A stretch of DNA of 64,000 nucleotides from Streptomyces sp. SJL17-4. Lineage in GTDB: Bacteria > Actinomycetota > Actinomycetes > Streptomycetales > Streptomycetaceae. Below are positions 1 to 64,000 of the stretch, piece by piece. The notes under the pieces are model-generated. The model saw only the letters and a list, made by a program, of their open reading frames with translations, did not search any database and was not told the DNA's origin. Made by a program: the position numbers and the translations under genes. Numbering within the stretch: position 1 is the first letter of the stretch; every line of letters starts with the position of its first letter. The stretch is taken from contig NZ_CP104578.1 in the NCBI RefSeq assembly GCF_036826855.1, positions 3,100,001 to 3,164,000 of the forward strand, in the 5' to 3' direction.

Positions 1-609
1 GCCCGGTTCGTCCGCCTCGGGGACGGTCTCGCGGCGGGGGCCGGGGACGAACGGCGCCTGGGGGGCCGCCTGTTCGGTCCCGTCGGGGCGGGGGGCGCCG
101 TGCCGTGGCGCGTACGGCCGGGGCGCGGAGCCCTCCTCGTGCTGCGGATGTCCGCCCCGTACGGAGCCGCCGTAGACGGGGACACCGTGCGCGGGGGTCC
201 CGAGGGCCGCGTGCGTCCCGGTGTCGTGGGCCCCACCGCCGTACCCGGGGCCACCGTAGGAGGGAGTGCCGTGCGCGGGAGTCCCGTGGACCGGCGTGCC
301 GTGCGCGGGGGTTCCGTACATGGGGGTGCCCTGTGCCGGCGTCCCGTGCCTCGGGGTGCCCTGCGCCGGGGTGTACATCGGGGTTCCGTGGGCAGGAGTC
401 CCGTACACCGGGGATCCGTGCGCCGGGGTCCCCGTCGGGTCCTGGCCTCCGCCGCCCGTGGTCCTGCGGCGGCGTCCCGTGCCGCCCTGCGGCGGGCGGG
501 CGGTCTGCGTGCCCGGTGTCCCGGCCGCCGGCGGGGCCTGTTGGGCGGCCGACTGCTGTCCGGTGTCGGACACCGACGGCGCGGAGCCCTTGCGACTATG
601 TCGTCCCAC
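1..609 (-). CDS. Repeat-linker protein, N-terminal part (possible DUF3152 protein)
   Basis: Only the first 203 codons are present; the gene runs off the left edge. It starts at a GTG 8 nt beyond the stop of the upstream hydrolase gene, with GGGAG about a dozen nt before it. The N-terminus VGRHSRKG recalls a Streptomyces family whose C-terminal part is a DUF3152 (metalloprotease-like) domain. That domain lies outside the window, so the family call is inference. Residues 46-49 are Arg (RRRR), and residues about 58-145 are a low-complexity linker built from five-residue steps such as GTPAH, GTPAQ and GTPMY. A very similar linker occurs in the cell-wall protein at 46234-48513. The gene is probably co-transcribed with the hydrolase. 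Confidence 0.6.
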   Translation of the reverse strand, partial: MGRHSRKGSAPSVSDTGQQSAAQQAPPAAGTPGTQTARPPQGGTGRRRRTTGGGGQDPTGTPAHGSPVYGTPAHGTPMYTPAQGTPRHGTPAQGTPMYGTPAHGTPVHGTPAHGTPSYGGPGYGGGAHDTGTHAALGTPAHGVPVYGGSVRGGHPQHEEGSAPRPYAPRHGAPRPDGTEQAAPQAPFVPGPRRETVPEADEPG

Positions 610-617
610 GCCCCGGA

Positions 618-1586
618 TCAGCTCCCGCCGTGATCGGCGATCAGGTCCCGGGCGGCCTGTGCGACCGTCTCGGGGTACTCCATCATCGCCACGTGCCCCG
701 CCTCGGGAAGGGTCAGCAGGCGCGAGCCGCGGAAGGCCGCGGCCGCCTTCCGGGCCATCCGGTACGAGACGAGCTGGTCGCGCCCACCGTAGACGAGGAG
801 CGTCGGCGCGAGAACCCGTTCGGCCTGCCGCCACAGTCCGTGCTGGCCGCCGAGCGTGTACGCGTCGACGATGCCGCGCGAGGAGCGGGCCATCGCGTCC
901 CAGAAGTACGGGAGCTCAAGGCGCCGCTCCATCTCCTCGACGGCGTACCTGAGGCCCTCGTCGGTGACCCGCCCGGGATCCCCGTAACAGAGCGCGAGGA
1001 CACCGCGGACGCGCTGCTCGGGCGTCCAGTCCCTGGTGAGCCTCGCGAAGGCCGAGGCGACGCCGGGCACCGCGAGCAGCACCGTGGGCCAGGCCGTGCG
1101 CTGGGCGCGCAGCTCGGGCAGCGCCGGCGAGACGAGGGTGAGGGTGCGGACCAGGTCGGGACGCGCCGCTGCGACGCGGGTGGCGACGGCGCCGCCCAGC
1201 GAGTTGCCGAAGAGATGGACCGGTCCCCGACCCGTGGAGTCGAGGAACCGGATGACGGCGCGCGCGTGCCCGGTGACCGAGTAGTTGCCGTCGTCGGGCG
1301 GCGGCGAGTCGCCGAAGCCGGGCAGGTCGACCGCCTCGCCGTCGACGACGTCCGCGAGCAGCGGCATCAGGGTGGACCAGTTCTGCGAGGAACCACCGAG
1401 GCCGTGGACGTACAGCGCGGGCGGCAGACCGGGCTGGACGCCCGGCCGGGCACGCACGGTGAGAGTGAGTCCGGGCAGCGAGACGGAGCGGAGCTCCTCG
1501 CCGTCGGCGACCCGTACGGCGCGCGCGGGGCGCGACGCGGGTGGCGCGGCAGCGGTCCGGGTTTCCGGCAGCTCGGTCGACGACAT
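618..1586 (-). CDS. alpha/beta hydrolase
   Basis: A 322-residue cytoplasmic alpha/beta-hydrolase fold protein of unknown substrate. The oxyanion-hole segment HGLGG is at 61-65, the nucleophile elbow GNSLGG at 127-132 (Ser129), a probable acid Asp270 lies in GGRDQ, and His298 in EAGHV completes the triad. The length is normal for monodomain esterases or lyase-like hydrolases. There is no signal peptide; residues 10-25 are Ala/Pro-rich. It begins at ATG 1586 and is followed after 8 nt by the repeat-linker gene. The acidic small protein and TetR gene are divergent. The fold is certain, the substrate is not. Confidence 0.85.
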   Translation of the reverse strand: MSSTELPETRTAAAPPASRPARAVRVADGEELRSVSLPGLTLTVRARPGVQPGLPPALYVHGLGGSSQNWSTLMPLLADVVDGEAVDLPGFGDSPPPDDGNYSVTGHARAVIRFLDSTGRGPVHLFGNSLGGAVATRVAAARPDLVRTLTLVSPALPELRAQRTAWPTVLLAVPGVASAFARLTRDWTPEQRVRGVLALCYGDPGRVTDEGLRYAVEEMERRLELPYFWDAMARSSRGIVDAYTLGGQHGLWRQAERVLAPTLLVYGGRDQLVSYRMARKAAAAFRGSRLLTLPEAGHVAMMEYPETVAQAARDLIADHGGS

Positions 1587-1727
1587 GGCCGCAATATTAC
1601 GAGACGATCACGCGCCGACGCGTGTGGGTGCGGTCACAGGTGCGTATGCGGCGAGCCGCGTGTGCTCCTACGCTCGGAGAGAGGGCCATCGGAGACGACC
1701 GCGACCCGCAGCTCCGGAAGGAACCTC

Positions 1728-1943
1728 ATGACTGTCGATCCGACCGAGCCGGACACATTCCCCGAGGAAGAGGACGTCGTGCTGGACCAGGAGATCCCGG
1801 AGGCCGACGCTGCCGAGCAGCACACCGAACTGCAGCAACGCGAGGACGAACCGGTCACCCATGTCGAGCGCGACTCGGCGAACGAGGCGGACTCGTCCGA
1901 ACAGACGCGTGTCGTCACCCTGGACGAGGACGACTACCGCTGA
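1728..1943 (+). CDS. Small acidic hypothetical protein
   Basis: A 71-residue protein beginning at ATG 1728 behind GGAAGGAA. About 25 of 71 residues are Asp or Glu, with the cluster EEED near the N-terminus and DEDDY at the C-terminus, and there is no hydrophobic segment. It is likely an intrinsically disordered cytoplasmic protein. I recognise no domain. Third-position GC and the good ribosome site argue that it is real. It sits between the divergent hydrolase and the TetR gene. Confidence 0.65.
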   Translation: MTVDPTEPDTFPEEEDVVLDQEIPEADAAEQHTELQQREDEPVTHVERDSANEADSSEQTRVVTLDEDDYR

Positions 1944-2107
1944 GCGGACGGCTTACCGCTGATTTGTTCGGTTTAATCTTGAATCGACTGTCGACCTGGG
2001 CGTCCGGTCCGTGAAATTCTGCGTTCGCACCGCGCACAGCCGGGTTACCCAAAAGTACGATGGCGGCGCGCGCGACAGCGTGCATGGATCGATTTTTGGG
2101 AGGCCGC

Positions 2108-2767
2108 GTGAGCGCCATCGAGCAGACAGAGGCAGCACGCCCTCGGGGCACGCGCCTGCCGCGACGTGCCCGACGGAACCAGCTCCTCGGCGCCGCCCAG
2201 GAGGTCTTCGTCGCCCAGGGGTACCACTCGGCCGCGATGGACGACATCGCCGAGCGCGCGGGTGTCAGCAAGCCGGTGCTCTACCAGCACTTCCCCGGGA
2301 AGCTGGAGCTCTACCTGGCCCTGCTCGACCAGCACTGCGAGTCCCTTCTCCTCGCGGTCCGCACGGCCCTCGCCTCCACCACCGACAACAAGTTGCGCGT
2401 CGCGGCCACGATGGACGCCTACTTCGCGTACGTCGAGGACGAGGGCGGTGCCTTCCGGCTCGTCTTCGAGTCCGATCTGACCAACGAACCGGCCGTACGC
2501 GAGCGCGTGGACCGGGTCAGCCTGCAGTGCGCCGAGGCGATCTCCGACGTCATCGCCGAGGACACCGGCCTCTCCAAGGACGAGTCGATGCTGCTCGCCG
2601 TGGGCCTCGGCGGCGTCTCCCAGGTCGTCGCCCGCTACTGGCTGTCGAGCGGGTCCGCCATCCCGCGCGACAAGGCGGTCGGACTGCTGACCTCGCTCGC
2701 CTGGCGCGGCATCGCCGGCTTCCCGCTGCACGCGGTGGACGGCCAGCTGAGCGCCGAGGGTCACTGA
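2108..2767 (+). CDS. TetR-family transcriptional regulator
   Basis: A 219-residue TetR/AcrR-type repressor. The N-terminal helix-turn-helix spans about residues 44-62 (DDIAERAGVSKPVLYQHF), followed by the usual FPGKLELY segment; the ligand domain is diverged. The start chosen is GTG 2108, with GGGAGG at 2098-2103. An in-frame ATG at 2084 would add eight residues, so the start is not settled. The upstream stretch 1950-2080 is relatively AT-rich and probably contains the promoter and an autoregulatory operator. Its target is unknown. The neighbours are a small acidic protein and a DUF3107 gene transcribed in the same direction. Confidence 0.88.
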   Translation: MSAIEQTEAARPRGTRLPRRARRNQLLGAAQEVFVAQGYHSAAMDDIAERAGVSKPVLYQHFPGKLELYLALLDQHCESLLLAVRTALASTTDNKLRVAATMDAYFAYVEDEGGAFRLVFESDLTNEPAVRERVDRVSLQCAEAISDVIAEDTGLSKDESMLLAVGLGGVSQVVARYWLSSGSAIPRDKAVGLLTSLAWRGIAGFPLHAVDGQLSAEGH

Positions 2768-2893
2768 GCATTCCCGGGAGCTGTTCGCTCCTGGCGTGCG
2801 GCGACTGAGCCGTACGCGTCCCCTCACCGGGCTAATGTGTGCAGCGTACGGCGCGGTATTCGCGCAACGCTGACCGTTCGGAGGGACATAGCC

Positions 2894-3121
2894 GTGGAGG
2901 TCAAGATCGGCGTGCAGCACGCACCCCGGGAGATCGTTCTGGAGAGCGGGCAGTCCGCCGAGGAGGTGGAGCGCGCCGTGGCCGACGCGCTGGCCGGCAA
3001 GGCGCAGCTGCTCAGCCTTTCGGACGAGAAGGGCCGCAAGATCCTCATCCCGGCCGAGAAGATCGCGTACGTGGAACTCGGCGAGCCCGCCGTGCGCCGC
3101 GTGGGTTTCGGCGCGCTCTGA
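2894..3121 (+). CDS. DUF3107 domain-containing protein
   Basis: A 75-residue protein with the whole length of the actinobacterial DUF3107 family (MEVKIGVQ... ...VGFGAL). It begins at GTG 2894 with GGAGG at 2880-2884. The sequence predicts a small alpha/beta cytoplasmic protein with an N-terminal beta strand, then an acidic helix, then the motif KILIPAEKIAYVE. Its biochemical role is unknown. A strong hairpin terminator follows directly. Confidence 0.85.
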   Translation: MEVKIGVQHAPREIVLESGQSAEEVERAVADALAGKAQLLSLSDEKGRKILIPAEKIAYVELGEPAVRRVGFGAL

Positions 3122-3138
3122 GCCCAGGATCTACGGGA

Positions 3139-3175
3139 AGGGCCCGGTGGACCGTCATGGTCCACCGGGCCCTTC
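3139..3175 (+). terminator. Rho-independent-like terminator after DUF3107
   Basis: Arms AAGGGCCCGGTGGACC (3139-3154) and its complement (from 3159) enclose a four-base loop GTCA. The stem is long and GC-rich, followed by a short TCG-rich tail without a clear U-run, as is common in Streptomyces. It lies 18 nt after the DUF3107 stop. Confidence 0.8.
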
Positions 3176-3288
3176 GTCTGTCCGAATGACCACGTCAGGG
3201 GGTCGGGGAGGATTGCCTTCCGGAGTGCCGGGGTAGGAAAAGCATCGACCGCACCACCCGCCCCGCACCCCTCGCGAGGTGATCCGCC

Positions 3289-3558
3289 TTGTTCCTGGAA
3301 GCCCTCGGCTCCGCCCTGCTCGGTTTCGCCCTGGCCTGGGCCGCCGTGCTCCGGCTGCCCGACCGCCTCCCCGTCCGGGGGATCGTCCTCGCCACCGGCG
3401 CGCTGGGCGGCGTCTTCGGCGCGCTCGTCACCCACGGGGCCCTCGGCCCCGGTCATTTCCTCGCCACCCTGATCGGTGCGGTGGCGGTGGCGGCGGTGCT
3501 GCTCTCGCTGCTGATCAGGCCGGCCTCACGGCGACTGCGACGATCAGCGGCGGTCTGA
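3289..3558 (+). CDS. Small membrane protein
   Basis: An 89-residue hydrophobic protein starting at TTG 3289, chosen because GAGGTGATC lies just upstream at 3276-3284. Three hydrophobic stretches are visible: residues about 4-20, 30-48 and 56-75. A basic tail (RRLRR) follows and probably faces the cytoplasm. I recognise no named family. It converges on the ferritin-like gene. Moderately confident that it is real, from the ribosome site and third-position GC. Confidence 0.6.
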   Translation: MFLEALGSALLGFALAWAAVLRLPDRLPVRGIVLATGALGGVFGALVTHGALGPGHFLATLIGAVAVAAVLLSLLIRPASRRLRRSAAV

Positions 3559-3600
3559 GCGACCGCCGCCCCTCTGCCGCGCGGAGTGCCGTGAAGGAAC

Positions 3601-4323
3601 TCAGGCGGCCAGGCCGAGCGCGGCCATGCGCTTGGTGTGGGCCTCGGTGATCCGGGAGAACATCCGGCCGACCTCCGCGAGGTCGAAACCGTCCGCGACA
3701 CCGCCGACCAGCATGGTCGACAGCGCGTCGCGCTCGGCGACCACACGCTGCGCCTGCGAGAGCGCCTCGCCCATCAGACGGCGCGCCCAGAGCGCGAGCC
3801 GGCCGCCGACGCGCGGGTCGGCGTCGATCGCGGCGCGGACCTTCTCCACGGCGAAGTTGCCGTGGCCGGTGTCGTCGAGCACGGAGACGACGAGCCCGCG
3901 CGTGTCGGAGTCGAGCCGGGCCGCGACCTCCCGGTAGAAGTCACTGGCGATCGAGTCGCCGACGTACGCCTTGACCAGGCCCTCCAGCCAGTCCGACGGC
4001 GCGGTCTGGCGGTGGAAGTCGTCGAGCGCCTTGGCGAAGGGCTCCATGGCCGCGGTCGGCTCGGCGTCGACGGCGGCGAGACGGTCGCGCAGCCGCTCGA
4101 AGTGGTGGAACTCGGCGGAGGCCATCTTCGCCAGCTCCGCCTTGTCCGCGAGGGTCGGCGCCAGCTTGGCGTCCTCGGCGAGCCGTTCGAAGGCCGCGAG
4201 CTCTCCGTAGGCGAGGGCGCCGAGGAGGTCGATGACGGCGGCGCGGTACTGCGGCTCGGCGGAAGCCGTCGCCCAGTCCTTGGCTGCGATCCCGGTGGGT
4301 GTGGCGTTGTCAGGCGTCTCCAT
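3601..4323 (-). CDS. Ferritin-like fold protein (MiaE-like diiron hydroxylase family)
   Basis: A 240-residue helical protein of the group named ferritin-like fold-containing protein in Streptomyces, sometimes related to the tRNA hydroxylase MiaE. Candidate diiron ligands are the Glu in GELAAFERL and the EFHHFERL motif. The second E-x-x-H is degenerate (DDTGHGNF), so catalysis is uncertain. The start is ATG 4323: TATTGT lies exactly 7 nt before it and there is no Shine-Dalgarno sequence, so a leaderless transcript is likely. An in-frame extension upstream to 4413 has no support. It is divergent from the DEAD-box helicase. Confidence 0.75.
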   Translation of the reverse strand: METPDNATPTGIAAKDWATASAEPQYRAAVIDLLGALAYGELAAFERLAEDAKLAPTLADKAELAKMASAEFHHFERLRDRLAAVDAEPTAAMEPFAKALDDFHRQTAPSDWLEGLVKAYVGDSIASDFYREVAARLDSDTRGLVVSVLDDTGHGNFAVEKVRAAIDADPRVGGRLALWARRLMGEALSQAQRVVAERDALSTMLVGGVADGFDLAEVGRMFSRITEAHTKRMAALGLAA

Positions 4324-4330
4324 GGAGCGC

Positions 4331-4336
4331 ACAATA
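4331..4336 (-). promoter_or_regulatory. -10-like hexamer of the ferritin-like gene (leaderless)
   Basis: On the minus strand this reads TATTGT, fitting TANNNT, and is separated by 7 nt from ATG 4323. Transcription would start at or next to the A of the start codon. Confidence 0.45.
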
Positions 4337-4712
4337 GCCCGCTCGGGCACCGGGGGAAGGCGCTGGTCAGTCAGTGTGACCGTGCCCTCATCACCATTTC
4401 TCTCAACACACATGCGCGATTCCGGGGTACAGTGATAAGGCGCCTGCTGAGTATGCGGACATGCTTTCGCACGTTCGGACGTATTCGGTGGGCCGACTCA
4501 TGAATGAGGATGCCCGGTCGGTGGCCCGATCGGCTCCGGCCCGACAGCCCTTCCGGCGGACCCGCGGAAGGGTCACCTCAGCGGTACGACGCTCGAGCGA
4601 CGGCAGTGGTCCCGTGCCACCCGGCAGCGATCCCACGATCGCGCCGACAGTTCCCGGCACGGTACGACCCCCTTCGTTCGCCTCGCACCGCGTCCACAGA
4701 AGAGGCAGCACC
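4337..4712 (+). other. Helicase leader/promoter region without a convincing gene
   Basis: Divergent promoter region of about 375 bp. TACAGT at 4428-4433 is a candidate -10 for the helicase. The stretch 4500-4712 is open in the helicase frame (ATG at 4500), but its third positions are clearly less GC-rich than in the real gene and its predicted sequence is unconserved-looking Arg/Pro/Ser-rich. I therefore read it as a long 5' leader rather than coding DNA. Confidence 0.5.
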
Positions 4713-7475
4713 CTGACTACGACTTTCCGAGACCTCGGAATCCTCCCCGAGACGGCCGAAGCCCTTGAGGCCGTCGGCATCGTCACCCCCTTCCCCATCC
4801 AGGAGATGACCCTCCCGGTCGCCCTGACCGGCACCGATGTCATCGGCCAGGCCAAGACCGGCACCGGCAAGACCCTCGGTTTCGGTCTGCCGATCCTGGA
4901 GCGCGTCACCGTTCCCATGGACGTCGAGGCCGGCCGGGCGAAGCCCGAGCAGCTGACCGACGCCCCGCAGGCGCTCGTCGTCGTCCCCACCCGCGAGCTG
5001 TGCCAGCAGGTCACCAACGACCTCCTCACCGCCGGCAAGGTGCGCAACGTCCGCGTGCTCGCCATCTACGGCGGCCGGGCGTACGAGCCCCAGGTCGAGG
5101 CGCTGAAGAAGGGCGTCGACGTCGTCGTCGGCACCCCCGGCCGTCTGCTCGACCTGGCCGGCCAGCGCAAGCTCGACCTGTCCCACGTCAAGGTCCTCGT
5201 CCTGGACGAGGCCGACGAGATGCTCGACCTGGGCTTCCTGCCCGACGTCGAGAAGATCATCAACATGCTTCCGGCGAAGCGTCAGACCATGCTGTTCTCG
5301 GCGACCATGCCGGGCGCGGTCATCGGCCTGGCCCGCCGCTACATGTCGCAGCCGACGCACATCCGCGCCACCTCGCCCGACGGCGAGGGCGCCACCGTCG
5401 CCAACATCAAGCAGCACGTCTACCGCGCGCACAACATGGACAAGCCGGAGCTGGTCTCCCGCATCCTGCAGGCCAACGGCCGCGGGCTCGCGATGATCTT
5501 CTGCCGCACCAAGCGCACGGCCGCCGACATCGCCGAGCAGCTGGAGCGTCGCGGCTTCGCCTCCGGCGCCGTCCACGGCGACCTCGGCCAGGGCGCCCGC
5601 GAGCAGGCGCTGCGCGCCTTCCGCAACGGCAAGGTCGACGTGCTCGTCTGCACCGACGTCGCCGCCCGTGGCATCGACGTCGAGGGCGTCACCCACGTCA
5701 TCAACTACCAGTCGCCGGAGGACGAGAAGACCTTCCTCCACCGCGTCGGCCGCACCGGCCGCGCGGGCAACAAGGGCACCGCCGTGACCCTGGTCGACTG
5801 GGACGACATCCCGCGCTGGCAGCTCATCAACAAGGCTCTTGAGCTGGACTTCCACGACCCGGTCGAGACGTACTCCTCGTCCCCGCACCTCTTCGAGGAG
5901 CTGGACATCCCGGCGGGCACCAAGGGCATCCTGCCCCGCGCCGAGCGGACCCGTGCGGGTCTGGGCGCGGAGGAGCTCGAGGACCTGGGCGAGCCCGGCG
6001 GACGCCGTGCGCGCGGTCCGAAGAACGACAGGAACGAGCGGACCGAGCGGACCGAGGAGCGCCCGGAGCGGACGCGGACCCCGCGTCAGCGCCGTCGTAC
6101 CCGTGGCGGCGAGCTCGACGACGCCGCGGCGCCGGCGGCCTCCGCGGCCCCGGCCGTCGAGACCGCGCCGGTGACGGACGAGGCGAAGGCCGAGTCCGGC
6201 CCGCGCACCCCGCGTCGCCGCCGTCGCACCCGTGTCGGCGCCCCGGGCTCGGCGCCGGTGGCCCAGGCCGCCCAGTCGGCTCCGGCCGCCCAGGCCGCGC
6301 CCGCGGCTGTTGCCCAGGCCGAGCGGAAGGCTCCGGCCGCCCGGACCGTGGTCGAGGACGCCGCCCCGGCGCCCGTGGCCGCCGTGGTCGAGGCCGCCGT
6401 GGTCGAGGCCCCGGCCGCCGAGTCGAAGGCCCCGCGCCGCCGCAGCCGTACCGCCGCCCGTCCGGAGGCCGTGCGCACCGCGCCCGCCGCCCCGGCCCCG
6501 GTGGCCCAGGAGCCGACCCCGGCCCCGCGCCGTCGTCGTCCCCGGGTGGCCCGCCCGGTCGAGGACACCGTGTCGTTCCAGACGGTCGAGACGGCCGCTG
6601 CCGCCCTGCGCGCCGCGAAGGCCGCGCCGGTCGTCGAGGCGCCCGTCGCCGTGGCGCCGGTCGTGGAGGCCCCGGCCGCCGAGGAGCCGAAGCGGGCTCC
6701 CCGTCGCCGTACCGCCAAGAAGGCCGTCGTGGAGCCGGTCGCCGAGACCGTCGCCGCCGCTCCGGTGGTGGCCGAGCCGGTCGCGGCCGCTGTCGCGCCC
6801 GTCGAGGCCGTCGTCGAGGCCGCCGCGGCGGTCACGGCCGAGGTTCCCGCGCCGCGTCGTCGCCGTGTGGTGCGGAAGGCCGCCGGTTCGCCGGTGACCT
6901 CCACCCCGGTCGTCGAGCCCGTCGTCGAGCCGGCGCCCGCGCCGGTCGTCGAGGAGGAGCCGAAGAAGCCCGCGCGTCGCCGTGTGGTCCGGAAGGCCGC
7001 CGGTTCGCCGGCCACGTCCACCGCGGCCGCGACCGTGATCGTCACTACCCCGGTCACCAAGGCGGCCCCGGCCGTCGTCGCCGAGGCCCCGGCCGTCGTC
7101 GAGGCCGCTCCGGCCGTCGTCGAGACCCCGGTCGTCGAGGCGCCGGTCGTCGAGGCCCCGGTCGAGGAGCCGAAGAAGGCTCCCCGTCGCCGTACCGCCA
7201 AGAAGGCCGTCGCGGAGCCGGTGGTCGCCGAGACCGTCGCCGCCGTCGAGGCTCCGGCCGCCGAGGAGGCCCCGAAGGCTCCCCGTCGTCGCGCGGCCAA
7301 GAAGGCCGTCGCCGCCGAGGCGCCCGACGCCTCGGAGCCGAAGAAGCCGACCCGTCGCCGTACGACGAAGAAGGCCGCCGCGGAGCCGGTCGCCGAGGCC
7401 GTCGAGGCCGAGGCCCCGAAGGCCCCGCGCCGTCGCACCACCAAGAAGGCGGCGGCCGCTCAGCCCGAGAGCTGA
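4713..7475 (+). CDS. DEAD-box RNA helicase with long repetitive basic tail
   Basis: ATP-dependent RNA helicase, about 920 residues. The core (about 1-400) has the Q motif FPIQ (27-30), Walker A AKTGTGKT (47-54), PTREL, TPGR, DEAD (165-168), SAT (196-198), ARGID and HRVGRTGR (343-350). Residues about 430-920 are low-complexity Ala/Pro/Val with repeated basic units such as APRRRTAKKA and RRRVVRKAAGSP, resembling histone-like tails and probably binding RNA. The family normally starts as MTTTFRDLGI. Here the matching codon is CTG 4713, preceded by AGAAGAGG at 4698-4705 with a 7-nt spacer. The alternative is ATG 4500 with a weak ribosome site. A role in cold or stress RNA metabolism is inferred from the family. 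Confidence 0.9.
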   Translation: MTTTFRDLGILPETAEALEAVGIVTPFPIQEMTLPVALTGTDVIGQAKTGTGKTLGFGLPILERVTVPMDVEAGRAKPEQLTDAPQALVVVPTRELCQQVTNDLLTAGKVRNVRVLAIYGGRAYEPQVEALKKGVDVVVGTPGRLLDLAGQRKLDLSHVKVLVLDEADEMLDLGFLPDVEKIINMLPAKRQTMLFSATMPGAVIGLARRYMSQPTHIRATSPDGEGATVANIKQHVYRAHNMDKPELVSRILQANGRGLAMIFCRTKRTAADIAEQLERRGFASGAVHGDLGQGAREQALRAFRNGKVDVLVCTDVAARGIDVEGVTHVINYQSPEDEKTFLHRVGRTGRAGNKGTAVTLVDWDDIPRWQLINKALELDFHDPVETYSSSPHLFEELDIPAGTKGILPRAERTRAGLGAEELEDLGEPGGRRARGPKNDRNERTERTEERPERTRTPRQRRRTRGGELDDAAAPAASAAPAVETAPVTDEAKAESGPRTPRRRRRTRVGAPGSAPVAQAAQSAPAAQAAPAAVAQAERKAPAARTVVEDAAPAPVAAVVEAAVVEAPAAESKAPRRRSRTAARPEAVRTAPAAPAPVAQEPTPAPRRRRPRVARPVEDTVSFQTVETAAAALRAAKAAPVVEAPVAVAPVVEAPAAEEPKRAPRRRTAKKAVVEPVAETVAAAPVVAEPVAAAVAPVEAVVEAAAAVTAEVPAPRRRRVVRKAAGSPVTSTPVVEPVVEPAPAPVVEEEPKKPARRRVVRKAAGSPATSTAAATVIVTTPVTKAAPAVVAEAPAVVEAAPAVVETPVVEAPVVEAPVEEPKKAPRRRTAKKAVAEPVVAETVAAVEAPAAEEAPKAPRRRAAKKAVAAEAPDASEPKKPTRRRTTKKAAAEPVAEAVEAEAPKAPRRRTTKKAAAAQPES

Positions 7476-7491
7476 TCCCGCCCGCCCTCAT

Positions 7492-7531
7492 GACCGCGGC
7501 CCGGCCCCTCCCCAGGGGCCGGGCCGCGGTC
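7492..7531 (+). terminator. Terminator after the helicase
   Basis: A perfect 17-bp stem (7492-7508 with 7515-7531) around a six-base loop, located 17 nt after the helicase stop. Confidence 0.8.
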
Positions 7532-7593
7532 GTGTGATCAACAACGTTCGTCGTACGGACAGGGGGTCCCGGGCCGGCCTCGGCGCGCGCGGT

Positions 7594-7599
7594 TACAGT
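7594..7599 (+). promoter_or_regulatory. -10-like hexamer of hydrolase gene (leaderless)
   Basis: TACAGT lies 6 nt before ATG 7606 and no ribosome site is visible in between, suggesting a leaderless mRNA. I see no clear -35 hexamer. Confidence 0.45.
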
Positions 7600-7605
7600 C
7601 CAGAC

Positions 7606-8493
7606 ATGAGCAAGCCCCGGTCCCTCCTCCTGCCGCCCGGCACCCGTGCCCACCACCTCGTGACCGCGCGGGGCGAATTCGCCGTGCTCGACACGGAGCC
7701 CCGGGGCGAGCGGCGCGGGACGGTGCTGCTGCTGCCGGGGTACACCGGCAGCAAGGAGGACTTCCTGGCCCTGCTCGGTCCGCTGAGCGAGGCCGGGTAC
7801 CGGGCCGTGGCGGTGGACGGGCGCGGTCAGTACCAGTCCCCGGGCCCGCGCGGCCGGGCCGGCTACCGCCGCAGGGCGCTCGCGCTCGACGCGGTGGCGC
7901 AGGCCGCGGCGCTGGGCGACGGCCCGGTCCATCTGCTCGGCCACTCGTTCGGCGGCCTGGTGGCCCGCGGGGCCGCCTCGCTCGCCCCCGCCGCCTTCCG
8001 CTCCCTCACCCTGCTCTCCTCGGGCCCGGGCCGGGTCGCCCGGCCGCAGCGCGTCCGGGTGCGCGTGCTGCGCGTCTCCCTCGCGTTCCTGTCGAAGGAG
8101 CGGGTGTGGCAGCTGATGTGCTGGCTGGACAGCCGGGGCGAGGAGCCGGACACCGACGACAGGCCGCAGCTCGCGGGCTTCCTGCGGCGGCGCTGGATGC
8201 GGACCCGGATCGCGCAACTGGCGGGCGCCGGGCGGCTGCTGCTCAGCCGTCAGGACGGTACGGCGGAGCTCGCCGCGCTGCGGATGCCGCTGCACATCGC
8301 GTACGGGGCGGACGAGATGGTCTGGCCCACGGCCGCGCTCGCGGCGACGGCCGCTCGTACGGGAGCGCACCACACGGTGGTGGCGGGCGCCGGCCACTCC
8401 CCCAACGTGTCGCACCCGCAGGAGCTGACGGACCGCCTCACCGGCTTCTGGGAGCGGACGGCGGCCCCCGCCGGAATCGGCACCGCCCGCTGA
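7606..8493 (+). CDS. alpha/beta hydrolase
   Basis: A 295-residue alpha/beta-hydrolase. The oxyanion segment PGYTGSK is at about 44-50, the nucleophile elbow GHSFGG at 112-117 (Ser114), the probable acid Asp lies in YGADEM, and the probable catalytic His in AGAGHS. There is no signal peptide or membrane span. It starts at ATG 7606. Its last codons and stop lie in the first copy of a 35-bp tandem repeat, so its C-terminus AAPAGIGTAR may vary among strains. It converges on the NYN-domain gene. Substrate unknown. Confidence 0.83.
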   Translation: MSKPRSLLLPPGTRAHHLVTARGEFAVLDTEPRGERRGTVLLLPGYTGSKEDFLALLGPLSEAGYRAVAVDGRGQYQSPGPRGRAGYRRRALALDAVAQAAALGDGPVHLLGHSFGGLVARGAASLAPAAFRSLTLLSSGPGRVARPQRVRVRVLRVSLAFLSKERVWQLMCWLDSRGEEPDTDDRPQLAGFLRRRWMRTRIAQLAGAGRLLLSRQDGTAELAALRMPLHIAYGADEMVWPTAALAATAARTGAHHTVVAGAGHSPNVSHPQELTDRLTGFWERTAAPAGIGTAR

Positions 8494-8566
8494 CGGCGGC
8501 CCCCGCCGGAATCGGCACCGCCCGCTGACCTCGGCCCCCGCCGGAGTCGGCACCGCCCGCTGAGAC
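8462..8566. repeat. 35-bp tandem repeat, three copies
   Basis: Units begin at 8462, 8497 and 8532 and share CGGCCCCCGCCGGA followed by TCGGCACCGCCCGCTGA. Copies one and two differ only in their last two bases; copy three has one further change (GGAGTC for GGAATC) and diverges at its end. The first copy contains the stop codon of the hydrolase; the others fill the gap to the convergent gene. Confidence 0.85.
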
Positions 8567-8589
8567 CTCGGCGCCCCCGCGGGCAGCCG

Positions 8590-9519
8590 TCAGAACTGTG
8601 CCTTGAGGTGCTGCCAGAAGCCGTCCCGCAGGGCGCGCCGGAGTGCCGCGTGGCCGCGCAGGGAGCGGCTGAGCAGGCGCTCCGCCTCGACGAGCAGGTC
8701 CTGGTCGACGGCCCCCGGCAGATAGGGCGCGCCCGGGAGGAGTTCGGCGAGCCGGTCCCGGCCGCGTTCGCCGAGCCAGGTCGCCGCGATCTGGGCGCCG
8801 ACGAACCGCACCTCCTCGCGGGACGGCGGCGGCTCGCCCTCGTTCTCGTACGTGGTGACGGGGCGGCGGGTGACGTAGGGGCGGCAGAAGTCGAGCTCGA
8901 AGGTGCGCTGGCTGTCGACCTCCCAGAGGAGCGCCTCGGCCTGGTTGCGGCCCTCGGCGGCCTCGATGCCCCAGAGGTGGACGCGGGCGCCGTAGCCCTG
9001 GGCGGCCTCGACGGCCGACACGAGGTCCTCGTCGCCGCCGACGAGGGCGGCGTCGCTGATGGCGCGGTGGCGGGCGAGGGACTCCAGATCGGTGCGGATC
9101 AGGGAGTCGACGCCCTTCTGCTGGTTGTTGGCGTTGAGGTTGCCGAGGCGCACCTTGACGTCGGGCAGTTCGGCGATGGCCTGCTGCTCGGGGGTGTGGA
9201 TACGGCGTCTTGCCCCGTCGTACCAGTAGACGCGGAGCAGTCTGCTGTCGGCGAAGATCGTGCGGGCCTTGTCGATGAAGGCCTCGATGAGGCCCTCGGC
9301 GTCGAGGTCGAAGGAGCGCCGGTCCTCGGTTCCCGTCACCAGCAACCCGGCCGCAGCATGGACGTAACCTGCGTCGACGAAGATGGCGTGGGTGGAGGGG
9401 GTCTTGGCGACCTCGGCCAGCATCCGCTGGAGGAGCTCATTGGTGCGCTCCATGCGTGCGTCGAGTGCGCGCAGGCGGGCGTCGGTCTCGGTCACCTGAG
9501 TGGTGTCTGCGTCGTTCAT
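8590..9519 (-). CDS. NYN (PIN-like) domain protein
   Basis: A 309-residue protein of the NYN/LabA DUF88 type, a PIN-related fold usually linked to metal-dependent RNase activity. Candidate acidic site residues are Asp49 (FVDAGY), Asp101 (WYDGA), Asp138 (KGVDSLI) and the GGDED cluster at 161-165. Residues about 12-40 form a probable coiled coil (LRALDARMERTNELL). The C-terminal 100 residues are helical and not recognised. It starts at ATG 9519; an in-frame extension to 9558 lacks support. It is divergent from a 50-residue protein gene across an AT-rich region with an inverted repeat. Confidence 0.8.
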   Translation of the reverse strand: MNDADTTQVTETDARLRALDARMERTNELLQRMLAEVAKTPSTHAIFVDAGYVHAAAGLLVTGTEDRRSFDLDAEGLIEAFIDKARTIFADSRLLRVYWYDGARRRIHTPEQQAIAELPDVKVRLGNLNANNQQKGVDSLIRTDLESLARHRAISDAALVGGDEDLVSAVEAAQGYGARVHLWGIEAAEGRNQAEALLWEVDSQRTFELDFCRPYVTRRPVTTYENEGEPPPSREEVRFVGAQIAATWLGERGRDRLAELLPGAPYLPGAVDQDLLVEAERLLSRSLRGHAALRRALRDGFWQHLKAQF

Positions 9520-9595
9520 ACGGGGCTCATTCTCCGCCGCTCCGGGCCCGGCCGCCACACCCTCCTACCCGTTAGTAGTTAGACATCCGAAAATT

Positions 9596-9612
9596 TTCCT
9601 TAGCGTAAGGAA
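9596..9612. promoter_or_regulatory. Candidate operator: 7-bp inverted repeat
   Basis: TTCCTTA-GCG-TAAGGAA is a perfect 7-bp dyad with a 3-bp centre, in an unusually AT-rich patch between the divergent NYN gene and the small protein gene. The spacing suits a dimeric repressor. No regulator is assigned. Confidence 0.4.
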
Positions 9613-9694
9613 TGTTTGCAGGATGCATGTCGTTGGACCCATACGTAACGCAGTTCTCCACCAGGAGGATCAACTCAGACGAAGGGAGAAGCCT

Positions 9695-9847
9695 GTGCGC
9701 TTCGAAATCCTGCGACTCGACGACATCGACGGCACGCCCGTCGACCGGACCGTCGTGGACGCCGCCTCCGTCAACCGGATCGTGCAGCAGGCCGCCTCGA
9801 TCGGCCAGCGCATCTGGATCCGCCCCGCCGAGACCTCGGCCTCATAA
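9695..9847 (+). CDS. Conserved small protein (50 aa)
   Basis: A 50-residue protein (VRFEILRLDD... ...RIWIRPAE) starting at GTG 9695 behind GGGAG at 9684-9688. I remember near-identical small proteins in many Streptomyces genomes, but no function. It has a predicted beta strand, a helix rich in Val/Ala/Gln and a closing strand, with no membrane span. A strong hairpin follows, and the divergent promoter region contains the dyad at 9596-9612. Confidence 0.7.
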   Translation: MRFEILRLDDIDGTPVDRTVVDAASVNRIVQQAASIGQRIWIRPAETSAS

Positions 9848-9870
9848 CAGGCCCGGTCCACCCACGCACC

Positions 9871-9916
9871 GCGCCCCCGCACGGACTTCGCAAGAGCGGA
9901 ATCCGTACGGGGGCGC
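9871..9916. terminator. Bidirectional terminator hairpin
   Basis: GCGCCCCCG at 9871-9879 pairs with CGGGGGCGC at 9908-9916 and the stem continues with ACGGA/TCCGT after one mismatch. It lies between the convergent 50-aa gene and the MarC gene and could serve both. Confidence 0.7.
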
Positions 9917-9964
9917 AGTGGTGTCCGGGGGCCGGCGGGCCGGGTGGACACGCTCCCCGGCGCG

Positions 9965-10570
9965 TCAGGCGTTCTGGACGACCTGTGTGACGCCGTTGAT
10001 GATCTGCTGCACCGCGATGGCGGAGAGCATCATGCCGGCGAGCCGGGTGACCAGGACGACGCCGCCGTCCTTGATGACCCGGATGATCAGCAGCGAGTAC
10101 CGCATGGTCAGCCAGAGCACGACGTGCATGGCGACGATGGCGGCCCAGACGGAGACCTGCGCGGCGGCGCCGTCGGCGTTCTGGACGGCCAGGATGACCG
10201 AGACGATCGCGCCGGGGCCGGCGAGCAGCGGCATGCCGAGCGGGACCAGGGCGACGTTGACGTCCTTGGTCTGCTTGGGCTCGTCGGTCTTGCCGGTGAG
10301 CAGGTCGAGCGCGATGAGCAGCAGCAGGAGACCGCCCGCGATCATCAGCGCGGGGACGGAGACGTGCAGGTAGTCCAGGATCTGCTGGCCGAGCAGACCG
10401 AAGACGGTGATGACACCGAAGGCCACGGCGACGGCCTGCCAGGCCATCCGGCGCTGCACCTTGGTGGCGCGGCCGGAGGTGAGGGCAAGGAAGATCGGGG
10501 TGATCCCGGGGGGATCCATGATCACGAAGAGGGTCAGGAACAGCGAGCCGAAGACGGCGACGTCGAACAC
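9965..10570 (-). CDS. MarC/NAAT-family membrane protein
   Basis: A 201-residue integral membrane protein of the MarC family, with about six hydrophobic helices and the early motif MDPPGITP. A loop with TGKTDEPKQTKD separates the halves. Despite the name, MarC proteins are not proven to mediate multiple antibiotic resistance; their transport role is unresolved. The start is GTG 10570, with AAGG about 10 nt before it. An upstream in-frame ATG at 10672 would add a non-hydrophobic Pro/Arg-rich segment and is less likely. Confidence 0.85.
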   Translation of the reverse strand: MFDVAVFGSLFLTLFVIMDPPGITPIFLALTSGRATKVQRRMAWQAVAVAFGVITVFGLLGQQILDYLHVSVPALMIAGGLLLLLIALDLLTGKTDEPKQTKDVNVALVPLGMPLLAGPGAIVSVILAVQNADGAAAQVSVWAAIVAMHVVLWLTMRYSLLIIRVIKDGGVVLVTRLAGMMLSAIAVQQIINGVTQVVQNA

Positions 10571-10783
10571 GGTGGGGTGCCTTGCGGGAGAGGTCGAACG
10601 GTGGGGTGTGACCCGGCGGGGCGGAATGCAGGATTCCGACGGCAGGGCAGGAAGAGCGCCACCCCATGTCACGGCGCGGAGCCATGAGGGGGCGGACCAG
10701 GACGAAGGAAGCCACTGGGCAGGTTCGGGACGGGCCGCCCGGCCCGCGCCCGCACGCGGGGCAGGGCACGGAGCGCGCCGGAC

Positions 10784-10805
10784 CTCCCGGCCGACCGGCC
10801 GGGAG
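10784..10805 (-). terminator. Hairpin after the PHP gene
   Basis: CTCCCGGCC-GACC-GGCCGGGAG, a perfect 9-bp stem, about 50 nt beyond the stop of the PHP gene on its strand. Confidence 0.55.
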
Positions 10806-10855
10806 ACGGGTCCCGCGGAGAGGTTCCGGGCCCTGTGGAACCCGGCGACCAGAGG

Positions 10856-11719
10856 CTAGGCGGCGGATCCCCCCGCGCCGGGGACGGGGAAGGCCCCCGC
10901 GGCACGGCGGGTGATCTCGCCGTAGATCTCGGGGTCGGTCGTGTACTCGCCGAGGCGGCACGTCTTGCGGCTGCCGTGGTAGTCGCTGGAGCCGGTGGTC
11001 AGCAGACCCAGCTCCTTCGCGAGCCCGCGCAGCCGTGCGCGCGTCGCCTCGTCGTGGTCCATGTGGTCGACCTCGATGCCGTCGAGTCCGGCCTCGGCGA
11101 GCCGGGCTATCGAGGCCTCGGGCAGCACCTGGCCGCGCTTGACGGCGAGCGGGTGGGCGAAGACGGTGACGCCGCCGGCCGCCTTGACCAGGCGGATGGC
11201 GTCGATCGGGTCGAGCTCGTGCTTCTCGACGTACGCCCGGCCGCCGTCGGCGAGCCACTCGGGCGTGAACGCCCCGGACACGTCGGGTACGACGCCGAGC
11301 TCGACGAGCGCCTCGGCGACGTGCGGGCGGCCCACGGAGCCGTCGCCGGCGATCCGGGCGACCTGCTCCCAGGTGACGGGGACGCCGAGCTCCTGGAGCT
11401 TGCCGACCATGGCACGCGCGCGCGGGACCCGGTCGTCGCGGACGAGCTCGCGCTCGGCGAGGAGCGCGGGCTCGTCGGGGTCGAAGAGGTACGCGAGCAT
11501 GTGCAGGCCGATGCCGTCGACCCGGCAGGACAGCTCGGCCCCGGTGACGAGGGTCAGCCCCTCGGGCAGTGCCGCGATCGCCTCGGCGTGGCCCCGAGTG
11601 GTGTCGTGGTCCGTCAGCGCGACGACGTCGAGCCCGGCGGCGGCCGCGTTGCGGACGAGCTCGGCCGGGGAGTCCGTACCGTCGGAGGCCGTGGAGTGGG
11701 TGTGCAGGTCGATGCGCAC
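10856..11719 (-). CDS. PHP-domain phosphoesterase
   Basis: A 287-residue polymerase-and-histidinol-phosphatase (PHP) fold protein. Metal ligands are visible as HTH (6-8), Asp13, DHD (37-39), and later the FAHP and SSDYHG motifs. Standalone proteins of this size include nucleoside 3',5'-bisphosphate phosphatases/RNase AM, so action on short RNA or nucleotide phosphates is the best inference. The start is GTG 11719 with GGAG about 9 nt upstream. Confidence 0.85.
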   Translation of the reverse strand: MRIDLHTHSTASDGTDSPAELVRNAAAAGLDVVALTDHDTTRGHAEAIAALPEGLTLVTGAELSCRVDGIGLHMLAYLFDPDEPALLAERELVRDDRVPRARAMVGKLQELGVPVTWEQVARIAGDGSVGRPHVAEALVELGVVPDVSGAFTPEWLADGGRAYVEKHELDPIDAIRLVKAAGGVTVFAHPLAVKRGQVLPEASIARLAEAGLDGIEVDHMDHDEATRARLRGLAKELGLLTTGSSDYHGSRKTCRLGEYTTDPEIYGEITRRAAGAFPVPGAGGSAA

Positions 11720-11797
11720 GACGCGGTACTCCAGGACTTCGGCACGGACGAGGGACGCTCCAGCATAACGGGCGAATCGAACACGCCCGTACGGAAG

Positions 11798-11821
11798 GAG
11801 CCGGCCGGACCGGCCGGGCTC
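11798..11821 (-). terminator. Hairpin after the DUF6758 gene
   Basis: GAGCCGGCC pairs with GGCCGGGCTC (one bulged base), immediately beyond the stop of the DUF6758 gene on the minus strand. Confidence 0.55.
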
Positions 11822-11824
11822 GCG

Positions 11825-12463
11825 TCAGCTCAGCAGCCTCGGTGTCAGCGCCCCGCACGGTAGGAGTTCGACCTCGGCGCCCGCGTCGCGCAGGTCCGTC
11901 AGGACGAGCTCGTCGTACATCAGGAGGCCGGACTGCTCGGGCCAGACGATCGCCCACAGCCAGAGGCCGCGCGCCTCCCCCGCGAAGACCGCGCGGTCCT
12001 GCGGGGCACCGTTGACATGCCAGAGCGGCGTCGGGCGTCCGGCGGCGAGGACCTTCGTCTGCGGGGGTTTGTCGATGGCCATGCCCGCGCCGGGGTCGGG
12101 GCCGTCGATGCCGGCGTACCGGGCGCCGAGGCCGACGCCGAGCTCCTCGGCGACCAGGAGCAGCTCGCCGATGCCGCCGAGCGGCCCGGGCCCCGAGCAG
12201 GCGACTGCGGTCGCGCGTCCGCCACTGCGGTCGTCACCGGCGTACGCGACTCCGGTGAAGAGCCAGCCGACGGGCAGGGGCCACGGCATCCACACCGGCA
12301 CGTGGGACCGGTGCACCACGACGCCGAGGGCCTCGACACTGGGCGGGATCACGGGCTGCAGCGGGTGCACCGCGCCGTGCACATCGCACTGCCAGGAGTC
12401 GGCGAACAGCCCGGGCGCCCTGACCCGGCCACCACACTTCGGACAACTGGGTTCGCCCCTCAT
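11825..12463 (-). CDS. DUF6758 family zinc-ribbon protein
   Basis: A 213-residue protein with an N-terminal zinc-ribbon-like set Cys7-x2-Cys10 and Cys26-x2-His29 (MRGEPSCPKC, WQCDVH). The rest is an alpha/beta domain rich in Pro and Trp, with no signal peptide. I match it to DUF6758, an actinobacterial family without known function. ATG 12463 is chosen because family members begin MRGEPSCPKC; a TTG three codons upstream is possible. It is divergent from the MFS gene. Confidence 0.75.
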   Translation of the reverse strand: MRGEPSCPKCGGRVRAPGLFADSWQCDVHGAVHPLQPVIPPSVEALGVVVHRSHVPVWMPWPLPVGWLFTGVAYAGDDRSGGRATAVACSGPGPLGGIGELLLVAEELGVGLGARYAGIDGPDPGAGMAIDKPPQTKVLAAGRPTPLWHVNGAPQDRAVFAGEARGLWLWAIVWPEQSGLLMYDELVLTDLRDAGAEVELLPCGALTPRLLS

Positions 12464-12571
12464 AGGGCTCAACGGTCCTACCCCCGGGGCCCCGCGTCAA
12501 GGACGATCACCGACGATCACCCGTCCGGCCCGTGCCGTTCACCCCCTACCACCCCCCGATATAGATGTATG

Positions 12572-12601
12572 TTGCATTCATTAGTCGCTCTAACTTATTC
12601 T
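12572..12601 (+). promoter_or_regulatory. Promoter of the MFS gene in an AT-rich island
   Basis: TTGCAT (12572-12577) and TATTCT (12596-12601) are spaced by 18 bp and resemble a housekeeping promoter. The surrounding 12558-12615 is strikingly AT-rich for this chromosome. The sequence GTTGC (12571) recurs inverted as GCAAC (12611), so a regulator could bind here. Confidence 0.5.
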
Positions 12602-12641
12602 GTGTATATAGCAACCATCTCGACGCGGAGGAGCGACAGCC

Positions 12642-13871
12642 ATGGAGCAAGCAGAGGAATGCGCCGACGGAGGCAGCATCCTGCGTCAGCCACCGGCCGT
12701 CTGGGCCACCGCCGGCGCGTCCGTCGTCGCCTTCATGGGCATCGGCCTCGTCGATCCGATCCTGCCGTCGATCGCCCAGGGTCTGGACGCGACGCCCAGT
12801 CAGGTGTCGCTGCTCTTCACCTCGTACTTCCTCATCACCGCCGTCGCGATGCTGGTGACCGGTTTCGTCTCCAGCCGCATCGGGGGACGCCGGACCCTGC
12901 TCGCCGGACTCGCGCTGGTCGTCGTCTTCGCCGCCCTCGCCGGCACCTCGGACTCCGTCGCCGAACTCGTCGGCTTCCGGGCCGGCTGGGGACTCGGCAA
13001 CGCGCTCTTCGTCTCGACCTCGCTCGCCGTGATCGTCGGCGCCGCGGCCGGTGGCAGCGCGGCCGCGATCCTGCTCTACGAGTCGGCACTCGGCCTCGGC
13101 ATGGCCTGCGGGCCGCTCCTCGGCGCCGTGCTCGGCGACGCCGGCTGGCGCTACCCCTTCTTCGGCACGGCCGCGCTGATGGCGATCGGCTTCCTCTGCA
13201 TCACGGTCTTCCTGAAGGAACAGCCGATTCCCGCCCGCAAGACCTCGCTGCTCGACCCGATCCGGGCGCTCGGCCACGGCGGTCTCGCCTCGGCCGCGGC
13301 GGCCGCGTTCTGCTACAACTACGCGTTCTTCACGGTGCTCGCCTTCACCCCGTTCGTACTGGACATGACGCCGTACAAGTCCGGCGCCGTGTTCTTCGCC
13401 TGGGGTCTGCTGCTCGCCGTCTTCTCGGTCCTGGTCGCCCCACGGCTCCAGCGGCGCTTCGGCTCGCTCACCGTGCTCGGCGGCTCACTGGTGCTGCTCG
13501 CGGCCGACGTGGTGGTGCTCGGGTACGGCGACCACACGACCGCGATCGTCTGCACGGTCCTGTCGGGCGCGTTCATCGGCGTCAACAACACCGTCTTCAC
13601 CGAGCTGGCCCTCGGCGTCTCGGACGCCCCGCGCCCGGTGGCCGGCGCGGGCTACAACTTCGTCCGCTGGTTCGCCGCGGCCGCCGCCCCGTACCTCGCC
13701 CCGAAGATCGAGGAGTGGAGCGACGTCCACATGCCGTTCGTGGTGGCGGGCGTGGCCGCGGTGCTCGGCGCCGTGGTCGTCCGGGTCCGCCGCGACGCCC
13801 TCACCCTCGAAGCCCGGGAACTGGCCCCGAAGCACGCCACGGAGGACGGCGTCGGCGTCTTCGCCGGCTGA
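12642..13871 (+). CDS. MFS transporter
   Basis: A 409-residue major facilitator superfamily permease with about twelve hydrophobic helices. The N-terminal half has the drug-antiporter-type signature around DPILPSIAQGL and SSRIGGRRTLL. It starts at ATG 12642 with GGAGGAG at 12629-12635. The substrate is unknown; drug or metabolite efflux is inferred from the family. The AT-rich upstream island suggests tight regulation, although no regulator gene is adjacent. It ends 22 bp before a convergent SUFU-domain gene. Confidence 0.87.
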   Translation: MEQAEECADGGSILRQPPAVWATAGASVVAFMGIGLVDPILPSIAQGLDATPSQVSLLFTSYFLITAVAMLVTGFVSSRIGGRRTLLAGLALVVVFAALAGTSDSVAELVGFRAGWGLGNALFVSTSLAVIVGAAAGGSAAAILLYESALGLGMACGPLLGAVLGDAGWRYPFFGTAALMAIGFLCITVFLKEQPIPARKTSLLDPIRALGHGGLASAAAAAFCYNYAFFTVLAFTPFVLDMTPYKSGAVFFAWGLLLAVFSVLVAPRLQRRFGSLTVLGGSLVLLAADVVVLGYGDHTTAIVCTVLSGAFIGVNNTVFTELALGVSDAPRPVAGAGYNFVRWFAAAAAPYLAPKIEEWSDVHMPFVVAGVAAVLGAVVVRVRRDALTLEARELAPKHATEDGVGVFAG

Positions 13872-13893
13872 GCCGCACCCCCGTCGGACGGGC

Positions 13894-14478
13894 TCAGTCC
13901 AGGTTCACGGACCTGCGCAGCGGATCGCGCAGGTCCGTGCCCTGCGCCAGCCAGCGCTCCTCCAGGGCCTGCGCCCCGTGGACCCGCTTCCACGCCGCCT
14001 CGTTGGAGGTCATCGGGAGCAGCGGCAGGAAACGCACCGGGTCCATCGGCTCGTCCAGTTCCAGGTCCTCGACCAGGCCCCCGGACTCGGCGACCAGGAC
14101 CGAGGTGAAGGCGGCGCCCGGCCAGAGCGGGTCGCCGACGTCGAGCGAGGCGCCCGCGGCCACGATGACGCCCTCGACCTGCGGGGTCGCGGCGAGGACC
14201 GCGAGCGGCCGCAGCACCTTGTCGGTGTCCGCGAGGCCGGCCCGTACGGTCAGCACGAGCTCCGCGCGCGGGCCCTTGACCGGGTCGGCGAGCGCGGCGG
14301 TCGGGTCGGCCATCGGCTGTGCGGACATGCCGAGGGTCGCGTACCGCACGAGGTCGCCGTCGATGAAGCGGAGCACCTCGATCCGGTCCGTGCCGAGGAA
14401 CGTCACCGCGGCCCGCGCGTCCGGTTCTCCGAGCGCCGTCCGCAACCGGGCCTCGACCAGAGCAAGAACTTCTCCCAT
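13894..14478 (-). CDS. Suppressor-of-fused (SUFU) domain protein
   Basis: A 194-residue soluble protein that fits the bacterial SUFU-like family, seen in the segment ELVLTVRAGL and the closing FLPLLPMTSNEAAWKRVHG. Bacterial members occur in immunity or stress settings, but no function is established. The start is ATG 14478: TATGCT lies 6 nt upstream without a ribosome site, so the transcript is probably leaderless. It is divergent from the corA leader. Confidence 0.7.
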   Translation of the reverse strand: MGEVLALVEARLRTALGEPDARAAVTFLGTDRIEVLRFIDGDLVRYATLGMSAQPMADPTAALADPVKGPRAELVLTVRAGLADTDKVLRPLAVLAATPQVEGVIVAAGASLDVGDPLWPGAAFTSVLVAESGGLVEDLELDEPMDPVRFLPLLPMTSNEAAWKRVHGAQALEERWLAQGTDLRDPLRRSVNLD

Positions 14479-14484
14479 GTGCTG

Positions 14485-14490
14485 AGCATA
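14485..14490 (-). promoter_or_regulatory. -10-like hexamer of the SUFU gene (leaderless)
   Basis: Minus-strand TATGCT, 6 nt before ATG 14478. Confidence 0.4.
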
Positions 14491-14905
14491 AAGCGCGTAT
14501 GGAACGGGCAAAGGAAGGGATTGACCCTCAGTCGGCTGATAGTCTTGGCCGCTGGTCGGGAGTCCCGAACTCCCGACTACTCGTCACACGTCATCCCTCA
14601 CGAGGGACCGGCCGGAGGAGGTGGGGCTGCGATGGACCGAAGTCGATCGGGCAGTACCAGCCGCTCTTCCGCCCCGCACCCGAGCCCGGTGCGCACGCAC
14701 TTCCGGTGATTCCCGGCCCGTATCCGTACGGGCCCGCCTCCCCGGCATCTCGCACGACGGAAGAGCATCTCGCCTTTGCCTGTCTGTAGCGAACGCCGTC
14801 ACCGCGACCTCTCGGTGCCGCCCGCTTTGTGGACGACGTAGCTCCACGTCCCCATTCCGGGCTGTTCCACGCTCGCCGACGGCTTCTCCGTGAAGGAGCA
14901 TGCCC
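14491..14905 (+). promoter_or_regulatory. Structured 5' leader of corA
   Basis: About 400 nt precede corA. It holds a hairpin TCGGGAGT-CCCGA-ACTCCCGA (14556-14576), a 25-codon ORF with a strong ribosome site (14632-14709), a hairpin GGCCCGTA-TCCG-TACGGGCC just after that ORF (about 14716-14735), and a weaker GTGGA/TCCAC stem near 14836-14854. Such a layout suits transcription attenuation or a Mg-responsive leader. I could not match it by eye to the M-box. Confidence 0.5.
14632..14709 (+). CDS. Leader peptide ORF upstream of corA
   Basis: A 25-residue ORF, MDRSRSGSTS... ...APHPSPVRTHFR, rich in Ser, Arg and Pro (Pro in alternate positions in PHPSP). Its ATG follows GGAGGAGGTG at 14614-14623 with an 8-nt spacer, one of the best ribosome sites in the window. 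It ends about 195 nt before corA, next to a hairpin. Known Mg-transporter leaders in enterobacteria also encode short Pro-containing peptides whose translation senses conditions; by analogy this may control corA. That is inference. Confidence 0.5.
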   Translation: MDRSRSGSTSRSSAPHPSPVRTHFR

Positions 14906-16033
14906 ATGTCGATGATCCGTGACCTGCGCGCCGCCGTCCGTCCGAGCCTGCGGCACCCCCTGCGCAAGACCCCCACCACGTACACCTCGTACGACCCGAC
15001 CCGTGACCACACGGCCTCCAGCGCCGTGGTCGACTGCGCCGTCTACCGCGACGGACGCCGCATCGACGACCGCGAGTGCCTCACCCCGCGCGGCGCCATG
15101 GGCCGGGTGCGGGAGAACGGCGGCTTCGCCTGGATCGGTCTGCACGAGCCGACCGAGGCCGAATTCGCCGGTATCGCAGCCGAGTTCGGGCTGCACCCGC
15201 TCGCCGTCGAGGACGCCGTCCACGCCCACCAGCGGCCCAAGCTGGAGCGGTACGACGACACCCTCTTCACCGTGTTCAAGACGATCCACTACGTCGAGCA
15301 CGCCGAACTCACCGCGACCAGCGAGGTCGTCGAGACCGGCGAGGTGATGTGCTTCACCGGCCCCGACTTCGTCATCACCGTCCGGCACGGCGGCCAGGGC
15401 TCCCTGCGCAACCTCCGGCACCGCCTCGAGGGCGAGCCCGAGCTGCTCGCCAAAGGACCCTCGGCCGTGCTGCACGCCCTCTCCGACCATGTCGTCGACG
15501 GCTACATCGCGGTCGCCGACGCCGTCGAACTCGACATCGACCAGCTGGAGATCGACGTCTTCTCGCCGGCCGCGAAGGGCTCGACACGCGGTACGGACAC
15601 CGGCCGGATCTACCAGCTGAAGCGTGAGGTGCTGGAGTTCAAGCGGGCCGTCACGCCGCTGCTCCGCCCGATGCAGCTGCTCTCCGAGCGGCCGATGCGA
15701 CTGGTCGACCCCGACATCCAGAAGTACTTCCGGGACGTCGCCGACCACCTCGCGCGCGTGCAGGAGCAGGTCGTCGGCTTCGACGAACTGCTCAACTCGA
15801 TCCTCCAGGCCAACCTGGCGCAGGCGACCGTCGCGCAGAACGAGGACATGCGCAAGATCACCTCGTGGGCGGCGATCGTCGCCGTCCCCACGGCGGTCTG
15901 CGGCGTGTACGGCATGAACTTCGACCACATGCCCGAGCTGCACTGGAAGTACGGCTACCCGATGGTGCTGACCGGCATCGTCGCGATCTGTTTCACCATC
16001 CACCGCACGCTGAAGCGCAACGGCTGGCTGTGA
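14906..16033 (+). CDS. corA: CorA-family magnesium/divalent cation transporter
   Basis: A 375-residue CorA-type channel. The signature YGMNF (Gly336-Met-Asn) follows the first C-terminal membrane helix (WAAIVAVPTAVCGVYGM), and a second helix precedes the basic C-terminus LKRNGWL. The N-terminal 280 residues are the cytoplasmic alpha/beta and long-helix domain. The start is ATG 14906, 7 nt after AAGGAG; ATG 14900 would be too close. It lies near an MgtE-like soluble protein, suggesting a magnesium-homeostasis neighbourhood. Confidence 0.92.
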   Translation: MSMIRDLRAAVRPSLRHPLRKTPTTYTSYDPTRDHTASSAVVDCAVYRDGRRIDDRECLTPRGAMGRVRENGGFAWIGLHEPTEAEFAGIAAEFGLHPLAVEDAVHAHQRPKLERYDDTLFTVFKTIHYVEHAELTATSEVVETGEVMCFTGPDFVITVRHGGQGSLRNLRHRLEGEPELLAKGPSAVLHALSDHVVDGYIAVADAVELDIDQLEIDVFSPAAKGSTRGTDTGRIYQLKREVLEFKRAVTPLLRPMQLLSERPMRLVDPDIQKYFRDVADHLARVQEQVVGFDELLNSILQANLAQATVAQNEDMRKITSWAAIVAVPTAVCGVYGMNFDHMPELHWKYGYPMVLTGIVAICFTIHRTLKRNGWL

Positions 16034-16045
16034 CCGCCCGGGGGC

Positions 16046-16051
16046 TAGGCT
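16046..16051 (+). promoter_or_regulatory. -10-like hexamer before 16059 gene (leaderless)
   Basis: TAGGCT followed by 7 nt and ATG 16059; no ribosome site in between. Confidence 0.4.
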
Positions 16052-16058
16052 TCGGGCC

Positions 16059-16568
16059 ATGACTGAAGAGCAGCTCGGGTCCGCCCTCGTCGAGGAGGCC
16101 ACCAAGAAGTCCGGCCTGGTGTGGGTCCGCGGCACCGGCCCGGCCCGCGCGCTCTGGCACGTCTGGTTCGACGGCGCCGCGTTCGTCGTCGGCGACGGCC
16201 CCGGCGAGCAGCCGCTGCCGGGCCTGGTGGACGGCGGGACGGCCGAGGTCACGGTCCGCAGCAAGGACAAGGGCGGCCGTCTCGTCGCCTGGACCGCCGC
16301 CGTGCGCGAGATCGCGCACGGCACCGAGGAGTGGGACGCGGCGGTCGCCGAGCTGAAGGGCAAGCGGCTCAACGCACCCGACGGCGAGGCCATGACGGGC
16401 CGCTGGGGGCGCGAGTGCCGGGTCCTGCGGCTCGACCCCCGGTCCTCGACCACGGAGCTGCCGGACGACTCCCTGGCGGCCGTACCGCTGCCCTCGGCGG
16501 CCACGACCCGCGACCCGGTGCCGTCCGGTCTCCCGAAGCTGCTGCTCAAGCGCCGCAAGCGACGCTGA
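16059..16568 (+). CDS. Conserved hypothetical protein
   Basis: A 169-residue soluble protein beginning at ATG 16059, 25 nt after the corA stop. The first 90 residues alternate short strands (GLVWVRG, HVWFDGAAFVVGDG, AEVTVRSKDKGGRLVAW), suggesting a beta-barrel, perhaps like flavin-binding split barrels. I see no decisive motif, so that is only a suggestion. The C-terminus is Pro/Arg-rich and ends in LLLKRRKRR. It converges on the lipoprotein gene. Confidence 0.65.
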   Translation: MTEEQLGSALVEEATKKSGLVWVRGTGPARALWHVWFDGAAFVVGDGPGEQPLPGLVDGGTAEVTVRSKDKGGRLVAWTAAVREIAHGTEEWDAAVAELKGKRLNAPDGEAMTGRWGRECRVLRLDPRSSTTELPDDSLAAVPLPSAATTRDPVPSGLPKLLLKRRKRR

Positions 16569-16628
16569 ACCGGCGTCAGGTCCGCGGGAGCCGCCGTCCG
16601 GGATCCGCGCCGTGGCCGCGGCCCCGCA

Positions 16629-17387
16629 TCAGGTCTTGGGCAGCTGCTTGCCGTAGTCGAGGATCTCTTCCTTCGACGGCTCGGTGAGCGGGAAGTCCTT
16701 GTTCCACTCGGAGAGCACCACCAGGCCCGCTCCCCCGCCCCGCGCGAACCGCAGCGGGTACGGGTCGCCCTGCAGGGCCACGTCGAGGGTGCCGCCCTCG
16801 CCGTCCGCGCCGCCCTTGACCTTGACCGTGCGGACCCCGCCGATCTGGTCCCGGTCCCCCTTGACCTTCTCGCCGTGCAGCCCGGTCAGCCCGGTCAGCA
16901 GCAGGTCCATCTCGGTGAAGCCGCGCAGCTGCTTGTACGCGGGGTCGCCCTGCGGCACCTTCACATACTTGTCGTCGAGCTTGTCGGCGGCCTCGGCGTC
17001 CGCCTCCGTCGGCTCGTCGCTGCCCTGGGTGTCGTGCGACCAGAAGCCCGCGTCCGCCTTCAGATAGAGCGCCTCGCCGACCCGCAGCAGTTCGAAGGTG
17101 CTGTTCTTCGTCGTCACCGAGCCGGTGGCGCCGTCCTGCTTGAGGCGCATGTTCAGCTTGAAGGTGTCGCCCTTGCTGACCAGGGTGCCGGAGAGCCGTA
17201 CCGCCCGCGCGGTGTCCGCGGCGGACCGCGCCTTCCCCTCGATCTCGGTCGCGGAGAGCTTCCCGACCCCGTTGGTCCCCTCGTCCGGATCGGCGCCGCA
17301 GGCCGTGAGCCCCACGGTCAGACCGGCGCAGAGCGCGAGCGGCGCGACCGCCCGGTGGATACGCGACGACGCGGCACGAACGGCCAT
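16629..17387 (-). CDS. LppX/LprG-like lipoprotein
   Basis: A 252-residue secreted lipoprotein. The signal peptide ends in the lipobox LTAC (27-30), so Cys30 would be lipidated. The mature part (segments LSGTLVSKG, FKLNMRLKQDG, GVRTVKVKGG) resembles the LolA/LppX-LprG half-barrel fold that binds hydrophobic ligands. It starts at ATG 17387 behind GAGAGG. A role in lipid or cell-envelope traffic is inferred from the fold. It is divergent from the MgtE-like gene, with about 270 bp of promoter region between. Confidence 0.78.
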   Translation of the reverse strand: MAVRAASSRIHRAVAPLALCAGLTVGLTACGADPDEGTNGVGKLSATEIEGKARSAADTARAVRLSGTLVSKGDTFKLNMRLKQDGATGSVTTKNSTFELLRVGEALYLKADAGFWSHDTQGSDEPTEADAEAADKLDDKYVKVPQGDPAYKQLRGFTEMDLLLTGLTGLHGEKVKGDRDQIGGVRTVKVKGGADGEGGTLDVALQGDPYPLRFARGGGAGLVVLSEWNKDFPLTEPSKEEILDYGKQLPKT

Positions 17388-17655
17388 CAGCGCTGCCTCT
17401 CATGTCGTGGGGGACACGGACCGCGGCCCGTACGGGGAGACCCGGGCGGCGGCCCTCTGTGCTGCCGGTTCTGCCGGGTGGGAGGGCCGGCGTGCCGGTG
17501 GGGACGGCAGACCGCAGCGTACCCGGGCCGGGTGAAGCGCCCGGCAGCAGCCGTACGGAGGCGCTGCCGGGGCGGGGCGGAACGGCACGGGCTAGCCTGA
17601 ACCCGGCAAAGCTCGGCAATGACTCGAATCGTGCGGCACCGAGGAGGCGCGTGGC

Positions 17656-18939
17656 ATGGCGGCAGGCGCCCCCCGGATCTTCGTCTCCCACCTCGCGGGA
17701 GTCCCGGTCTTCGACCCCGTCGGCGACCAGGTCGGCCGGGTCAGCGACCTGGTGGCCATGCTGCGGGTCGGCCGCAGGCCGCCGCGGCTCCTCGGCATGG
17801 TCGTGGAGGTCCTCAGCCGCCGCCGGGTGTTCGTACCGATGACCCGGATCACGGGCGTGGAGTCCGGCCAGGTCATCACGACCGGTGTCGTCAACATGCG
17901 CCGCTTCGAACCGCGCCCCACCGAGCGTCTCGTCCTCGGCGAACTCCTCGACCGGCGTGTCCGGCTCGTGGGGCCCGGCGGGCAGGAGGGCGAGGAGGTC
18001 ACCGTCCTCGACGTCGCCATCCAGCAGCTGCCCGCCCGCCGCGACTGGGAGATCGACAAGGTCTTCGTCCGCAAGGGGAAGGGCGGGGTGCTGAGCCGCA
18101 AGGGCGAGACGCTGACCGTCGAGTGGTCGGGGGTCACCGGCTTCTCCCTGGAGGAGCACGGGCAGGGCGCCGAGAGCCTGGTCGCCACCTTCGAGAAGCT
18201 GCGCCCCGCCGACCTCGCCAACGCGCTGCACCACCTCCCGCCCAAGCGGCGTGCCGAGGTCGCCGCCGCGCTCGACGACGACCGGCTCGCCGACGTCCTC
18301 GAAGAGCTGCCGGAGGACGACCAGATCGAGATCCTCGGCAAGCTGAAGGAGGAGCGCGCGGCCGACGTCCTGGAGGCGATGGACCCGGACGACGCGGCCG
18401 ACCTGCTGTCCGAGCTGCCGGAGGAGGACAAGGAGCGGCTGCTGACGCTGATGCAGCCGGACGACGCGGCCGACGTCCGCCGGCTGCTCGCGTACGAGGA
18501 GCGCACGGCGGGCGGTCTGATGACGACCGAGCCGATCGTGCTGCGGCCGGACGCCACGGTCGCGGACGCGCTGGCCCGGGTCCGGCAGCAGGACCTGTCG
18601 CCGGCGCTGGCGGCGCAGGTGTACGTGTGCCGGCCGCCGGACGAGACGCCGACGGGCAAGTACCTGGGCACCGTGCACTTCCAGCGGCTCCTTCGCGATC
18701 CGCCGTTCACGCTCGTCAGCTCGATCGTGGACAGCGACCTGCCGCCGCTCGGCCCGGACACCCCGCTGCCGGCCGTCACCAGCTATCTCGCCGCGTACAA
18801 CATGGTCGCGGCGCCCGTGGTGGACGAGAGCGGGTCGCTGCTCGGCGCGGTCACCGTCGACGACGTGCTCGACCATCTGCTGCCGGAGGACTGGCGCGAG
18901 ACCGACTTCCACGAGGAGGGGGCCGGGCATGGCGGCTGA
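17656..18939 (+). CDS. Soluble MgtE-like protein (MgtE N-domain plus CBS pair)
   Basis: A 427-residue protein with an N-terminal PRC-barrel-like part (VSHLAGVPVFDPVGD), an MgtE intracellular N domain at about 175-275 (helical repeats such as EELPEDDQIEILGKL and DDAADLLSELPEED) and a CBS-domain pair at about 285-410. It lacks the MgtE membrane channel entirely, so it is a sensor-like fragment rather than a transporter. It starts at ATG 17656 with GAGGAGG. Its end overlaps the DUF1003 gene by 11 bp, indicating coupled translation and a joint function. Confidence 0.85.
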   Translation: MAAGAPRIFVSHLAGVPVFDPVGDQVGRVSDLVAMLRVGRRPPRLLGMVVEVLSRRRVFVPMTRITGVESGQVITTGVVNMRRFEPRPTERLVLGELLDRRVRLVGPGGQEGEEVTVLDVAIQQLPARRDWEIDKVFVRKGKGGVLSRKGETLTVEWSGVTGFSLEEHGQGAESLVATFEKLRPADLANALHHLPPKRRAEVAAALDDDRLADVLEELPEDDQIEILGKLKEERAADVLEAMDPDDAADLLSELPEEDKERLLTLMQPDDAADVRRLLAYEERTAGGLMTTEPIVLRPDATVADALARVRQQDLSPALAAQVYVCRPPDETPTGKYLGTVHFQRLLRDPPFTLVSSIVDSDLPPLGPDTPLPAVTSYLAAYNMVAAPVVDESGSLLGAVTVDDVLDHLLPEDWRETDFHEEGAGHGG

Positions 18940-19504
18940 GCGCACGCAGGACCGCGAGCGGGACCGTGACCGGGAGCGCGACCGTCCGGGCCCCCGCATC
19001 CGGCTCGACCTGCCGCGCGAGCGCCGGGCCAAGCTGCTTCCGGAGTACGACCCCGAGGCGTTCGGGCGGCTCTCGGAGCGGATCGCCCGCTTCCTGGGGA
19101 CCGGTCGGTTCCTCGTCTGGATGACCCTGACGATCATCGTCTGGGTCGTCTGGAACATCTTCGCGCCGGGCGCGCTCAAGTTCGACGAGTACCCCTTCAT
19201 CTTCCTGACGCTCGCGCTGTCCCTCCAGGCCTCGTACGCGGCGCCGCTGATCCTGCTCGCGCAGAACCGGCAGGACGACCGGGACCGGGTCAATCTCGAA
19301 CAGGACCGGAAGCAGAACGAGCGGTCGATCGCGGACACCGAGTACCTCACCCGGGAGATCGCGGCGCTGCGGATGGGCCTCGGCGAGGTGGCCACCCGCG
19401 ACTGGATCCGCTCGGAGCTCCAGGACCTGATCAAGGACCTGGAGGAGCGCCGGGATCTATTCCCGTCGGCCGACACCAGGGGAAGTGACGTACCCGACCG
19501 TTGA
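18929..19504 (+). CDS. DUF1003 membrane protein
   Basis: A 191-residue protein. After a highly charged Arg/Asp/Glu N-terminus (residues 1-40) come two membrane helices (VWMTLTIIVWVVWNIF and the segment FIFLTLALSLQASYAAPLILL) and a helical C-terminal tail with probable coiled coil (RDRVNLEQDRKQNERSIAD). This is the DUF1003 layout; the function is unknown. ATG 18929 overlaps the end of the MgtE-like gene, so the two are translationally coupled. Confidence 0.85.
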   Translation: MAAERTQDRERDRDRERDRPGPRIRLDLPRERRAKLLPEYDPEAFGRLSERIARFLGTGRFLVWMTLTIIVWVVWNIFAPGALKFDEYPFIFLTLALSLQASYAAPLILLAQNRQDDRDRVNLEQDRKQNERSIADTEYLTREIAALRMGLGEVATRDWIRSELQDLIKDLEERRDLFPSADTRGSDVPDR

Positions 19505-19535
19505 CAGGCCTTTCATGGGCCGGTGGTCGGCGCCG

Positions 19536-19541
19536 TACCAT
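19536..19541 (+). promoter_or_regulatory. -10-like hexamer of mrp (leaderless)
   Basis: TACCAT followed by 7 nt and ATG 19549. A TTGACA at 19501-19506 is too far upstream to be its -35. Confidence 0.4.
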
Positions 19542-19548
19542 CGTCGGT

Positions 19549-20682
19549 ATGGCTATGGAAGACGCGGTGCTCGAAGCACTGGCGACGGTGAACGACCCCG
19601 AGATCAACAAACCGATCACTGAGCTCGGCATGGTCAAGTCGGTGGAGATCGAACCGGACGGCAAGGTCGCCGTCACGGTCTACCTGACCGTCTCCGGCTG
19701 CCCGATGCGCGAGACCATCACCCAGCGGGTGACCGAGGCCGTCTCCGGCGTCGAGGGTGTCACCGGCGTCGACGTCTCGCTGGACGTGATGAGCGACGAG
19801 CAGCGCAAGGAGCTGGCGGCGGCGCTGCGCGGCACGAGCGCCGAGCGCGAGGTGCCGTTCGCGAAGCCCGGCTCGCTGACCCGGGTGTACGCGGTCGCCT
19901 CCGGCAAGGGTGGCGTCGGCAAGTCCTCCGTCACCGTGAACCTGGCCGCGGCGATGGCCGCCGACGGTCTGAAGGTCGGCGTCGTCGACGCCGACATCTA
20001 CGGCCACAGCGTGCCGCGGATGCTGGGTGCGGACGGCCGTCCGACCCAGGTCGAGAACATGATCATGCCGCCGTCGGCGAACGGCGTGAAGGTCATCTCG
20101 ATCGGCATGTTCACCCCGGGCAACGCGCCGGTGGTGTGGCGCGGCCCGATGCTGCACCGCGCGCTCCAGCAGTTCCTCGCGGACGTGTACTGGGGCGACC
20201 TGGACGTCCTCCTGCTCGACCTGCCCCCGGGCACCGGTGACATCGCGATCTCGGTCGCGCAGCTCGTCCCGAACGCGGAGATCCTGGTCGTCACCACCCC
20301 GCAGCAGGCGGCGGCCGAGGTCGCCGAGCGGGCCGGCTCCATCGCCGTCCAGACCCACCAGAAGATCGTCGGTGTCGTCGAGAACATGGCGGGCCTGCCG
20401 TGCCCGCACTGCGACGAGATGGTCGACGTGTTCGGCACGGGCGGCGGCCAGCGGGTCGCCGACGGTCTGACGCAGACCACGGGCGCCACGGTGCCGGTCC
20501 TCGGCTCGATCCCGATCGACGTACGGCTCCGCGAGGGCGGCGACGAGGGCAAGCCCGTCGTCCTCTCCGACCCGGACTCCCCGGCGGGCGCGGCCCTCCG
20601 CGCGATCGCCGGCAAGCTCGGCGGCCGCCAGCGAGGCCTCTCGGGCATGAGCCTGGGCATCACGCCACGCAACAAGTTCTGA
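19549..20682 (+). CDS. mrp: Mrp/ApbC-type Fe-S cluster carrier ATPase
   Basis: A 377-residue P-loop ATPase that carries and delivers Fe-S clusters. The N-terminal MIP18/DUF59 domain (about 1-95) is followed by Walker A GKGGVGKS (119-126), the switch segment LLLDLPPGTGD, and the cluster-binding Cys285-x2-Cys288 (LPCPHC). The length suits the family. ATG 19549 is chosen from the leaderless-type spacing to TACCAT. A perfect hairpin terminator follows. Confidence 0.93.
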   Translation: MAMEDAVLEALATVNDPEINKPITELGMVKSVEIEPDGKVAVTVYLTVSGCPMRETITQRVTEAVSGVEGVTGVDVSLDVMSDEQRKELAAALRGTSAEREVPFAKPGSLTRVYAVASGKGGVGKSSVTVNLAAAMAADGLKVGVVDADIYGHSVPRMLGADGRPTQVENMIMPPSANGVKVISIGMFTPGNAPVVWRGPMLHRALQQFLADVYWGDLDVLLLDLPPGTGDIAISVAQLVPNAEILVVTTPQQAAAEVAERAGSIAVQTHQKIVGVVENMAGLPCPHCDEMVDVFGTGGGQRVADGLTQTTGATVPVLGSIPIDVRLREGGDEGKPVVLSDPDSPAGAALRAIAGKLGGRQRGLSGMSLGITPRNKF

Positions 20683-20690
20683 CCGCTTGC

Positions 20691-20726
20691 GGCGAAGGGG
20701 CACCCCGTGCGGGGTGCCCCTTCGCC
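20691..20726. terminator. Terminator between mrp and convergent gene
   Basis: A perfect 16-bp stem (20691-20706 with 20711-20726) around loop GTGC, lying only 3 bp from the convergent stop at 20730; it can serve both genes. Confidence 0.85.
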
Positions 20727-20729
20727 GTT

Positions 20730-21356
20730 CTACGCGTAGGCGTCCAGGTCCTTGATCTGGGCGAACCCCAGCCCGTACGCGCTCATCCCACGCCCGTACG
20801 CCCCGATGTGCACGCCCGCCGCGGACCCCGCGAGGACCCACCCGAACTCCGACTCCCGGTAGTGGAACGGCATCGGCACCCCGTCCACCGGCAGCGACAG
20901 CGTCGACCACTCCGCCCCGTCGAGGTCGTCGGCCAGCTCGAAGGCCGTCTCGGTCTGCTGGTCCAGCCAGTTGTCCCGCGTCGCGTGGTCCAGCGACGCG
21001 GGCCAGGTGTGGACGAGCAGCCCCGAGCCGGCCAGCCAGGCCGCCGAGGACACGGTGGTGGCGTCGAGGACGCCCGTGCCGTCACCGGTCCGCCGGACCG
21101 GGCTCGCGGCCACGGTCACGACGACCGTGAAACGCTCCTTCTCCGCGCCGCTCGCGTCCGTCTTTATCGACGGGGTCTCACCGTGCCCGGTCGACCCGTG
21201 CTGCACACTGCCGTCCGCCGCCGTGCCGACCTGCATCAGCCAGCGCGGCCCGGTGAACGCCTCGTCGAGGCCGTACCAGGCGAAGGGTGCGCGCAGATAG
21301 CCGTCGGCCGTACGCCGGGCCGTGGGCACGCCCTCCACCCGACTCGTGGTCTCCAT
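20730..21356 (-). CDS. Conserved hypothetical protein
   Basis: A 208-residue soluble protein starting at ATG 21356 behind GAGGAGG. No signal peptide, membrane span or known motif was recognised. The sequence alternates probable beta strands (RFTVVVTVAASPV, GLLVHTW, WSTLSLPVDGVPM, GVHIGAYG) with Trp/Gly-rich turns, suggesting a beta-rich fold. It lies downstream of tatB and may be co-transcribed across a 74-bp gap. Confidence 0.65.
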   Translation of the reverse strand: METTSRVEGVPTARRTADGYLRAPFAWYGLDEAFTGPRWLMQVGTAADGSVQHGSTGHGETPSIKTDASGAEKERFTVVVTVAASPVRRTGDGTGVLDATTVSSAAWLAGSGLLVHTWPASLDHATRDNWLDQQTETAFELADDLDGAEWSTLSLPVDGVPMPFHYRESEFGWVLAGSAAGVHIGAYGRGMSAYGLGFAQIKDLDAYA

Positions 21357-21430
21357 CTCGGCCGCCTCCTCGTTCTGTCAACAGAGGGAGGATAGCCACC
21401 GCGACGCGTCGGGTCGGTGACAGCCCGTCG

Positions 21431-21907
21431 TCAGGTCGCGTCGGAGTCGTACGGAGGACGCTCCGTGGTGTCCGGCTTGTCCTGCTTCTTCAGCAGGTCC
21501 GGGGTGCCGTTGGCGGAGGTGACGGTGCCGGAGGAACCGCCGGCCGACGGGGAACCGTTGACGGCCGAAGGCTGCGGCTCGCGGCCGTGGACCGCGTCGG
21601 CGACGTCGTTCATCTCCTTCTTGAGGTCGAAGCTGCCGCGCAGCTCCTTGAGCTCCCGGAGGTCCTCGTTCTGCTCCATCTGCTTGCGGAGGAACGTCTT
21701 CGGGTTGAGGTCCTCGAACTCGAAGTCCTTGAAGTCCGGGCCCAGCTCGCTGCGGATGTCCTCCTTGGCGCTGTCCGAGAAGTCACGGATCTTCCGGATG
21801 AAGCGCGAGACGTCCTGGATGACCTTCGGGAGCTTGTCCGGCCCGAAGACGAGCACGGCGAGGACGACGAGCGTCACCAGCTCGAGTGCGCCTATGTCGC
21901 TGAACAC
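21431..21907 (-). CDS. tatB: Sec-independent translocase protein TatB
   Basis: A 158-residue TatB. A single N-terminal membrane helix (IGALELVTLVVLAVLVFGP) runs into an amphipathic helix (LPKVIQDVSRFIRKIRDF), then an acidic helical part and a disordered Ser/Gly/Pro tail. TatB works with TatC to bind twin-arginine precursors. The start is GTG 21907 behind AAGGAG. It is the last gene of the sigE-rseA-htrA-tatB block and 91 bp after htrA, so co-transcription is likely. Confidence 0.92.
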   Translation of the reverse strand: MFSDIGALELVTLVVLAVLVFGPDKLPKVIQDVSRFIRKIRDFSDSAKEDIRSELGPDFKDFEFEDLNPKTFLRKQMEQNEDLRELKELRGSFDLKKEMNDVADAVHGREPQPSAVNGSPSAGGSSGTVTSANGTPDLLKKQDKPDTTERPPYDSDAT

Positions 21908-21998
21908 CTAGTAGCTCCTTCATGCCGGTCAAGGGCCCGGTCCACGGTACCCGCCGAAACTGCCGGACGGGTACCTCCCGGTGTCGGCCACATGGCGC

Positions 21999-23951
21999 TC
22001 AGGTGCCCTGGGACGAGCCGAGCGTCAAGGTCTTTGTCAGCTCTTTGCCACCACGGGTCAGGGTGAGCTCCAGCCGGTCGCCGGGGCGGTGGGCGCGGAT
22101 CTTCACGATCAGCTCCTCGCCGTTGTGCACGCGCTGGCCGTCGACCTTGGTGATGACGTCGCCGGGCCGGAGCCCGGCCTTCGCGGCGGGGCCGCCGGGC
22201 GTGACGGCGGCGGCGCCGTCCTTGCCCTTCTCGCCGACCCGGGCGCCGTCGCCGTTGAACTGCATGTCGAGGCTCACACCGATGACGGGGTGGGTGGCCT
22301 TGCCGGTGTTGATGAGCTCCTCGGCGACGCGCTTGCCCTGGTTGATCGGTATGGCGAAGCCGAGGCCGATGGAGCCGGGCTGGGAGGCGCCCGCGCCCTC
22401 GCCCTCGCCGGAGCCGCCGGCGGCGCGGATGGCGCTGTTGATGCCGATGACCCGGCCCTTGGAGTCGAGGAGCGGGCCGCCGGAGTTGCCGGGGTTGATG
22501 GGGGCGTCGGTCTGGAGGGCGTCGACGTAGCTGATGTCGCTGCCGTCGCCCTTCTCGCCGCCCGCGGTGATCGGGCGCTCCTTGGCGCTGATGATGCCGG
22601 AGGTGACCGTGTTGGAGAGGTCGAAGGGGGCGCCGATGGCGACGACGGGGTCGCCGACGCGGACGTTGTCGGAGTTGCCGAGCGGCAGCGGCTTGAGGCC
22701 GGAGACGCCGGTGACCTGGACGACGGCGAGGTCGTAGCCGGTGTCCTTGCCGACGACCTTGGCGCGGGCGGTCTCGCCGCTGGAGAAGGTCACCGAGATG
22801 TCGCTCGATGACTGCGCCCCGTCCACGACGTGGTTGTTGGTGAGGATGTGGCCCTTGGTGTCGAGGACGAAGCCGGTGCCGGTGCCGGACGAGCCGCCGC
22901 CCTTGACGTGCAGGGTGACGACGCCGGGCAGGGCACTGGCCGCGATCCCGGCCACGCTGTCCGGGGCGCGGTCGGTGTCGCCGCCGTCCGACTGCGGGAG
23001 CTCGACGGTGGTGATGCCGCCGTTCCGCTCGACGTAGGCGCCGATGCCGCCGCCGATGACCCCGGTGACGAGCGCGAAGGCGAGCGCACCGGCGATGGCG
23101 AGCCCCTTGCGGGACTTCTTCGCGGGCAGGGGCGGGAGCCCGGACCCGCCGGCCCCCCAGGGGTCGTACTGCACCCAGGGCGCACCGGTCTGCGGCGGCA
23201 CGCCGCCACCCTGGGCGTGGAGCGGGGGGTGGGGGTGCGGCTGCGGGTGCGGCTGGGGCTGCGGCGGTACGGGGGGTACGTGGGCCTGCTGCGGCGGTAC
23301 GGACGCCGGGGGGCGCTGGACGGGCGGCGCGGGCGCCCAGGGTCCGGGCTCGCCGTAGGGCGGCGTCCGGTACTCGTCGGGGGCGTGCAGGGGCGTCGGC
23401 GCGGGCTGGGCGGGCGCCGGGGCGACCGCGGCCGGAGGGGCGTCGACGGGGGCGTCGGCGACGGGGGCGTCGGGGACCGGGAGGACCTCGGTCATCTGAG
23501 CGTCGGTCACCTGAGCCCCGGCCGCCTGAGTCTCCGTCGCCTGAGTCCGGGTCACCGGGAGGGCCTCGGTCGGGGCCGCGTCCGCCGGGACCGCGTCCGC
23601 CGGAGCCGCGTCCGCCGGGGCGGGAGCCTCGCTCTTGGTCAGCGGCACGACGGGCACGTCGGCGGCGACGGCCTGACTCGGCACCGCCGCATCCGTCACA
23701 CCGGCCGCATCCACCACACCTGCCGTATCCGCCACATCCGTCACGTCGGCCAGGACGCTGCCGGCGGCCGGCACCTCAGGTGCTTCGGCCGGCGGCTGCG
23801 GCGCGGGCAGCGGAAAGTCGCCGTCGGCGTCATGCGCGGCGACGGCCGTGGCGCCCTCCGTGAGGTCGTCGGTCGGAGGCGGCGAGGGTATCCGTGCCGC
23901 CTCCGGTGCGCTCGACGGCCGGCTCCACCAGTTCGGCTTCCCGTTGTTCAT
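21999..23951 (-). CDS. htrA: HtrA/DegP-like membrane serine protease with PDZ domain
   Basis: A 650-residue envelope protease. Residues 1-280 are cytoplasmic, Ala/Pro/Gln-rich and disordered; a membrane helix follows at about 284-306. The chymotrypsin-like domain has the triad His374 (TNNHVV), Asp407 (GYDLAV) and Ser490 (NPGNSGGPL). A C-terminal PDZ domain contains RPGDVITKVDGQ. It probably degrades misfolded secreted proteins. It starts at ATG 23951 behind GGGGAGAG. In mycobacteria, the homologous htrA lies beside sigE and rseA, which supports a stress role. Confidence 0.9.
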   Translation of the reverse strand: MNNGKPNWWSRPSSAPEAARIPSPPPTDDLTEGATAVAAHDADGDFPLPAPQPPAEAPEVPAAGSVLADVTDVADTAGVVDAAGVTDAAVPSQAVAADVPVVPLTKSEAPAPADAAPADAVPADAAPTEALPVTRTQATETQAAGAQVTDAQMTEVLPVPDAPVADAPVDAPPAAVAPAPAQPAPTPLHAPDEYRTPPYGEPGPWAPAPPVQRPPASVPPQQAHVPPVPPQPQPHPQPHPHPPLHAQGGGVPPQTGAPWVQYDPWGAGGSGLPPLPAKKSRKGLAIAGALAFALVTGVIGGGIGAYVERNGGITTVELPQSDGGDTDRAPDSVAGIAASALPGVVTLHVKGGGSSGTGTGFVLDTKGHILTNNHVVDGAQSSSDISVTFSSGETARAKVVGKDTGYDLAVVQVTGVSGLKPLPLGNSDNVRVGDPVVAIGAPFDLSNTVTSGIISAKERPITAGGEKGDGSDISYVDALQTDAPINPGNSGGPLLDSKGRVIGINSAIRAAGGSGEGEGAGASQPGSIGLGFAIPINQGKRVAEELINTGKATHPVIGVSLDMQFNGDGARVGEKGKDGAAAVTPGGPAAKAGLRPGDVITKVDGQRVHNGEELIVKIRAHRPGDRLELTLTRGGKELTKTLTLGSSQGT

Positions 23952-24029
23952 GCTCTCCCCGCAACCCGCTGACCCGTCCGCGCCCCCTTGGGCGGGCGCC
24001 CCTGTCCCTGGATTCAACCAGGTCGCGCG

Positions 24030-24977
24030 TCAGCGGTGGGAGCCGAGCGGTGCGGCGGTCGGGCTGGGCGCCGGGCTGGGGCCGGGACCGAAGGCCAGTT
24101 GGAGGGCCGGCCCGGTCGGTCGTATGAACGGCGAGAGGGCGAGGAACGACTGCGTGGCCGGGTCCCGGAGCCGTACCGCCACCAGGGGCATGGCCGGGGA
24201 GTGCACCGCGCTCGGCGGAACGGCGCCCGCCGGGGCCGTGCCCGGACCGACCGGCGACACCGGCCCGTGCGGCAGCGCCGCCGGGGTCCCGGGGGTCAGT
24301 GGAGCCCCCGAGGTCACCGGCGCGCCGTCGACGGACTGGGCTCCGCGCTCGCCGGAGCGGGTGCCCCGGACCGCGGCAGTGCCGCCGCCGGGGCCCGTGG
24401 CCGGGGCGCGCAGCGGCGTGACCGCCGTGCCGGTGCCCTGGCCGCCGCGCCCGCTCGCGTTCACCGAGGCCTCCAGCGGCAGGGTGCCGCCGAGGGCGAT
24501 GGCCGCGAACGAGACGGCGCTGGCCGCCGCGAAGGCGAAGCGCCGGCCGCGCCAGGAGGATCCGGCACGGTCGCCGACGTCGTGGATGCGGAAACCGGTC
24601 TGGGGGGCGTCGTGTGCGGGGCGCGGGGTGACGACGGCCGCCGTGGCGAAGCCGTCGGACCTCACGCCGCCCGCGCCGAGGAGTTCTTCGAGGGGGCCTC
24701 GCGGTCCGCCGGGGCCTCCCGGCTCACCAGGGCCCCCGGGTAGCCCCTGCAGTCGGGCGAGAAAACCTTCCGAGGGCGGCGGCGGAGCCGCCGAGGCGAA
24801 GACGCTCTTGAGGGTGCGCTGCGCGTCGGCCTCCGCCTTGCAGCGGGCGCAGGTCGCGAGGTGGGCGAGGACCCGCTCGCGGGCGTCATGGCCGAGTTCG
24901 CCGTCGACGAGCGCGGCCAGCCGGTCCCCGAGGTGGTGTTCCGCGGGGGACGGTGACGAGGGACGTGTGCCGCTCAC
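24030..24977 (-). CDS. rseA: Anti-sigma factor with zinc-finger (ZAS) domain
   Basis: A 315-residue membrane protein. The N-terminal ZAS-type motif His39-x3-Cys43-x2-Cys46 ([10 protein letters not shown]) would hold the adjacent ECF sigma factor. A Gly/Pro-rich linker is followed by one membrane helix ([18 protein letters not shown]) and a Pro/Ala-rich extracytoplasmic part. GTG 24977 overlaps the sigma-gene stop (GTGA) and has GGGAGG upstream, so it is translationally coupled; an ATG at 24995 is the alternative. The name follows the M. tuberculosis gene order and is inferred. Confidence 0.82.
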
Positions 24978-25738
24978 GCTGTCCCTGCCTCCCATCCGAC
25001 GGAGGCCAGGGCACGCTCCGCCCGTGCCTCGGGCGAGCGGTGCTTGAGGGCCTTGCGCAGGTGGGAGCGCCCGCGGTGGATACGACTGCGGACGGTGCCG
25101 AGCTTCACGCCGAGGGTCGCGGCGATCTCCTCGTACGACAGTCCTTCGATGTCGCAGAGGACGACCGCGGCACGGAACTCGGGCGCGAGGGTGTCGAGGG
25201 CCTGCTGCACGTCGGCGTCGAAGTGGGTGTCGTTGAACACCTGCTGCGGCGAGGGCTCACGGCTGGGCAGCCGCTCGGCGGCGTCGTCGGCGAGCGCGTC
25301 GAAACGGATGCGCTGCTTGCGGCGGACCATGTCGAGGAAGAGATTGGTGGTGATGCGGTGGAGCCAGCCCTCGAAGGTGCCCGGCGTGTACGTCGACAGC
25401 GAGCGGAAGACGCGGACGAAGACCTCCTGGGTCAGGTCCTCGGCGTCGTGCTGGTTGCCGGTCAGCCGGTAGGCGAGGCGGTACACCCGGCCGCTGTGCG
25501 TGCTGACGATCTCCTCCCAGGTGGGTGGAGTCCACGCCTGCGATTCCGCATCCGATGCGAAGGTCGCGGTGGTGGGCGCGGAGTCGGCGGTGCGGATTCG
25601 GTCAGCGGTGTCGGTCACGGATTTCGGCTCACCCGCCGACCTGAGAAGACGCCGAAGCACTCCTCCCCGATCCACAGGCGCAGCCGCACCTCCCCTGTCG
25701 GCTCTGGTGGTGTCCAGTGGAGCCCCTACCATAGCCAC
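24974..25738 (-). CDS. sigE: ECF RNA polymerase sigma factor, SigE type
   Basis: A 254-residue extracytoplasmic-function sigma factor. Region 2 is seen at [19 protein letters not shown] and [18 protein letters not shown], and region 4 at [20 protein letters not shown]. The first 80 residues are a variable extension. The start is placed at GTG 25738; an ATG at 25732 is also possible. It overlaps the anti-sigma gene. The symbol is used in the mycobacterial sense; the S. coelicolor gene called sigE is a different locus. It probably drives an envelope-stress regulon including htrA. Confidence 0.88.
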
Positions 25739-25863
25739 CTCGCCCGTTAGCTCCGGATAAGAATCTTTACGCGAATTTGGAACCGGCTCCCCCGGCTTCC
25801 TCCTGCCGCGTCCTTCCCCTGGTGAACGCCCGGTCCCATCTGCGGGTTCCCGCTGACAGCGGA

Positions 25864-25869
25864 TACAGT
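25864..25869 (+). promoter_or_regulatory. -10-like hexamer of the O-methyltransferase gene
   Basis: TACAGT at 25864-25869 predicts transcription from about 25876, placing the AGGAGAGG ribosome site inside the mRNA. Confidence 0.4.
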
Positions 25870-25904
25870 CACCGTTGCGTCAACTACGGGGACAGGAGAG
25901 GGCC

Positions 25905-26540
25905 ATTACCGCCAACCGGCAGACGAGCTGGTCGTTCGCCGACGCCTTTGTCGCCGAGGACGAAGCTCTGCACTGGGCCCGGGAGCGGGCCCGGGAGGCA
26001 GGGCTGCCCTCGGTGTCGCCGGGCACCGGTGGGGCGCTGCGCCTGCTCGCGGCCACGGCGGACGCGAAGGCGGTGGCGGAGATCGGCACGGGCACCGGCG
26101 TGTCGGGCATCTATCTGCTGCTCGGGATGCGACCGGACGGCGTCCTGACGACGGTGGACCTCCAGCCGGAGCGGCAGCAGCTCGCCAAGACGGCGTTCCG
26201 TGCGGCGGGCTTCGCGGGCAACCGGGCCCGTTTCATCCCCGGCCGGGCCCTGGACGTCCTGCCGCGCCTCGCGGACGGCGGCTACGACCTCGTGTTCTGC
26301 GACGGCGACCGGCTCGAGTACCTGGACTACCTCGCTGAATCGTTGCGCCTGCTGCGACCTGGCGGGCTCGTCTGCTTCGAGGGCGTCTTCGCGGACGGCC
26401 GTACGGTCGACTCGGGGGCCCAGCCGGCCGAGGTCCAGCGGGTCCGTGAGCTGCTGCGCACGGTGCGGGAGAGCCAGGAGCTCATCCCCTCCCTGCTGCC
26501 GGTGGGCGACGGCCTGCTGTGCGCGGTCCGCCGCGGCTGA
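25905..26540 (+). CDS. O-methyltransferase (class I, SAM-dependent)
   Basis: A 211-residue methyltransferase of the COMT-like O-methyltransferase family. Motif I is VAEIGTGTGVSG, followed by the acidic TTVDLQPER and the FCDGDRLEYLDY segment. The substrate is unknown; M. tuberculosis has a comparable gene (Rv1220c) divergent from sigE. The start is unusual: AGGAGAGG at 25894-25901 is ideally spaced from ATT 25905, whereas the only conventional upstream start, TTG 25875, would coincide with the predicted transcription start and has no ribosome site. Confidence 0.82.
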   Translation: MTANRQTSWSFADAFVAEDEALHWARERAREAGLPSVSPGTGGALRLLAATADAKAVAEIGTGTGVSGIYLLLGMRPDGVLTTVDLQPERQQLAKTAFRAAGFAGNRARFIPGRALDVLPRLADGGYDLVFCDGDRLEYLDYLAESLRLLRPGGLVCFEGVFADGRTVDSGAQPAEVQRVRELLRTVRESQELIPSLLPVGDGLLCAVRRG

Positions 26541-26580
26541 GCAGTCCCCAACCGACCGGACCCACCCCCGGCCCCACGCC

Positions 26581-26624
26581 GCCCCACCCCGGACACACCA
26601 CTGCCCCACCCCGGACACACCACT
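26581..26624. repeat. 22-bp tandem repeat, two copies
   Basis: GCCCCACCCCGGACACACCA plus CT is repeated exactly at 26581-26602 and 26603-26624, just before the terminator hairpin. Confidence 0.85.
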
Positions 26625-26658
26625 GCCCCGGCACGGGCGGGCCGTGCCGGGGCAGTGG
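26620..26658. terminator. Bidirectional terminator
   Basis: A 17-bp perfect stem (26620-26636 with 26642-26658) and five-base loop, between the convergent O-methyltransferase and DUF3117 genes. Confidence 0.8.
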
Positions 26659-26676
26659 TCAGGATGCGAGGGAGAG

Positions 26677-26844
26677 TCAGCCGACGACCTTCTTCAGGGC
26701 ATCGCCCAGCGCCTCGGCCTCGTCGGGAGTCAGCTCGACGACAAGCCGACCGCCGCCTTCGAGCGGAACGCGCATGACGATGCCCCGCCCCTCCTTGGTC
26801 ACCTCGAGCGGGCCATCACCCGTCCGCGGCTTCATGGCCGCCAT
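26677..26844 (-). CDS. DUF3117 domain-containing protein
   Basis: A 55-residue protein (MAAMKPRTGDG... ...GDALKKVVG) that matches the complete, highly conserved actinobacterial DUF3117 family. It starts at ATG 26844 with GGAAGGGGAA upstream. Predicted antiparallel strands (GIVMRVPLEG, GRLVVELT) are followed by a helix. Function unknown. M. tuberculosis has a comparable small protein (Rv1211) near tag and folP2, which also occur in this window. Confidence 0.88.
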   Translation of the reverse strand: MAAMKPRTGDGPLEVTKEGRGIVMRVPLEGGGRLVVELTPDEAEALGDALKKVVG

Positions 26845-27156
26845 GCTTGTTCCCCTTCCTGAAACCAGCTCATTGTCAGCCGGGCAGCTCCATGACCTGG
26901 AGCACGCGTCACCGGCTTCGAACACATTGCTTCCAGGTCATTATCCCGCATGGCAGGACCCGATGACCAACATCGATTGGCATCGCTTGCGCAACGCGCT
27001 CTCTCAAAACCCCACATTTCGGCGATCGGCCTGCGATACTTCGCCGCTCGGCGTCCGGCCGGGCCCTTCAAATCTTTGACGCAGCTCACATGGGCGGGGC
27101 GGGTGATGTCCGCCATGCTGTGCAGGTCAACCACGCAAAGAGGCGAAGGGAACCCC
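26845..27156. other. Divergent intergenic region, 312 bp
   Basis: Contains the promoters of the DUF3117 and enoyl-CoA hydratase genes. TTGACG at 27076-27081 could be a -35 for the hydratase, but no matching -10 is evident. No gene or strong hairpin was recognised. Confidence 0.4.
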
Positions 27157-27960
27157 ATGGCCGACACGGTGCTGTACGAGGTGAGCGACGGGCTCGCCAC
27201 CATCACGCTCAACCGGCCCGAGGCCATGAACGCGATGAACGTGGCGGCGAAAGTCGCCCTCCGGGACGCCGCCGAGACGGCCGCGGCGGACCCCGCCGTA
27301 CGGGCGGTGCTGCTCACCGCGGCGGGCGAGCGGGCGTTCTGCGTCGGTCAGGACCTGAAGGAACACGTGGGTCTGCTCATGGCGGACCACGAGAACGGCA
27401 CCCGGGAGACCATGAACACGGTCCGGGACCACTACAACCCGATCACCACGGCACTGGCGGGCATGCGCAAGCCCGTCGTGGCCGGCGTGAACGGTGTCGC
27501 GGCGGGGGCCGGCTTCGGCTTCGCGCTCGCGGCGGACTACCGGGTGGTCGCGGACACCGCCTCGTTCAACACCTCCTTCGCGGGGGTCGCCCTGACCGCG
27601 GACTCCGGCATGTCCTGGACGCTCCCCCGCGTGATCGGCCCGAGCCGCGCCGCCGACCTGCTGCTCTTCCCCCGCTCGATCAGCGCCCAGGAGGCGTACG
27701 AGCTGGGCATCGCGAACCGCGTGGTCCCGGCCGCCGACCTCGCCGCCGAGGCCGAGAAGGTGGCCCGCAAGCTGGCGGAGGGCCCGACGGTGGCGTACGC
27801 GGCGCTGAAGGAGTCCCTCGCCTACGGCGCCGACCACTCGCTGTCCGAGGCACTGGACAAGGAGGAGGAACTCCAGAACCGCGCGGGCGCCTCCGAGGAC
27901 CACACGATCGCGGTCCGCGCCTTCATCGCCAAGGAGAAGCCGAAGTATCTGGGCAGGTGA
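27157..27960 (+). CDS. Enoyl-CoA hydratase/isomerase family protein
   Basis: A 267-residue crotonase-fold enzyme. The CoA/oxyanion segments are visible as ERAFCVGQDLKE and VNGVAAGAGFGFALAADYRV. The second catalytic region reads LTADSGMSWTLPRVIG, with Asp where hydratases often use Glu, closer to PaaG/isomerase-type members. The exact acyl-CoA substrate is therefore uncertain. It starts at ATG 27157 with GAGGCGAAGGG upstream. No other fatty-acid genes are adjacent. Confidence 0.87.
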   Translation: MADTVLYEVSDGLATITLNRPEAMNAMNVAAKVALRDAAETAAADPAVRAVLLTAAGERAFCVGQDLKEHVGLLMADHENGTRETMNTVRDHYNPITTALAGMRKPVVAGVNGVAAGAGFGFALAADYRVVADTASFNTSFAGVALTADSGMSWTLPRVIGPSRAADLLLFPRSISAQEAYELGIANRVVPAADLAAEAEKVARKLAEGPTVAYAALKESLAYGADHSLSEALDKEEELQNRAGASEDHTIAVRAFIAKEKPKYLGR

Positions 27961-28044
27961 CGGACCCCGGAACCCGTTCGTACGAGTGGTGGGCGCGTCT
28001 ATAGGATCCGCTCACCATTCGTACGCACATACCTGGGGGGTTCC

Positions 28045-29295
28045 GTGCGTCCATCTCCTTCGGCGCGCCTTCTTCGCGGCGCGCTCACGGCGGGTCTGGC
28101 CCTGGGCCTGTCCGCCGCCGTCCTGCCCTCGCCCGCGCGGGCGGCCGACGGGGCCGACCGCTGTCCGCAGGACTCCCTCTGCGTCTTCAGCCAGCCGCTG
28201 TACCAGGGCGAGATGCTCGTCCTCAAGACGCCGATGCTGTCCCTGGGCGCCTGGGACAACCGCATCCGGTCCTTCGTCAACAACCACTCCGGCGTGTACG
28301 CCGCGTGCTTCTACCCGGAGCCCGGCCTCGCTCCCGAGGGCTCACACCACCTGTACAACTCGACGTCCTTCGACGAGAGCCAGTACCCCGGCCTCGACAG
28401 GGCGGTGAGCTCCATCGACATCGGCCCCGAGGCGGACGATTTCTGCAGCTGGGAGAGCCGTTACCCGACGCTCTCCGAAGCCCTGGGGTCCCGGCCCGCG
28501 CCGCTGCCCGCGACGGGCGCCTTCGGCGACATCGACCGCGACGGGTACGCCGACGTACTCGGCCGCAACCCGTTCGGCCAGCTGTGGTCCGTACACAACA
28601 CGGCTCCGTACAGTCCCAGTACCGGCCGCCTCGTGGGCGGCGGCTGGAACGCCATGACGAAGCTGACCCGGCACGGCGACCAGGACGGCGACGGCAACGA
28701 GGACGTCTACGCCCGCGACGGCGCCGGCTCCCTCTGGCTCTACCCCGGCGACGGCAAGGGCACCTTCAAGCCCCGCCGCCTCATCGGTGGCGGCTGGAAC
28801 TCCCTGCGGGATCTGACGGCCGCCGGGGACCTGACCGGCGACGGCAAGGGCGACCTGCTCGCCACCGACGCCACCGGGGTCCTCTGGACGTACCCCGGCA
28901 ACGGCAAGGGCTGGTTCGGCACCCGCAAGAAGGTCGGCGGCGGCTGGGAGTCCATCAACGAACTCGTCGGCGCCGGGGACATGAACTCCGACAAGAAGGC
29001 CGACCTGATCGCCCGTGACACAGCGGGCCGGCTCTGGCTCTACCCCGGCAACGGGCTCGGCTGGTTCGGCGCCCGCAAGCTCATCGGCAGCGGCGGCTGG
29101 AACGGCCACAAGGAGCTCGCGGGCCTCGGCGACATCACAGGTGACGGCCGGCCCGACCTGGTCGCACACGCCTCGGGCGCCCCCTTCGGCTGGGACGGCC
29201 ATACCTACCTGCTCGTCTACCCCGGCACCGGTGACGGGCGTCTGCGCGCCCCGCTGAATTTCGGCCAGCTCCGCAGCAGCAGCTTCGTCTTCTGA
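28045..29295 (+). CDS. Secreted I36-like plus FG-GAP/VCBS repeat protein, copy 1
   Basis: A 416-residue secreted protein. A signal peptide ends near ARA (about residue 33). An N-terminal Cys-containing domain of the peptidase-inhibitor I36/crystallin-like kind (RCPQDSLCVFSQPLYQGEM) follows. From about residue 165, FG-GAP-type repeats carry D-x-D-x-D-G calcium loops (GDIDRDGYADV, GDQDGDGNEDVY, GDLTGDGKGDLL, GDMNSDKKADLI) separated by LWLYPGNGKGWFG strands, forming a beta-propeller. GTG 28045 is the start. It is a paralogue of the next gene, 36 bp downstream. Confidence 0.82.
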   Translation: MRPSPSARLLRGALTAGLALGLSAAVLPSPARAADGADRCPQDSLCVFSQPLYQGEMLVLKTPMLSLGAWDNRIRSFVNNHSGVYAACFYPEPGLAPEGSHHLYNSTSFDESQYPGLDRAVSSIDIGPEADDFCSWESRYPTLSEALGSRPAPLPATGAFGDIDRDGYADVLGRNPFGQLWSVHNTAPYSPSTGRLVGGGWNAMTKLTRHGDQDGDGNEDVYARDGAGSLWLYPGDGKGTFKPRRLIGGGWNSLRDLTAAGDLTGDGKGDLLATDATGVLWTYPGNGKGWFGTRKKVGGGWESINELVGAGDMNSDKKADLIARDTAGRLWLYPGNGLGWFGARKLIGSGGWNGHKELAGLGDITGDGRPDLVAHASGAPFGWDGHTYLLVYPGTGDGRLRAPLNFGQLRSSSFVF

Positions 29296-29331
29296 CCCCT
29301 TCCGACTCTCCTCAGGAACGGATCCCGCGCC

Positions 29332-30564
29332 ATGACGCGCACCTACGCAATCCGGCGTGCCCTCGCCGCCGCCGTGACCACCGCGGCCACCCTGGCCACG
29401 ATGCTGACCGCAGCGCCCGCCGCGTCGGCCGACCAGTACCGCTGCCCCGCGGGCAGCTTCTGTGTCTTCAAAGACCCCCGCTACGGCGGCGAGATGAAGG
29501 TCATCTCTGCCAGTCAGCCCACCCTGGGCACCTGGAACAACACGATCTCGTCCTACTTCAACCGCAGCGACAAGTGGGCCATCCTCTACCTGGCCGCCGA
29601 CTACTCGGGGCAGCAGTTGCTGCTGGTCGGCCCCCACCAGCGCGGCGACGGCGACCTGGGCCCGGGCTCCTCGTCCGGTGCCGACAACGCCATCAGCTCG
29701 ATCCGGATGGGAGGCACCCAGTGGGAGGTCGAGACCGGTCAGGCGTGGATCGACTGGGACACCGGCACCACTCCCCGCCCGGACGGACTCCCGGCCCAGT
29801 CCAGGTTCGGCGATCTCGACGACGACGGCACCGGCGACCTGCTCGAACGTGACGGGGCCGGCCGGCTCTGGTTCCTCGACGGCGTACGCGACGCCGACGG
29901 GCGGACCAAGGGAGCCCTGGTCGGCGGCGGCTGGAACGCCATGACCGCACTCGTCCGCCACGGCGACCACGACGGCGACGGACACGAGGACGTCTACGCC
30001 CGCGACCGGGCCGGCGTGCTGTGGCTCTACCCGGGCAACGGCAAGGGCTGGTTCAAGCCCCGCCTCAAGATCGGCGGCGGCTGGAACACCATGAAGGAGA
30101 TCGAGGCGGTCGGGGACATCACCGGCGACGGCCGCCGCGACCTGGTCGCCCGGGACACCGCCGGTGTCCTCTGGACGTACCCGGGCAACGGCCGCGGCTG
30201 GTTCGGCGCCCGCACGAGGGTCGGCGGTGGCTGGAGCGCCATGAACGCACTCGCGGCGCCCGGCGACATGAACCGGGACGGCAGGTCCGACCTGGTCGCC
30301 CGCGACGGCTCCCGCGCCCTCTGGCTCTACCCGGGGAACGGCCGGGGCTCCTTCGGCGCCCGGGTCAGGCTGCCGTACGCCTGGCCGTCGGGCACCCCGC
30401 TCGTCGCCACCGGCGATGTGACCGGTGACGAACTCGGCGACATCATGCGGACGATCGAGGCTTCGTCGCTGTACGTGTACGCGAACGACGGCGTCGGCGG
30501 TCTCCGCGCGCCGGAGTTCGAGACGGGGTACGACATCACCGCACCCTCCGTCCACATCTTCTGA
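29332..30564 (+). CDS. Secreted I36-like plus FG-GAP/VCBS repeat protein, copy 2
   Basis: A 410-residue paralogue of the preceding protein. A signal peptide ends near ASA (about residue 34), followed by the I36-like domain (RCPAGSFCVFKDPRYGGEM) and FG-GAP repeats with Ca-binding-like loops (GDLDDDGTGDLL, GDHDGDGHEDVY, GDITGDGRRDLV, GDMNRDGRSDLV). It starts at ATG 29332 behind AGGAACGGA. The tandem copies keep the same domain order but differ in the linker. A role as extracellular inhibitor, lectin or adhesin is possible; none is shown. Confidence 0.82.
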   Translation: MTRTYAIRRALAAAVTTAATLATMLTAAPAASADQYRCPAGSFCVFKDPRYGGEMKVISASQPTLGTWNNTISSYFNRSDKWAILYLAADYSGQQLLLVGPHQRGDGDLGPGSSSGADNAISSIRMGGTQWEVETGQAWIDWDTGTTPRPDGLPAQSRFGDLDDDGTGDLLERDGAGRLWFLDGVRDADGRTKGALVGGGWNAMTALVRHGDHDGDGHEDVYARDRAGVLWLYPGNGKGWFKPRLKIGGGWNTMKEIEAVGDITGDGRRDLVARDTAGVLWTYPGNGRGWFGARTRVGGGWSAMNALAAPGDMNRDGRSDLVARDGSRALWLYPGNGRGSFGARVRLPYAWPSGTPLVATGDVTGDELGDIMRTIEASSLYVYANDGVGGLRAPEFETGYDITAPSVHIF

Positions 30565-30597
30565 TCCGGACGTCCGAACGGAATCAGTGGTCCGGGG

Positions 30598-31185
30598 CTA
30601 CTCCCCGCCCCGGGCCACGCACCCCTTCACATGGTCGTCGACCAGCCCGCACGCCTGCATCAACGCGTACGCGGTCGTCGGGCCGATGAAGCGGAGGCCG
30701 CGTTTCTTGAGGGCCTTCGAGAGGGCCGTGGACTCGTCCGTGACCGCCGGGACGTCCGCGACCGTACGCGGGACCGGGCGGGTCCTCGGATCGGGGGCGT
30801 ACGACCAGATCAGCTCGTCCAGTTCGCCCGGTGCCCAGCCGGCCAGCAGTTTCGCGTTGGCGAGGGTCGCGTCGATCTTGGCCCGGTTGCGGATGATGCC
30901 CGCGTCCACGAGGAGCCGCTCGCGGTCCGCGTCGGCGAACTCGGCGACCGCGGCGATCCGGAAACCGGCGAACGCCGCCCGGAAGCCCTCGCGGCGGCGC
31001 AGGATCGTGATCCACGACAGACCCGACTGGAAGGCCTCCAGGCAGAGCCGCTCGAACAGGGCGTCGTCGCCGTGGACCGCGCGGCCCCACTCCTCGTCGT
31101 GGTAGGCCACGTAGTCCTCGGTCGACAGGCCCCAGGGGCACCGCAGCCGCCCGTCCGGGCCCGGCACCGCGCCGCCGGCCGTCAT
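30598..31185 (-). CDS. tag: DNA-3-methyladenine glycosylase I
   Basis: A 195-residue base-excision repair glycosylase that removes 3-methyladenine. The zinc-snap ligands of the Tag family are visible: Cys16 (RCPWGLS), His29 (AYHDEEWG), His185 and Cys189 (DDHVKGC). The HhH-like core includes FQSGLSWITILRRREGFR. ATG 31185 overlaps the stop of the upstream DivIVA-motif gene (ATGA), so it is co-translated with it. Confidence 0.93.
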   Translation of the reverse strand: MTAGGAVPGPDGRLRCPWGLSTEDYVAYHDEEWGRAVHGDDALFERLCLEAFQSGLSWITILRRREGFRAAFAGFRIAAVAEFADADRERLLVDAGIIRNRAKIDATLANAKLLAGWAPGELDELIWSYAPDPRTRPVPRTVADVPAVTDESTALSKALKKRGLRFIGPTTAYALMQACGLVDDHVKGCVARGGE

Positions 31186-31508
31186 GCCCGCCCGTCCTCT
31201 CCGTCACCGGCGGCGGCCGCTCCCGCGAGCGCCTCCTCCAGCTCCGAGATCCGGGCGTCCCGCTCGGCCAGCTCGGCGCCGAGGCGGACCAGCACGTCGT
31301 CCACGTCCGCCATCCGGTAGCCGCGGACCGCGACGGGGAGACGGAGCGCCTCGACGTCCGCGCGGTCGACCGGGCGGGCGGCCGGCAGGGGGTCGACGAG
31401 CTCCTGGGGAGCCACCTCGGGCAGCACCTCGCTGTCGCCGCCGCCGACCACGGCGAGGGTCACCGCGGCCACGACCACGACCATCGTGATGAGCAGAAAC
31501 CAGAACAC
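31182..31508 (-). CDS. Small membrane protein with DivIVA-like motif
   Basis: A 108-residue protein. An N-terminal membrane helix (VFWFLLITMVVVVAAVTLAVV) is followed by an acidic linker and the motif RLPVAVRGYRMADVDDVLVRL, typical of short DivIVA-domain proteins, then a helical coiled-coil tail (ERDARISELEEAL). GTG 31508 has GAGAGG at a 7-nt spacing. It may link polar or membrane organisation to the neighbours, but no function is known. It overlaps tag by 4 bp; a similar gene precedes tagA in M. tuberculosis (Rv1209). Confidence 0.78.
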   Translation of the reverse strand: MFWFLLITMVVVVAAVTLAVVGGGDSEVLPEVAPQELVDPLPAARPVDRADVEALRLPVAVRGYRMADVDDVLVRLGAELAERDARISELEEALAGAAAAGDGEDGRA

Positions 31509-31611
31509 CTGCGCGCCTCTCCCCGGAGTGGAAAACGTCCCGTGCCGATCGTGCCATGCGCCACCGACAGCTAGGGTCGCAGGCGAACGGACACGAGGGA
31601 GGACAAAAGGG

Positions 31612-32472
31612 ATGCTGCGCTTGGGACGGCGTGAATTCGGGCCGCACGAGCCGGTGATCATGGCGATCGTGAACCGGACGCCGGACTCCTTCTACGACCA
31701 GGGCGCCACCTTCCGGGACGAGCCGGCGCTCGCCCGCGTCGAGCAGGCCGTCGCCGAGGGGGCGGCGATCATCGACATCGGCGGGGTGAAGGCGGGCCCC
31801 GGCGAGGAGGTCACGGCCGAGGAGGAGGCGCGGCGCACGGTCGGATTCGTCGCGGAGGTCCGCAGGCGCCACCCCGATGTCGTCATCAGCGTGGACACCT
31901 GGCGGGCGGACGTCGGCGCGGCGGTCTGCGAGGCCGGCGCGGACGTCCTGAACGACGCGTGGGGCGGGGTCGACCCGGGGCTCGCCGAGGTGGCCGCGAA
32001 GTACGGCGCGGGGCTCGTGTGCACGCACGCGGGTGGCGCGGAGCCACGGACGCGGCCGCACCGCGTGGAGTACGACGACGTGATGGCCGACATCCTGCGC
32101 GTGACCGTGGGACTCGCCGAGCGGGCGGTCGCGCTCGGAGTGCGGCGGGACGCGATCATGATCGACCCGGGCCACGACTTCGGGAAGAACACCCGGCACA
32201 GCCTGGAGGCGACGCGGCGCCTCGGGGAGATGGCGGAGACGGGGTGGCCGGTGCTCGTCTCCCTCTCCAACAAGGACTTCGTCGGCGAGACGCTCGACCG
32301 GCCGGTGAAGGAGCGGGTCCTCGGGACCCTGGCGACGACGGCCGTCTCGGCGTGGCTCGGGGCGCAGGTGTACCGGGTGCATGAGGTCGCCGAGACGCGG
32401 CAGGTGCTGGACATGGTCGCGTCCATCGCCGGGCACCGGCCGCCCGCCGTGGCCCGGCGCGGGCTCGCGTAG
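31612..32472 (+). CDS. folP2: FolP2-type dihydropteroate synthase-like protein
   Basis: A 286-residue TIM-barrel pterin-binding protein. It has MAIVNRTPDSFYDQG in place of the classical NVTPDSFSDGG loop, the segment IDIGGVKAGPGE, VDTWRADV and DPGHDFGKN. These match FolP2 of M. tuberculosis rather than the folate enzyme FolP1; FolP2 is reported to lack dihydropteroate synthase activity, so a folate role is doubtful. It starts at ATG 31612 with GGGAGGA. TAGGGT at 31573-31578 is a candidate -10. It is divergent from the DivIVA-motif gene. Confidence 0.85.
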   Translation: MLRLGRREFGPHEPVIMAIVNRTPDSFYDQGATFRDEPALARVEQAVAEGAAIIDIGGVKAGPGEEVTAEEEARRTVGFVAEVRRRHPDVVISVDTWRADVGAAVCEAGADVLNDAWGGVDPGLAEVAAKYGAGLVCTHAGGAEPRTRPHRVEYDDVMADILRVTVGLAERAVALGVRRDAIMIDPGHDFGKNTRHSLEATRRLGEMAETGWPVLVSLSNKDFVGETLDRPVKERVLGTLATTAVSAWLGAQVYRVHEVAETRQVLDMVASIAGHRPPAVARRGLA

Positions 32473-32477
32473 TCGGA

Positions 32478-32585
32478 CGGGGTGGGGAAGGGGCGCCTGC
32501 GGCGGGCCTCTCCCCCACCCCGCCCCTTCCCGAAACCGGGGCTCCGCCCCGGACCCCGCGCCTCAAACGCCGGCGGGGCTGATTA
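32478..32585. repeat. Palindromic intergenic repeat of Streptomyces type
   Basis: The gap between convergent folP2 and the LOG gene has nested GC-rich dyads: CGGGGTGGG with CCCACCCCG, then CCGGGGC-TCC-GCCCCGG (about 32537-32553), then the segment CCTCAAACGCCGGCGGGGCT. The latter combination is familiar to me as a widespread Streptomyces intergenic repeat. It may act as a bidirectional terminator. Confidence 0.55.
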
Positions 32586-33332
32586 CTTGCCGGTCTCCTT
32601 CGTCACGAGGGCGACCGCCTCGTCCACGTCGTCCGTGACGTGGAAGAGGAGCAGGTCCCGCTCCGAGGCCTTGCCGCCCGCGACGACCGAGTCGCGGAGC
32701 CAGTCCACGAGGCCCTTCCAGTACTGCGTGCCGAAGAGGACGATCGGGAAGCGGGTCACCTTGCGGGTCTGGACCAGGGTGAGCGCCTCGAAGAGCTCGT
32801 CGAGGGTGCCGAGGCCGCCGGGCAGGACCACGAAGCCCTGCGCGTACTTCACGAACATCGTCTTGCGGACGAAGAAGTAGCGGAAGTTCACGCCGATGTC
32901 GACGTGCGGGTTGAGCCCCTGCTCGAAGGGGAGCTCGATCCCGAGGCCCACCGAGACGCCCTTGGCCTCCCGGGCCCCCTTGTTGGCCGCCTCCATGGCG
33001 CCGGGGCCGCCGCCCGTGATGACCGCGAAGCCGGCCTCGACGAGCGCCCTGCCGATCCGTACGCCCGCCTCGTACTCCGGCGAGTCCGGCTTCGTGCGGG
33101 CCGAGCCGAAGACGCTGATCGCGCTCGGCAGTTCGGCGAGGGCGCCGAAGCCCTCGACGAACTCGGACTGGATGCGCATGACCCGCCAGGGGTCGGTGTG
33201 CACCCATTCCGAGTCGCCCTCGGTGTCGAGCAGCCGCTGGTCCGTGGTGCCCGGCTGGACCTGGTCCCGGCGCCTGAGCACCGGCCCGAGCCGCTGCTCC
33301 TCCGGCTTCGTCTCCCCCTCAGGGATACCCAT
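32583..33332 (-). CDS. LOG family protein (TIGR00730)
   Basis: A 249-residue Rossmann-fold protein of the LOG (lonely guy) group. The catalytic signature Arg156-Lys157 and PGGLGTLDE (171-179) is intact, so cytokinin-riboside-monophosphate phosphoribohydrolase or a related nucleotide N-glycosidase activity is likely. The 55-residue N-terminal extension is typical of the longer actinobacterial subgroup (compare Rv1205). It starts at ATG 33332 with GGAGGGAG upstream. Confidence 0.87.
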   Translation of the reverse strand: MGIPEGETKPEEQRLGPVLRRRDQVQPGTTDQRLLDTEGDSEWVHTDPWRVMRIQSEFVEGFGALAELPSAISVFGSARTKPDSPEYEAGVRIGRALVEAGFAVITGGGPGAMEAANKGAREAKGVSVGLGIELPFEQGLNPHVDIGVNFRYFFVRKTMFVKYAQGFVVLPGGLGTLDELFEALTLVQTRKVTRFPIVLFGTQYWKGLVDWLRDSVVAGGKASERDLLLFHVTDDVDEAVALVTKETGK

Positions 33333-33439
33333 GGCCTGCTCCCTCCGTCGATCCAACGATCTTCTGGTCCGGTCAGCGTAGGACCACAGAGGTGACGAAA
33401 CGCGAAATTACGGAAGTCGGGACGAGGGAAGTCGGGCGG

Positions 33440-34534
33440 TCAGGCGGTCAGCCAGTCGCGGAGCCGTGCCTCGCAGTGGTGGATCCGGTCGACCGGCACG
33501 TGCTCGTCCCGCTTGTGCGCGTAGATCGGGTCGCCGGGGCCGTAGTTGACCGCGGGCACCCCGAGGGCGCTGAAGCGGGCCACGTCGGTCCAGCCGAACT
33601 TGGGCTGGGCGCTGCCGCCGACGGCCTTCATGAAGGCCTCCGCCGCCGGGTGGGAGAGGCCGGGCAGGGCGCCGGGGCTCTCGTCGTCGATCACGAACTC
33701 GGCGATGTCGCAGTCGGCGAAGAACTCGCGGACGTACGCCAGGGCCTCGGCCGGGGAGCGGTCGGGGGCGTACCGGTAGTTGACCGTGACCGTGCAGGCG
33801 TCGGGGATGACGTTGGTGGCGACGCCGCCCTGGATCGCGACGGCGTTGAGGCCCTCGTGGTACTCCAGGCCGTCGATGACCGGCTTGCGCGGCTCGTAGG
33901 CGGCGAGGCGGGCGAGGATCGGGGCGGCGGTGTGGATGGCGTTGGAGCCCATCCAGGACCGCGCGGAGTGGGCCCGCTCGCCCGCGGTGTGCAGGATCAC
34001 GCGCAGCGTGCCCTGGCAGCCGCCCTCGACCTGGGCGTCGGACGGCTCCAGGAGGACGGCGAAGTCGCCCTCCAGCCAGTCGGGGTGCGCGTCGGCGATC
34101 TTCCCGAGGCCGTTGAGGTGGGCGGCGACCTCCTCGTTGTCGTAGAAGACGAACGTGAGGTCCCGGTTGGGCTCGGGGACGGTGGCGGCGATCCGCAGCT
34201 GGACGGCGACCCCGGACTTCATGTCGGAGGTGCCGCAGCCCCACAGGATGCCGTCCTCGTCGAGCCGCGAGGGCACGTTGTCGGCGATCGGCACGGTGTC
34301 GATGTGACCGGCGAGGACGACCCGCTCGCCGCGGCCGAGGCGCGTACGGGCCACGACGTTGTTTCCGTACCGGTCGACCGTGAGGTGCGGCAGGGCGCGC
34401 AGTGCCTGCTCGATGGCGTCCGCGAGCGGCTGCTCGGTCCCGCTGACGGACGGGAAGTCGACGAGGGCGGCGGTGAGCGCGGCCCCGTCCTGGGACAGGT
34501 CGAGGGGCATGTCGAGCGGGGTGATGTCAGCCAT
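33440..34534 (-). CDS. dapE: Succinyl-diaminopimelate desuccinylase
   Basis: A 364-residue M20 metallo-hydrolase of the lysine/diaminopimelate pathway, converting N-succinyl-LL-DAP to LL-DAP and succinate. Metal-site residues are seen: His77-x-Asp79 (AGHIDTVP), Asp104 (GTSDMKSG) and Glu134/135 (YDNEEVA). The start is ATG 34534, 6 nt after a minus-strand TAGGGT, so the mRNA is probably leaderless. The partner dapC lies 2 kb away. Confidence 0.92.
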   Translation of the reverse strand: MADITPLDMPLDLSQDGAALTAALVDFPSVSGTEQPLADAIEQALRALPHLTVDRYGNNVVARTRLGRGERVVLAGHIDTVPIADNVPSRLDEDGILWGCGTSDMKSGVAVQLRIAATVPEPNRDLTFVFYDNEEVAAHLNGLGKIADAHPDWLEGDFAVLLEPSDAQVEGGCQGTLRVILHTAGERAHSARSWMGSNAIHTAAPILARLAAYEPRKPVIDGLEYHEGLNAVAIQGGVATNVIPDACTVTVNYRYAPDRSPAEALAYVREFFADCDIAEFVIDDESPGALPGLSHPAAEAFMKAVGGSAQPKFGWTDVARFSALGVPAVNYGPGDPIYAHKRDEHVPVDRIHHCEARLRDWLTA

Positions 34535-34540
34535 GTGCCG

Positions 34541-34565
34541 ACCCTAACGCGGCCTCCAGTACGGT
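34541..34565. promoter_or_regulatory. Divergent leaderless promoters, dapE and lysozyme-like gene
   Basis: The minus-strand hexamer TAGGGT (34541-34546) precedes dapE by 6 nt; the plus-strand hexamer TACGGT (34560-34565) precedes GTG 34573 by 7 nt. Their closeness means the two RNA polymerases could not both be bound at once. Confidence 0.4.
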
Positions 34566-34572
34566 GGGCCCC

Positions 34573-35520
34573 GTGTCCGAGCCCACCCGCCCCCGCCGTC
34601 GCGGCCGCCTCGCCCGTTCCGCGGCCGCATTCGCCGCGCTCCTCGGCCTTGCCTCGTACGTGGCCTTCCACCAGATGACGGGGAGCAGCGGCACGCCCCG
34701 GTGCAGTGTCGGCACCGGGGACAACCGGTACGAGTTCACCCCGGAGCAGGCGTCGAACGCCGCCATGATCTCCGCCGTGGGCACCTCCCGGGGCCTGCCG
34801 GAGCGGGCGGTGACCATCGCCCTGGCGACGGCCCTCCAGGAGTCGGCCCTGCGGAACATCGAGCACGGCGACCGGGACTCGCTCGGTCTCTTCCAGCAGC
34901 GGCCCTCGATGGGCTGGGGAACGCCGGCGCAGATCATGGACCCGGTGTACTCGTCGGGGAAGTTCTACGACGGTCTCGAGAAGGTCCCGGGCTATTCGCG
35001 GCTGCCGCTGACGGTGGCGGCGCAGAAGGTGCAGAAGAGCGGTTTCCCGCAGGCGTACGCGAAGCACGAGCCGGACGCCACCCTTCTGTCGGCCGCGCTG
35101 ACCGGCCGGTCTCCGGCCGCCCTCTCCTGTACGGCGAGCGAGGCCGAGGGCCGTCCGGGCGATCCCGAGAAGGTGCGCACGGAGCTGGTACGCGCCTTCG
35201 GTGAGAAGGCGGCTCCGACGGCCGTGACGGGCGGCCCGAGCGCGGGCCGGTCGGCGGCCGAGCCGCCGGTGCTCGTGGTGCCGGTCCGGTCGACGGCCAG
35301 GGCCGGGGGCGCGGCTTCGGACGCGCGGCGCGGCTGGGAGCTGGCGCAGTGGGCCGTGGCGCGGGCGGAGACGCTGCGCATCACGGAGGTCGTGTACGGG
35401 GACCGGGTGTGGCGCGCGGGGGAGGCACGGGGCGGCTGGTCGAAGGTCTCAGGGGCCTCGAAGACCTTGGGCGCGCCCGCCTCCGGCGGGGAATCCGTCC
35501 GCATGCGACTCGCAAAGTAG
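34573..35520 (+). CDS. Membrane-anchored lysozyme/transglycosylase-like protein
   Basis: A 315-residue protein with a basic N-terminus (RPRRRGRLARS) and one membrane helix (AAAFAALLGLASYVAFH). The extracytoplasmic part contains ALATALQESALRNI and LGLFQQRPSMGWG, typical of an actinobacterial lysozyme-fold family often left as hypothetical. The Glu in LQESAL is a possible catalytic acid. The last 100 residues are Ala/Gly-rich. GTG 34573 is chosen for its 7-nt spacing from TACGGT. A cell-wall role is inferred. Confidence 0.7.
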   Translation: MSEPTRPRRRGRLARSAAAFAALLGLASYVAFHQMTGSSGTPRCSVGTGDNRYEFTPEQASNAAMISAVGTSRGLPERAVTIALATALQESALRNIEHGDRDSLGLFQQRPSMGWGTPAQIMDPVYSSGKFYDGLEKVPGYSRLPLTVAAQKVQKSGFPQAYAKHEPDATLLSAALTGRSPAALSCTASEAEGRPGDPEKVRTELVRAFGEKAAPTAVTGGPSAGRSAAEPPVLVVPVRSTARAGGAASDARRGWELAQWAVARAETLRITEVVYGDRVWRAGEARGGWSKVSGASKTLGAPASGGESVRMRLAK

Positions 35521-35527
35521 CCCGCTC

Positions 35528-35662
35528 GGCAGTCGATCTCCGGGTGATTGGCGGTCGGCCTCCGGGTGACCGGCGGTCGGTCTCCGGGTATCGGCAGTCG
35601 ATCTACCGTCGCTCGGCCACCGGCCTCCGGTCGCTCGGCCACCGGTCTCCGGTCTCCGGTCA
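35528..35662. repeat. Degenerate 21-22-bp tandem repeats
   Basis: Five to six imperfect units of the type GGCGGTCGGTCTCCGGGT follow the lysozyme-like gene; the last ones shift to CGGCCACCGGTCTCCGGT. They are non-coding. Confidence 0.7.
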
Positions 35663-35971
35663 ATCCGAAGCCGATCACCCGTACGGCGATTCACTCGCCC
35701 GTGGCATGACACCGGTGCGCGTCCGGAGAAATTCGCGACCCTTCCGCGCCGTCTTTTCCGCATCGCGCCCCATCCCCTCGATTCCCATGCGGGACAAGGG
35801 AAGTGACGGTTCGGCAGACGGCTACGCAATGACGTGTTCGTCCGCCTTCCTCCCCACCCGACAATACGACGCATTACCAATTCTTTACCTTCGACCGCCG
35901 CAACCTCCCCCGCCCCGGGGCCGGTTGTCACTGCGTCCGAACAACACCTCGCACCTCGTCGAAGGAGCACC
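35663..35971 (+). other. Intergenic region with probable promoter
   Basis: About 310 bp upstream of the secreted protein gene. The part 35860-35890 (ACGCATTACCAATTCTTTAC) is AT-rich and is a likely promoter location. No gene recognised. Confidence 0.35.
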
Positions 35972-36433
35972 ATGTCCCTCCCCCTGACCCGTCGGATCGC
36001 CCGCGCCGCCCTCCTCATCGCGGCCGGAGCAGCCCCCGTGGTCGGTGCGGCCGGCTCCGCGAGCGCCCTGGACCACAGCCTCGCGCCGACCGGCGCCCTC
36101 GGCGGCATCTCCGCCCTGGACGCCGCCAGTGCGGGCACCGCCGTCGACAGCGCCTCGCAGACCGCCACCGGCGTCGTCGGCGCCACCGGCAGCCAGGCCG
36201 TCGGCACGGCCGTCCCCGCCGCCGGCGAGGCGGTCGGCTCGGCGGGCAAGACCGCCACCCCCGCCGCCCAGCAGGTCGCCGGTGACACCGCCGGCAGCGC
36301 GGGCGAGGTCGTCGGCAAGACCGCCGGCGCCGCCGCCGAGAGCGCGGAGGGCCCGACCGGCGGCGCCCTCGGCGGCGGCCTCGGCGGCCTGCCGACCGGC
36401 CAGACGCTCGGTGGCCTGCCCGTCGGCGGCTGA
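35972..36433 (+). CDS. Secreted Ala/Gly-rich protein
   Basis: A 153-residue exported protein. A signal peptide (LTRRIARAALLIAAGAAPVV) ends near SASA (about residue 32), and the mature part is Ala/Gly/Thr-rich with repeated short blocks such as VGSAGKTATPAAQ and VGKTAGAAAES, finishing in a Gly-rich LGGGLGGLPTGQ. It starts at ATG 35972 behind GAAGGAG. No cysteine or cell-wall sorting motif was seen and it is not a chaplin by sequence. The function is unknown. Confidence 0.65.
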   Translation: MSLPLTRRIARAALLIAAGAAPVVGAAGSASALDHSLAPTGALGGISALDAASAGTAVDSASQTATGVVGATGSQAVGTAVPAAGEAVGSAGKTATPAAQQVAGDTAGSAGEVVGKTAGAAAESAEGPTGGALGGGLGGLPTGQTLGGLPVGG

Positions 36434-36453
36434 CCCGACCGGGAAGCAGTTCA

Positions 36454-36497
36454 CGCGGAAGGGCCCGGGGAGCGAATGCTCCCCGGGCCCTTCCGCG
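36454..36497. terminator. Bidirectional terminator
   Basis: A perfect 20-bp stem (36454-36473 with 36478-36497) and loop GAAT, between the convergent secreted-protein gene and dapC. Confidence 0.85.
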
Positions 36498-36547
36498 TAC
36501 GTCTCGGACGATGTCCCGGACAATGTCTCGGACGATGCCCTGGACGG

Positions 36548-37666
36548 TCAGCCGAGCCGCTTGACCGCCGCCGCGACCCGCTCGTCCGTCGCCGTGAACG
36601 CGACCCGCACGAACCGCTCCCCCGCCTCGCCGTAGAAGTCGCCCGGCGCCACGAGAACGCCCTTCTCCGCCAGATACGCCACGGTCTCCCAGCACGGCTC
36701 GTCCCGGGTCGCCCACAGGTACAGGCTCGCCTCGCTGTGCTCGATCCGGAAGCCGTGCGCCTCCAGGGCCGCCCGCAGCGCCGCCCGGCGGGCCGCGTAC
36801 CGCTCCCGCTGCTCGGCCACGTGCGCGTCGTCGCCGAGCGCCGCGACCGTCGCCGCCTGCACCGGCGCCGCGGTCATCATGCCGCCGTGCTTGCGGATCT
36901 GGAGCAGCTCGCCGAGCACGGCCGCGTCACCCGCGACGAACGCGGCGCGGTAGCCGGCCAGGTTGGAGCGCTTGGACAGCGAGTGGACGGCGACGATGCC
37001 CTCGTACGAGCCCCCGCAGACGTCCGGGTGCAGCACGGAGACCGGGTCGGCCTCCCAGCCCAGCTCCAGGTAGCACTCGTCGGAGAAGACGAGGACGCCG
37101 TGCTCGCGCGCCCAGGCCACGATCCGGGTCAGCTCGTCCTTGGCGATGACCTTGCCGGTCGGGTTCGACGGCGAGTTGAGCCAGAGCAGCTTGAGCCCGG
37201 CCGGGTCCAGCTCGGTGCCCGCGGGGTCACCCGCAAATGTCTCCGTGTCGTAGACGACGGGGGTCGCGCCGCAGAGCCGCGCCCCGACCTCGTACGTCGG
37301 GTAGGCGAGCCGCGGGTACGCCACCACGTCACCGGCGCCGAGACCCAGCTGCGTCGGCAGCCAGGCCACCAGCTCCTTGGAGCCGACCACCGGCAGCACG
37401 TTCTCGTGCGCGAAGCCCACCGCGCCCAGCCGCCGCTCGCACCAGCCGGTCAGCGCGTCCCGCAGCTCCTTCGTACCCCAGACCGTGGGATAGCCCGGCG
37501 AGTCCGCCGCCGCGACCAGGGCCTCCTGGATCAGCGCGGGGACCGGGTCGACGGGCGTGCCGACGGACAGGTCCACGATTCCGTCCGGGTGCGCCAGGGC
37601 CGTCTTCTTGTACGGCTCCAGCTTGTCCCAGGGGAAGACGGGCAGGCGCGAAGAGACTGCGCTCAC
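36548..37666 (-). CDS. dapC: N-succinyldiaminopimelate aminotransferase
   Basis: A 372-residue class I/II PLP aminotransferase acting before DapE in diaminopimelate synthesis. The PLP lysine is Lys232 in HSLSKRSNLAG, with NSPSNPTG at about 164-171 and SDECY at about 195-199. The start is GTG 37666, preceded by GGAAGTGAG. It lies 87 nt downstream of the ferredoxin gene fdxA on the same strand, as in other actinobacteria, which supports DapC over other aminotransferases. Confidence 0.9.
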   Translation of the reverse strand: MSAVSSRLPVFPWDKLEPYKKTALAHPDGIVDLSVGTPVDPVPALIQEALVAAADSPGYPTVWGTKELRDALTGWCERRLGAVGFAHENVLPVVGSKELVAWLPTQLGLGAGDVVAYPRLAYPTYEVGARLCGATPVVYDTETFAGDPAGTELDPAGLKLLWLNSPSNPTGKVIAKDELTRIVAWAREHGVLVFSDECYLELGWEADPVSVLHPDVCGGSYEGIVAVHSLSKRSNLAGYRAAFVAGDAAVLGELLQIRKHGGMMTAAPVQAATVAALGDDAHVAEQRERYAARRAALRAALEAHGFRIEHSEASLYLWATRDEPCWETVAYLAEKGVLVAPGDFYGEAGERFVRVAFTATDERVAAAVKRLG

Positions 37667-37753
37667 GGTTTGGCTCACTTCCTGGTACGTACGGGGAAAC
37701 GCCTCGGTCCCGTACGGCGGCGAGGCCGTACGGGACCGGATGCGGTCGTTCAA

Positions 37754-38074
37754 TCAGCCGTTCTGCGGCGGCAGGGCGGCGATGAAGGGGTGGTCGCGCT
37801 CGATCTCGCCGAGCTTGGAGGCACCACCGGGCGAACCGAGCTCGTCGAAGAACTCGACGTTCGCCTTGTAGTAGTCCTTCCACTCCTCCGGGGTGTCGTC
37901 CTCGTAGAAGATCGCCTCAACCGGGCAGACCGGCTCACAGGCCCCGCAGTCGACGCATTCGTCCGGGTGGATGTACAAGGACCGCTTGCCCTCGTAGATG
38001 CAGTCGACGGGGCACTCCTCGATGCACGCCTTGTCCTTCACGTCGACACAAGGCTGCGCGATGACGTAGGTCAC
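37754..38074 (-). CDS. fdxA: Seven-iron ferredoxin
   Basis: A 106-residue 7Fe ferredoxin with one 3Fe-4S and one 4Fe-4S cluster. By comparison with Azotobacter FdI, Cys9, Cys17 and Cys50 would hold the 3Fe-4S cluster and Cys21, Cys40, Cys43 and Cys46 the 4Fe-4S cluster; Cys25 is extra. The acidic C-terminal part (PEEWKDYYKANVEFF) is typical. GTG 38074 has GAGGAGGAA upstream. It is transcribed ahead of dapC; the electron partner is unknown. Confidence 0.93.
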   Translation of the reverse strand: MTYVIAQPCVDVKDKACIEECPVDCIYEGKRSLYIHPDECVDCGACEPVCPVEAIFYEDDTPEEWKDYYKANVEFFDELGSPGGASKLGEIERDHPFIAALPPQNG

Positions 38075-38186
38075 GCTGTCGTTCCTCCTCGATAGGGCTG
38101 GTCTGCGCGGGAGCGCGGCGTCGTCGATGCCCGCACCTAGTATCTCCGTTCTTGGGGGCGATCCGAACAGGAGGGGCGGAGAAGCT

Positions 38187-39188
38187 GTGGAATTCACCGG
38201 CGGAGGGCGCCTTGAGGTCCGAATCACCAGCGCTGACGTGGGAAAACGTGTGTCCGTTCGGTACGTGACGGACTCAGCGGCAGCGGGTGAGAAGTTCACC
38301 GACGCGGTCGGCGTTCTCACATCATGGGACAACTCTGTGCTGCTGATCACACGAAAGAGCGGCGAGAGCGTCCGGATCGCGGAATCCACCCTGGTCGCCG
38401 GGAAGACCGTCCCGGCCGCCCCGGCCCGCCGCCGCGGCCCCTCCGCCACCTTCCCCGAGCTGGCCCGCGCCACCGCGCGCGCGTGGCGACCGGTCGAGAG
38501 CGAGGCGCTCGGCGAATGGACCCTGCGGGCCGCCGACGGCTTCACCCGGCGGGCCAACTCGGTGCTCCCCCTCGGTGATCCCGGGCTGCCGATCGCCGAC
38601 GCCCTGACGCACGTACGCGCGTGGTACGAGGCGAGGAAGCTCCCCGCGTACATCCAGACCGCCACCGGCGCCGAGGGCACCCAGGAGCTGCTCTGCGCGG
38701 CCCTCGACCGGCACGGCTGGCGGCGCGAGGTCTCCGCCGAGGTGCGGATCGCGGCCCTGGCCCCAATCGGCGACCTGGACGCCGACGTCTCCGCCGTACG
38801 GCTCTCCCGCGACGTCGACGAGTCGTGGCTGCGCCGCTACCAGCGCTTCGGCGAACCGGGCCCGGCGGTACGGTCGGTGCTGACGTCCGGCCCGAGTGTG
38901 TGGTTCGCGTCCGTGGCGGGCACGGGAGGGGTACCGGCGGCGATCGGACGGTGCGTGGTCGACGGACGCTGGGCCGGCTTCATGGCCGTCGAGGTGGACC
39001 CGGAGCAGCGGCGCCGGGGTCTGGCGACGTCCGTCATGACGGCGCTCGCCCGACAAGCCCTCGACGAGGGCGCGTCGGCGACCTGGCTCCAGGTGGAGGC
39101 GGACAACGACGGCGCGCGGGCGCTGTACGACGGGATGGGCTTCGCGCCGCATCACCACTACCACCACTACCGATGGGCGGAGGCGTGA
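38187..39188 (+). CDS. GNAT-family N-acetyltransferase
   Basis: A 333-residue protein. The N-terminal 75 residues form a small beta-rich domain (GRLEVRITSADVGKRVSVRY). The C-terminal part is a GNAT acetyltransferase with the acetyl-CoA motif VDPEQRRRGLATSVM and the later DNDGARALYDGMGF. The substrate is unknown. It starts at GTG 38187 behind GGAG. The stop lies in a duplicated GGAGGCGTGAC just before the transglutaminase-like gene. Confidence 0.82.
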   Translation: MEFTGGGRLEVRITSADVGKRVSVRYVTDSAAAGEKFTDAVGVLTSWDNSVLLITRKSGESVRIAESTLVAGKTVPAAPARRRGPSATFPELARATARAWRPVESEALGEWTLRAADGFTRRANSVLPLGDPGLPIADALTHVRAWYEARKLPAYIQTATGAEGTQELLCAALDRHGWRREVSAEVRIAALAPIGDLDADVSAVRLSRDVDESWLRRYQRFGEPGPAVRSVLTSGPSVWFASVAGTGGVPAAIGRCVVDGRWAGFMAVEVDPEQRRRGLATSVMTALARQALDEGASATWLQVEADNDGARALYDGMGFAPHHHYHHYRWAEA

Positions 39189-39195
39189 CGGAGGC

Positions 39196-40158
39196 GTGAC
39201 GGAGGACGTACCACCACCGGAGGACGGACCGGAGGACAGGCCGGAGGACGCACCGGCGGATGGGCCGGAGGACGGGCCGGAGGACGGACCACCGCGGCAG
39301 GACGGGGCAGCGGGTGAGGATGCCTGCGCGAGCCCCGGCCCGCCCGACTGGCGTCGGGAGTTCGCGGAGGAGGCGCGGTCGGAGCGGCCCGACCTCGCCC
39401 GGCTCTGCCTGCTGATCGGAGCGGTGGCCGACCCCACCGTCACCCGGCACGTCCTGAACGAGGCCGAGATCGAACTCGACCGCCTCGCCGGGCTCCTCCC
39501 GTACGCCACCCGGATCACCGGCGACTGGACCACCGCCCTCGCCGAGCTCCTCGGCAGCCGCGAGGGCTTCGTGGGCGTGCCCGCCGACTACCAGCGCCTG
39601 GAGTCCTCGCTCCTGCACGAGGTGCTCCGGCGCCGCCGAGGCCTGCCGATCCTGCTCTCCGTCGTCTGGATGGAGGTCGCACGCCGGGCCGGCGCCCCCG
39701 TGTACGGACTCGGGCTGCCCGGCCACTTCGTCGTGGGCTTCGGAGACCCCGCCGACCTGAACCTCGCCGACCCGTTCGCGGGCGGCCGCGCCATGACGGG
39801 CCCGGACGCCGAGCTCCTGGTGACGAGCACGACGGGCGAGGCCCTCGACCGCTCCATGCTCCGGCCCGCCGAGCCCGGGGCGATCGTGCTGCGGGTCCTC
39901 AACAACATCCGCGCCTGGGCGGCCCCGCGCCCGGAGCGCTCCGACGTGGCCCTGTGGGCGGTGGAACTCTCCCTGCTCCTCCCCTCCCACCCGGCGCGGC
40001 TCCGCTACGAGCGCGCCGAGCTGCTCGTCCAGCGCGGGGACTTCCTCACGGGGGCGGCGGAGATGGAGGCGTACGCGCAGGTCATGGACGCGGTGGACCC
40101 GGAGTCGGCGACGACGATCCGGCGCCGGGCGCAGGCGGCGCGGGCACGGCTCAACTAG
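39196..40158 (+). CDS. Transglutaminase-like / SirB1-type protein
   Basis: A 320-residue soluble protein. After an acidic low-complexity N-terminus with repeated PEDGPED units (about 8-32), the main part resembles the SirB1 transglutaminase-like N domain: LLHEVLRRRRGLPILLS, then GLGLPGHFVVGF and LADPFAGG. The usual catalytic Cys is not evident and the protein may be non-enzymatic. GTG 39196 is the only good upstream start, although GGAGG lies almost adjacent. The gap to the GNAT gene is 7 nt. Confidence 0.75.
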   Translation: MTEDVPPPEDGPEDRPEDAPADGPEDGPEDGPPRQDGAAGEDACASPGPPDWRREFAEEARSERPDLARLCLLIGAVADPTVTRHVLNEAEIELDRLAGLLPYATRITGDWTTALAELLGSREGFVGVPADYQRLESSLLHEVLRRRRGLPILLSVVWMEVARRAGAPVYGLGLPGHFVVGFGDPADLNLADPFAGGRAMTGPDAELLVTSTTGEALDRSMLRPAEPGAIVLRVLNNIRAWAAPRPERSDVALWAVELSLLLPSHPARLRYERAELLVQRGDFLTGAAEMEAYAQVMDAVDPESATTIRRRAQAARARLN

Positions 40159-40260
40159 GACGTGGCCGACGGGCCGGATCGTGCGGGAGGGGCGCCCGAG
40201 TCGGCGCGCCCGCCCAGCCCTTAGACTCCCCTGGCGTTCTCGGGGGAGGGTGACGACGAC

Positions 40261-41958
40261 ATGCAGCCATGCGGGCCGAACGATCCGTCGCAGGTGGGGC
40301 CGTTCCGTACGTTGGCGGTGCTCGGGCAGGGCGGGATGGGCCGGGTCCTGCTCGGGACGGCGGCGAACGGACAGCTCGTCGCGATCAAGCAGGTGCACGC
40401 CGATCTGGCCGACGACGCCGGGTTCCGGTCGCGGTTCCGGCGGGAGGTCGACGCCTCGCGCCGGGTGTCCGGCGCCTACACGGCACCGGTGGTCGAGGCC
40501 GATCCGGAGGCGGTGACGCCGTGGCTGGCGTCGCTGTTCCTGCCGGGGCCGTCGCTGAGCGAGGCCTTGGCGGGGGCGAGAGCGTCGGCAGCGGGAGCGG
40601 GAGCCCCGGGGACGGCGGTAGCGGCATCGGGGTCCCCTGTGGCGTCCGCACCGGTTGGGCTGCCAGAGGAGGCCGTACGTCGGCTCGCCGCAGGTCTCGC
40701 GCAGGCCCTCGTCGACATCCACCGGGCCGGGCTCGTCCACCGCGACCTCAAACCGTCGAACGTGCTGCTCACCGACGACGGCGTCCGCGTCATCGACTTC
40801 GGCATCGCGCGGGCCGCCGACCAGATGACCAAGCTGACCCACACGGGCGCTCTCATCGGCTCCCCCGCGTTCATGGCACCCGAGCAGGTCCGGGGAGAGG
40901 CGCCGACGCCCGCCACGGACGTGTTCGCGCTCGGCGCCACGCTGGTGGTGGCCTGCACGGGGAACACGCCGTTCAGCGGCACCTCGGTCCCCGCCCTCAT
41001 GCACTCCATCGCCCACACCGAACCCGTCCTCGACGGCGTCCCGCCGGGCCTGCGGGGGATCGTCGAGGCCTGCCTGGCCAAGGACCCGGGCCTGCGGCCC
41101 TCGCCGCAGGACGTGCTCGGCATGATCGGCCCGGTGGCCCCGCTGCGGCAGCCGTGGCCGGAGGGCGTGCAGCGCCGGATCGCGGAGCAGGCGGCGGAGA
41201 TCGACCGCCTCATGGGGTCGGCACCGACGCACGCGGGGCCGGCCGTGCATGCGCCCGTACCCGCGCCCGCACGGCGTTCGCGACGGCAGCGCAGGTGGAT
41301 CGCCGCCGCCGTGACCGCCGGGGCGCTCACCGTCACCGGGGCGGTGTTCGCGGCGACGGGCTGGGCGGCGGACGTGTACTACTGGGTCGCGCCGGAGCCC
41401 GTACCGACGCCGGGGAACGTACCGCTGAACCAGGTGGCCGACGCGTACACGGGCACGATCCCGACCTGCGCGGAGGCCGGTGCGGCGATCAAGCGGCCTC
41501 CCGGCTTCACCCCGTTCCCGGTCAAGGACGGTGGGCCGCCGATCACCTCGGAGGACGGACAGCGGAACCAGTGCACCTGGAGCACCCGCTCCGGCGACGA
41601 GATCACGTTCGCTCTGAGCATCTACCGCTCGAAGAACGGCGGCCCCACCGGAGCCGAGCAGTCGAAGTCCCACTACGAGGGCATGTACATGCGGGGCAAG
41701 ACCCTGCGCGTCTCCACGCTCGACTACGTGGAGGAGGCCCTCTGGTACAAGCCGGACGGCGGTTACTGCGTGCTGTACGGCCGGGACGTGAACGCCGAGC
41801 TGTTCGTCATGGTGAAGGGCACGAACTACCCCGTGGGGACTTGTGAGGCCGTGACCGAGGACCTCGGGAAGCAGACCATGGCGGTACTGAGGGCGAAGGC
41901 GAAGACCAAGACGACGACGGCGACGGCGACGGCGACGACGGCCGAGGGGGCCCAGTGA
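40261..41958 (+). CDS. Membrane Ser/Thr protein kinase, copy 1
   Basis: A 565-residue PknB-type receptor kinase. The glycine loop is LGQGGMGRV (21-29), with Lys43 (AIKQ), Glu62, HRDLKPSN (160-167, Asp162) and DFG 179-181. An Ala/Gly-rich insertion at about 103-133 sits within the C-lobe. One membrane helix (about 345-368) leads to an external domain with four Cys (in IPTCAEAG, NQCTW, YCVLYG, GTCEAV) that resembles DUF3558-like sensors. ATG 40261 follows GGGGGAGGGTGA. The next gene is a paralogue with a TGATG overlap. Confidence 0.88.
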   Translation: MQPCGPNDPSQVGPFRTLAVLGQGGMGRVLLGTAANGQLVAIKQVHADLADDAGFRSRFRREVDASRRVSGAYTAPVVEADPEAVTPWLASLFLPGPSLSEALAGARASAAGAGAPGTAVAASGSPVASAPVGLPEEAVRRLAAGLAQALVDIHRAGLVHRDLKPSNVLLTDDGVRVIDFGIARAADQMTKLTHTGALIGSPAFMAPEQVRGEAPTPATDVFALGATLVVACTGNTPFSGTSVPALMHSIAHTEPVLDGVPPGLRGIVEACLAKDPGLRPSPQDVLGMIGPVAPLRQPWPEGVQRRIAEQAAEIDRLMGSAPTHAGPAVHAPVPAPARRSRRQRRWIAAAVTAGALTVTGAVFAATGWAADVYYWVAPEPVPTPGNVPLNQVADAYTGTIPTCAEAGAAIKRPPGFTPFPVKDGGPPITSEDGQRNQCTWSTRSGDEITFALSIYRSKNGGPTGAEQSKSHYEGMYMRGKTLRVSTLDYVEEALWYKPDGGYCVLYGRDVNAELFVMVKGTNYPVGTCEAVTEDLGKQTMAVLRAKAKTKTTTATATATTAEGAQ

Positions 41959-43580
41959 TGCGCCCCCTCGGACCCACCGACCCGCGTACGGCCGGACCGT
42001 ACGGGCTCCTCGCCGAACTCGGGCGCGGCGGCATGGGCCGCGTGTTCCTCGGCGCCGCACCGGACGGGCGGCTCGCCGCCGTGAAGCAGGTGCACGCGCG
42101 GCTCGCCGCCGACGAGGACTTCCGCGCCCGCTTCCGGCGCGAGGTCGCGGCCTCGCGGAGGGTGTCCGGCGCGTGCACGGCGGCCGTGATGGACGCCGAC
42201 ACCGAGGCGGCCACGCCCTGGCTCGCCTCGGTCTTCGTCGCCGGGCCGTCGCTCGGTGCGGCGGTCGAGCGGTCCGGGACGCTGCCCGTGGAGACGGTAC
42301 GGCGGCTCGCCGTGCAGCTGGCGACGGCGCTGGACGAGATCCACCGGGCGGGGCTGATCCACCGCGATCTGAAGCCCGAGAACGTGCTGCTGGCGGAGGA
42401 CGGAGCCCGGGTCATCGACTTCGGGATCGCGCGGGCGGCGGAGGCGGGAGCCGGGGCCGGGGCCGGGCACGTGACTGAGCTGACGGGGACGGGGCTGGTG
42501 GTCGGCTCGCCCGCGTTCATGTCGCCCGAGCAGGCCGAGGGGAAGGAACTCACCCCGGCGAGCGACGTGTTCTCGCTCGGCTCGGTCCTGACGCTCGCGT
42601 CGACCGGGGCGAGCCCGTTCGCCGGACCCTCGACCTTCCAGGCCCTGTACAACGTCGTCCACACGGAGCCGGACCTCACCGCCGTACCGGCCGGACTGCG
42701 CCCGCTCGTGACGTGGTGCCTGGCGAAGGACCCGGCGGCCCGCCCGACGCCCGCGCAGCTCCTGGCGTCGCTGGGACCGGCGGCGCCGGTGGCACGGCAG
42801 TGGCCACCGGCGGTGCACGCGGCGATCGCGGAACAGCGGCGGGACATCGACCGACTGCTGGTCGGCGGGGGTGGGGCCGGCGGCAGCGATGACCACAAGC
42901 GGACGGTGGTCCTGCCGCCGGGCGGCGGCGCGGCCGCGCCGACGGCGGTGGCCACACGGCTGGACGCCGCCCCGGTACGCCCGCGCCGGGCGGGCCGGAG
43001 GGGCCGGACCGGCCGGTTCGTTGCGGCGGGGGTGGCCCTGGCCGTCCTCGGCGCCGGGGCGTGGTGGTACTTCGGGGACGGTGGGCCGGGGGAAGGCCCG
43101 CCGGACCTGTACGTGACGATGCCGGTCTGCTCGGAGGTGGCCGCGAAACTGCCGGTGCCGGGGGAACGACGCCCGGACCAGGACCAGTACCTGGACTACT
43201 CGGACAACGCGGAGACCAGCTGCTCGTGGAACGACAAGGACGAGCCGCAGTCGGACGGCTGGAACTACCACGCGCATGCGATGGTCCGCTGGGAGCTGCG
43301 CCGTAGCGCGGGCGCGAGTGAGAACGGCACGCGACGCCAGGAGGCGGAGTTCGCGGACGACGCGGAGGGCGAACGCCCGGAGAAGGGACTCGACTTCGCG
43401 GACGAGGCCTTCTGGAGCGCTCCGAGCAGCGCGGAGACGACGTGCTCGCTGTACGTCCGCAGGGGAAACCTGGTGGTGTACGTGTCCCTGGGCGGGAAGC
43501 GGCACCAGGCGGAGACGTGCGAGGGGGAGGCCAAGAAGATCTCGGCGGCGGCGGTGTCGGCGATGCCGAACGCGTCCTGA
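41958..43580 (+). CDS. Membrane Ser/Thr protein kinase, copy 2
   Basis: A 540-residue paralogue of the preceding kinase. It has LGRGGMGRV (21-29), Lys43, Glu62, HRDLKPEN (135-142, Asp137) and DFG 154-156. A membrane helix (RFVAAGVALAVLGAGAWWYF) separates it from an external domain with four Cys in the same order (MPVCSEV, TSCSWND, TTCSLYV, ETCEGEA). It lacks the Ala/Gly insertion of copy 1. ATG 41958 overlaps the upstream stop, so translation is coupled. The substrates and signal are unknown. Confidence 0.88.
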   Translation: MRPLGPTDPRTAGPYGLLAELGRGGMGRVFLGAAPDGRLAAVKQVHARLAADEDFRARFRREVAASRRVSGACTAAVMDADTEAATPWLASVFVAGPSLGAAVERSGTLPVETVRRLAVQLATALDEIHRAGLIHRDLKPENVLLAEDGARVIDFGIARAAEAGAGAGAGHVTELTGTGLVVGSPAFMSPEQAEGKELTPASDVFSLGSVLTLASTGASPFAGPSTFQALYNVVHTEPDLTAVPAGLRPLVTWCLAKDPAARPTPAQLLASLGPAAPVARQWPPAVHAAIAEQRRDIDRLLVGGGGAGGSDDHKRTVVLPPGGGAAAPTAVATRLDAAPVRPRRAGRRGRTGRFVAAGVALAVLGAGAWWYFGDGGPGEGPPDLYVTMPVCSEVAAKLPVPGERRPDQDQYLDYSDNAETSCSWNDKDEPQSDGWNYHAHAMVRWELRRSAGASENGTRRQEAEFADDAEGERPEKGLDFADEAFWSAPSSAETTCSLYVRRGNLVVYVSLGGKRHQAETCEGEAKKISAAAVSAMPNAS

Positions 43581-43599
43581 GAGGGCGAGGTTTAAGGGG

Positions 43600-43673
43600 G
43601 CGGGGCGACCGGATTCGAACCGGCGTCCTCCGAGATGCCATCGCGGCGCATTACCTCTGTGCTACGACCCCGC
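43600..43673 (-). tRNA. tRNA-like gene, anticodon GGC (Ala-like), odd acceptor stem
   Basis: The minus strand has a good A box (TAGCACAGAGG) and perfect B box (GGTTCGAATCC). The anticodon arm CCGCG-ATGGCAT-CTCGG gives anticodon GGC with U33 and A37, but one mismatch. The acceptor GCGGGGT/GCCCCGC forms only with a bulged C before the T stem, position 8 is not U, and the D stem is weak. No CCA is encoded. It is either a degenerate tRNA-Ala or a specialised tRNA-like RNA. Confidence 0.6.
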
Positions 43674-43683
43674 CCTTGGGACG

Positions 43684-43689
43684 ATCTTA
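43684..43689 (-). promoter_or_regulatory. -10-like hexamer of the tRNA-like gene
   Basis: Minus-strand TAAGAT, about 10 nt before the 5' end of the tRNA-like sequence; it suggests that the RNA is transcribed. Confidence 0.4.
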
Positions 43690-43753
43690 ACGGGGCAGAG
43701 GTGCGGGGACGAGGGGTTTCTGGGGTGGGCCGACTGTGGGGGTGCGGGTGCGG

Positions 43754-43887
43754 CCGCCCTCTTTCCGAGTGTGGCGTCCTCCACCACCGCGTCAAGGGCG
43801 CTCCTTCGTCGCGTCGGCTTCGCCGATTCCGCTTCGCTCCACCCTTGACCCGGCGGCGGAGGCCGCCTTTTCACACTCGGAGGGCGG
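43754..43887 (+). mobile_element. TIR-bounded 134-bp unit (MITE-like), left copy
   Basis: Starts CCGCCCTCTTTCCGAGTGT and ends ACACTCGGAGGGCGG, which are inverted versions of each other apart from a 3-base insertion. The unit recurs inverted at 44494-44625. It has no ORF. Mobility is inferred, and no clear target duplication is visible. Confidence 0.5.
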
Positions 43888-44144
43888 CCGAGGGCCGGGG
43901 CCACGCGGGGGCCTCGGGGGTGGTTGCGCGTCGTGGGCGGCGTGGGGCTTGTGGGTGGGGTGCGAGGCCGGGCATCGGTTGCGGTGGGTTTGGCTGTGCC
44001 GGTGAGCGGGTGGGGCTTGGTTCGTTGCTCGGGCCGGTGGGTGAAGTCCGGTGGGTTGGGGGTGCGCGGTTGTTGAATGGGGCGGCCCGGCTTGGCTTGG
44101 CGGGTTGCGGCCGGCGGTTGGTTGGGATTCAGGCCCCGCTGGTC
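43754..44144 (+). repeat. Left arm of an 870-bp imperfect palindrome
   Basis: Conserved blocks in this arm recur inverted and in the same order in 44291-44625. Among them are a 26-bp identical block at 44060-44085 (partner 44349-44374), a 17-bp block at 44128-44144 (partner 44291-44307) and 16-bp blocks at 43754-43769 and 43789-43804. No convincing ORF is present. Confidence 0.85.
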
Positions 44145-44290
44145 TGTGTGGGTGGGTGGTTCGGCGGTGGCGGTGAGAGTTTCTTGCACTTTCATCGCCC
44201 GATAAGGGCGATTCACCCCCAATGAGGCTTAATCTGGGGCCTGCTACTTCGAGAAGTGCAGAGTTACTCACGCCCCCACCCACCGGGAAT
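44145..44290. other. Central spacer of the palindrome
   Basis: Contains the local hairpin ATCGCCC-GATAA-GGGCGAT (44194-44212). Diverged matches such as GTGAGAGTTTCTTGCACTT continue the dyad almost to the centre. No gene recognised. Confidence 0.6.
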
Positions 44291-44625
44291 GACCAGCGGG
44301 GCCTGAAGCCCCGCTCCGATCGGCATTCCGACGCTAAGCGTCGCCCCGCCGCCCCATTCAACAACCGCGCACCCGAACCGGCCGACGGAAGCCCATCCCC
44401 CTCGGCCGCGAACCAAGCCCCCACCCACCGGCCGGCACACGCCCTCCCGCCCCGGCCGCTGCCCGGGCCGTACGCGTGACCCCGTCCCCTGGACCGCCCT
44501 CCGAGAGTGTTTTCGCTCCTGGAGGTGGTGGGTCAAGGGTGGCCGAAGGCCATCGCGCAGCGACGCGACCGCAGGGAGCGCCCTTGACGCACCACCGGAA
44601 GGAGCGACTCTCGGAAAGAGGGCGG
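44291..44625 (-). repeat. Right arm of the 870-bp imperfect palindrome
   Basis: Inverted homologue of 43754-44144. Matching blocks keep their order, and their coordinate sums drift only from 88379 to 88435, showing two full-length diverged copies rather than chance dyads. Confidence 0.85.
44494..44625 (-). mobile_element. TIR-bounded 132-bp unit (MITE-like), right copy
   Basis: Inverted copy of 43754-43887. On the minus strand it begins CCGCCCTCTTTCCGAGAGT and ends ACACTCTCGGAGGGCGG, sharing the internal GCGTCAAGGGCGCTCC and CCACCCTTGACCC. No ORF. Confidence 0.5.
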
Positions 44626-44712
44626 TCCCACCCGACACTCGCGTACCCGGCCCACCCCTAGGACCCCAAGCCCCCCGCCACCCGCCGGGCGTCCCCGGCG
44701 GGTGGCGGTACG

Positions 44713-45243
44713 TCAGACCTGCCAGTACTTACGGATGTACCCCGTCAGCGTGGCGCTGGCGTGGTCGTGGTCCAGCAGGTTGACCTTGGCGCTCATCGTG
44801 CCGCCACCGGTCGAGTCCTCGAAGTTCCCTTCGCCCCGCAGGATCTTGAACGTCCCGGACGGGTAGACCATCGTGTCCGACGTCAGCGGCGCGGAGAGCT
44901 CGTAGCTGATGTAGAGCTTGTCACCGTCGCTCTCCGTCATCGTCGCCGTCCCCTTGATGTCGTACTTGCCCGGGACGGTCGCGGTGCACGCCACCTCGTC
45001 CTGCGCCCAGGCAGCACCGCTGACCGGCGCCCCTCCGGCGGTCCCCGTCCCGACCACCTTGTAGCCGTTACAGCCCACGGTGTCCGGGTGCGTGGTCGCA
45101 ACCACGCCGAAGTTCACGCTGATGGTGACCGTGGGCGGGTTCTCGATAGCGAACGACGTGCCCGCCATCCCGCCGAAAATCATTGCCGATGCGGCTCCCA
45201 CGCCCGATATGCGCGCAGCCCAACGACGAGCAGTTCCTGCCAT
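44713..45243 (-). CDS. Secreted hypothetical protein
   Basis: A 176-residue exported protein. The signal peptide (ARRWAARISGVGAASAMIFG) is likely cleaved after Ala32 (TSFA-IEN). The mature part is beta-rich (TVTISVNFGVV, YKVVGTGTAGG, LYISYELSAPL), with two Cys (VGCNGY, EVACTA) that could form a disulfide. I recognise no family. ATG 45243 follows GGGGGATG. Upstream, a T-rich patch (45335-45365) is unusual for this genome and may hold its promoter. Confidence 0.68.
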   Translation of the reverse strand: MAGTARRWAARISGVGAASAMIFGGMAGTSFAIENPPTVTISVNFGVVATTHPDTVGCNGYKVVGTGTAGGAPVSGAAWAQDEVACTATVPGKYDIKGTATMTESDGDKLYISYELSAPLTSDTMVYPSGTFKILRGEGNFEDSTGGGTMSAKVNLLDHDHASATLTGYIRKYWQV

Positions 45244-45464
45244 TTCATCCCCCGGATGTGATGCGGACTTTGTCCAACGAGGCCTGTGTGCAGGCCTGTT
45301 GTGAACAGTTTCCCGGTCCGGGGGCTCCTCCGTCGAGCTTTTAGGACTTTTTTCTGATTTTCAGTTTGGGATCCGGAATTAACCGTTCGTTCGCGCGAAC
45401 TGCCCTACGCGAGTCGTTGCGCGCCTCCCACCGGCTCCCGGACGCCCGGCGGCAGAATGCGGCC

Positions 45465-45830
45465 ATGCCGCTGACCGCAGACATCCTCGTCGCCCTCGTC
45501 GCCCTGCTGCACGCCTACATCCTGGTGATGGAGATGTTCCTGTGGGAGAAGGAGACCGGCCGTCGCTTCTCCGGCTTCGACGCGAAGATGGCGCGCGACA
45601 CGGCCGCCATGGCCGCCAACCAAGGGCTCTACAACGGCTTCCTCGCCGCCGGGCTCGTCTGGGGCCTCATCGCCGACGACCCGACCGCCTTCCGCGTCCG
45701 GGTCTTCTTCCTGTCCTGCGTCGTCATCGCCGGCCTGTACGGCGCCGCCACGGCCAACCGCCGCATCCTCTTCGCCCAGGCCCTCCCCGGCGCGCTCGCC
45801 CTCTCCGCCGTCCTCGTCGCCCACTACTGA
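45465..45830 (+). CDS. DUF1304 membrane protein
   Basis: A 121-residue protein with four hydrophobic helices (ILVALVALLHAYILVMEMF, LYNGFLAAGLVWGLIA, VFFLSCVVIAGLYGAA, LPGALALSAVLVAHY) and the conserved MFLWEKETGRRFSGF loop of DUF1304. Function unknown. It starts at ATG 45465, 6 nt after CAGAAT, without a ribosome site, so it may be leaderless. Confidence 0.83.
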   Translation: MPLTADILVALVALLHAYILVMEMFLWEKETGRRFSGFDAKMARDTAAMAANQGLYNGFLAAGLVWGLIADDPTAFRVRVFFLSCVVIAGLYGAATANRRILFAQALPGALALSAVLVAHY

Positions 45831-45920
45831 GACGTCCACTCGAGGCAGGCGCCGCCCTCGCCGCCGCTGATGCCGGGTTGCCCTCGATCGCCATCGGCGA
45901 CCCCCTACGAAAGGCTCGCG

Positions 45921-46145
45921 ATGCACACCCCTCACGGCCCGGGCGCCTTCGTCGCCCATACGGGCACCGACGTCTACGGTCCCGGCAAGGTCATCGCCGT
46001 GGACGGCGCCCACCGACGGGTGCGGTTCACGCACTTCGTGGCGACGATCCACGCCTCCGACCTGCGGGCCGCCTCCCCCGCCGAGACCCGGGAGATCCAG
46101 GCCTGGCTGCGGGCCAAGCAGCAGCGGTACGGGGGCGAGTGGTGA
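45921..46145 (+). CDS. Small hypothetical protein
   Basis: A 74-residue soluble protein starting at ATG 45921 behind AAAGG. The segment GPGAFVAHTGTDVYGPGKVIAV resembles the small SH3-like or DUF3553-type beta folds, but the match is weak. There is no membrane span. It lies 90 bp after the DUF1304 gene and before a strong hairpin. Confidence 0.55.
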   Translation: MHTPHGPGAFVAHTGTDVYGPGKVIAVDGAHRRVRFTHFVATIHASDLRAASPAETREIQAWLRAKQQRYGGEW

Positions 46146-46167
46146 TCACCACGGCCTCCCCGCCACG

Positions 46168-46209
46168 CCCCGAGCCCCCGGCCGACGGTCGTCGGGCGGG
46201 GGCTCGGGG
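46168..46209. terminator. Bidirectional terminator
   Basis: CCCCGAGCCCCCG (46168-46180) pairs with CGGGGGCTCGGGG (46197-46209), with a further CCGAC/GTCGG inside, between convergent genes. Confidence 0.8.
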
Positions 46210-46233
46210 GCAGGGAGCTCGGGCCTTTCGGCT

Positions 46234-48513
46234 CTACTGGTTCAGGTCGATCGTCTTGGTACGTTCGCCCTTGGTCTTGCCGAGGAGCGCCTCGCCCATC
46301 ACGGAGGCCACGTCCTCGGGCGAGACCTCCTGCTTGGTGCCGTCGGCCTTGGTGATCATGATGCCCTTGAAGGCGCCGTCGAGGAGACGCTCGATCGCCT
46401 TCGTGTCGTAGACCGCGACCAGACGGCCGTCGGTGGCCTTCATGGAGATGATCTGCGGCAGCGAACGCGCGGGCCCGAACTGGATCTCCTTGCCGCCCGC
46501 CCTGATGGTGATGCGGTCGGACATGGCGGGAGTCGCGAACTCCTTCATCGCCCGGTCCAGTTCGGCCTTGCCGACGCTCGGCTGCCGGGTGGTGACCGGC
46601 AGCTCGACCAGCTTGCTCTGGCCGGTCTCCACCTGGGCGCGGAAGGCGTCGCGGACGGAGATCATCGAGCGCTGGACGTCGAGGCTCTTGCCGGGCTTGC
46701 CCTCGACGGGCGTCACCTTGTTCGGGGCGAACAGGATCGTGCCCTCGGTCGCCGAGCCGGACGTGCCGGCGAGGTCGGCGAGGGTGACGGCGAGCTTCTC
46801 CTCGTCGACCGGGAAGACCGGCCTGGCGACGCGTTCGCCGCCGAAGAGGGAGCCGATGACCGAGACGGGGTTGTAGTCGCTGCCCGCGGCGGCGCGGACG
46901 GTCTCCACGCTGTCGAGCGCCAGGCCCGCCTTGTCCGGCGGGAGCTGGACCTTCTTGCCGCCGACGCCGAGCTGGAGCGGTGTCCCGGCGCGCTTGCCGA
47001 GGGCCGCGTCCAGCTTGTTGACGGCCTCCTCCTTCGTACCGCCGCCGATGTCCACGCCGAGGACCGTGGTCCCCTTCGGGACGTCGGAGTGGTTGAGGAG
47101 CAGCCCGGCGCCGTAGGCGACGCCGGCGATGCCGAGGAGCCCGGCGGCGACGAGGACCAGCTTGGAGCGGCCCTTCTTCGCCGGGGCGGCGCGGTTGGGA
47201 GCGGGGGCGGGGCGCGGCGCGGGGGCCGGGGTCGCCTGCTCCTCGATGCGGGGGGTGAGGTTCGGGCGGGCCGCCTTCGGCGGGACGACCGGGATGCCGC
47301 TGGTGAGGGTGTCGCCGGAGACGTGGCCGTTGCCACCGCCGTCGGCGGGCCGTCCCGGTCCGCGCTTTCCGCCGGGGCCGCCCGGTCCGCCCCGGCCGGG
47401 GGTGGTCGGCGCGGGTGCCTGCGGGGTGAGGATCGCGGTGTCGTCGGACATGCGGGGAGCGCCGCCGGGCGCTCCGCCGGGGAACGGGGAGGCCGCGCCC
47501 TGTCCCGGTCCGCCGGGTCCGGAGGGTCCTGCGAGGCCTGCCAGGCCGGCCAGTCCGCCCTGGCCGGCGGGCGGGCCGCCCAGCGACGCGGTGCCCGTGA
47601 CCGGGCCCGTCGTGGGGCCGGTCGGCGCGGCGGGGCCGGGGTACGCGGGCGTGCCGCCGGCCGGCGTGCCCGTGTACATCGGGGTTCCGGCGGCGGGAGT
47701 GCCGTCGTAGAGCGGGTTTCCGGCGCCCGGGTGGGCGGCGCCGGGGGTGCCGTCGTACATCGGGGTCCCCCCGGTGGGGGGCCCGTCGTACATCGGGGTC
47801 CCGCCGGCCGGCGTGCCCGTGTACATGGGGGTGCCGCCCGCGGGCGTGCCCGGGTACATCGGCGTGCCGCCCGCGGGCGTGCCGCCGTCGTACAGGGGGT
47901 TGCCTCCGGCGGGCCTGCCCTGGAGCGGGCGGCTCGACGGGGTGGTGCCGACCGTCGGGACGCCGGAGGTCGCGGAGCCCGCGAAGCCGGTGCCCCGGTC
48001 GTCCGGTCCGGTGGTGCCCGGAGCGGGCTTCGGGGTCGGGGTGGGTGCCGGGGGCGGCGTGGGCTCGGGGGCGGGGCTCGGGGGCGCCGCCTTGCGGGGC
48101 GCGAACCAGTCGCTCGTCTCCTTCGCCTTCGGCGTCTCCTCGGCCTGCGGCGGCTCCGGGGCCGCCGTCGGCTCGGGCTCCGGCTCCGCGGCGGGAGCGG
48201 GTGCCGGTGCTGGCTTCGCGGTGGCCGGCGACGCCGTGGGCGACTCGTTGACCGTGGTGCGGACCACGACCGGCGGGATCGGACGCGAACCCGGGATGTT
48301 GATCCGGATCCGGGTCGTCAGCGTCGTCTCGGTCTTGGGCTCCTCCGGCGGTGCGGGCGCGGCGGCACTCTCCTCCGGCGCGTCCTGCGAGGGGTGGAGC
48401 GACGGATACTGGCGGGATCCGTACGGCGGTGTACCCGAGGGGTACGCGGCTCCACCGCGCCCCTGGGCGCCGGAGGACGAACTGTCAGTCTCTCGACCAG
48501 TTTCACGACTCAA
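46234..48513 (-). CDS. Membrane-anchored YoaR/VanW-type peptidoglycan-binding protein
   Basis: A 759-residue protein. Residues 1-450 are disordered, Pro/Ala/Gly-rich and include repeats of the form GGTPMYPGTPA and GGTPMYTGTPA at about 200-300. A membrane helix (LVLVAAGLLGIAGVAYGAGLLL, about 451-473) leads to an external 286-residue part resembling the putative peptidoglycan-binding (YoaR-like) domain often joined to VanW; VanW itself is absent. The start is TTG 48513 behind GGGAGATCC; no ATG or GTG start is better placed. A cell-wall role is inferred. Confidence 0.75.
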   Translation of the reverse strand: MSRETGRETDSSSSGAQGRGGAAYPSGTPPYGSRQYPSLHPSQDAPEESAAAPAPPEEPKTETTLTTRIRINIPGSRPIPPVVVRTTVNESPTASPATAKPAPAPAPAAEPEPEPTAAPEPPQAEETPKAKETSDWFAPRKAAPPSPAPEPTPPPAPTPTPKPAPGTTGPDDRGTGFAGSATSGVPTVGTTPSSRPLQGRPAGGNPLYDGGTPAGGTPMYPGTPAGGTPMYTGTPAGGTPMYDGPPTGGTPMYDGTPGAAHPGAGNPLYDGTPAAGTPMYTGTPAGGTPAYPGPAAPTGPTTGPVTGTASLGGPPAGQGGLAGLAGLAGPSGPGGPGQGAASPFPGGAPGGAPRMSDDTAILTPQAPAPTTPGRGGPGGPGGKRGPGRPADGGGNGHVSGDTLTSGIPVVPPKAARPNLTPRIEEQATPAPAPRPAPAPNRAAPAKKGRSKLVLVAAGLLGIAGVAYGAGLLLNHSDVPKGTTVLGVDIGGGTKEEAVNKLDAALGKRAGTPLQLGVGGKKVQLPPDKAGLALDSVETVRAAAGSDYNPVSVIGSLFGGERVARPVFPVDEEKLAVTLADLAGTSGSATEGTILFAPNKVTPVEGKPGKSLDVQRSMISVRDAFRAQVETGQSKLVELPVTTRQPSVGKAELDRAMKEFATPAMSDRITIRAGGKEIQFGPARSLPQIISMKATDGRLVAVYDTKAIERLLDGAFKGIMITKADGTKQEVSPEDVASVMGEALLGKTKGERTKTIDLNQ

Positions 48514-48688
48514 AGCAGGATCTCCCGGTTGGCTCCACCGCCCGCTCTTGCTGATGCTCGTATGACCCGGGCGGTTCGGCGGCGCGCACCACCATACTGG
48601 GCGCCGCCGTCGCATAGCCGACCCGTGGGTGACTGACGACGGTCAATCCGGCCGAAGTCAGGGCGTCTGCGGACTCAAGTCGTCCTGT

Positions 48689-49105
48689 TCACGGGATCGG
48701 TCGGGGCACTCGGGCCAGCGTGGTGCACATCACAGCGATCGCCATGCCTCCGAAGAGGAAGAGCAGCTCGCCGACGCCTCCGCCGAACGCCCCGTCGCCC
48801 TCCGGGCGTCCGAGGCTGAGCAGGATGACGGCGACGAGCCAGCCGACCGCGCCCGCGACGACGCCGACCTGGTTCTCGGTGGCTCGCAGTCCTCCGTAGA
48901 AGAGGGCGGCGGTCGCAAGGAGGGCGAGGACCAAGCCGCCGGGGAGCCAGGCGGCTTGGACGAGGGCGCCCGCGATGCCGACGAGGGCGCCGAGGACGGC
49001 CAGGCCCGCGTACCAGGCGAATCGGGCGTTACGGGAGACGGTGGACGCGGTGCGCGTGGTCGGCGCGGTGGGCTTCGCCGGCGTCGCGGGGGGCTTGGGG
49101 CTCAT
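48689..49105 (-). CDS. DUF6113 family membrane protein
   Basis: A 138-residue protein with a Pro/Thr/Ala-rich N-terminus and four hydrophobic helices ([64 protein letters not shown]). This suits DUF6113, an actinobacterial family beside mshB. ATG 49105 overlaps the mshB stop (ATGA), so translation is coupled. Function unknown, perhaps linked to mycothiol metabolism only by position. Confidence 0.78.
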
Positions 49106-49992
49106 GCGGTCACTCCGGCGAAGAGGTCCGTCTCGCGGGTGCCGGCGGGGGCGCCCGGGACGCCTCGTACCAACTCGTAGTACTCGGTGGTGAAGATCGG
49201 CTGGCCGAGGTCGTTCGAGAGGGCGAAGAACGGGCCGTCGACCGCGACTTGGGTGGCGTGCGCGGCCATCGCGGCGCTCTTGCGGGCCGTGTGCTCCGGT
49301 CCCGCGTCGATCTCGGCGGTGATCCGGTCCTCGTCGACGACGCCGGGGACGTCGTCGATCGCGGCGGCGGCGGGGAAGGCGGAGCCCTCGGCGCGCAGCC
49401 GGGCGAAGCCGGCCTCGGCGACCGGGCGCGGAACCCGGTTCCAGTAGATCTTGGCGATCGTGTGGGCCGGTCCCAGGTCGGGGCGGTAGGCCGGGTCGGC
49501 GGCCAGTTCCGCGGCGCGCATGGCGACCCGGTGGGCCTGGATGTGGTCCGGGTGTCCGTAGCCGCCGTCGGGGTCGTAGGTGACGAGGACCTGCGGGCGG
49601 GTCTCCCTGATCACCTCGACGAGGTACGGGGCGGCGGTGTCGACGTCCGTGTTCCAGAAGGCGTTGGCCCGCTTGTTCTGCTCGACGCCCATCATTCCGG
49701 AGTCGCGGAAGCGCCCGGGGCCGCCGAGGAACCGGTGGTCGGTGACGCCGAGCTCGGCCATCGCGGCGGCGAGTTCGCCGACCCGGTGCGGGCCGAGCCG
49801 GTCGTCCCGGTCGGGGGCCAGGTGGGCGAGTTCGGGCGGGATGACCTCGCCCTCCTCGCCGAGCGTGCAGGTGACCAGGGTGACGAGGGCGCCCTCGGCC
49901 GCGTACCTGGCCATGGTGGCGCCGTTGTTGATCGACTCGTCGTCCGGGTGCGCGTGCACGAGCAGCAGACGGCGGGCGGGGAGATCGGACAT
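49102..49992 (-). CDS. mshB: Mycothiol N-acetyl-GlcNAc-Ins deacetylase MshB
   Basis: A 296-residue zinc deacetylase (LmbE/PIG-L family) acting on GlcNAc-Ins in mycothiol synthesis. The zinc motif HAHPDDE (13-19) and GYGHPDH (144-150) are intact, and the segment [17 protein letters not shown] is characteristic of MshB rather than the mycothiol amidase Mca. It starts at ATG 49992. It marks the organism as a mycothiol-producing actinobacterium. The DUF6113 gene overlaps its end. Confidence 0.93.
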
Positions 49993-50026
49993 GTCCCCAC
50001 CCTACGAGGTCGGCGCGCGGGGGCGC

Positions 50027-50236
50027 TCAGAACTTGAGGCCGCCGACCATGTTCGCCACGTTCGTGGTGAGGGTGCTGATGGACGGGGCGATGGACGAGC
50101 TCGCCAGGTAGAAGCCCAGGAGCGCGCTGACCGCCGCGTGGCCGGCCTTCAGTCCGGATTTCCGGATCAGAAGGAAGACGACGATCGCCAGCAGCACCAC
50201 CACGGAGATCGAGAGTGCCACGGCGGTCACCTCCAC
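50027..50236 (-). CDS. Small membrane protein
   Basis: A 69-residue protein starting at GTG 50236 (or GTG 50230). The hydrophobic helix AVALSISVVVLLAIVVFLLIR is followed by a basic turn (RKSGLK) and a second moderately hydrophobic helix (AAVSALLGFYLASSSI). No family recognised. It lies just upstream of mshB on the same strand, so the two may be co-transcribed. Confidence 0.6.
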   Translation of the reverse strand: MEVTAVALSISVVVLLAIVVFLLIRKSGLKAGHAAVSALLGFYLASSSIAPSISTLTTNVANMVGGLKF

Positions 50237-50321
50237 ACTTCTTCGGTCGGATATTCGAGTGGTTCGGTCGATCAGCATGTGCCAGGGGGCAGGCCCGTCG
50301 GATGCATACCCACCTAGCGCT

Positions 50322-50340
50322 ACGGATCATAACTATCCGT
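50322..50340. promoter_or_regulatory. Candidate operator upstream of the S9 peptidase gene
   Basis: ACGGAT-CATAACT-ATCCGT, a 6-bp dyad with 7-bp spacing in the divergent region. Confidence 0.3.
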
Positions 50341-50388
50341 GCCGCCGCATCGATCGGCGGACGGAGGCACGAGGGGGGCGCACAGCGC

Positions 50389-50394
50389 TAGTTT
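50389..50394 (+). promoter_or_regulatory. -10-like hexamer of the S9 peptidase gene (leaderless)
   Basis: TAGTTT, 7 nt before ATG 50402. Confidence 0.4.
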
Positions 50395-50401
50395 CAGCCG
50401 C

Positions 50402-52594
50402 ATGACCTCGTCTCGACAGCAGCCGGCCACACCCTCCGCCGGGCTCTCCTTCCCCCGCCGTCACGCCCGGACCCAGCGGTTCACCCTGGGGGTTCCGCGT
50501 GCCTTCTCGGTCTCCCCGGACGGGGAGCGCGTCGTCTTCGTCCGGGCCGCGTCCGGTGTGGACCGTACGCACCGGCTCTGGGTCCTCGACCTGCCCCGCG
50601 ACGGCGGCGCGCCCGTGGAGCGGGTGGCGGCCGATCCGGAGGTGCTGCTCGCGGGCGGCGAGGAGGAGTTGTCGCCGCAGGAGCGGGCGCGCCGGGAGCG
50701 GAGCCGGGAGGGCTCGGCGGGCGTGGTGGCGTACGCGGTGGACGGGGCCGTGGAGTTGGCGGCCTTCGCCCTGTCGGGGCGGCTGTTCGCGGCGGAGCTG
50801 CGGGCGGGGACGGCGCGGGAGCTGCCGGTGCCGGGGCCGGTGATCGACCCCCGTCCGTCGCCGGACGGGCGCCTGGTCGCGTACGTGACGGAGGGCGCGC
50901 TGCGGGTGGTGGGCGCGGACGGTTCGGGCGACCGGGAGCTGGCCGTTCCGGAGGAGGCGCATGTGTCCTACGGATTGGCCGAATTCATCGCCTCGGAGGA
51001 GATGACCCGGGACCGGGGTCACTGGTGGTCTCCCGCCTCGGACCGGCTGCTCGTGGCCCGCGTCGACGACCGGGCGGTACGGCGCTGGTGGATCGCCGAC
51101 CCCGCGCATCCGGACCGGGAGCCGCAGTCGGTGGCGTACCCGGCGGCGGGCACGGCCAACGCGGACGTGCGGCTGTTCGTCATGGACCTCGACGGGGTCC
51201 GCACGGAGGTGGAGTGGGACCGGGAGCGGTATCCGTACCTCGCGCGCGTGCACTGGTCGGCGGCCGGGGCGCCGCTGCTGCTGGTCCAGGCGCGGGACCA
51301 GCGGGAGCAGTTGTTCCTCGCGGTGGACCCGGAGTCCGGGGAGACGACGACCGTACGGGCGGAGCGGGACCCGGTGTGGCTGGAGGTGCTGCCGGGGGTG
51401 CCGGCGTGGACTCCGCCGGGACCCGGCCCGGGAGGCACCCGCGAGGGGCGGCTCGTACGGCTCACGGACGAGACCGGGGCGCGGGCCCTGGCCGTGGGCG
51501 ACGAGGTGCTGACGGATGCCGCGCTGCACGTCCGGGCCGTGCTCGACGTCGGGGAGGACGACGTCCTCGTGTCGGCGTCGGCCGGCGCCGAGGCGGCGCT
51601 CCCGGAGACCGGCGAGATCCATGTGTACCGGGTGACCGGGGAGGGCGCGGAGCGGCTGTCCGAGGGCGTCGGCGTGCACGGCGCGGTGCGTTCGGGGGCG
51701 GTGACCGTCCTGGTGTCGGCGCGGCCGGAGGCGCCGGGGAGCGTGGCCCGGGTGCTGCGGGACGGCGAACAGGTCGCGGTGGTGGCCTCGTACGCCCAGG
51801 ATCCGTTGCTCCGCGCGCGCGTGCGGCTCACGGAGGCCGGCGCGCGGCGGATCCCTTGCGCGGTGCTGCTGCCCTCGGGGTACGAGGAGGGTGACGGGCC
51901 GCTGCCGGTGCTGATGGATCCGTACGCCGGTCCGCACGGGCCGCGGGTGCTCGCCGCGCACAACGCGCATCTGACGTCCCAGTGGTTCGCCGACCAGGGC
52001 TTCGCGGTGGTCGTGGCGGACGGGCGGGGCACGCCGGGCCGCTCCCCCGCCTGGGAGAAGGCGATCGCCCGGGACTTCGGGCCGACCCTCGACGACCAGG
52101 TGGACGCCCTCCAGGGCCTCGCCGGGCGCTTCCCGCTGGATCTGGAGCGGGTGGCGATCCGCGGCTGGTCGTACGGCGGCTATCTGGCGGCGCGGGCGGT
52201 GCTGCGGCGCCCCGACGTCTTCCACGCGGCGGTGGTGGGGGCGCCGGTGACGGACTGGCGGCTGTACGACACCCACTACACCGAGCGGTACCTCGGCACT
52301 CCGCAGGACGATCCCGAGGTGTACGCGGCGCAGTCGCTGCTCACCGACGACGGGCTCTCCACGCCGGAGGTGCCCGCGCGGCCGATGATGATCGTCCACG
52401 GTCTCGCGGACGACAACGTGGTCGTCGCGCACGCGCTGCGGCTCTCCTCGGCGCTCCTCGCGGCCGGCCGGCCGCACGAGGTGCTGCCGCTGTCCGGGGT
52501 CACCCACATGACGCCGCAGGAGCAGGTCGCGGAGAACCTGCTGCTGCTCCAGGTGGACTTCCTGAAGCGGTCCCTCGGCGGGAAGCGGGACTGA
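50402..52594 (+). CDS. S9 family (dipeptidyl-peptidase IV-like) peptidase
   Basis: A 730-residue prolyl-oligopeptidase-family enzyme. The N-terminal 490 residues form the DPP-IV-type propeller (FSVSPDGERVVFVR, DPRPSPDGRLVAYV); the C-terminal alpha/beta-hydrolase domain has Ser590 in GWSYGGY, Asp670/671 in GLADDNV and His702 in GVTHMT. The conserved EEMTRDRGHWWSP segment likely binds the substrate N-terminus. No signal peptide is seen, so it is probably cytoplasmic, cleaving peptides perhaps imported by the nearby transporters. Confidence 0.9.
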   Translation: MTSSRQQPATPSAGLSFPRRHARTQRFTLGVPRAFSVSPDGERVVFVRAASGVDRTHRLWVLDLPRDGGAPVERVAADPEVLLAGGEEELSPQERARRERSREGSAGVVAYAVDGAVELAAFALSGRLFAAELRAGTARELPVPGPVIDPRPSPDGRLVAYVTEGALRVVGADGSGDRELAVPEEAHVSYGLAEFIASEEMTRDRGHWWSPASDRLLVARVDDRAVRRWWIADPAHPDREPQSVAYPAAGTANADVRLFVMDLDGVRTEVEWDRERYPYLARVHWSAAGAPLLLVQARDQREQLFLAVDPESGETTTVRAERDPVWLEVLPGVPAWTPPGPGPGGTREGRLVRLTDETGARALAVGDEVLTDAALHVRAVLDVGEDDVLVSASAGAEAALPETGEIHVYRVTGEGAERLSEGVGVHGAVRSGAVTVLVSARPEAPGSVARVLRDGEQVAVVASYAQDPLLRARVRLTEAGARRIPCAVLLPSGYEEGDGPLPVLMDPYAGPHGPRVLAAHNAHLTSQWFADQGFAVVVADGRGTPGRSPAWEKAIARDFGPTLDDQVDALQGLAGRFPLDLERVAIRGWSYGGYLAARAVLRRPDVFHAAVVGAPVTDWRLYDTHYTERYLGTPQDDPEVYAAQSLLTDDGLSTPEVPARPMMIVHGLADDNVVVAHALRLSSALLAAGRPHEVLPLSGVTHMTPQEQVAENLLLLQVDFLKRSLGGKRD

Positions 52595-52595
52595 G

Positions 52596-53549
52596 TCACC
52601 AGCCGGGCGGCGGCGGGTAGGGCGGGGCCGGGGGCGGCATCCCGGCCGGCGGGTACGGGCTCGGCGCGCCGGCGGGGGCGCCGCGCCCGGCGAGGAGGAC
52701 GAGCACCGCGATACCGGCGAGCAGCCCGAAGAAGGCGGTGAGGACGCTCAGCCGGCCGGCGGTCGGGAGGTCCCCGAGGTGGCCGATCAGTTCGTAGCGG
52801 GTGGTCCTGGCGACCTCGGCGATGCCGCCGACCGCCAGGAACGCCCCGGCGAGCAGTCCGAAGGCCCGGCTGTGGCGGGCCCGTACGAAGGCGGAGACGG
52901 CGGCGGTCCCGTACAGGGCGACGAGGATCAGCGACAGCCAGCCGGGCGGGGGCGCGAGGGCCGCCTTCATGATGGACCGGCCGCCGGTGAAGCGGTCGAC
53001 GGTGATCTCCACGGGCAGTTCGGTGGCCCAGTACAGCTCCCACAGGGCCACGACGAGCGCGCCGGCCGCGAGGAGGACGCCGGCGGCGACGGCGGGGCCC
53101 GTACGCGGGCGCGTGGGGAGCGGCTCGTACGACGCGGTGGCCGGGCGGCGGCCGGCGGCGGCGGTGACGATCAGAGCGGCGGCGAGGGCGAGTTCGACGA
53201 GCGCGGTGACGAGGGCGCCGCTGTCGGGCTCCCAGAGTCCGGGCAGGCGCAGGGCGAGCGTGACGGTGCCGGTGGCGGCGAGCGCGGAGGCCGCGTGCCG
53301 GGAGCGGATCGCGGCGGCGGCCGCGGCGACGGAGACGACGAGCAGCACGGCGTCGGTCAGGGAGGTGGCGGACCGTCCCCGGACGAGGAGGTGGTGGTCC
53401 CCGGCCCAGTGCCAGGCGAGGTCGACGGGCAAGCCGAGCGCGGCGAGATCCTTGAGGATCCACACGGCGGCGGTGAGGGCGAGCGCGGCGCAGAGCGCGG
53501 CGCCCGTGAGACGTGCCGGTCGTGTCACAGTCACGGTCCCGATACTCAC
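52596..53549 (-). CDS. Polytopic membrane protein, hypothetical
   Basis: A 317-residue protein with about eight hydrophobic helices, a conserved-looking loop LAWHWAGDHHLLVRG and a Pro-rich cytoplasmic tail ending PPYPPPPGW. No family recognised. It starts at GTG 53549 (VSIGTV); GTG 53534 is an alternative. Its stop is 1 bp from the convergent S9 peptidase stop, so the two transcripts must overlap unless they end inside the genes. Confidence 0.7.
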   Translation of the reverse strand: MSIGTVTVTRPARLTGAALCAALALTAAVWILKDLAALGLPVDLAWHWAGDHHLLVRGRSATSLTDAVLLVVSVAAAAAAIRSRHAASALAATGTVTLALRLPGLWEPDSGALVTALVELALAAALIVTAAAGRRPATASYEPLPTRPRTGPAVAAGVLLAAGALVVALWELYWATELPVEITVDRFTGGRSIMKAALAPPPGWLSLILVALYGTAAVSAFVRARHSRAFGLLAGAFLAVGGIAEVARTTRYELIGHLGDLPTAGRLSVLTAFFGLLAGIAVLVLLAGRGAPAGAPSPYPPAGMPPPAPPYPPPPGW

Positions 53550-53872
53550 GGTCGCCACCGACCGAAACAAGCGGTTCCGGGAAACCCACCCGCACCGCTT
53601 GGGGACGCCCACGCCGGCGAGTGAGCCGAAGGGCGCGCCGGGGGAACAGCCCCCGAGCGCGCGGAGGCCCGTGAGGAACGATCGGGCCGAGCACGGTCGG
53701 GGCTGCGAGCGCGGCACCAAGCGCCCGGAGGCGAACCGAGCCCAAAAAAGAGGGGTCCGGGCCGGGGCTACATGGCGCGCCCCGGCCCGGTTTCACGGCA
53801 CCCGCACGGCCGTACGGTGTACAGACTGCCGTGTTCGTATATCGGATCCGATTCCGTCAAGTTGCCTGTGCG
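53550..53872. other. Intergenic region with terminator
   Basis: Contains the promoter of the membrane-protein gene near its right start and the terminator at 53757-53790. The AT-richer part 53825-53870 shows no gene. Confidence 0.4.
53757..53790 (-). terminator. Terminator of the left peptide-transporter operon
   Basis: A 12-bp stem CCGGGCCGGGGC/GCCCCGGCCCGG (53757-53768 with 53779-53790) with a 10-base loop, about 80 nt beyond the last ATPase gene. Confidence 0.7.
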
Positions 53873-55006
53873 TTAAGGCGATTCGGGCTTCTTGAAGAGG
53901 CCGGGGCCGTTGTCCGGTGGCGTCTCGGGGCCGTTGTCGGTGTTCTCCGTGGGGACGACGTGCTTCTCCTCCGCGAAGTGGCAGGCCGAGTCGTGTTTCG
54001 CCGGGCTGTCCGTGAGGCGGAAGACGGCCGGGACGGCGAGGAGCGGGACTTCGAGGGCGCAGCGTTCCTGGGCCTTCCAGCAGCGGGTGCGGAAGCGGCA
54101 GCCGGAGGGGATGTTGGCCGGGGAGGGGACGTCGCCGGTGAGGATGATGCGTTCGCGGTGGGCGCGCGCCTCGGGGTCGGGGACCGGGACGGCGGAGAGC
54201 AGCGCCTGGGTGTACGGGTGGGTGGGGTGGTCGTAGATCTGCGCGTCGCTGCCGATCTCGACGATCCGGCCGAGGTACATGACGCCGACCCGGTCGGAGA
54301 TGTGCCGGACGATCGACAGGTCGTGGGCGATGAAGACGTACGACAGGGAGAACTCGGTCTGGAGGTTCCCCATCAGGTTGATGACCTGTGCCTGGACGGA
54401 GACGTCGAGGGCGGACACGGGTTCGTCGGCGACGATGATCTCGGGCTGGAGGGCGAGGCCGCGGGCGATGCCGATGCGCTGGCGCTGGCCGCCGGAGAAC
54501 TGGTGCGGGTAGCGGTTGATGTATTCGGGGTTGAGGCCGACGACGTCCAGGAGGTCCTGGACCTTGCGGCGCCGGTCGCCCTTGGGGGCGACCTCGGGGT
54601 GGATCTCGTACGGCTCGCCGATGATGTCGCCGACGGTCATGCGCGGGTTGAGCGAGGTGTACGGGTCCTGGAACACCATCTGGATGTTGCGGCGGACCGC
54701 CTTGAGGGCCTTGGGCGACAGGGTGGTGATGTCGTCGCCCTTGTAGCGGATCGAGCCGGACGTCGGCCGTTCCAGGTTGACGAGCATCTTCGCGACCGTC
54801 GACTTGCCGCAGCCGGACTCGCCGACGATGCCGAGGGTCTCGCCGGCGGCGAGGTCGAAGTCGACGCCGTCGACCGCCTTGACCGCGCCGACCTGCTTCT
54901 TGAAGAGGACACCCTGGGTGAGCGGATAGTGCTTGTGGAGGTCCCTGACTTCGAGGATCGCCTCGCCCGACCGGGTCTTCGCGGCGGTCACAGCGGTCTC
55001 AGCCAT
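53873..55006 (-). CDS. Peptide ABC transporter ATP-binding protein (OppF/DppF type), left operon
   Basis: A 377-residue ABC ATPase of oligopeptide import. Walker [10 protein letters not shown], signature [12 protein letters not shown], Walker [13 protein letters not shown] and the H-loop AHDLS are intact. The C-terminal oligopeptide-transporter extension with the Cys set ([21 protein letters not shown]) is present and may bind an Fe-S cluster, as noted for related ATPases. ATG 55006 overlaps the preceding ATPase gene by 8 bp. It is the last gene of a five-gene operon. Confidence 0.92.
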
Positions 55007-55982
55007 GGAGGCACTCCTTCCAGAAGTGGCAGGCGCTGGCGCGCGGCACCGGGGACTCGGTCACCTCGTAGAGCGGGGGCACGTCGGTGCGGCAGCGGTC
55101 CCGGGCGAGGGGGCAGCGCGGGTTGAAGGCGCAGCCGGGCGGGATGTTCAGCAGGTTGGGCGGCAGGCCCTTGATCGCGTACAGCTCCTGGCCCTTCTGG
55201 TCCAGGCGCGGGATCGATTCGAGGAGGCCCTTGGTGTACGGGTGGGCGGGGGCCTTGTAGATCTCGTGGACGGGGGCCTGTTCGACGATGCGGCCCGCGT
55301 ACATGACGGCGATCTTGTCGGCGACGTCGGCGACGACGCCGAGGTCGTGGGTGATGAGGATGAGGCCCATGTTGAGTTCGCGCTGGAGCTCGGCGAGCAG
55401 GTCCATGACCTGGGCCTGGACGGTGACGTCGAGGGCGGTGGTGGGCTCGTCGGCGATGATCAGTTCGGGTTCGAGGGCGAGCGCCATCGCGATCATGATG
55501 CGCTGCCGCATGCCGCCGGAGAACTGGTGGGGGTACTGGCCGACGCGTTCCTTGGCGGCGGGGATGCGGACCCGGTCCATCAGTTCGACGGCCTTGGCCT
55601 TGGAGTCCTTGCGCGACATGCCCTTGTGGACCTGGAACATCTCGCCGAGCTGGTCGCCGACGCTGACGACGGGGTTGAGGGAGGAGAGCGCGTCCTGGAA
55701 GACCATCGCCATCTTGGCTCCGCGGATCTTGCGCCGCTCCTCCTCCTTGAGCTTCAGGAGGTCCTGACCCTGGAAGAGGATCTCGCCCTGGGTGATCTTT
55801 CCCGGGGGGATGTCGAGGATGCCCATGACGGCCTGGGCGGTGACGGACTTGCCGGAGCCGGACTCGCCGAGGACGGCGAGGGTCTCCCCCGCGTCGACGG
55901 AGTAGTCGACGCCGTTGACCGCCTTGGCGACCCCGTCCCGGGTGTGGAACTCCACGTGCAGGTCGCGCACTTCGAGCAGCAT
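54999..55982 (-). CDS. Peptide ABC transporter ATP-binding protein (OppD/DppD type), left operon
   Basis: A 327-residue ATPase partner of the preceding one. Walker A GESGSGKSV, signature HQFSGGMRQRIM, Walker B LIIADEPTTALD and H-loop THDLG are intact. Its C-terminal Cys set (GCAFNPRCPLARDRC, SACHF) is conserved. The start is ATG 55982, 6 bp after the permease stop. The two ATPases would form a heterodimer driving the permeases. Confidence 0.92.
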   Translation of the reverse strand: MLLEVRDLHVEFHTRDGVAKAVNGVDYSVDAGETLAVLGESGSGKSVTAQAVMGILDIPPGKITQGEILFQGQDLLKLKEEERRKIRGAKMAMVFQDALSSLNPVVSVGDQLGEMFQVHKGMSRKDSKAKAVELMDRVRIPAAKERVGQYPHQFSGGMRQRIMIAMALALEPELIIADEPTTALDVTVQAQVMDLLAELQRELNMGLILITHDLGVVADVADKIAVMYAGRIVEQAPVHEIYKAPAHPYTKGLLESIPRLDQKGQELYAIKGLPPNLLNIPPGCAFNPRCPLARDRCRTDVPPLYEVTESPVPRASACHFWKECLHG

Positions 55983-55988
55983 GGGTCC

Positions 55989-56975
55989 CTACCTCAGCTT
56001 GGGGTCGAGGGCGTCGCGGACCGCGTCGCCGAGCATGATGAAGGCGAGCACGGTGATGGCGAGCGCGCCGGAGGGCCAGAGCAGCATGTGCGGGGCGTTA
56101 CGCACGTATGCGGCGGCCGAGGAGATGTCGATGCCCCAGGAGACGGTGGGGGGCTTGAGGCCGACGCCGAGGAAGGACAGCGTCGCTTCGAGCGAGATGT
56201 ACGTGCCGAGGGCGATGGTCGCGACGACGATGACGGGCGCGAGGGCGTTGGGCGCGATGTGGCGGAGCAGCATCCGCGAGTTGGAGGCGCCGAGCGCGCG
56301 GGCGGCCTGGACGTAGTCGTTCTGTTTGACGGTGATGACGGAGCCGCGGGCGATGCGGGAGATCTGCGGCCAGCCGAGGAGCACCATGAAGCCGATGACG
56401 GGCCAGACGCTGTTGCTGCTGACGACGGAGAGCAGGACGAGGCCGCCGAGGATGACGGGGATCGCGAAGAAGACGTCGGTGATGCGGGAGAGGACGCCGT
56501 CCCAGCCGCCGCCGTAGAAGCCGGCGAGGCCGCCGAGGACGGAGCCGAGGATCGTGACGCCGAGGGTGGCGAAGAGGCCGACCTGGACGGAGGCCCTGGC
56601 CCCGTAGACCGTACGGGTGTAGACGTCGCAGCCCTGGCCGTTGAAGCCGAAGGGGTGGCCGGGCTGGGAGCCCTCCTGGGCCTTGGAGAGGTCGCAGTCG
56701 AGCGGGTTGCCGCTGGCGATGAGCTGCGGCCAGATGGAGATGATCACCAGGAAGAGGATGATCAGGCCGGAGATGATGAAGATCGGGTTCCGGCGCAGGT
56801 CGTGCCAGGCGTCGGACCAGAGGGAGCGGGGTTTCTTGTCGGCGCCGGTGCCCTGGGGGCCGCCCGGGGTCTTCTCCAGCGTCTCGCCCTCGTCCATCGC
56901 GAGGTCGGTTCCGCCGCCGGCTCCGGTGTGGTTGATCGCGCGGCCGTCGTCGAACGGCTGAGGCTGCTCAGGCAT
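55989..56975 (-). CDS. Peptide ABC transporter permease (OppC/DppC type), left operon
   Basis: A 328-residue permease. A charged 60-residue N-terminus precedes the first helix (PIFIISGLIILFLVIISIW), then a loop with two Cys (LDCDLS, GQGCDVYT) and five further helices. The ATPase-docking motif is ARALGASNSRMLLRHIAPN. ATG 56975 overlaps the upstream permease by 8 bp; extension to 56993 is unnecessary. Confidence 0.9.
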   Translation of the reverse strand: MPEQPQPFDDGRAINHTGAGGGTDLAMDEGETLEKTPGGPQGTGADKKPRSLWSDAWHDLRRNPIFIISGLIILFLVIISIWPQLIASGNPLDCDLSKAQEGSQPGHPFGFNGQGCDVYTRTVYGARASVQVGLFATLGVTILGSVLGGLAGFYGGGWDGVLSRITDVFFAIPVILGGLVLLSVVSSNSVWPVIGFMVLLGWPQISRIARGSVITVKQNDYVQAARALGASNSRMLLRHIAPNALAPVIVVATIALGTYISLEATLSFLGVGLKPPTVSWGIDISSAAAYVRNAPHMLLWPSGALAITVLAFIMLGDAVRDALDPKLR

Positions 56976-57891
56976 AGCGGATCCTCGGGTCAAGGACGGC
57001 GTACAGGAGGTCGACGAGCAGGTTCGCCACCAGGAAGACCAGGACGAGGACGGTCACGAAGCCGACGACGGTCTGGGTGTTCTGGCGGAGGATGCCCTGG
57101 TAGAGCTGGTAGCCGACGCCGTGGATGTTGAAGATCCGCTCGGTGACGATGGCGCCGCCCATGAGCGCGCCGACGTCGGTGCCGATGAAGGTCACCACGG
57201 GGATCAGGCTGTTGCGCAGCAGGTGGCGGGTGATGACCCGGTGGCGGGGCAGGCCCTTGGCGACGGCGGTGCGGACGTAGTCGGCTCGCTTGTTCTCGGC
57301 GATCGAGGTCCGGGTGAGCCGGGTGACGTACGCGAGGGAGACCGAGGCGAGGACGAGTCCGGGGACGATCAGTTCGTCGAGCGGGGCGTCGGTGGAGACG
57401 GCCGGTTTGATCCAGCCCCACTTCACGCCGAGGAGGAGCTGGAGGAGGAGGCCGGTGACGAAGGTCGGGATGGCGATGACGACCAGGGTCAGCAGCAGCA
57501 CGGTGGTGTCGACGGGGTGGCCGCGCTTGAGGCCGGTGAGGACGCCGAGGCTGATGCCGATGACGATCTCGAAGAAGATGGCGACGAGGGTGAGGCGGAT
57601 GGTGACCGGGAAGGCGTTCGCCATCAGCTCGGTGACCTCCTGGCCGTTGAAGGCCGTGCCGAAGTCGCCGGTGAAGACGTTGCCCATGTAGGTCAGGTAT
57701 TGCTGCCAGACGGGCTTGTCGAGGCCGAACTCCTTCTCCAGCTGGGCCGCGGTCGCCGGATCGCACTGGCGGTCGCCGCACAGTCCGGCGATGGGATCGC
57801 CCATCACGTTCACCATCAGGAAGATCAGCAGCGTGGCGCCGAAGAAGACCGGGATCATCTGCAGCAGTCGCCGGATCACATATCGACCCAT
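56968..57891 (-). CDS. Peptide ABC transporter permease (OppB/DppB type), left operon
   Basis: A 307-residue permease with the classical start MGRYVIRRLLQMIPVFFG, six helices and the docking motif AVAKGLPRHRVITRHLLRN. A loop contains two Cys (AGLCGDRQCDP). It starts at ATG 57891. A 16-bp hairpin separates it from the binding-protein gene upstream, which would allow more binding protein than membrane components. Confidence 0.92.
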   Translation of the reverse strand: MGRYVIRRLLQMIPVFFGATLLIFLMVNVMGDPIAGLCGDRQCDPATAAQLEKEFGLDKPVWQQYLTYMGNVFTGDFGTAFNGQEVTELMANAFPVTIRLTLVAIFFEIVIGISLGVLTGLKRGHPVDTTVLLLTLVVIAIPTFVTGLLLQLLLGVKWGWIKPAVSTDAPLDELIVPGLVLASVSLAYVTRLTRTSIAENKRADYVRTAVAKGLPRHRVITRHLLRNSLIPVVTFIGTDVGALMGGAIVTERIFNIHGVGYQLYQGILRQNTQTVVGFVTVLVLVFLVANLLVDLLYAVLDPRIRYA

Positions 57892-57954
57892 GGGGGGCTC
57901 CGGGGGTTGGCTCCGGGAAGAGGGGTGGCTCCGCGTGGCGGCGGGGTGCGGAGA

Positions 57955-58003
57955 AGGCGTACGGCCCGGCGGCGCGGGGGTCCGCGGGCCGGGCCGTACG
58001 CCT
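57955..58003 (-). terminator. Intercistronic hairpin, left peptide operon
   Basis: A 16-bp stem (57955-57970 with 57988-58003) lies between the binding-protein gene and the first permease gene. It is likely a partial terminator or mRNA-protecting hairpin rather than the end of the operon. Confidence 0.65.
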
Positions 58004-58019
58004 CCGACCTGCTACGGCG

Positions 58020-59645
58020 TCAGTTGACCTTGATCTGGTCGTAGACCGGGACGCTGAACGGGTTCAGGGAGACGTTGGTGACCCGCTCCGAGTAGCCTGC
58101 GCTGCCGTTCTGGTACCAGAGCGGGATGGCACCCATGTCGTCGCGGAGGATGCCCTCGGCCTGCTGGAAGAGTCCGACGGCCTTGGCGATGTCGGGCTCG
58201 GCGTTGGCGTCGTTGACGAGCTTGTCGAACTCTGGGCTGGTCCACTTGCCGTCGTTGGACGAGGCGTTCGTGTAGTACAGCGGCTGCAGGAAGTTCTGGA
58301 TGAGCGGGTAGTCCATCTGCCAGCCGGCCCGGAAGGGGCCCTTGAGCTTCTGCGAGGTGACCTGGTTGCGGTAGTCGGCGAAGGTGCCGACGGGGTTGCC
58401 GACGCAGGCGCGGTCGTTGTCGAGGGCGCGGTTGATGGAGTTGCAGACCGCGTCGACCCATTCCTTGTGGGAGCCGGTGTCGGCGTTGTACGAGATCTTC
58501 ATGGTGCCGCCGGGGATGCCGCCGCCCTCGGCGACGAGCTTCTTCGCCTCGGCCGCGTCGTACTTGCAGAACTCGCCGCAGACGTCCTTGAACCCGCCCT
58601 CCTCGCCGAGGACCGGGGAGGTCCAGTCGACGGCGGGGGTCCGGGTCTTCTGGAAGATCGTCTCGGTGATCTGGTCGCGGTTGATGGCCATGGAGAGGCC
58701 CTGGCGGAGCTTCTCCTGGCCGGGCTTGTTCCAGGCCGGGTCGTAGAACGGGAAGGACAGGGTCTGGATGATGCCGGCGGGGACGTTGATGTACCGGTCG
58801 CCGAGGTCGGCTTCGACGTTCTTGAGCTGGGAGGCGGGGACGTCGTCGACGAGGTCGAGGTTGCCGGCCGTCAGGTCGGTGTAGGCGGTGTTGTTGTCGG
58901 TGTAGACCTTGAGGGTGATGCCGCCGTTCTGGGCCTTGTCGGCGCCGGGGTAGCCGTCCCAGCGCTTGAGGGCCATCTGGGAGCCCTTGGAGTACGAGTC
59001 GACGGTGTACGGGCCGTTGCCGACGGGTTTCGAGAGCCAGGCCGCGTGGTCCGTGAAGAAGGCCTGCGGGAGCGGGGAGAAGGCCGCGTAGCCCAGGGTG
59101 ATGGGCCAGGTGGAGAACTTCTGGGTGAGCTTGACCGTGAAGGTCTGGGGGCCCGTGACCTTGAGGCCGGACATGGTCTCGGCGGTCGGCTCGCCCTTCT
59201 CGGGGTGGACCTTGTCGTAGCCCTCGATCTGGCCGAAGAAGTAGGCGTTCTTCTGGTTGTTCTTCAGGTGGGCGCCGTAGTTCCAGGCGTCGACGAAGGA
59301 CTTGGCGGTGACCTTCTCGCCGTTGGAGAAGGTCCAGCCGTCCTTGACCGTGATGGTGAAGTTGGTCGAGTCGGTCGTGTCGATCTTCTCGGCGAGCATG
59401 TCCTTGGCCTCGCCGGTCTTCGGGTCGTACTGCTTGAGCCCCCGGAAGATCATGGAGAGGACCTTGCCGCCCTGCACCTCGTTGGTGTTGGCGGGCTCCA
59501 GCGGGTTCTGCGGGTCGCCCCACGAGGAACTCACGATGCCGTCGGCCCCTCCGCCACCGCCGCTGTCGTCGCCACCGCAGGCGGTCGCCGCGAGGGCGAC
59601 TGCGGTGGCCAGAGCGGCCCACTTGGCGTGCGTGGCTCCGCGCAT
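58020..59645 (-). CDS. Peptide ABC transporter substrate-binding lipoprotein, left operon
   Basis: A 541-residue SBP_bac_5 (OppA/DppA-like) protein. The signal peptide ends in the lipobox ATAC (Cys23), followed by a Gly-rich tether. Family segments include MIFRGLKQYDPKTGE, DGWTFSNGEKVTAKSF and GLSMAINRDQI. It would present oligopeptides to the permeases. It starts at ATG 59645 and is first in its operon; upstream, 59646-59750 is AT-richer and contains the promoter. Confidence 0.92.
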   Translation of the reverse strand: MRGATHAKWAALATAVALAATACGGDDSGGGGGADGIVSSSWGDPQNPLEPANTNEVQGGKVLSMIFRGLKQYDPKTGEAKDMLAEKIDTTDSTNFTITVKDGWTFSNGEKVTAKSFVDAWNYGAHLKNNQKNAYFFGQIEGYDKVHPEKGEPTAETMSGLKVTGPQTFTVKLTQKFSTWPITLGYAAFSPLPQAFFTDHAAWLSKPVGNGPYTVDSYSKGSQMALKRWDGYPGADKAQNGGITLKVYTDNNTAYTDLTAGNLDLVDDVPASQLKNVEADLGDRYINVPAGIIQTLSFPFYDPAWNKPGQEKLRQGLSMAINRDQITETIFQKTRTPAVDWTSPVLGEEGGFKDVCGEFCKYDAAEAKKLVAEGGGIPGGTMKISYNADTGSHKEWVDAVCNSINRALDNDRACVGNPVGTFADYRNQVTSQKLKGPFRAGWQMDYPLIQNFLQPLYYTNASSNDGKWTSPEFDKLVNDANAEPDIAKAVGLFQQAEGILRDDMGAIPLWYQNGSAGYSERVTNVSLNPFSVPVYDQIKVN

Positions 59646-59752
59646 GGAGTGCCTCCCGAATGTCCTAAGTCCGACTTAGGCCCCAATATCACCTGATATT
59701 GACGGAGCTGCACCTTTACGGCCGCCGGACGGTACCCCCGAAGAGCCGGGAG

Positions 59753-59810
59753 GACATGACGAAGGGCGCCCCGTTCCGTACGTACGGAACGGGGCGCCCT
59801 TCGTCATGTC
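59753..59810 (-). terminator. 58-bp perfect palindrome, terminator of the right peptide operon
   Basis: Arms of 29 bp meet at TTCCGTACGTACGGAA with no unpaired loop. It begins 14 nt beyond the stop of the last ATPase gene of the right operon and lies about 110 nt before the next binding-protein gene. Confidence 0.85.
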
Positions 59811-59824
59811 TGCCGGTCGGTGCG

Positions 59825-60926
59825 TCAGTGCACCGGCACGACCTGCTTCTCCTCGGCGAAGTGGCACGCCGAGAGGTGGGCGGCCGGGGTGTCCTGGCCG
59901 TCGAAGCGCTGCGGGATCGCCAGGAGCGGCGTCTCCTGCGAGCACTTCTCCTGCGCCTTCCAGCAACGGGTGCGGAAGCTGCAGCCCGACGGCGGGTTCG
60001 CCGGCGAGGGGACGTCACCGGTCAGGATGATCCGCTCGCGGTGCGCGCGGGCCTCCGGGTCCGGCACCGGCACCGCGGAGAGCAGCGCCTGGGTGTACGG
60101 GTGCGTCGGGTGCTCGTAGATCTGCTCGTCCGTACCGATCTCGGCCATCTTGCCGAGGTACATGACGCCGACGCGGTCCGAGATGTGCCGGACGATCGAC
60201 AGGTCGTGCGCGATGAAGACGTAGGACAGGTTGTACTCGTCCTGGAGCTTCTCCATCAGGTTGATGACCTGCGCCTGGACGGAGACGTCCAGGGCCGAGA
60301 CCGGCTCGTCGCAGATGATGATCTCCGGGTTGAGCGCGAGGCCTCGGGCGATGCCGATGCGCTGGCGCTGACCGCCGGAGAACTGGTGCGGGTACCGGTT
60401 GATGTACTCGGGGTTCAGACCGACGACATCGAGCAGCTCCTGCACCTTGCGGCGCCGGTCACCCTTCGGGGCCACCTCGGGGTGGATGTCGAAGGGCTCC
60501 CCGATGATGTCGCCGACCGTCATCCGCGGGTTGAGCGAGGTGTACGGGTCCTGGAACACCATCTGGATGTTGCGGCGGACGGCCTTCAGCGCGCGCCCGG
60601 ACAGCTTGGTGATGTCCTGGCCCTTGTAGAAGACCTCGCCCGCGGTCGCCTTCTCCAGGTTCATCAGCAGCTTGGCGACCGTGGACTTGCCACAGCCGGA
60701 CTCGCCGACGATGCCGAGGGTCTCGCCCTGGTAGAGGTCGAAGGAGACCCCGTCCACGGCCTTGACCGCGCCGACCTGCCGCTTGAAGAGGATGCCCTGC
60801 GTCAGCGGGAAGTGCTTCTTCAGGTCGCGCACCTGGAGGATCGGCTCGCCGCGCTGGACCGGAGCCTCGATGGCGGCTACGGCCTCCGCCTCGGACGCGG
60901 CCACGGCCTCGTCGTTCTTGCTGAGG

Positions 60927-60934
<8 letters not shown>
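59825..60934 (-). CDS. Peptide ABC transporter ATP-binding protein (OppF type), right operon
   Basis: A 369-residue ATPase. Walker [10 protein letters not shown], signature [12 protein letters not shown], Walker [13 protein letters not shown] (Cys in place of Ala of the left copy) and the C-terminal Cys set ([15 protein letters not shown]) are present. It is highly similar to the 53873-55006 protein, showing recent or conserved duplication. By position and type it resembles BldKE of S. coelicolor. ATG 60934 overlaps the partner ATPase by 8 bp. Confidence 0.92.
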
Positions 60935-61985
<1,051 letters not shown>

Positions 61986-62002
61986 TGCGTTCGTCCTTAC
62001 TC

Positions 62003-62953
62003 TCAGCGCAGCTTCGGGTCGAAGGCGTCACGGACCGCGTCGCCGAGCATGATGAAGGCGAGCACCGTGATAGTGAGCATTCCGGACGGGAACAGCAGCG
62101 GGTGCAGACCCGACGAGATGCGGTCCTGCGCCTCGGAGATCATCACGCCCCAGGAGATGGCCGGGGGCCTGATGCCGATACCCAGGAAGCTCAGGGTCGC
62201 TTCCGCGCCGATGACCGCACCGAGCGAGATCGTGGCGACCACGATCAGCGGGGTGACGGAGTTCGGCAGGACGTGACGGAACATCATCCGCGAGGTGGAG
62301 GCACCGAGCGAGCGGGCGGCGGCCACGTAGTCGGCCTGCTTGACCTGCATCACGGCGCCGCGCATGACGCGGGCCATGGACATCCAGCCGACCGCGGTCA
62401 GCGTGAGGACCACGGCCATCACGCCGGCGTTGCGCATGCCCTTCTCGTCACGGAAGTTGTTCAGGATGACGATCGCGGCGAGCAGCAGCGGCAGTCCGAA
62501 GAAGACGTTGGTGACGAACGAGAGGAGGGCGTCCGTCCACTTGCCGAAGAAACCGCCGAGGACACCCACGAGGCCGCCGATGACCAGGGAGAAGGCGGTC
62601 GTCAGCACACCCACGATGATCGAGTTGCGGGTGCCGTGGATGGTCTGCGAATAGACGTCGCAGCCCTGGAAGTTGTAGCCGAACCAGGCGCTGCCGCTGG
62701 GGCCCTCCATCGAGTGCTTCAGGTCGCACGCGAGCGGGTCGACACTGGTGAAGAGGCTCGGGAAGGCGGCGATGGACAGGATCCCGACGATGAGGACCGC
62801 CGAGACGATGAACATCGGGTTGCGGACCAGGTCCCGGAAGGCGTCCTGCGCGAGACTGCGGGTCTTCTCCTGCTTGGCCGGGGCCTGAGCGGGCGCGGTG
62901 GGGCCGGCGGGGTCGCCGACGGCCGTGTCGGTCTTCTGGGTCGTGTCACTCAT
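62003..62953 (-). CDS. Peptide ABC transporter permease (OppC type), right operon
   Basis: A 316-residue permease. An Ala/Pro/Lys-rich N-terminus precedes helix 1 (MFIVSAVLIVGILSIAAF), the Cys pair in LACDLK and FQGCDVYS, and the docking motif ARSLGASTSRMMFRHVLPN. The layout and Cys pair match the left-operon OppC. ATG 62953 overlaps the upstream permease by 8 bp. Confidence 0.9.
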   Translation of the reverse strand: MSDTTQKTDTAVGDPAGPTAPAQAPAKQEKTRSLAQDAFRDLVRNPMFIVSAVLIVGILSIAAFPSLFTSVDPLACDLKHSMEGPSGSAWFGYNFQGCDVYSQTIHGTRNSIIVGVLTTAFSLVIGGLVGVLGGFFGKWTDALLSFVTNVFFGLPLLLAAIVILNNFRDEKGMRNAGVMAVVLTLTAVGWMSMARVMRGAVMQVKQADYVAAARSLGASTSRMMFRHVLPNSVTPLIVVATISLGAVIGAEATLSFLGIGIRPPAISWGVMISEAQDRISSGLHPLLFPSGMLTITVLAFIMLGDAVRDAFDPKLR

Positions 62954-63872
62954 AGCGAATCCTCGGGTCAAGCACGGCGTACAGCATGTCCACGACCAGC
63001 GCAGAGATCAGATAGACGAGCACCAGCAGGCTGACGAATCCGACGACCGCCGGTCCGTCCTCCACGTTCAGCGAGGTGAACAGCTGGTAGCCCACGCCGG
63101 GGATGTTGAAGATGCCCTCGGTGACGATGGCGCCGCCCATGAGGGAGCCGAGGTCGGCGCCCAGGTAGGTGACGACCGGGATCAGCGAGTTGCGCAGCAC
63201 GTGGATGCCGATGACCCGGCTCTTCGGCAGGCCCTTGGCCTTCGCGGTGCGGATGTAGTCGGCACGGAGGTTCTCCGCGACCGACGCCCGTGCGAGACGC
63301 GCGATGTAGGCGAGCGACACCGAGCCGAGCACCATACCCGGCAGCAGATAGCTGGAGAAACCGTCGTCGGTACCGGAGACGGGGAACAGTCCCCATTCCA
63401 TGCCGAAGAAGGTCTGCGTGACATTGCCGAGCACGAAGATCGGGACGGCGATGACGGTCAGGGTGGAGACGAGCACCAGGTTGTCCATGAAGCTGCCGCG
63501 GCGCATGCCCGCGAGCACGCCGGCGACGACGCCGATGACGAGCTCGAAGGTGAAGGCCACACCGGCGACCTTCAGCGTCTCGGGCCAGGCCTCGGCGAGA
63601 AGCTCGACGATGGGCCGGCCCTGGTTGATGGACTCACCGAAGTCGCCCTGGAGCAGGCCGCTGAAGTAGTACCAGTACCTCACGAAGAACGGGTCGTCGA
63701 GGTGGTACTGCGCGGTGAGCGTCGCTCTGATGTTGTCAGGTACGGGCTTCTCGCCGTACAGGTTCTGGATGGGGTCGCCACCCATCTGCGTGACGAGAAA
63801 ATAGACGATCAACGTGGTGCCGATGAAGACGGGCACCATCTGAAGGATTCGTCGGATGACGAACCGGCCCAT
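62946..63872 (-). CDS. Peptide ABC transporter permease (OppB type), right operon
   Basis: A 308-residue permease beginning MGRFVIRRILQMVPVFIG, with six helices and the docking motif AKAKGLPKSRVIGIHVLRN. It has no Cys pair in the first loop, unlike the left copy. It starts at ATG 63872 with GAGGAGGATCC upstream. A hairpin separates it from the binding-protein gene upstream, as in the left operon. Confidence 0.92.
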   Translation of the reverse strand: MGRFVIRRILQMVPVFIGTTLIVYFLVTQMGGDPIQNLYGEKPVPDNIRATLTAQYHLDDPFFVRYWYYFSGLLQGDFGESINQGRPIVELLAEAWPETLKVAGVAFTFELVIGVVAGVLAGMRRGSFMDNLVLVSTLTVIAVPIFVLGNVTQTFFGMEWGLFPVSGTDDGFSSYLLPGMVLGSVSLAYIARLARASVAENLRADYIRTAKAKGLPKSRVIGIHVLRNSLIPVVTYLGADLGSLMGGAIVTEGIFNIPGVGYQLFTSLNVEDGPAVVGFVSLLVLVYLISALVVDMLYAVLDPRIRYE

Positions 63873-63890
63873 GGATCCTCCTCGCGAGAA

Positions 63891-63923
63891 GCGGCGGGGG
63901 CTGGTGTTGCCCGCCCCCGCCGC
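63891..63923 (-). terminator. Intercistronic hairpin, right peptide operon
   Basis: GCGGCGGGGGC (63891-63901) pairs with GCCCCCGCCGC (63913-63923), between the binding-protein stop and the permease start; same position as the hairpin in the left operon. Confidence 0.6.
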
Positions 63924-63963
63924 CGTTCTCGACTCTTAAAAGTGGGTCAGATGCCTGAGGCTG

Positions 63964-64000
63964 TTAGGCCTTGGAGATCTTGGTGACGTCGACCCGGTTG
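63964..64000 (-). CDS. Substrate-binding protein of the right peptide operon, C-terminal end
   Basis: Only the last 11 codons (NRVDVTKISKA) and a TAA stop are in the window. The position, 91 bp before the OppB-type permease gene, and the similar hairpin make it the binding lipoprotein of this operon, the BldKB-like component. This is inferred from gene order, because the remaining sequence is outside the window. Confidence 0.6.
   Translation of the reverse strand, partial: NRVDVTKISKA

Follow-up and report, generated by a model that had tools for sequence, protein, structure and literature searches.

The palindromic locus and its surroundings

The window analyzed here is a stretch of 64,000 nucleotides at positions 3,100,001-3,164,000 of an 8.54-Mb Streptomyces genome contained in one contig. 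Within it, a large palindromic element lies between a tRNA-Ala(GGC) gene (43597-43673, minus strand) on one side and a 176-aa reading frame (44713-45243, minus strand), which had no Pfam match at E<=0.001, on the other. Upstream of the tRNA gene there are two tandem kinase-like frames (40261-41958 and 41955-43580) with a 4-base overlap; part of the second was searched against Pfam, and its match to the kinase domain stayed below the cut-off. When the kinase was used as bait for contigs carrying the same site, only distant relatives were found, the best of which, in L153, shared 56% identity across almost the full query. Just outside the element, next to the 3' end of the 176-aa frame, two perfect 15-bp inverted arms enclose a 4-nt loop (44675-44708), resembling a terminator. 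An earlier note on this sequence regarded the region after the kinases as gene-free. In the element itself, a base-composition filter detected no coding-like frame; the note had missed the tRNA gene between the kinase and the element.

The same note described an 870-bp dyad (43754-44625) composed of seven inverted blocks. Each block is indeed identical between the arms at the coordinates given, and the coordinate sums run from 88379 to 88435 as reported. The dyad is thus real but slightly longer than proposed, since the core unit common to all eight full-length copies of this genome (see below) occupies ~43745-44634. Based on the alignment of the eight copies and their flanks, the whole element in this copy extends to the outermost shared GGGGTGGGCC / GGCCCACCCC ends (43722-44658), of which the outer left end, at ~43722, is common to 5 of the 8 copies. 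The left arm (43745-44159, plus strand) was delimited by inverted repeat matches and located modules, and the right arm (44276-44634, minus strand), a diverged inverted copy of the left one, by repeat search, module location and self-BLAST. A central spacer of 116 nt (44160-44275) remains between the innermost arm match.

Several analyses support this layout. We counted 55 inverted 10-mer matches lying no more than 60 bases off the dyad diagonal in 43722-44658, whereas 300 dinucleotide shuffles averaged 0.48 and never exceeded 8. Self-BLAST of the element gave inverted matches with E=6e-17 (65% over 521 columns) and 2.6e-15 (72% over 164 columns), and the inverted arms were also recovered by the repeat search. 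In addition, each arm end is itself a foldback, a feature overlooked previously.

Copies within the genome

The earlier note interpreted the similarity between the arms as a sign of a selected DNA or RNA structure, or of a repeat family, and proposed counting further copies and analyzing their covariation. Both interpretations were borne out: additional copies are present, mostly as inverted pairs, and covariation was detected (see below). Two of the three outcomes that the note had named as refuting it, a lack of further copies and a lack of covariation, therefore did not occur. In this genome we identified eight full-length copies, 86.5-99.8% identical to each other in pairwise comparison, and two partial ones. 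All eight are internal to the chromosome and intergenic, in several gene arrangements; one of them, L032, is located between two divergent gene starts. They enclose nothing, aligning end to end, and these several dispersed copies have no transposase of their own. The terminal motif GTCAAGGG-N(36-64)-CCCTTGAC occurs at 18 sites, including 16 in eight pairs and two singles, and a reversed control pattern at none. Neither single module has an exact partner; one (C1:5442011-5442067) and a full copy lie 2.3 kb apart in direct orientation, and the other (C1:3748466-3748520) sits in a shorter palindromic copy.

Judging from their sequences, the copies look like a patchwork of alleles. L032 and L034 are 99.8% identical inside and different outside, L033 shares ~28 bp of the native flank of L032, and the outer ends differ between copies. 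The variable outer ends and the L032 flank found in L033 are untidy for cut-and-paste transposition.

The same sites in related genomes

We examined the corresponding sites in relatives. At the L032 site, the flanks meet in three genomes (G322, G249 and G298), where only ~3-87 nt of diverged intergenic DNA separate the parts that could be aligned; this site holds other DNA, not a clean empty site, in G004 and G339, and a family element in G341. At the site of the window in G004, the tRNA flank is joined to sequence past the element and the 176-aa gene, both of which are missing; a relative of the 176-aa protein is present elsewhere in the G004 genome. Another unit, which carries a GntR gene in G161, lies between a gene ending CCGGCGTTCTGA and an apparent kinase gene start. 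Its flanks are contiguous in at least 117 of 295 genomes (counted by hand among the matches listed), and 13 loci were aligned. At this site, elements with matching arms were found in G279 and G348, a 50-bp module match in G083, and intervening DNA without a module match in G046 and G328. The region (C12:364-370 kb in G161) carries different insertions in these genomes and is a possible hot spot.

We infer that insertion, rather than deletion, explains the absent units; for L032, where three empty genomes were examined, deletion in the relatives is also conceivable. No target-site duplication was readable at the L032 and G161 GntR sites because the flanks are too diverged.

In G341, the elements found at the sites of L032 and L033 share 76-79% identity with each copy of our genome, and the flanks measured at these two sites are 86-94% identical. 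Since our copies are more similar to each other than to their same-site counterparts, gene conversion or replacement may have occurred, and the similarity of copies within a genome points to gene conversion as its cause.

Inverted pairing and enclosed genes

Pairing was counted in seven genomes that were listed in full, G134 being set aside. They contain 92 modules, 32 of which lack an exact-module partner, and 31 neighbors are less than 5 kb apart. The orientation of these close neighbors is L->R in 30 cases and L->L in one, the remaining two kinds not being found among them, and the spacing of the L->R pairs ranges from 735 to 3693 bp. According to self-BLAST, the arms are mostly 250-700 bp.

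In relatives, the arms enclose diverse genes, such as those for AraC-GyrI, alpha/beta hydrolase, HAD (twice), NmrA, GGACT-GDSL, GntR-UTRA (twice), CYTH, APH-type phosphotransferase, GNAT, glycosyltransferase, MDMPI_C and SnoaL proteins. No Pfam family above the cut-off was assigned to the interior frame of L109 or to the weakly TPR-like one of L255. The only transposase seen inside a pair, a DDE_5 protein in L256, was rejected as the mobilizer because it has its own 17-bp inverted ends and looks like a nested insertion sequence. Among the pairs examined, no autonomous partner with the same ends was found.

Considering the dispersed copies, the strict inverted pairing, the enclosed genes and the empty sites together, a non-autonomous mobile element is the best account of these observations, and the element looks mobile rather than merely structural. 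The palindrome of the window is probably one copy of an actinomycete element of the MITE/mobile-cassette type, homogenized by gene conversion, whose ends are selected as folded DNA. The two arms would represent long inverted terminal repeats with a foldback at each end, the tip of which would be a module composed of three minihairpins with GNA triloop caps. The element encodes no transposase, and an enzyme that recognizes the folded arm end, most likely in single-stranded or extruded DNA, would move it in trans. The empty copies of our genome would then behave like MITEs and the gene-enclosing copies of relatives like mobile insertion cassettes, and after insertion gene conversion would keep the copies within one genome alike. 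Points against this reading are that no target-site duplication was readable and no autonomous version was found, the untidy outer ends, the modules lacking a partner, the other DNA at the L032 site in G004 and G339, and the computed energies and hairpin register described below.

Terminal foldbacks and their modules

The left terminal foldback, CCGCCCTC...GAGGGCGG (43754-43887), recognized by an inverted match and a self-complementary module, carries the left module, GTCAAGGG...CCCTTGAC (43791-43849, minus strand), whose GNA loops are on the minus strand. For the right terminal foldback (44491-44628), a long stem with a cloverleaf tip was predicted as the DNA fold, and segment 44487-44634 reached -58.9 kcal/mol (z -8.9 on the plus and -8.3 on the minus strand). 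The plus strand of the right module (44532-44588) can form C(GAA)G, C(GCA)G and C(GCA)G triloops. Both modules were located by pattern match, and at the tip of each foldback the GTCAAGGG/CCCTTGAC stem surrounds three minihairpins. Folded alone, the right module gives a three-hairpin cloverleaf (z -4.3), with hairpins 2 and 3 in a register other than that of the GNA plan. The left module folds less well, scoring z -2.5 for its minus and z -2.3 for its plus strand, and its predicted minimum is not a cloverleaf.

We drew up a plan for the 57-nt module, in which an 8-bp stem closes three hairpins with zero linker bases. The two facing GA dinucleotides of hairpin 3 would fit tandem sheared G.A pairs. 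On this plan, which is our own and not the predicted minimum, 16 distinct gap-free modules of this one length class (other lengths, 53-76 nt, being set aside) pair in 352 of 352 cells, although most pairs never vary. Three pairs are doubly changed, in nine cells. None of 500 shuffles equalled the observed number of paired cells or the covariation score, and 14 of 500 equalled the count of doubly changed pairs. Hairpin 2, invariant in these 16 modules, has TCAC/GTGA, GTCC/GGAC or TCGGC/GCCGA as its stem in other families, which supports its GNA register. More generally, stems differ in other families while most loops remain GNA, and between species the terminal hairpin modules are better conserved than the full arms.

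The loops follow a rule. Among 39 distinct modules from the loci collected, there are 67 perfect hairpins with a triloop and a stem of >=4, and 64 of these have the form C(GNA)G, on one strand, with 28 GAA, 19 GCA, 9 GGA and 8 GTA loops. Throughout the rest of the window, taken on both strands as the only background, 23 of 1162 such hairpins are C(GNA)G, a total that includes some counts from the 50-N spacer substituted for the element. The GNA loops of this copy lie on the plus strand at the right end and on the minus strand at the left, so that each end carries them on its 3' strand, as do the L->R module pairs in the seven genomes.

The computed DNA energies show no preference for the GNA strand (-19.2 versus -20.2 for its complement). 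GNA loops are reported to make extraordinarily stable DNA minihairpins, in the words of a title (Yoshizawa 1997, cited in PMC6479982). Despite the computed energies, folded single-stranded DNA is the form most likely to be under selection, given the one-strand GNA rule, and the loop type points to such DNA more than to a transcript.

An explanation at the RNA level should be weighed at this point. Transcribed arms might form long hairpins that end transcription or stabilize or regulate neighboring transcripts, with the pairs serving as two-way terminators. Both strands of the right arm do fold far better than shuffles (the z values above, obtained with DNA parameters), the copies lie between genes, and compensatory changes fit RNA equally. 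However, the space between the two divergent gene starts flanking L032 is not where a terminator is expected, a transcript would carry one GNA and one complementary end as the loops are on opposite strands at the two ends, and neither the enclosed genes nor the absence of whole units is explained. Rfam 15 also gave no family at gathering score in the window except tRNA, on which ground identity with a known RNA family was rejected. We consider this explanation unlikely.

Distribution in actinomycetes

Within the genus, 87 of 150 genomes match the element at E<=0.001, many of them weakly or in the module only. Full-length relatives were found in G004 (three) and G341 (two), and a partial one in G015. 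Matches to a looser module pattern occurred in 51 of 150 and in 27 of 99 genomes; several of these matches are not module-like and probably arose by chance, and some genomes also matched the reversed control pattern. With a stricter pattern, modules were detected in 14 of 394 genomes of the class, representing 8 of 137 genera; eight of these genomes, from seven genera, are outside the genus of the window.

Nine out-of-genus modules and one from a mycobacterial plasmid, counted with a stem of >=3, have C(GNA)G in 27 of their 34 perfect triloop hairpins. Of the other seven, six overlap the plan in a different register, and the last is C(AAA)G. The departures in hairpin 1 are this C(AAA)G of the mycobacterial plasmid, a mismatch (f44) and the lack of a triloop (f19). 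At six loci from other families, up to 1.5 kb on either side was inspected and each held a single module.

Short matches were observed in plasmids from Streptomyces (two), Nocardia (two) and a mycobacterium (one). The two Nocardia plasmids are circular and carry the module at the same place, beside a protein phosphatase 2C gene (NZ_CP107850.1, 284714-284777, and NZ_CP108384.1, 164982-165051); in the former, a ParB-family gene is ~3.7 kb away. Records of N. farcinica and M. branderi likewise match the Nocardia module region. On the linear Streptomyces plasmid NZ_CP109028.1, a module (132141-132243) faces inward ~600 bp from the end, opposite to telomere polarity, and ~1.9 kb downstream of a P4-type primase gene. 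A phage collection gave no match at E<=1e-5, and a phage origin was rejected for this reason.

REP/BIME elements with RAYT transposases are dispersed intergenic hairpin repeats, sometimes in inverted pairs, and in these respects our element is similar. One could therefore suppose that REP-like modules were spread by a Y1 (RAYT/IS200-type) transposase recognizing the foot of a hairpin in single-stranded DNA. Besides the hairpin-based, dispersed and intergenic nature of the modules, this agrees with two Y1 transposase matches in our genome and with the presence of Y1_Tnp in 4 of 11 module-bearing versus 2 of 10 module-free genomes. On the other hand, Y1_Tnp was not detected in 7 of the 11 module-bearing genomes, including G161 with its 25 modules, and a resident Y1/RAYT transposase was rejected on this basis as an unlikely general mobilizer. 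The element is also much larger than REPs, which measure 20-40 bp (in part after PMC3733652), and differs from them in its inverted-arm organization and its capacity to enclose genes. Such an origin is very improbable.

Implications

Searches among a set of open-access papers brought up no description of this repeat. If the interpretation as a non-autonomous mobile element is right, an overlooked actinomycete family shifts ordinary genes, one or two at once, between intergenic sites; it would do so without an obvious transposase and would pass for gene-free gaps or spurious ORFs. With the GNA loops keeping to one strand, a step through folded single-stranded DNA can be tested directly, and gene conversion could be measured in a natural system, the similar copies of a single genome. 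The resemblance to telomere hairpins described below raises the question whether telomere proteins act inside chromosomes.

Comparison with known systems

Published work on Streptomyces telomeres describes 3' strands that often have GAA, GGA, GTA or GCA loops, sheared G:A pairs and cloverleaf folds, and the binding of Tap to telomere palindromes II and III (PMC8743542, PMC4513846, PMC7205883). Our element resembles these telomeres in its cloverleaf, its short stems, its mostly GNA triloops on the 3' strand of the end and its compensatory stem changes. It differs in being internal to the chromosome in inverted pairs, whereas telomeres are terminal; what the two share is fold, loop and polarity but not position, and therefore we do not class the element as a telomere. 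No such hairpin cluster was noticed on reading the ends of our own contig. Direct sequence comparison failed to establish a telomere identity, as the presumed archetypal telomere motif of 19 nt used for it was matched in none of 121 genomes.

A true telomere-type origin is nevertheless conceivable, in which a linear mini-replicon, protein-primed or hairpin-ended and using Tap/Tpg-like proteins, was the ancestor of the unit or is the form in which it still moves. Such an origin would be in line with the loops, cloverleafs and Tap binding just mentioned and with the element's GNA strand likewise being the 3' strand at each end. At each end of NZ_CP109028, the 3' strand has seven perfect triloop hairpins, of which five are C(GNA)G (C(GGA)G four times and C(GTA)G once), and a module is present near the end of this same plasmid. 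However, that module faces inward, modules also occur on circular Nocardia plasmids, and in our element the module is ~45-70 bp inside the boundary and not terminal. The linear plasmid NZ_CP108163 is less strict, with C(GNA)G in 6 of 10 hairpins at one end and 2 of 4 at the other (where the record ends in a GT run), and some Streptomyces telomeres have CTTG loops instead, according to PMC7205883. The motif comparison lends such an origin no support, and a further point against it is that no telomere-protein family was found among the interior frames scanned against Pfam. On balance we regard it as doubtful. Equally speculative, and improbable in our view, is the proposal that the units are a family of actinobacterial mobile gene cassettes with internal telomere-like cloverleaf ends, which telomere-type proteins would excise or copy in the form of linear DNA that is folded, hairpin-ended or protein-primed. 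If that were true, the end-maintenance machinery of linear replicons would also spread single genes.

Parvovirus-type terminal foldbacks, whose comparison with telomeres is drawn in PMC4513846, share the branched foldback at both inverted ends with our element, a resemblance of shape only.

Unlike the REP/BIME elements, which it matches in dispersal and occasional inverted pairing, the element also occurs in genomes without a detected Y1 transposase. The closest agreement is with MITEs and mobile insertion cassettes (MITE/MIC/MICE), in keeping with the reading as a non-autonomous mobile element that we prefer. The Aeromonas pAC3 cassette and MITE (PMC5444012) have inverted terminal repeats and no transposase and exist in empty and gene-carrying forms. 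Inverted end repeats, the lack of a transposase of its own, dispersed copies and empty sites (L032 and the G161 GntR unit) place our element beside such systems, which likewise have several copies and a mostly intergenic location. The differences are that no insertion sequence with matching ends was seen here among the pairs examined, that the arms, mostly 250-700 bp, are much longer than the ~20 bp there, and that each of them bears a foldback with three minihairpins.
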